A stretch of 7,680 bases of DNA from Phycisphaerae bacterium (GTDB lineage: Bacteria; Planctomycetota; Phycisphaerae; Sedimentisphaerales; Anaerohalosphaeraceae): the NCBI GenBank assembly GCA_021736615.1, contig JAIPFN010000009.1:1-7680 (forward strand), written 5' to 3'. The translations under genes were made by a program, and so were the position numbers. The notes below the pieces were generated by a model, which worked only from the letters and a program-made list of their open reading frames with translations, was not told the origin of the DNA and searched no databases. This document shows positions 1 through 7,680 of this stretch, piece after piece (within the stretch, counting starts at the first letter, position 1; every line of letters begins with the position of its first letter).

Positions 1-341
1 AATCGGAGCTTTCTAAGCAAGTGAGTATGGGGACCAGCTCAATTAACGGTATTATCGACCGACTTGAAAAAAAGCAGTTAGTGATCCGACAAAGAGACAC
101 AAAAGACCGGGCACGGGTATTTGTTACGATAACAGATGCCGGAAAAGAGAGAACCCAATCCGCCCCCTCGCTGCTGCAGGAACGTTTTTCAGATGCCCTG
201 CGTAGCTTGCCGGAACTTGAACAGGCGGCTATCGCATTGTCACTGGAGCGGGTGGTTGAATTGATGGAAGCGCAACACCTGGACACCTCGCCTAATCTCA
301 TACCTAATTCTCAAATTGACGACAAGGGAGAACAAAACTAA
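1..341 (+). CDS. MarR-family transcriptional regulator (C-terminal part, 5' end outside window)
   Basis: The reading frame is open from base 3 with no stop up to the left edge, so the gene starts outside the window; the in-frame GTG at 21 is only an internal codon. The visible part begins in the DNA-binding domain. The stretch [20 protein letters not shown] is the recognition helix and following turn typical of MarR, and [19 protein letters not shown] is the charged wing strand. It ends in a dimerisation helix ([20 protein letters not shown]) and a short polar tail. MarR proteins are dimeric repressors or activators, often of their own operon, that respond to small ligands or stress. The stop codon overlaps the ablA start by one base (TAATG), so it is co-transcribed with the osmolyte genes and probably controls them. 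That role is inferred; the ligand and operator cannot be seen because the promoter lies off the window. Confidence 0.87.
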
Positions 342-1666
342 TGACTATTAAAACGATTCGACACTTAAGTAAAAATCAAAAACATATTATTGAAACGATA
401 GATATCGCCACAACAACGGCTCATTGGCGTGACTGGAAATGGCAAATGAAGCATTGTATCCGAGACCTGGATACGTTTCAAAAGCTACTGGGAGTCGAAC
501 TGCCTGAGAAAACGCAGGAAGCGTTTAAGCAAACCGTTAAAAAATTCCCGATGTCTATCACACCATACTATCTATCCTTAATGGATACCGAAAATATTGA
601 AAATGACCCCGTGTTTAAACAGTCATTTCCATCACCGTTGGAACTGGTCCTATCAAAGTCTGATATGCTAGACCCATTGCATGAAGACAAAGACAGTCCG
701 ATTCCCGGGTTAATGCATCGATATCCGGACAGGGTGTTGCTTATGGTCAGCAATAAGTGCTCTATGTATTGCCGGCATTGTACGCGAAAAAGGCAGGTGG
801 GCGATGTTGATTCTATTTCAAACAAAAGTCAGATCTCTAAGGGCATTGAATACATAAGGAAAACACCTCAAGTACGCGACGTGCTCTTGAGCGGCGGTGA
901 TCCTTTTTTGCTTTCTGATGAAAGACTGGATTGGATCCTCTCTGAACTTCGCAGCATTGAACACGTTGAGATCATTAGAATTGGAACGCGTACACCTGCC
1001 GTGTTGCCGTATCGTATTACCAATGACCTTGTTGACATACTCAAAAAGTATCACCCACTTTGGATCAATACACATTTTAATCATCCGCGAGAACTAACCC
1101 ATTCATCAAGGCAGGCGTTGGCTAAGTTGGCCGATGCGGGAATTCCACTGGGGAACCAATCGGTCTTGTTGGCAGGAATTAACGACTGCCCAAGAATAAT
1201 GAGATCGCTGGTCCATAAACTGGCCAGTAACAGGGTCAGGCCTTATTATCTTTACCAGTGCGACCTGTCTCAAGGGCTTTCGCATTTCCGCACCCCCGTG
1301 GGAAAAGGCATCGAAATCCTTGAAAGCCTGATTGGCCACACAAGCGGCTTCTGTGTACCGACCTATGTTATTGATGCGCCGGGAGGCGGCGGTAAAATCC
1401 CTGTCATGCCAAACTATCTGATCTCATGGTCAACGAATAAAGTGGTGCTGAGAAACTATGAAGGTGTGATCACCACCTACAAAGAGCCGGACTCTTACGA
1501 ACCGATCTTCTGTGACCGCAACTGTGACGATTGCGACCTTCAACTTGGGCTGGATGATGCCGATGAACGCCGGTCGCTTGGTATCGAGCGATTACTTTCA
1601 GATTACAACAAAACAATTTCGCTTGTACCGGCATCCAATGTAAGACATGACCGTAGAGACGATTAA
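341..1666 (+). CDS. ablA: L-lysine 2,3-aminomutase (radical SAM, PLP-dependent)
   Basis: Converts L-lysine to L-beta-lysine, the first step of N6-acetyl-beta-lysine synthesis, using a [4Fe-4S] cluster, S-adenosylmethionine and pyridoxal phosphate in the cytoplasm. The radical-SAM motif is C140-x3-C144-x2-C147 (CSMYCRHC). The PLP lysine is K352 in DAPGGGGK. D308 (in QCDLS) and D345 (in DAPGGGG) are spaced exactly as D293 and D330 of the clostridial enzyme, which bind the substrate side-chain amino group; this favours lysine over glutamate as substrate. C283 and the cluster C391/C395/C398 correspond to the structural zinc region. The length of 441 residues is normal for KamA and too long for EpmB, the EF-P modifying relative of about 340. 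The ATG at 341 is preceded by an AAGGGAG ribosome site about 10 bases upstream. It is second in the operon, and its partner ablB lies three genes downstream. Confidence 0.94.
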
Positions 1667-1675
1667 GGCATTTTT

Positions 1676-2581
1676 ATGGAAGATTTTTTCACAACAAGAG
1701 TAATAATATATTATTTTTCTGCTATAGTTGCTTTAGCTTTACTCGGAGGTATCGTTCTGCGCGGACGTTTGATTTTTCTTGAAAAAATCAGAAAAAAACG
1801 TCTTTCAAAGGTTAAAAGTGAGGACTTGTTGGCTTCACCTATTGACAAAGATGGTGATTACACCAAAATAAAACAGCAGAGCCTAAACAGTCTTGAAAAA
1901 AGATTTAGCATAACAAGGCGAGCTCTTTATTTGATACTTATTCCCACAGCTCTCTTCATCGCTTTGATACCTGTTATAGGAAAAATTTCTCCGACAATTA
2001 TTCCTGTCATCATTGCCTGCAGTTCTGTTATTCTCGGCATTGCTGCTAAGCCATTAATTGAAAATTTTATGTGTGGCCTGGTCCTTTGTTTTGGAAAACT
2101 TGCCCGAATAGGTGATATTGTATTAGTCGATAACGAATATGGTACGATTGAAGATGTCACTCTGACACACTGTATAATAAGACGCTGGGACTGGCTGAGG
2201 TATGTTGTCCCCAATTCATCAATGATGACCAAAGAGTTTGTAAATTATTCTTTACGAGACAATTATAGATGGGTTTATGTTGAATTCTGGGTTGATTACA
2301 GTGCCGATATGGTGATGGTCGAGAAAATTTCAAAGTCATGCCCCATTACAAGCGAGTACTATTCTGGCAAAGAAGATTCGGAATTTTGGATCGTCGAACT
2401 TACTCCTCAATCCGCTAAATGCATGGTGGTAGCGTGGGCAACATCGCCAGCAGAAGGCTGGATGCTGAGCATTGATATGAGGAAAAATCTTTTGCTTGAA
2501 TTTAAAAAACACGGCATACAAACCCACCTGCAAAATATCACATTTCATAATAAGGCAAAGGGCCAAAGAACAGGAGCGTAA
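1676..2581 (+). CDS. MscS-family small-conductance mechanosensitive ion channel
   Basis: Inner-membrane channel expected to open under membrane tension and release solutes on hypo-osmotic shock. The 301 residues hold three hydrophobic segments, roughly 9-28, 83-102 and 107-125, the last leading into the pore-lining helix ([20 protein letters not shown]). The cytoplasmic beta domain follows: RIGDIVLV from R144, then [18 protein letters not shown] and VVPNSSM (P179-N180), the usual MscS order of GD, G-x-V/I-x-x-I and hPN motifs. A mixed alpha/beta C-terminal region completes it. A charged stretch between TM1 and TM2 (about residues 30-80) is longer than the short loop of E. coli MscS. The gene starts 9 bases after ablA, with a TAAGG ribosome site that overlaps the ablA stop. 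Its position inside an osmolyte operon suggests release of N6-acetyl-beta-lysine; that role is inferred, while the fold assignment rests on sequence. Confidence 0.87.
2572..2576 (+). promoter_or_regulatory. Ribosome binding site that decides the TTG start of the symporter
   Basis: AGGAG lies in the last codons of the mscS-like gene, 7 bases before TTG at 2584. The next in-frame ATG (2620) falls inside the first membrane helix and has no such site, so the TTG start is preferred. Confidence 0.75.
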
Positions 2582-2583
2582 CT

Positions 2584-4053
2584 TTGGCATTTGTTGATTA
2601 TTTAATATTCAGTTTATACATGGCCTGCGTTCTGGCTGTAGGTTTTTATTATTTTTTCAAGAACAAAACCACCGAAGATTATTATGTAGGCAGCAGGTCT
2701 ATTAAGGCTTCACACGTTGGCCTGTCTATTGTGGCTACCGATGTTGGCGGGGGGTTCTCTATCGGCCTGGGCGGCGTTGGCTTTATGATGGGACTTGCCG
2801 GCAGTTGGCTTTTGTTTACCGGGCTTGTGGGCGCATGGCTGACCGCCGTTTTTATTATTCCTAAGATTAAACGCATCGACGCAAAACATAAGTTTTTAAC
2901 TTATCCTGATTTTTTAAGGTATCGGTATAATGGCAAGGTGGCATTTGTTGCCGCCCTGATCTCTGGCATGGGCTACCTTGGATTTACGGGCGCCCAATTA
3001 CTGGCCGGGGCCAAACTGGCATCGGCGACCATTATTAAGGACAATCCGTTTGAAATGGACCCCATCACATTTGCCTTGTTGGCAATTGGGATCATTACGG
3101 TTCTCTATACTGTTTTTGGCGGGCTAAAGGCCGTCATATATACCGATACCATCCAATGGGCCTTATTGCTTGGCGGATTGATTTTCGTCACGATACCGGC
3201 AACGCTCATTAAGATCGGTGGCTTTTCAGCCCTCAGGGAGAACTTACCCGCCGAGTTTTTTTCGCTCAGGAATATCTCAACCGTAACATTTATCAACTGG
3301 ATGGTAACCATTATTCCGATCTGGTTGATCGGCATGACGCTTTACCAGAGGATGTATGCATGCAAAGATGAAAAAGAAGCAAAAAAAGCCTGGTACATTG
3401 CCGGTTTTTTTGAGTACCCCATCATGGCATTTACGGGCGTTTTTCTCGGTATGTGTGCTCGCGTCGTTTTCCCGGATGCCGAAGCGGAGATGGCACTTCC
3501 GATGCTGATCAATGACGTCTTGCCCGCAGGGATCACTGGACTTGTCATTGCCACTTATTTCTCCGCTATCATGTCAACGGCCGACAGTTGCCTGATGGCC
3601 TCTTCAGGCAATTTTGTAAATGATATTATCGAACGTTATTTTTTCAAAAACATGTCTGCCAGGGCTTCTATTCGGCTCTCAATGATTGCGACGTTCATGA
3701 TCGGTGCATTGGCCGTTCTTTTAGCGGCCCAGTTTGATACGGTGCTTAAAGCAATTCTTTACGCCTATGCTTTTATGGTATCTGGGTTGTTCATTCCCAC
3801 CCTTGGAGCCTATTTCTGGAAAAACGCAAGTTCCGCCGGCGCCCTGGCCGGGATGTTAACCAGGGGCATTCTGACACTTCTACTACTAACTAATACTTTA
3901 ACGCTGCCAGCGTGTATCGCAAAATATGAACTTGATGCCAGTGTGTTTGGCATCCTCGCTTCGGTGATAAGTTTTATCAGCGTGTCTATATTTTGGCCTG
4001 ATAACACGGGCAACTGTACATTATTCTCTATCGAGGAGGAGCGGGCGTGCTAG
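2584..4053 (+). CDS. Sodium:solute symporter (SSS family)
   Basis: Polytopic inner-membrane protein of 489 residues with about 13 hydrophobic helices, predicted to couple inward sodium flow to uptake of an organic solute. It opens in the family manner: a first helix (about 6-25), then [13 protein letters not shown], the SSS D-Y-x-x-G-R signature, then [17 protein letters not shown] in the broken helix that lines the substrate and sodium sites. M330-S331-T332-A333-D334-S335 is the conserved STADS stretch of the later sodium-site helix, followed by NFVNDII. The TTG start at 2584 keeps the complete first helix and has a good ribosome site. The gene begins 2 bases after the mscS-like gene and its last 7 bases overlap ablB. 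The substrate is not determined by sequence. Because of the neighbours, N6-acetyl-beta-lysine, beta-lysine, lysine or another compatible solute are the candidates. Confidence 0.9.
4034..4039 (+). promoter_or_regulatory. Consensus ribosome binding site for ablB GTG start
   Basis: A perfect AGGAGG sits inside the symporter coding region, 7 bases before the GTG at 4047. It supports the non-ATG start and suggests translational coupling across the 7-base overlap. Confidence 0.8.
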
Positions 4054-4901
4054 AAAGCCGGAAAAAACAGGATAAAATCGAATTGTTTCACGATGCATTA
4101 ATTCAGCATGGCCCCTTGAGCAATAGAATTTATTTAATGAAGCTGAATAAGGCAAGTCCGGTACCACTCATCGAAGCGATTAAAAAGCTTGCGGAATCGA
4201 ATCGCTATACCAAAATATTTGCGAAAGTGCCGGCTCAGCACGCTGAGTTTTTTATCCAGTCCGGATACGAGCAGGAAGCGGCGATTCCAGACCTTTACGA
4301 CGGCCAGGAAGACGCTATCTTCTTAGGCCATTTCCTGGACCCCGAAAGACAAAAAGAAACATCTTTGCTGGAACTTGAAAATATTATCGATTTAGCTCAA
4401 CAAAAAAGAGGAAGCGATACTCACCCCGGGGCTTTAACCCATGGCGCGATTCTTAGATGTTGCGTTCCGGATGATGCGGTGAGAATGAGTAAAATTTACA
4501 AAGAAGTTTTCCCGTCATATCCATTTCCAATTGATGACCCTCACTATTTAATTGACACCATGGCGGAACAGGTTGTATATTTTGGCGTAGAAATTAATAA
4601 TGAGCTTGTCGCTTTATCCTCCGCTGAAATGGATACGGTATCAAAGAATGTCGAAATGACTGATTTTGCCACATTGCCTAAATTTAGAAGCAAAAGTTAT
4701 GCCAGCCGACTTCTAAGGTTTATGGAAAATGAAATGAGGGCTCGCGGGATCCAGACCGCTTATACGATCGCAAGAGCCATTTCACCCGGGATGAATATTA
4801 CGTTCGGAAAAGCAGGGTATACTTACGGCGGCAGACTGATAAATAATACCAATATCGCTGGACAAATCGAAAACATGAATGTTTGGCACAAATTTTTATA
4901 G
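4047..4901 (+). CDS. ablB: Beta-lysine N6-acetyltransferase (GNAT family)
   Basis: Predicted to transfer acetyl from acetyl-CoA to the side-chain amino group of beta-lysine, giving N6-acetyl-beta-lysine, a compatible solute known from methanogenic archaea and some bacteria. The 284 residues match the usual AblB length: an N-terminal alpha/beta region (about 1-130, including [16 protein letters not shown] and [14 protein letters not shown]), then a GNAT fold from about 132. The core strand MTDFATLP (M204-P211) leads into the acetyl-CoA loop, here RSKSYA (R214-A219). The end, [14 protein letters not shown] and MNVWHKFL, fits the family. Both glycines of the common GNAT R-x-x-G-x-G/A loop are serine or missing (S215, S217), which is unusual. 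GTG at 4047 is chosen because of the consensus ribosome site. The identification rests jointly on protein pattern and the shared operon with ablA. It is the last gene of the operon. Confidence 0.9.
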
Positions 4902-4916
4902 TCGATATCGAATTTC

Positions 4917-4944
4917 ATAATGGGGATATCACAAACCCCATTAT
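4917..4944 (+). terminator. Stem-loop after ablB, possible operon terminator
   Basis: A perfect 9-bp inverted repeat (ATAATGGGG / CCCCATTAT) with a 10-base loop lies 15 bases after the ablB stop. There is no T-run after it, so it may be a processing or stabilising hairpin or an atypical terminator rather than a classical rho-independent one. The palindrome TCGATATCGA (4902-4911) lies just before it. Confidence 0.5.
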
Positions 4945-5011
4945 CGAAGTCCAGATTAAAACTCTACTCATATTTTCACATTAAGGTTCACGTACGGTTA
5001 TTTGAGAACAT

Positions 5012-5055
5012 AAAAAAAGCTCAATACAAGGCGAAAAACCTGAATATTGAGCTTT
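5012..5055 (-). terminator. Rho-independent terminator of the displaced tRNA fragment
   Basis: Read on the minus strand, AAAGCTCAATA and TATTGAGCTTT pair over 11 bp (5045-5055 with 5016-5026), followed by a run of T (complement of A5012-A5018). It is the duplicate of the terminator that serves the intact tRNA. It could still stop transcripts coming leftward from the Fic segment. Confidence 0.75.
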
Positions 5056-5063
5056 AAAGTAAC

Positions 5064-5118
5064 TGCCCGGGACTGGAGTCGAACCAGCACTGCCTTGCGA
5101 CAACTAGCCCCTCAAGCT
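5064..5118 (-). pseudogene. tRNA-Leu(GAG) 3' fragment
   Basis: 55 bases identical to the 3' part of the intact tRNA at 6656-6739: discriminator, 3' acceptor strand, T arm (GGTTCGACT), variable arm, anticodon loop TTGAGGG and three bases of the 5' side of the anticodon stem. The D arm and 5' acceptor strand are absent; what follows (CCTGAACGGTCC on the plus strand) is unrelated. It cannot form a tRNA and is best explained as an attachment-site remnant. Confidence 0.9.
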
Positions 5119-5322
5119 CCTGAACGGTCCGCCCATAAGTAAAAAAACCACTTTTTTAGGGCAACAGAGGGGTTAAATTTTTTTGAAAAAGTCAGAAAAT
5201 ACCATATTTTGCCATACCTCGGAGTGGATTTTCACATTTTTTTCACAGTAAAGTAGGCACCAATCAGAAAACACTTCTTTTCGCGTCAAAATGGCATTTT
5301 TGGGTGAAGTCGGGAATATACC
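5119..5322. other. AT-rich leader of the inserted segment, no gene recognised
   Basis: No convincing coding region, RNA gene or transposon end is visible here. There is a 7-bp AT-only inverted repeat (TAAAAAA / TTTTTTA, 5140-5158, loop ACCAC) and several poly-T and poly-A tracts. The sequence differs from both flanking gene blocks and looks like an accessory-region spacer. Confidence 0.6.
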
Positions 5323-5436
5323 GATCTGTTTAAGGCATCGACATATTATTGGAACATGTCGAAGAAATCGTAAAACATCGACATATTCTATTGATATGTT
5401 TATGGCATCGACATATAATAGCCGATATGTTTATGA
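5323..5436. repeat. Operator-like repeat array upstream of fic
   Basis: CATCGACATAT occurs at 5336, 5376 and 5406. GATATGTTTATG occurs at 5393 and 5424, with a diverged version (GATCTGTTTAAGG) at 5323. The last two full units, 5376-5405 and 5406-5436, are near-identical tandem units of 30 and 31 bp. Each unit is partly palindromic: CGACAT/ATGTCG (5339-5344 with 5356-5361), ACATAT/ATATGT (5381-5386 with 5394-5399) and ACATAT/ATATGT (5411-5416 with 5425-5430). The array overlaps the predicted fic promoter, as expected for binding sites of a dimeric regulator. The binding protein is unknown; the winged helix at the Fic C-terminus is one candidate. Confidence 0.75.
5391..5419 (+). promoter_or_regulatory. 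Predicted sigma-70 promoter of fic
   Basis: TTGATA (5391-5396) and a perfect TATAAT (5414-5419) are separated by exactly 17 bases, giving a predicted transcript start near 5426 and a leader of about 50 bases before fic. The -35 lies in one operator-like unit and the -10 overlaps the ACATAT arm of the next, so a protein on the array would block polymerase. Confidence 0.7.
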
Positions 5437-5474
5437 AATGAGAAATATTAAACATATACTAGAGTTAATTAAAT

Positions 5475-6587
5475 ATGACGTATAACAGGCCTGGGCCATA
5501 TAATGATTTACCGCTTTTGCCACCCAAAGTGGACATCGAAAGCAAGCAAATACTAAAAAGATGTATTACCGCAAGGAGCAGTCTAGCTGCCTTGAAACAG
5601 GCAGCGGAACTTATCCCAAATCCAACCGTTTTGATTAATACAATTCCTCTACTTGAAGCAAAGGTCAGTTCGGAAATCGAGAACATAGTGACCACGACAG
5701 ATAAGCTATTTCAATTTGCATCGGGTAATGCCCAAAATGCAGACCACGCCACAAAAGAAACCTTGCGATATAGACAAGCCCTGTATCAGGGATATCAATC
5801 AATCCGCCAAAGACCTGTCTGCACTTCTGTAGCGATTGATGTTTGCAGGACTATTCGAGATATTCAAGTTGATGTCCGTAAAGTGCCTGGCACAGCATTA
5901 GCAAATGACAGGACTGGTGAGGTAATATACACTCCCCCGACAGGAGAAGGGATTATTCGCGATAAGCTTGCTAACTGGGAGAAATTTGTAAATGAGAACA
6001 AGGATATCGACCCGCTGATTCGAATGGCAATTATGCATTATCAATTTGAAGCAATACATCCATTCACTGATGGCAATGGCAGGACTGGGCGTATTCTCAA
6101 TTTACTATTACTCATTCAAGAAGGGTTGCTTGACATACCAGTTCTGTATCTTAGCAGGTATTTTATAAATAACAAAAATCAATACTACGCTCTCTTAAGA
6201 GGCGTCACGGAAAATGAAAATTGGCAGGGCTGGATTTTATATGTTTTAGATGCTGTTGCAGAAACTGCTCAGTGGACTACAAACAAAATTAAAACTGCTC
6301 AGGAATTGCTGCTGCATACCTGTGACTACATAAACCAGAAATCACCAAAGGTCTATTCACGTGAACTGGTAGAGACTATTTTTGAACAGCCGTATTGCAG
6401 AATTTCTAATATCGTTGATAAAGGAATAGCCAAAAGACAGACCGCATCTACCTATCTCAAAAAACTCGTCGAGATAAATGTACTCAAAGAAATGGATGCT
6501 GGCAGAGAGAAAATTTATATTAATCCAAAATTCTTTATGTTGCTGACCCAGGATGAAAATTCCTATGAACCTTTTTCATTGAGATAA
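5475..6587 (+). CDS. fic: Fic-family protein AMP-transferase (AMPylator) with C-terminal winged helix
   Basis: Fic enzymes transfer AMP from ATP to hydroxyl side chains of target proteins. The 370 residues show the three-part SoFic-like layout. The N-terminal domain begins YNDLPLLPPKVDIES and carries an inhibitory helix with S65-S-E-I-E69-N70, matching [S/T]xxxE[G/N]; the glutamate is expected to block ATP binding, making this a class II, self-inhibited Fic. The core has the flap TGEVIYTPP and the catalytic motif HPFTDGNGRTGR with H195. A winged helix follows at about 294-355 (ISNIVDKGIAKRQTASTYLKKLVE). ATG at 5475 is preferred: an in-frame stop lies just upstream (5466-5468), and the start gives the conserved N-terminus, although the ribosome site is weak (AGAG). 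The gene is alone in its segment, with no separate antitoxin. The target is unknown; stress, toxin-like or phage-related roles are possible. Confidence 0.93.
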   Translation: MTYNRPGPYNDLPLLPPKVDIESKQILKRCITARSSLAALKQAAELIPNPTVLINTIPLLEAKVSSEIENIVTTTDKLFQFASGNAQNADHATKETLRYRQALYQGYQSIRQRPVCTSVAIDVCRTIRDIQVDVRKVPGTALANDRTGEVIYTPPTGEGIIRDKLANWEKFVNENKDIDPLIRMAIMHYQFEAIHPFTDGNGRTGRILNLLLLIQEGLLDIPVLYLSRYFINNKNQYYALLRGVTENENWQGWILYVLDAVAETAQWTTNKIKTAQELLLHTCDYINQKSPKVYSRELVETIFEQPYCRISNIVDKGIAKRQTASTYLKKLVEINVLKEMDAGREKIYINPKFFMLLTQDENSYEPFSLR

Positions 6588-6596
6588 ATTGTATTC

Positions 6597-6710
6597 GAAC
6601 ATAAAAAAAGCTCAATACCAGGCGAAAAACCTGAATATTGAGCTTTTAAAGTAACTGCCCGGGACTGGAGTCGAACCAGCACTGCCTTGCGACAACTAGC
6701 CCCTCAAGCT
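6597..6710. repeat. Right copy of 114-bp direct repeat, fused to the tRNA 5' half
   Basis: Matches 5006-5118 with one substitution and one inserted T. Identity ends at AGCT (6710), inside the anticodon stem of the intact tRNA-Leu. Under the integration model this 3' half was supplied by the incoming element and keeps the tRNA and its terminator functional. Confidence 0.93.
6603..6647 (-). terminator. Rho-independent terminator of tRNA-Leu, possibly shared with fic
   Basis: On the minus strand AAAGCTCAATA (6636-6646) pairs with TATTGAGCTTT (6607-6617), with an inner CAGG/CCTG pairing in the loop, then seven T (complement of 6603-6609). It begins about 10 bases after the tRNA 3' end. On the plus strand the same hairpin ends in only TTTT, so it may also weakly stop fic transcripts arriving from the left. 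Confidence 0.82.
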
Positions 6711-6739
6711 AGCGCGTCTACCAATTCCGCCACCCGGGC
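6656..6739 (-). tRNA. tRNA-Leu, anticodon GAG
   Basis: 84 bases fold as a class II tRNA. The acceptor is GCCCGGG paired with CCCGGGC, with discriminator A. The D loop contains AATTGGTAGACGC, the anticodon stem is CTAGC/GCTAG around TTGAGGG (anticodon at 6703-6705), the variable arm is long (TTGTCGCAAG) and the T arm carries GGTTCGACT. The CCA end is not encoded; the next bases are GTT. GAG reads CUC and CUU leucine codons. The 3' half from the anticodon stem onward is duplicated at 5064-5118. Confidence 0.96.
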
Positions 6740-6754
6740 GATATTATTTTTTAC

Positions 6755-6760
6755 TGTATA
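6755..6760 (-). promoter_or_regulatory. Possible -10 box of tRNA-Leu promoter
   Basis: TATACA on the minus strand lies 15 bases before the mature tRNA 5' end. No good -35 is seen at the right distance (only an AT-rich hexamer near 6778), so the tRNA might instead be read from upstream. Confidence 0.35.
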
Positions 6761-6764
6761 AATT

Positions 6765-6778
6765 TGACGCCAGCGTCA
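6765..6778. promoter_or_regulatory. 14-bp palindrome between fabF and tRNA-Leu
   Basis: TGACGC-CA-GCGTCA is a perfect 6-bp dyad with a 2-base centre, just upstream of the tRNA -10 candidate and 17 bases after the fabF stop. As RNA it could form only a small 5-bp hairpin. It may be a protein site or a weak fabF terminator. Confidence 0.4.
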
Positions 6779-6794
6779 TATTTATTTCGATTCA

Positions 6795-7680
6795 TCACAC
6801 CTTCCGGATCACCAGCGAGCCATTATGACCGCCAAAGCCAAATGAATTACTCATCACATACTGAATATCAGCCTCTCGGGCTATCATGGGCGTATAATCC
6901 AGATCGCATCCTTCGCCGGGATGCTCATGGTTGATCGTCGCTGGAATCGTTTTATTTTTGATCGCCAGGGCTGACAATACCAGCTCTACCCCACCACTGG
7001 CGCCAAGCAAATGTCCAAGATGACTCTTGGTACTGCTGATAGCCACCTTTTTCGCATGGTCACCAAAGGTCGTCTTGATCGCCTTGGTCTCTGCCGCATC
7101 ATTTAACTGCGTCCCGGTGCCGTGAGCATTGATGTAATCGATTTGTGTACGATCGATCTTTGCATCCGCCAGGGCCTTGCTCATCGCCCCACATGCGCCC
7201 CTGCCATCGGAGGCCGGTGCGGTAATGTGCTCCGCATCACAGGTCATACCAAATCCAACGATCTCAGCGTAGATATTGGCGCCACGTTTCTTGGCGGCCT
7301 CATATTCTTCCAATAGAAGAATTCCGGCCCCTTCACCCAGAACAAATCCTTCCCGGTCACGATCAAACGGCCGAGAAGCCGCATGGGGTTCATCATTACG
7401 ACGACTCAACGCCTTTAACGAACAGAAACTGGCCAAACCAAGACGCGTCAACGCCGCCTCGCTGCCACCGGTGATCATTACATCTTCGTAACCATCGCGG
7501 ATTAAGTGAAAGGAATCACCAATCGCATGAGTTGCCGCGGCACAAGCGGTAACCACCGCCTTATTCGCCCCGCGAAAACCGAGTTGGATCGCGACATTAC
7601 CACTTGCGGCATTGACCATCAGCTTGGGCACACAAAACGGACTAACCCGACTTGGGCCCCGTTCGATCAGTTTTCGATGC
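6795..7680 (-). CDS. fabF: Beta-ketoacyl-ACP synthase II (FabF), 5' end outside window
   Basis: Elongates acyl-ACP by condensing it with malonyl-ACP in cytoplasmic fatty acid synthesis. The frame is open from the TGA at 6795-6797 to the right edge (the first codons seen encode HRKLIERGPSRVSPFCVPK), so the GTG at 7629-7631 is internal, not the start; family length is about 410 residues and about 295 are visible. The full Cys-His-His set is present: the nucleophile Cys in VTACAAATHAIGD (codon at 7542-7544), the first His in NAHGTGTQLND, and Lys/His in SSTKSHLGHLLGASGG. The ending SNSFGFGGHNGSLVIRK is the standard C-terminal glycine-rich loop. FabF is favoured over FabB by the FabF-like GP-x-RVSPF segment and the end sequence. 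It reads toward the tRNA-Leu on the same strand, with a spacer of 55 bases. Confidence 0.94.
   Translation of the reverse strand, partial: HRKLIERGPSRVSPFCVPKLMVNAASGNVAIQLGFRGANKAVVTACAAATHAIGDSFHLIRDGYEDVMITGGSEAALTRLGLASFCSLKALSRRNDEPHAASRPFDRDREGFVLGEGAGILLLEEYEAAKKRGANIYAEIVGFGMTCDAEHITAPASDGRGACGAMSKALADAKIDRTQIDYINAHGTGTQLNDAAETKAIKTTFGDHAKKVAISSTKSHLGHLLGASGGVELVLSALAIKNKTIPATINHEHPGEGCDLDYTPMIAREADIQYVMSNSFGFGGHNGSLVIRKV

Follow-up and report, generated by a model that had tools for sequence, protein, structure and literature searches.

A SoFic gene between two tRNA-Leu(GAG) 3' halves: a probable integrase-less defence islet in a Phycisphaerae bacterium

How does a single gene come to lie between two near-identical copies of the end of a tRNA gene, with no integrase beside it? 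The question is posed by the window analyzed here, a lone contig of 7680 bases from a Phycisphaerae bacterium, in which a MarR-like fragment, ablA, an MscS-type channel, a sodium:solute symporter, ablB, a repeat-bounded unit with fic, tRNA-Leu(GAG), and fabF follow one another. The first-pass annotation, made from the letters alone, had read the fic unit as a candidate mini-island formed at the tRNA by site-specific recombination, either a cassette mobilised in trans or a stripped-down defence or toxin island. The named best-scoring relatives of the Fic protein include Anaerohalosphaera lusitana (69%), and those of AblB include Phycisphaerae, Sedimentisphaerales, and Limihaloglobus; further Fic relatives, at 80-89% identity, come from metagenome contigs (P0122-P0125). 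The genes ablA and ablB are N-acetyl-beta-lysine osmolyte genes; at 341-4901 the mechanosensitive channel and the symporter separate the two, and the whole looks like one operon.

The only tRNA of the window is a complete tRNA-Leu(GAG) on the minus strand, running from 6739 to 6656 (ARAGORN, with Rfam concurring). Its bases 30-84 fall within the right copy of a direct repeat (6597-6710, 114 bp), whose left copy occupies 5006-5118 (113 bp), both in minus-strand orientation. The copies align over 114 columns at 98.2% (E 2e-51), and the gapped alignment leaves one substitution and one single-base indel between them, neither in the tRNA part. Each holds bases 30-84 of the tRNA, a hairpin 3' of the tRNA, and six bases past the T-run. 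The repeat thus starts at tRNA base 30, within the 5' strand of the anticodon stem (28-32/40-44, assigned by reading of the sequence). Folding gives the hairpin an outer stem of 12 bp and a U-run on the tRNA strand; a simple terminator scan omits it, so calling it a terminator relies on how sequence and fold are read. The left copy provides no working tRNA, yet all 55 of its tRNA bases are unchanged, and this identity of the repeats suggests that the insertion was recent.

The copies are spaced at about 1.6 kb and enclose an interior of 1478 bp (5119-6596) with one convincing gene, fic (5475-6587, plus strand, 370 aa). No integrase was found among the seven larger ORFs of the window that were scanned against Pfam, and by the same scan the attachment-like flanking repeats bound a unit free of recombination or transfer genes. 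Of the features by which islands are recognized, a direct repeat of the tRNA 3' part that bounds the unit and a tRNA that stays complete are both present; an integrase gene within the element is absent from these ORFs. The G+C content of the interior is 38.6%, against 38.4-53.2% in the neighboring genes, and its base composition gives no clear sign of foreignness. The repeat around fic, the lone gene without an integrase, and the tRNA regenerated on one side are accordingly borne out as the first-pass annotation had them.

Which of the two tRNA ends is the older can be asked of relatives. A query made of the left half, the hairpin, and the outer flank was run against 161 genomes of the order and matched 50 of them at E 1e-9 or better; among the matches listed, only those in G093, G199, and G812 pass through the hairpin, beyond query base 66. 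In G093 the sequence after the tRNA-Leu(GAG) hairpin aligns with the outer flank of the window (5005-4953, minus strand) and not with the downstream of the right copy, local scores being 195 for the joined flanks versus 143 for the filled arrangement, or 191 versus 139 with other query ends. The corresponding scores in G199 are 171 and 152, with a match that extends into the outer flank; those in G812 are 173 and 157, with a match that stops soon after the hairpin and says little. A second match in G812 was considered as a second filled site and rejected, being a separate gene, tRNA-Leu(TAG). Since the hairpin of G093 and G199 runs into outer-flank-like sequence, the site also exists without fic, and the original tRNA end, now displaced, is best seen in the left copy. 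The right copy would then be the one brought in by insertion, a polarity taken from the flanks of the relatives.

A fic-less equivalent of the empty site that the first-pass annotation had asked for among relatives is therefore at hand, in other species rather than other strains, and without the expected ablB, which was found in no tRNA locus tested. A single-sequence ablB scan of genome contigs gave 33 pattern matches, none of them confirmed, and a scan with a 32-row alignment gave 296 confirmed, of which 80 were kept. The closest of these (L001, 75%) has no tRNA on its 15.7 kb and lacks the downstream order of the window, and no tRNA lies near ablB in the 11 of the 80 loci that were scanned. 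On the other side, fabF lies directly upstream of tRNA-Leu(GAG) in six of seven such loci of the G002 family (13 genomes), and at E 1e-8 it was not found in the tRNA loci examined in the G001 family, nor in G199 and G812.

The position of the breakpoint has a counterpart in G086, where a prophage (L128 3839-12800) is flanked by a full tRNA-Leu(GAG) and, about 8.9 kb away, by a tRNA 3' half whose first base is base 30, the same as in the window. The prophage encodes a tyrosine integrase (PF00589, 108 bits), a P22-type coat protein, a head-completion protein, and a scaffold-like protein, the last below the Pfam cut-off. The breakpoint at base 30 is thus a site used by a tyrosine-integrase element, as had been supposed from its place in the anticodon stem, and one relative does have an integrase beside tRNA-Leu. 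Some integrases prefer anticodon sites. Unlike those of the window, the G086 halves differ in the variable arm and T-arm, and their repeat has no shared hairpin beyond the tRNA.

Further tRNA halves that start at base 29-31 occur in G021 and G006, and one half lies at a contig end in G074. A strict lone-half pattern found 10 matches, in nine of 397 genomes of the class; one of them is by eye a real tRNA half (in G006, with a T-arm), and the reversed control gave more hits than the pattern itself. The pattern allows neither a C at base 28 nor a mismatch, and the halves of G086 and G021 would therefore escape it. The exact tRNA-half and hairpin patterns of the window each had zero matches in viral contigs. 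When integrases were sought in six relatives, two of the 83 matches listed were on a tRNA-Leu(GAG) contig, both in G086 and one of them the prophage integrase, so an integrase does not generally adjoin such halves. The other tRNA halves have none on the same contig, several of those contigs being short.

We consider it probable that the unit is a tRNA-bracketed defence islet, formed by recombination of a DNA circle with the tRNA-Leu gene of the host, at the anticodon-stem site. The circle would have carried the 3' half of tRNA-Leu(GAG), its hairpin, and the fic unit; upon recombination the incoming 3' half would have completed the tRNA, and the original 3' half with its hairpin would have been displaced to 5006-5118 beside ablB. 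The agent in the window was presumably a tyrosine recombinase, which may have acted in trans or been lost later; either course is plausible. Against this reading count the lack of an integrase among the ORFs scanned, the G086 repeat without a hairpin, the small share (two of 83) of listed integrase matches on tRNA-Leu(GAG) contigs, the single half that the strict pattern gave, the lack of a clear signal from base composition, and a different duplication at this tRNA in G094.

Three other histories have to be weighed against this one. The best survivor, which we still think unlikely, is a segmental duplication, whereby illegitimate recombination copied the tRNA 3' half, the hairpin, and some flank, and fic entered separately between hairpin and flank, with no site-specific recombinase involved. 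That the repeat takes in more than the tRNA end would suit it, as would a locus in G094 (L175 1905-3492) in which fabF and a full tRNA-Leu(GAG) are followed 1.5 kb on by a second copy that starts at base 8, its first seven bases missing, and has two changes relative to the first, counted by eye. A single secreted-type gene, weakly dockerin-like and below the cut-off, lies between these copies; the second copy looks duplicated and decayed, and seems to fit such a history at least as well. Moreover, the inner segment of the window carries a tRNA-flank-like motif, TGTGAAAAAAATGTGAAA (5247-5230, minus strand): in G093 and G199 motifs like it directly follow the tRNA-Leu(GAG) hairpin, in G812 the tRNA-Leu(TAG) hairpin, and one lies near tRNA-His in G004. 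The G053 copy has no tRNA on its 1.6-kb locus, three copies at two mismatches occur in G029, G030, and G032 (one locus checked, no tRNA), and four weaker copies in G092, G093, and G004 have no tRNA. The inner segment may derive from a donor's tRNA flank, fic having been placed between hairpin and motif before the move. As a double TGTGAAAA motif it is seen in the window (5230-5247), at L176 8820, L239 8112, and L238 2837, and in L195; in the relatives it follows tRNA-Leu hairpins (GAG, TAG) or lies by tRNA-His, some further copies having no tRNA nearby.

Three observations speak against duplication. The break at base 30 equals that of the integrase-bearing prophage in G086. The sequence before the left copy is unlike a tRNA 5' half, its score of 12 being reached by 963 of 2000 shuffles, although a very diverged remnant would escape this comparison; an old tandem tRNA pair, which had been named as a refuting case, would thus have left no recognizable 5' half. 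Finally, likeness between the inner and outer flanks is confined to the TGTGAAAAAAATGTGAAA motif, while the hairpins are nearly identical.

Less probable again, and in our view very unlikely, is homologous recombination, with a circle or linear fragment that carried the tRNA half and hairpin entering by RecA in the manner of Campbell and no integrase taking part. A shared stretch of 113 bp that includes the hairpin, and so exceeds the tRNA part alone, is in its favor; however, the first base of the stretch is the very one that the G086 prophage uses, and in known bacteria RecA is inefficient on homology as short as 113 bp. An assembly chimera, in which a metagenome contig wrongly combines alleles or loci that share the tRNA half, is the least likely of all: the window is a lone contig of 7680 bases whose repeats are near-identical, so the joins at these depend on the assembly, but the left junction fuses non-repeat DNA to a truncated tRNA, so that a truncated copy must exist somewhere, and the outer sides look like one locus, fabF lying as in most loci of the G002 family and the outer flank resembling that of G093 and G199.

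The cargo of the proposed islet agrees with the earlier guess of a defence gene. The Fic protein scores 609 bits against the NCBIfam SoFic equivalog NF046030.1 (cut-off 550), and the PADLOC SoFic model recognizes it as well (4.9e-121). Its residues 7-368 can be aligned with solved structures of SoFic, one of which is titled a Fic-domain transcriptional regulator. Aligned with solved SoFic, it retains HPFTDGNGRTGR, which we take to be the Fic active-site motif, and SSEIEN, presumably the N-terminal inhibitory motif. On this sequence evidence the gene is a SoFic protein adenylyltransferase, a known single-gene anti-phage system. PMC12249575 describes SoFic as a class 2 Fic protein that defends against phage by AMPylation and abortive infection; the window protein shares the family match from end to end and the class with an N-terminal inhibitory helix. 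As described for SoFic, it would be an AMPylating toxin restrained in healthy cells and released on infection, and in this host, too, it would probably act against phage. A 47-residue antitoxin, AS1, is encoded downstream of SoFic in one E. coli strain (PMC12249575); in contrast, no AS1-like small gene fits downstream of the window fic, because only 10 bp separate its stop from the repeat, and the window gene is bracketed by tRNA-Leu repeats.

Upstream of fic, at 5323-5433 on the plus strand, lies an array of repeated half-sites (TCGACATAT, ATGTCGA, GATATGTTTA) that overlaps a promoter-like TTGATA-17-TATAAT at 5391-5419. Counting CGACA[TC] or [AG]TGTCG within 300 bp on one side of fic, we find at least three half-sites in 13 of 15 SoFic loci, the window included, where the rest of each locus has 0.13-0.94 per 300 bp. 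The exceptions are L203, with two, and L209, with none; L183 (44% identity) was left out of the 15 and has no half-sites. Dinucleotide shuffles of the richer side, done for 12 of the 15 loci, reached the observed count in 0 of 1000 for seven and in 3-20 of 1000 for the other five. Copies on alphaproteobacterial plasmids (L215-L219, hand-picked from the first 20 hits) have 4-6 half-sites upstream in five of five cases, and among eight more distant Fic loci (26-44% identity, L183 included; 450-bp flanks) one reaches three sites, the others having two at most. Arrays thus accompany SoFic in L182, L196, L204-L208, L210-L214, and L215-L219, in Planctomycetota and on alphaproteobacterial plasmids, mostly upstream and in L196, L211, L213, and L214 downstream of the gene. 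Array and gene thus go together although the neighborhoods differ, and from the sequence we infer that the array is a candidate operator through which SoFic would control itself via its C-terminal domain.

If array and gene go together, do they also travel together? It is possible, if on balance doubtful, that SoFic and the palindromic array make up a self-contained defence cassette, whose tRNA-Leu 3' half and hairpin would let it borrow integrases from phages with the same tRNA target, so that it would spread among Planctomycetota without harm to the tRNA gene. No tRNA was found by ARAGORN beside 15 other fic loci (L182, L183, L196, L203-L214; most with ~1.5 kb flanks). A search of viral contigs for SoFic gave three stretches, one of them a relative at 51%, with no tRNA on its 11.4 kb. 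In G088 a related fic with the array sits between hsdM- and hsdS-type restriction genes. On plasmids of Agrobacterium vitis and Roseibium (L216, L218), SoFic immediately precedes a recombinase-family gene, the two overlapping by 4 bp, and on the Agrobacterium vitis plasmid a site-specific integrase also lies upstream of SoFic.

Leaving the cassette aside, the unit is best read as an integrase-less islet at a site used by tyrosine-integrase elements. Its kind is already known from integrase-less elements flanked by tmRNA or tRNA repeats (PMC3146451, PMC10872708), which weakens the earlier remark that single-gene tRNA islands without an integrase are unusual. In Dehalococcoides, PMC3146451 describes 15 ssrA islands without an integration module as cis-mobilizable elements, proposed to have moved with their neighbors or in trans. 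Like the window unit, they are bounded by an RNA gene and a repeat of its 3' end and hold cargo with no recombinase of their own; in contrast, they target tmRNA with a repeat of 20 bp, and integrase-bearing islands, which use a serine recombinase, stand in tandem (PMC3146451), whereas the window has tRNA-Leu, a 113-bp repeat that includes a hairpin, one gene, and no neighbor island. The G086 prophage shares tRNA-Leu(GAG), the breakpoint at base 30, and a tRNA complete on one side, and differs in its own integrase and phage head genes, its size, and a repeat that ends with the tRNA.

A tRNA also stands at the border of the tycheposons and of the Methylophilaceae tRNA-Lys-repeat additive island, the latter with recurring copies of the last 20 bp of the tRNA gene (PMC10872708); tycheposons, however, span 4-200 kb and carry xerD (PMC10872708), and with its 1478-bp interior and no recombinase among the seven ORFs scanned against Pfam the window unit was not classed as one. 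Helper-dependent hitcher elements, among them MITEs and CALINs, likewise consist of cargo or DNA sites without a recombinase, but rely on transposase or integron integrase sites (PMC11389934). Among the paper titles listed by literature searches none dealt with a single-SoFic tRNA islet, which is weak evidence. The window unit is a very small new case of integrase-less islands, and unusual in its size, the hairpin inside its repeat, its single SoFic cargo, and the array that accompanies SoFic in most loci.

With one promoter, one defence gene, and one tRNA half with its hairpin, the unit is near the smallest that a tRNA-bracketed island could be. The regulation of SoFic is described as unresolved in PMC12249575, and the array offers a concrete candidate control element for a toxic defence protein. 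If the integrase of a resident prophage can excise or insert the unit, it would show how single defence genes move without a mobility gene of their own; and if the cassette reading were true, SoFic would here be a one-gene defence element riding on the integration machinery of its enemy.
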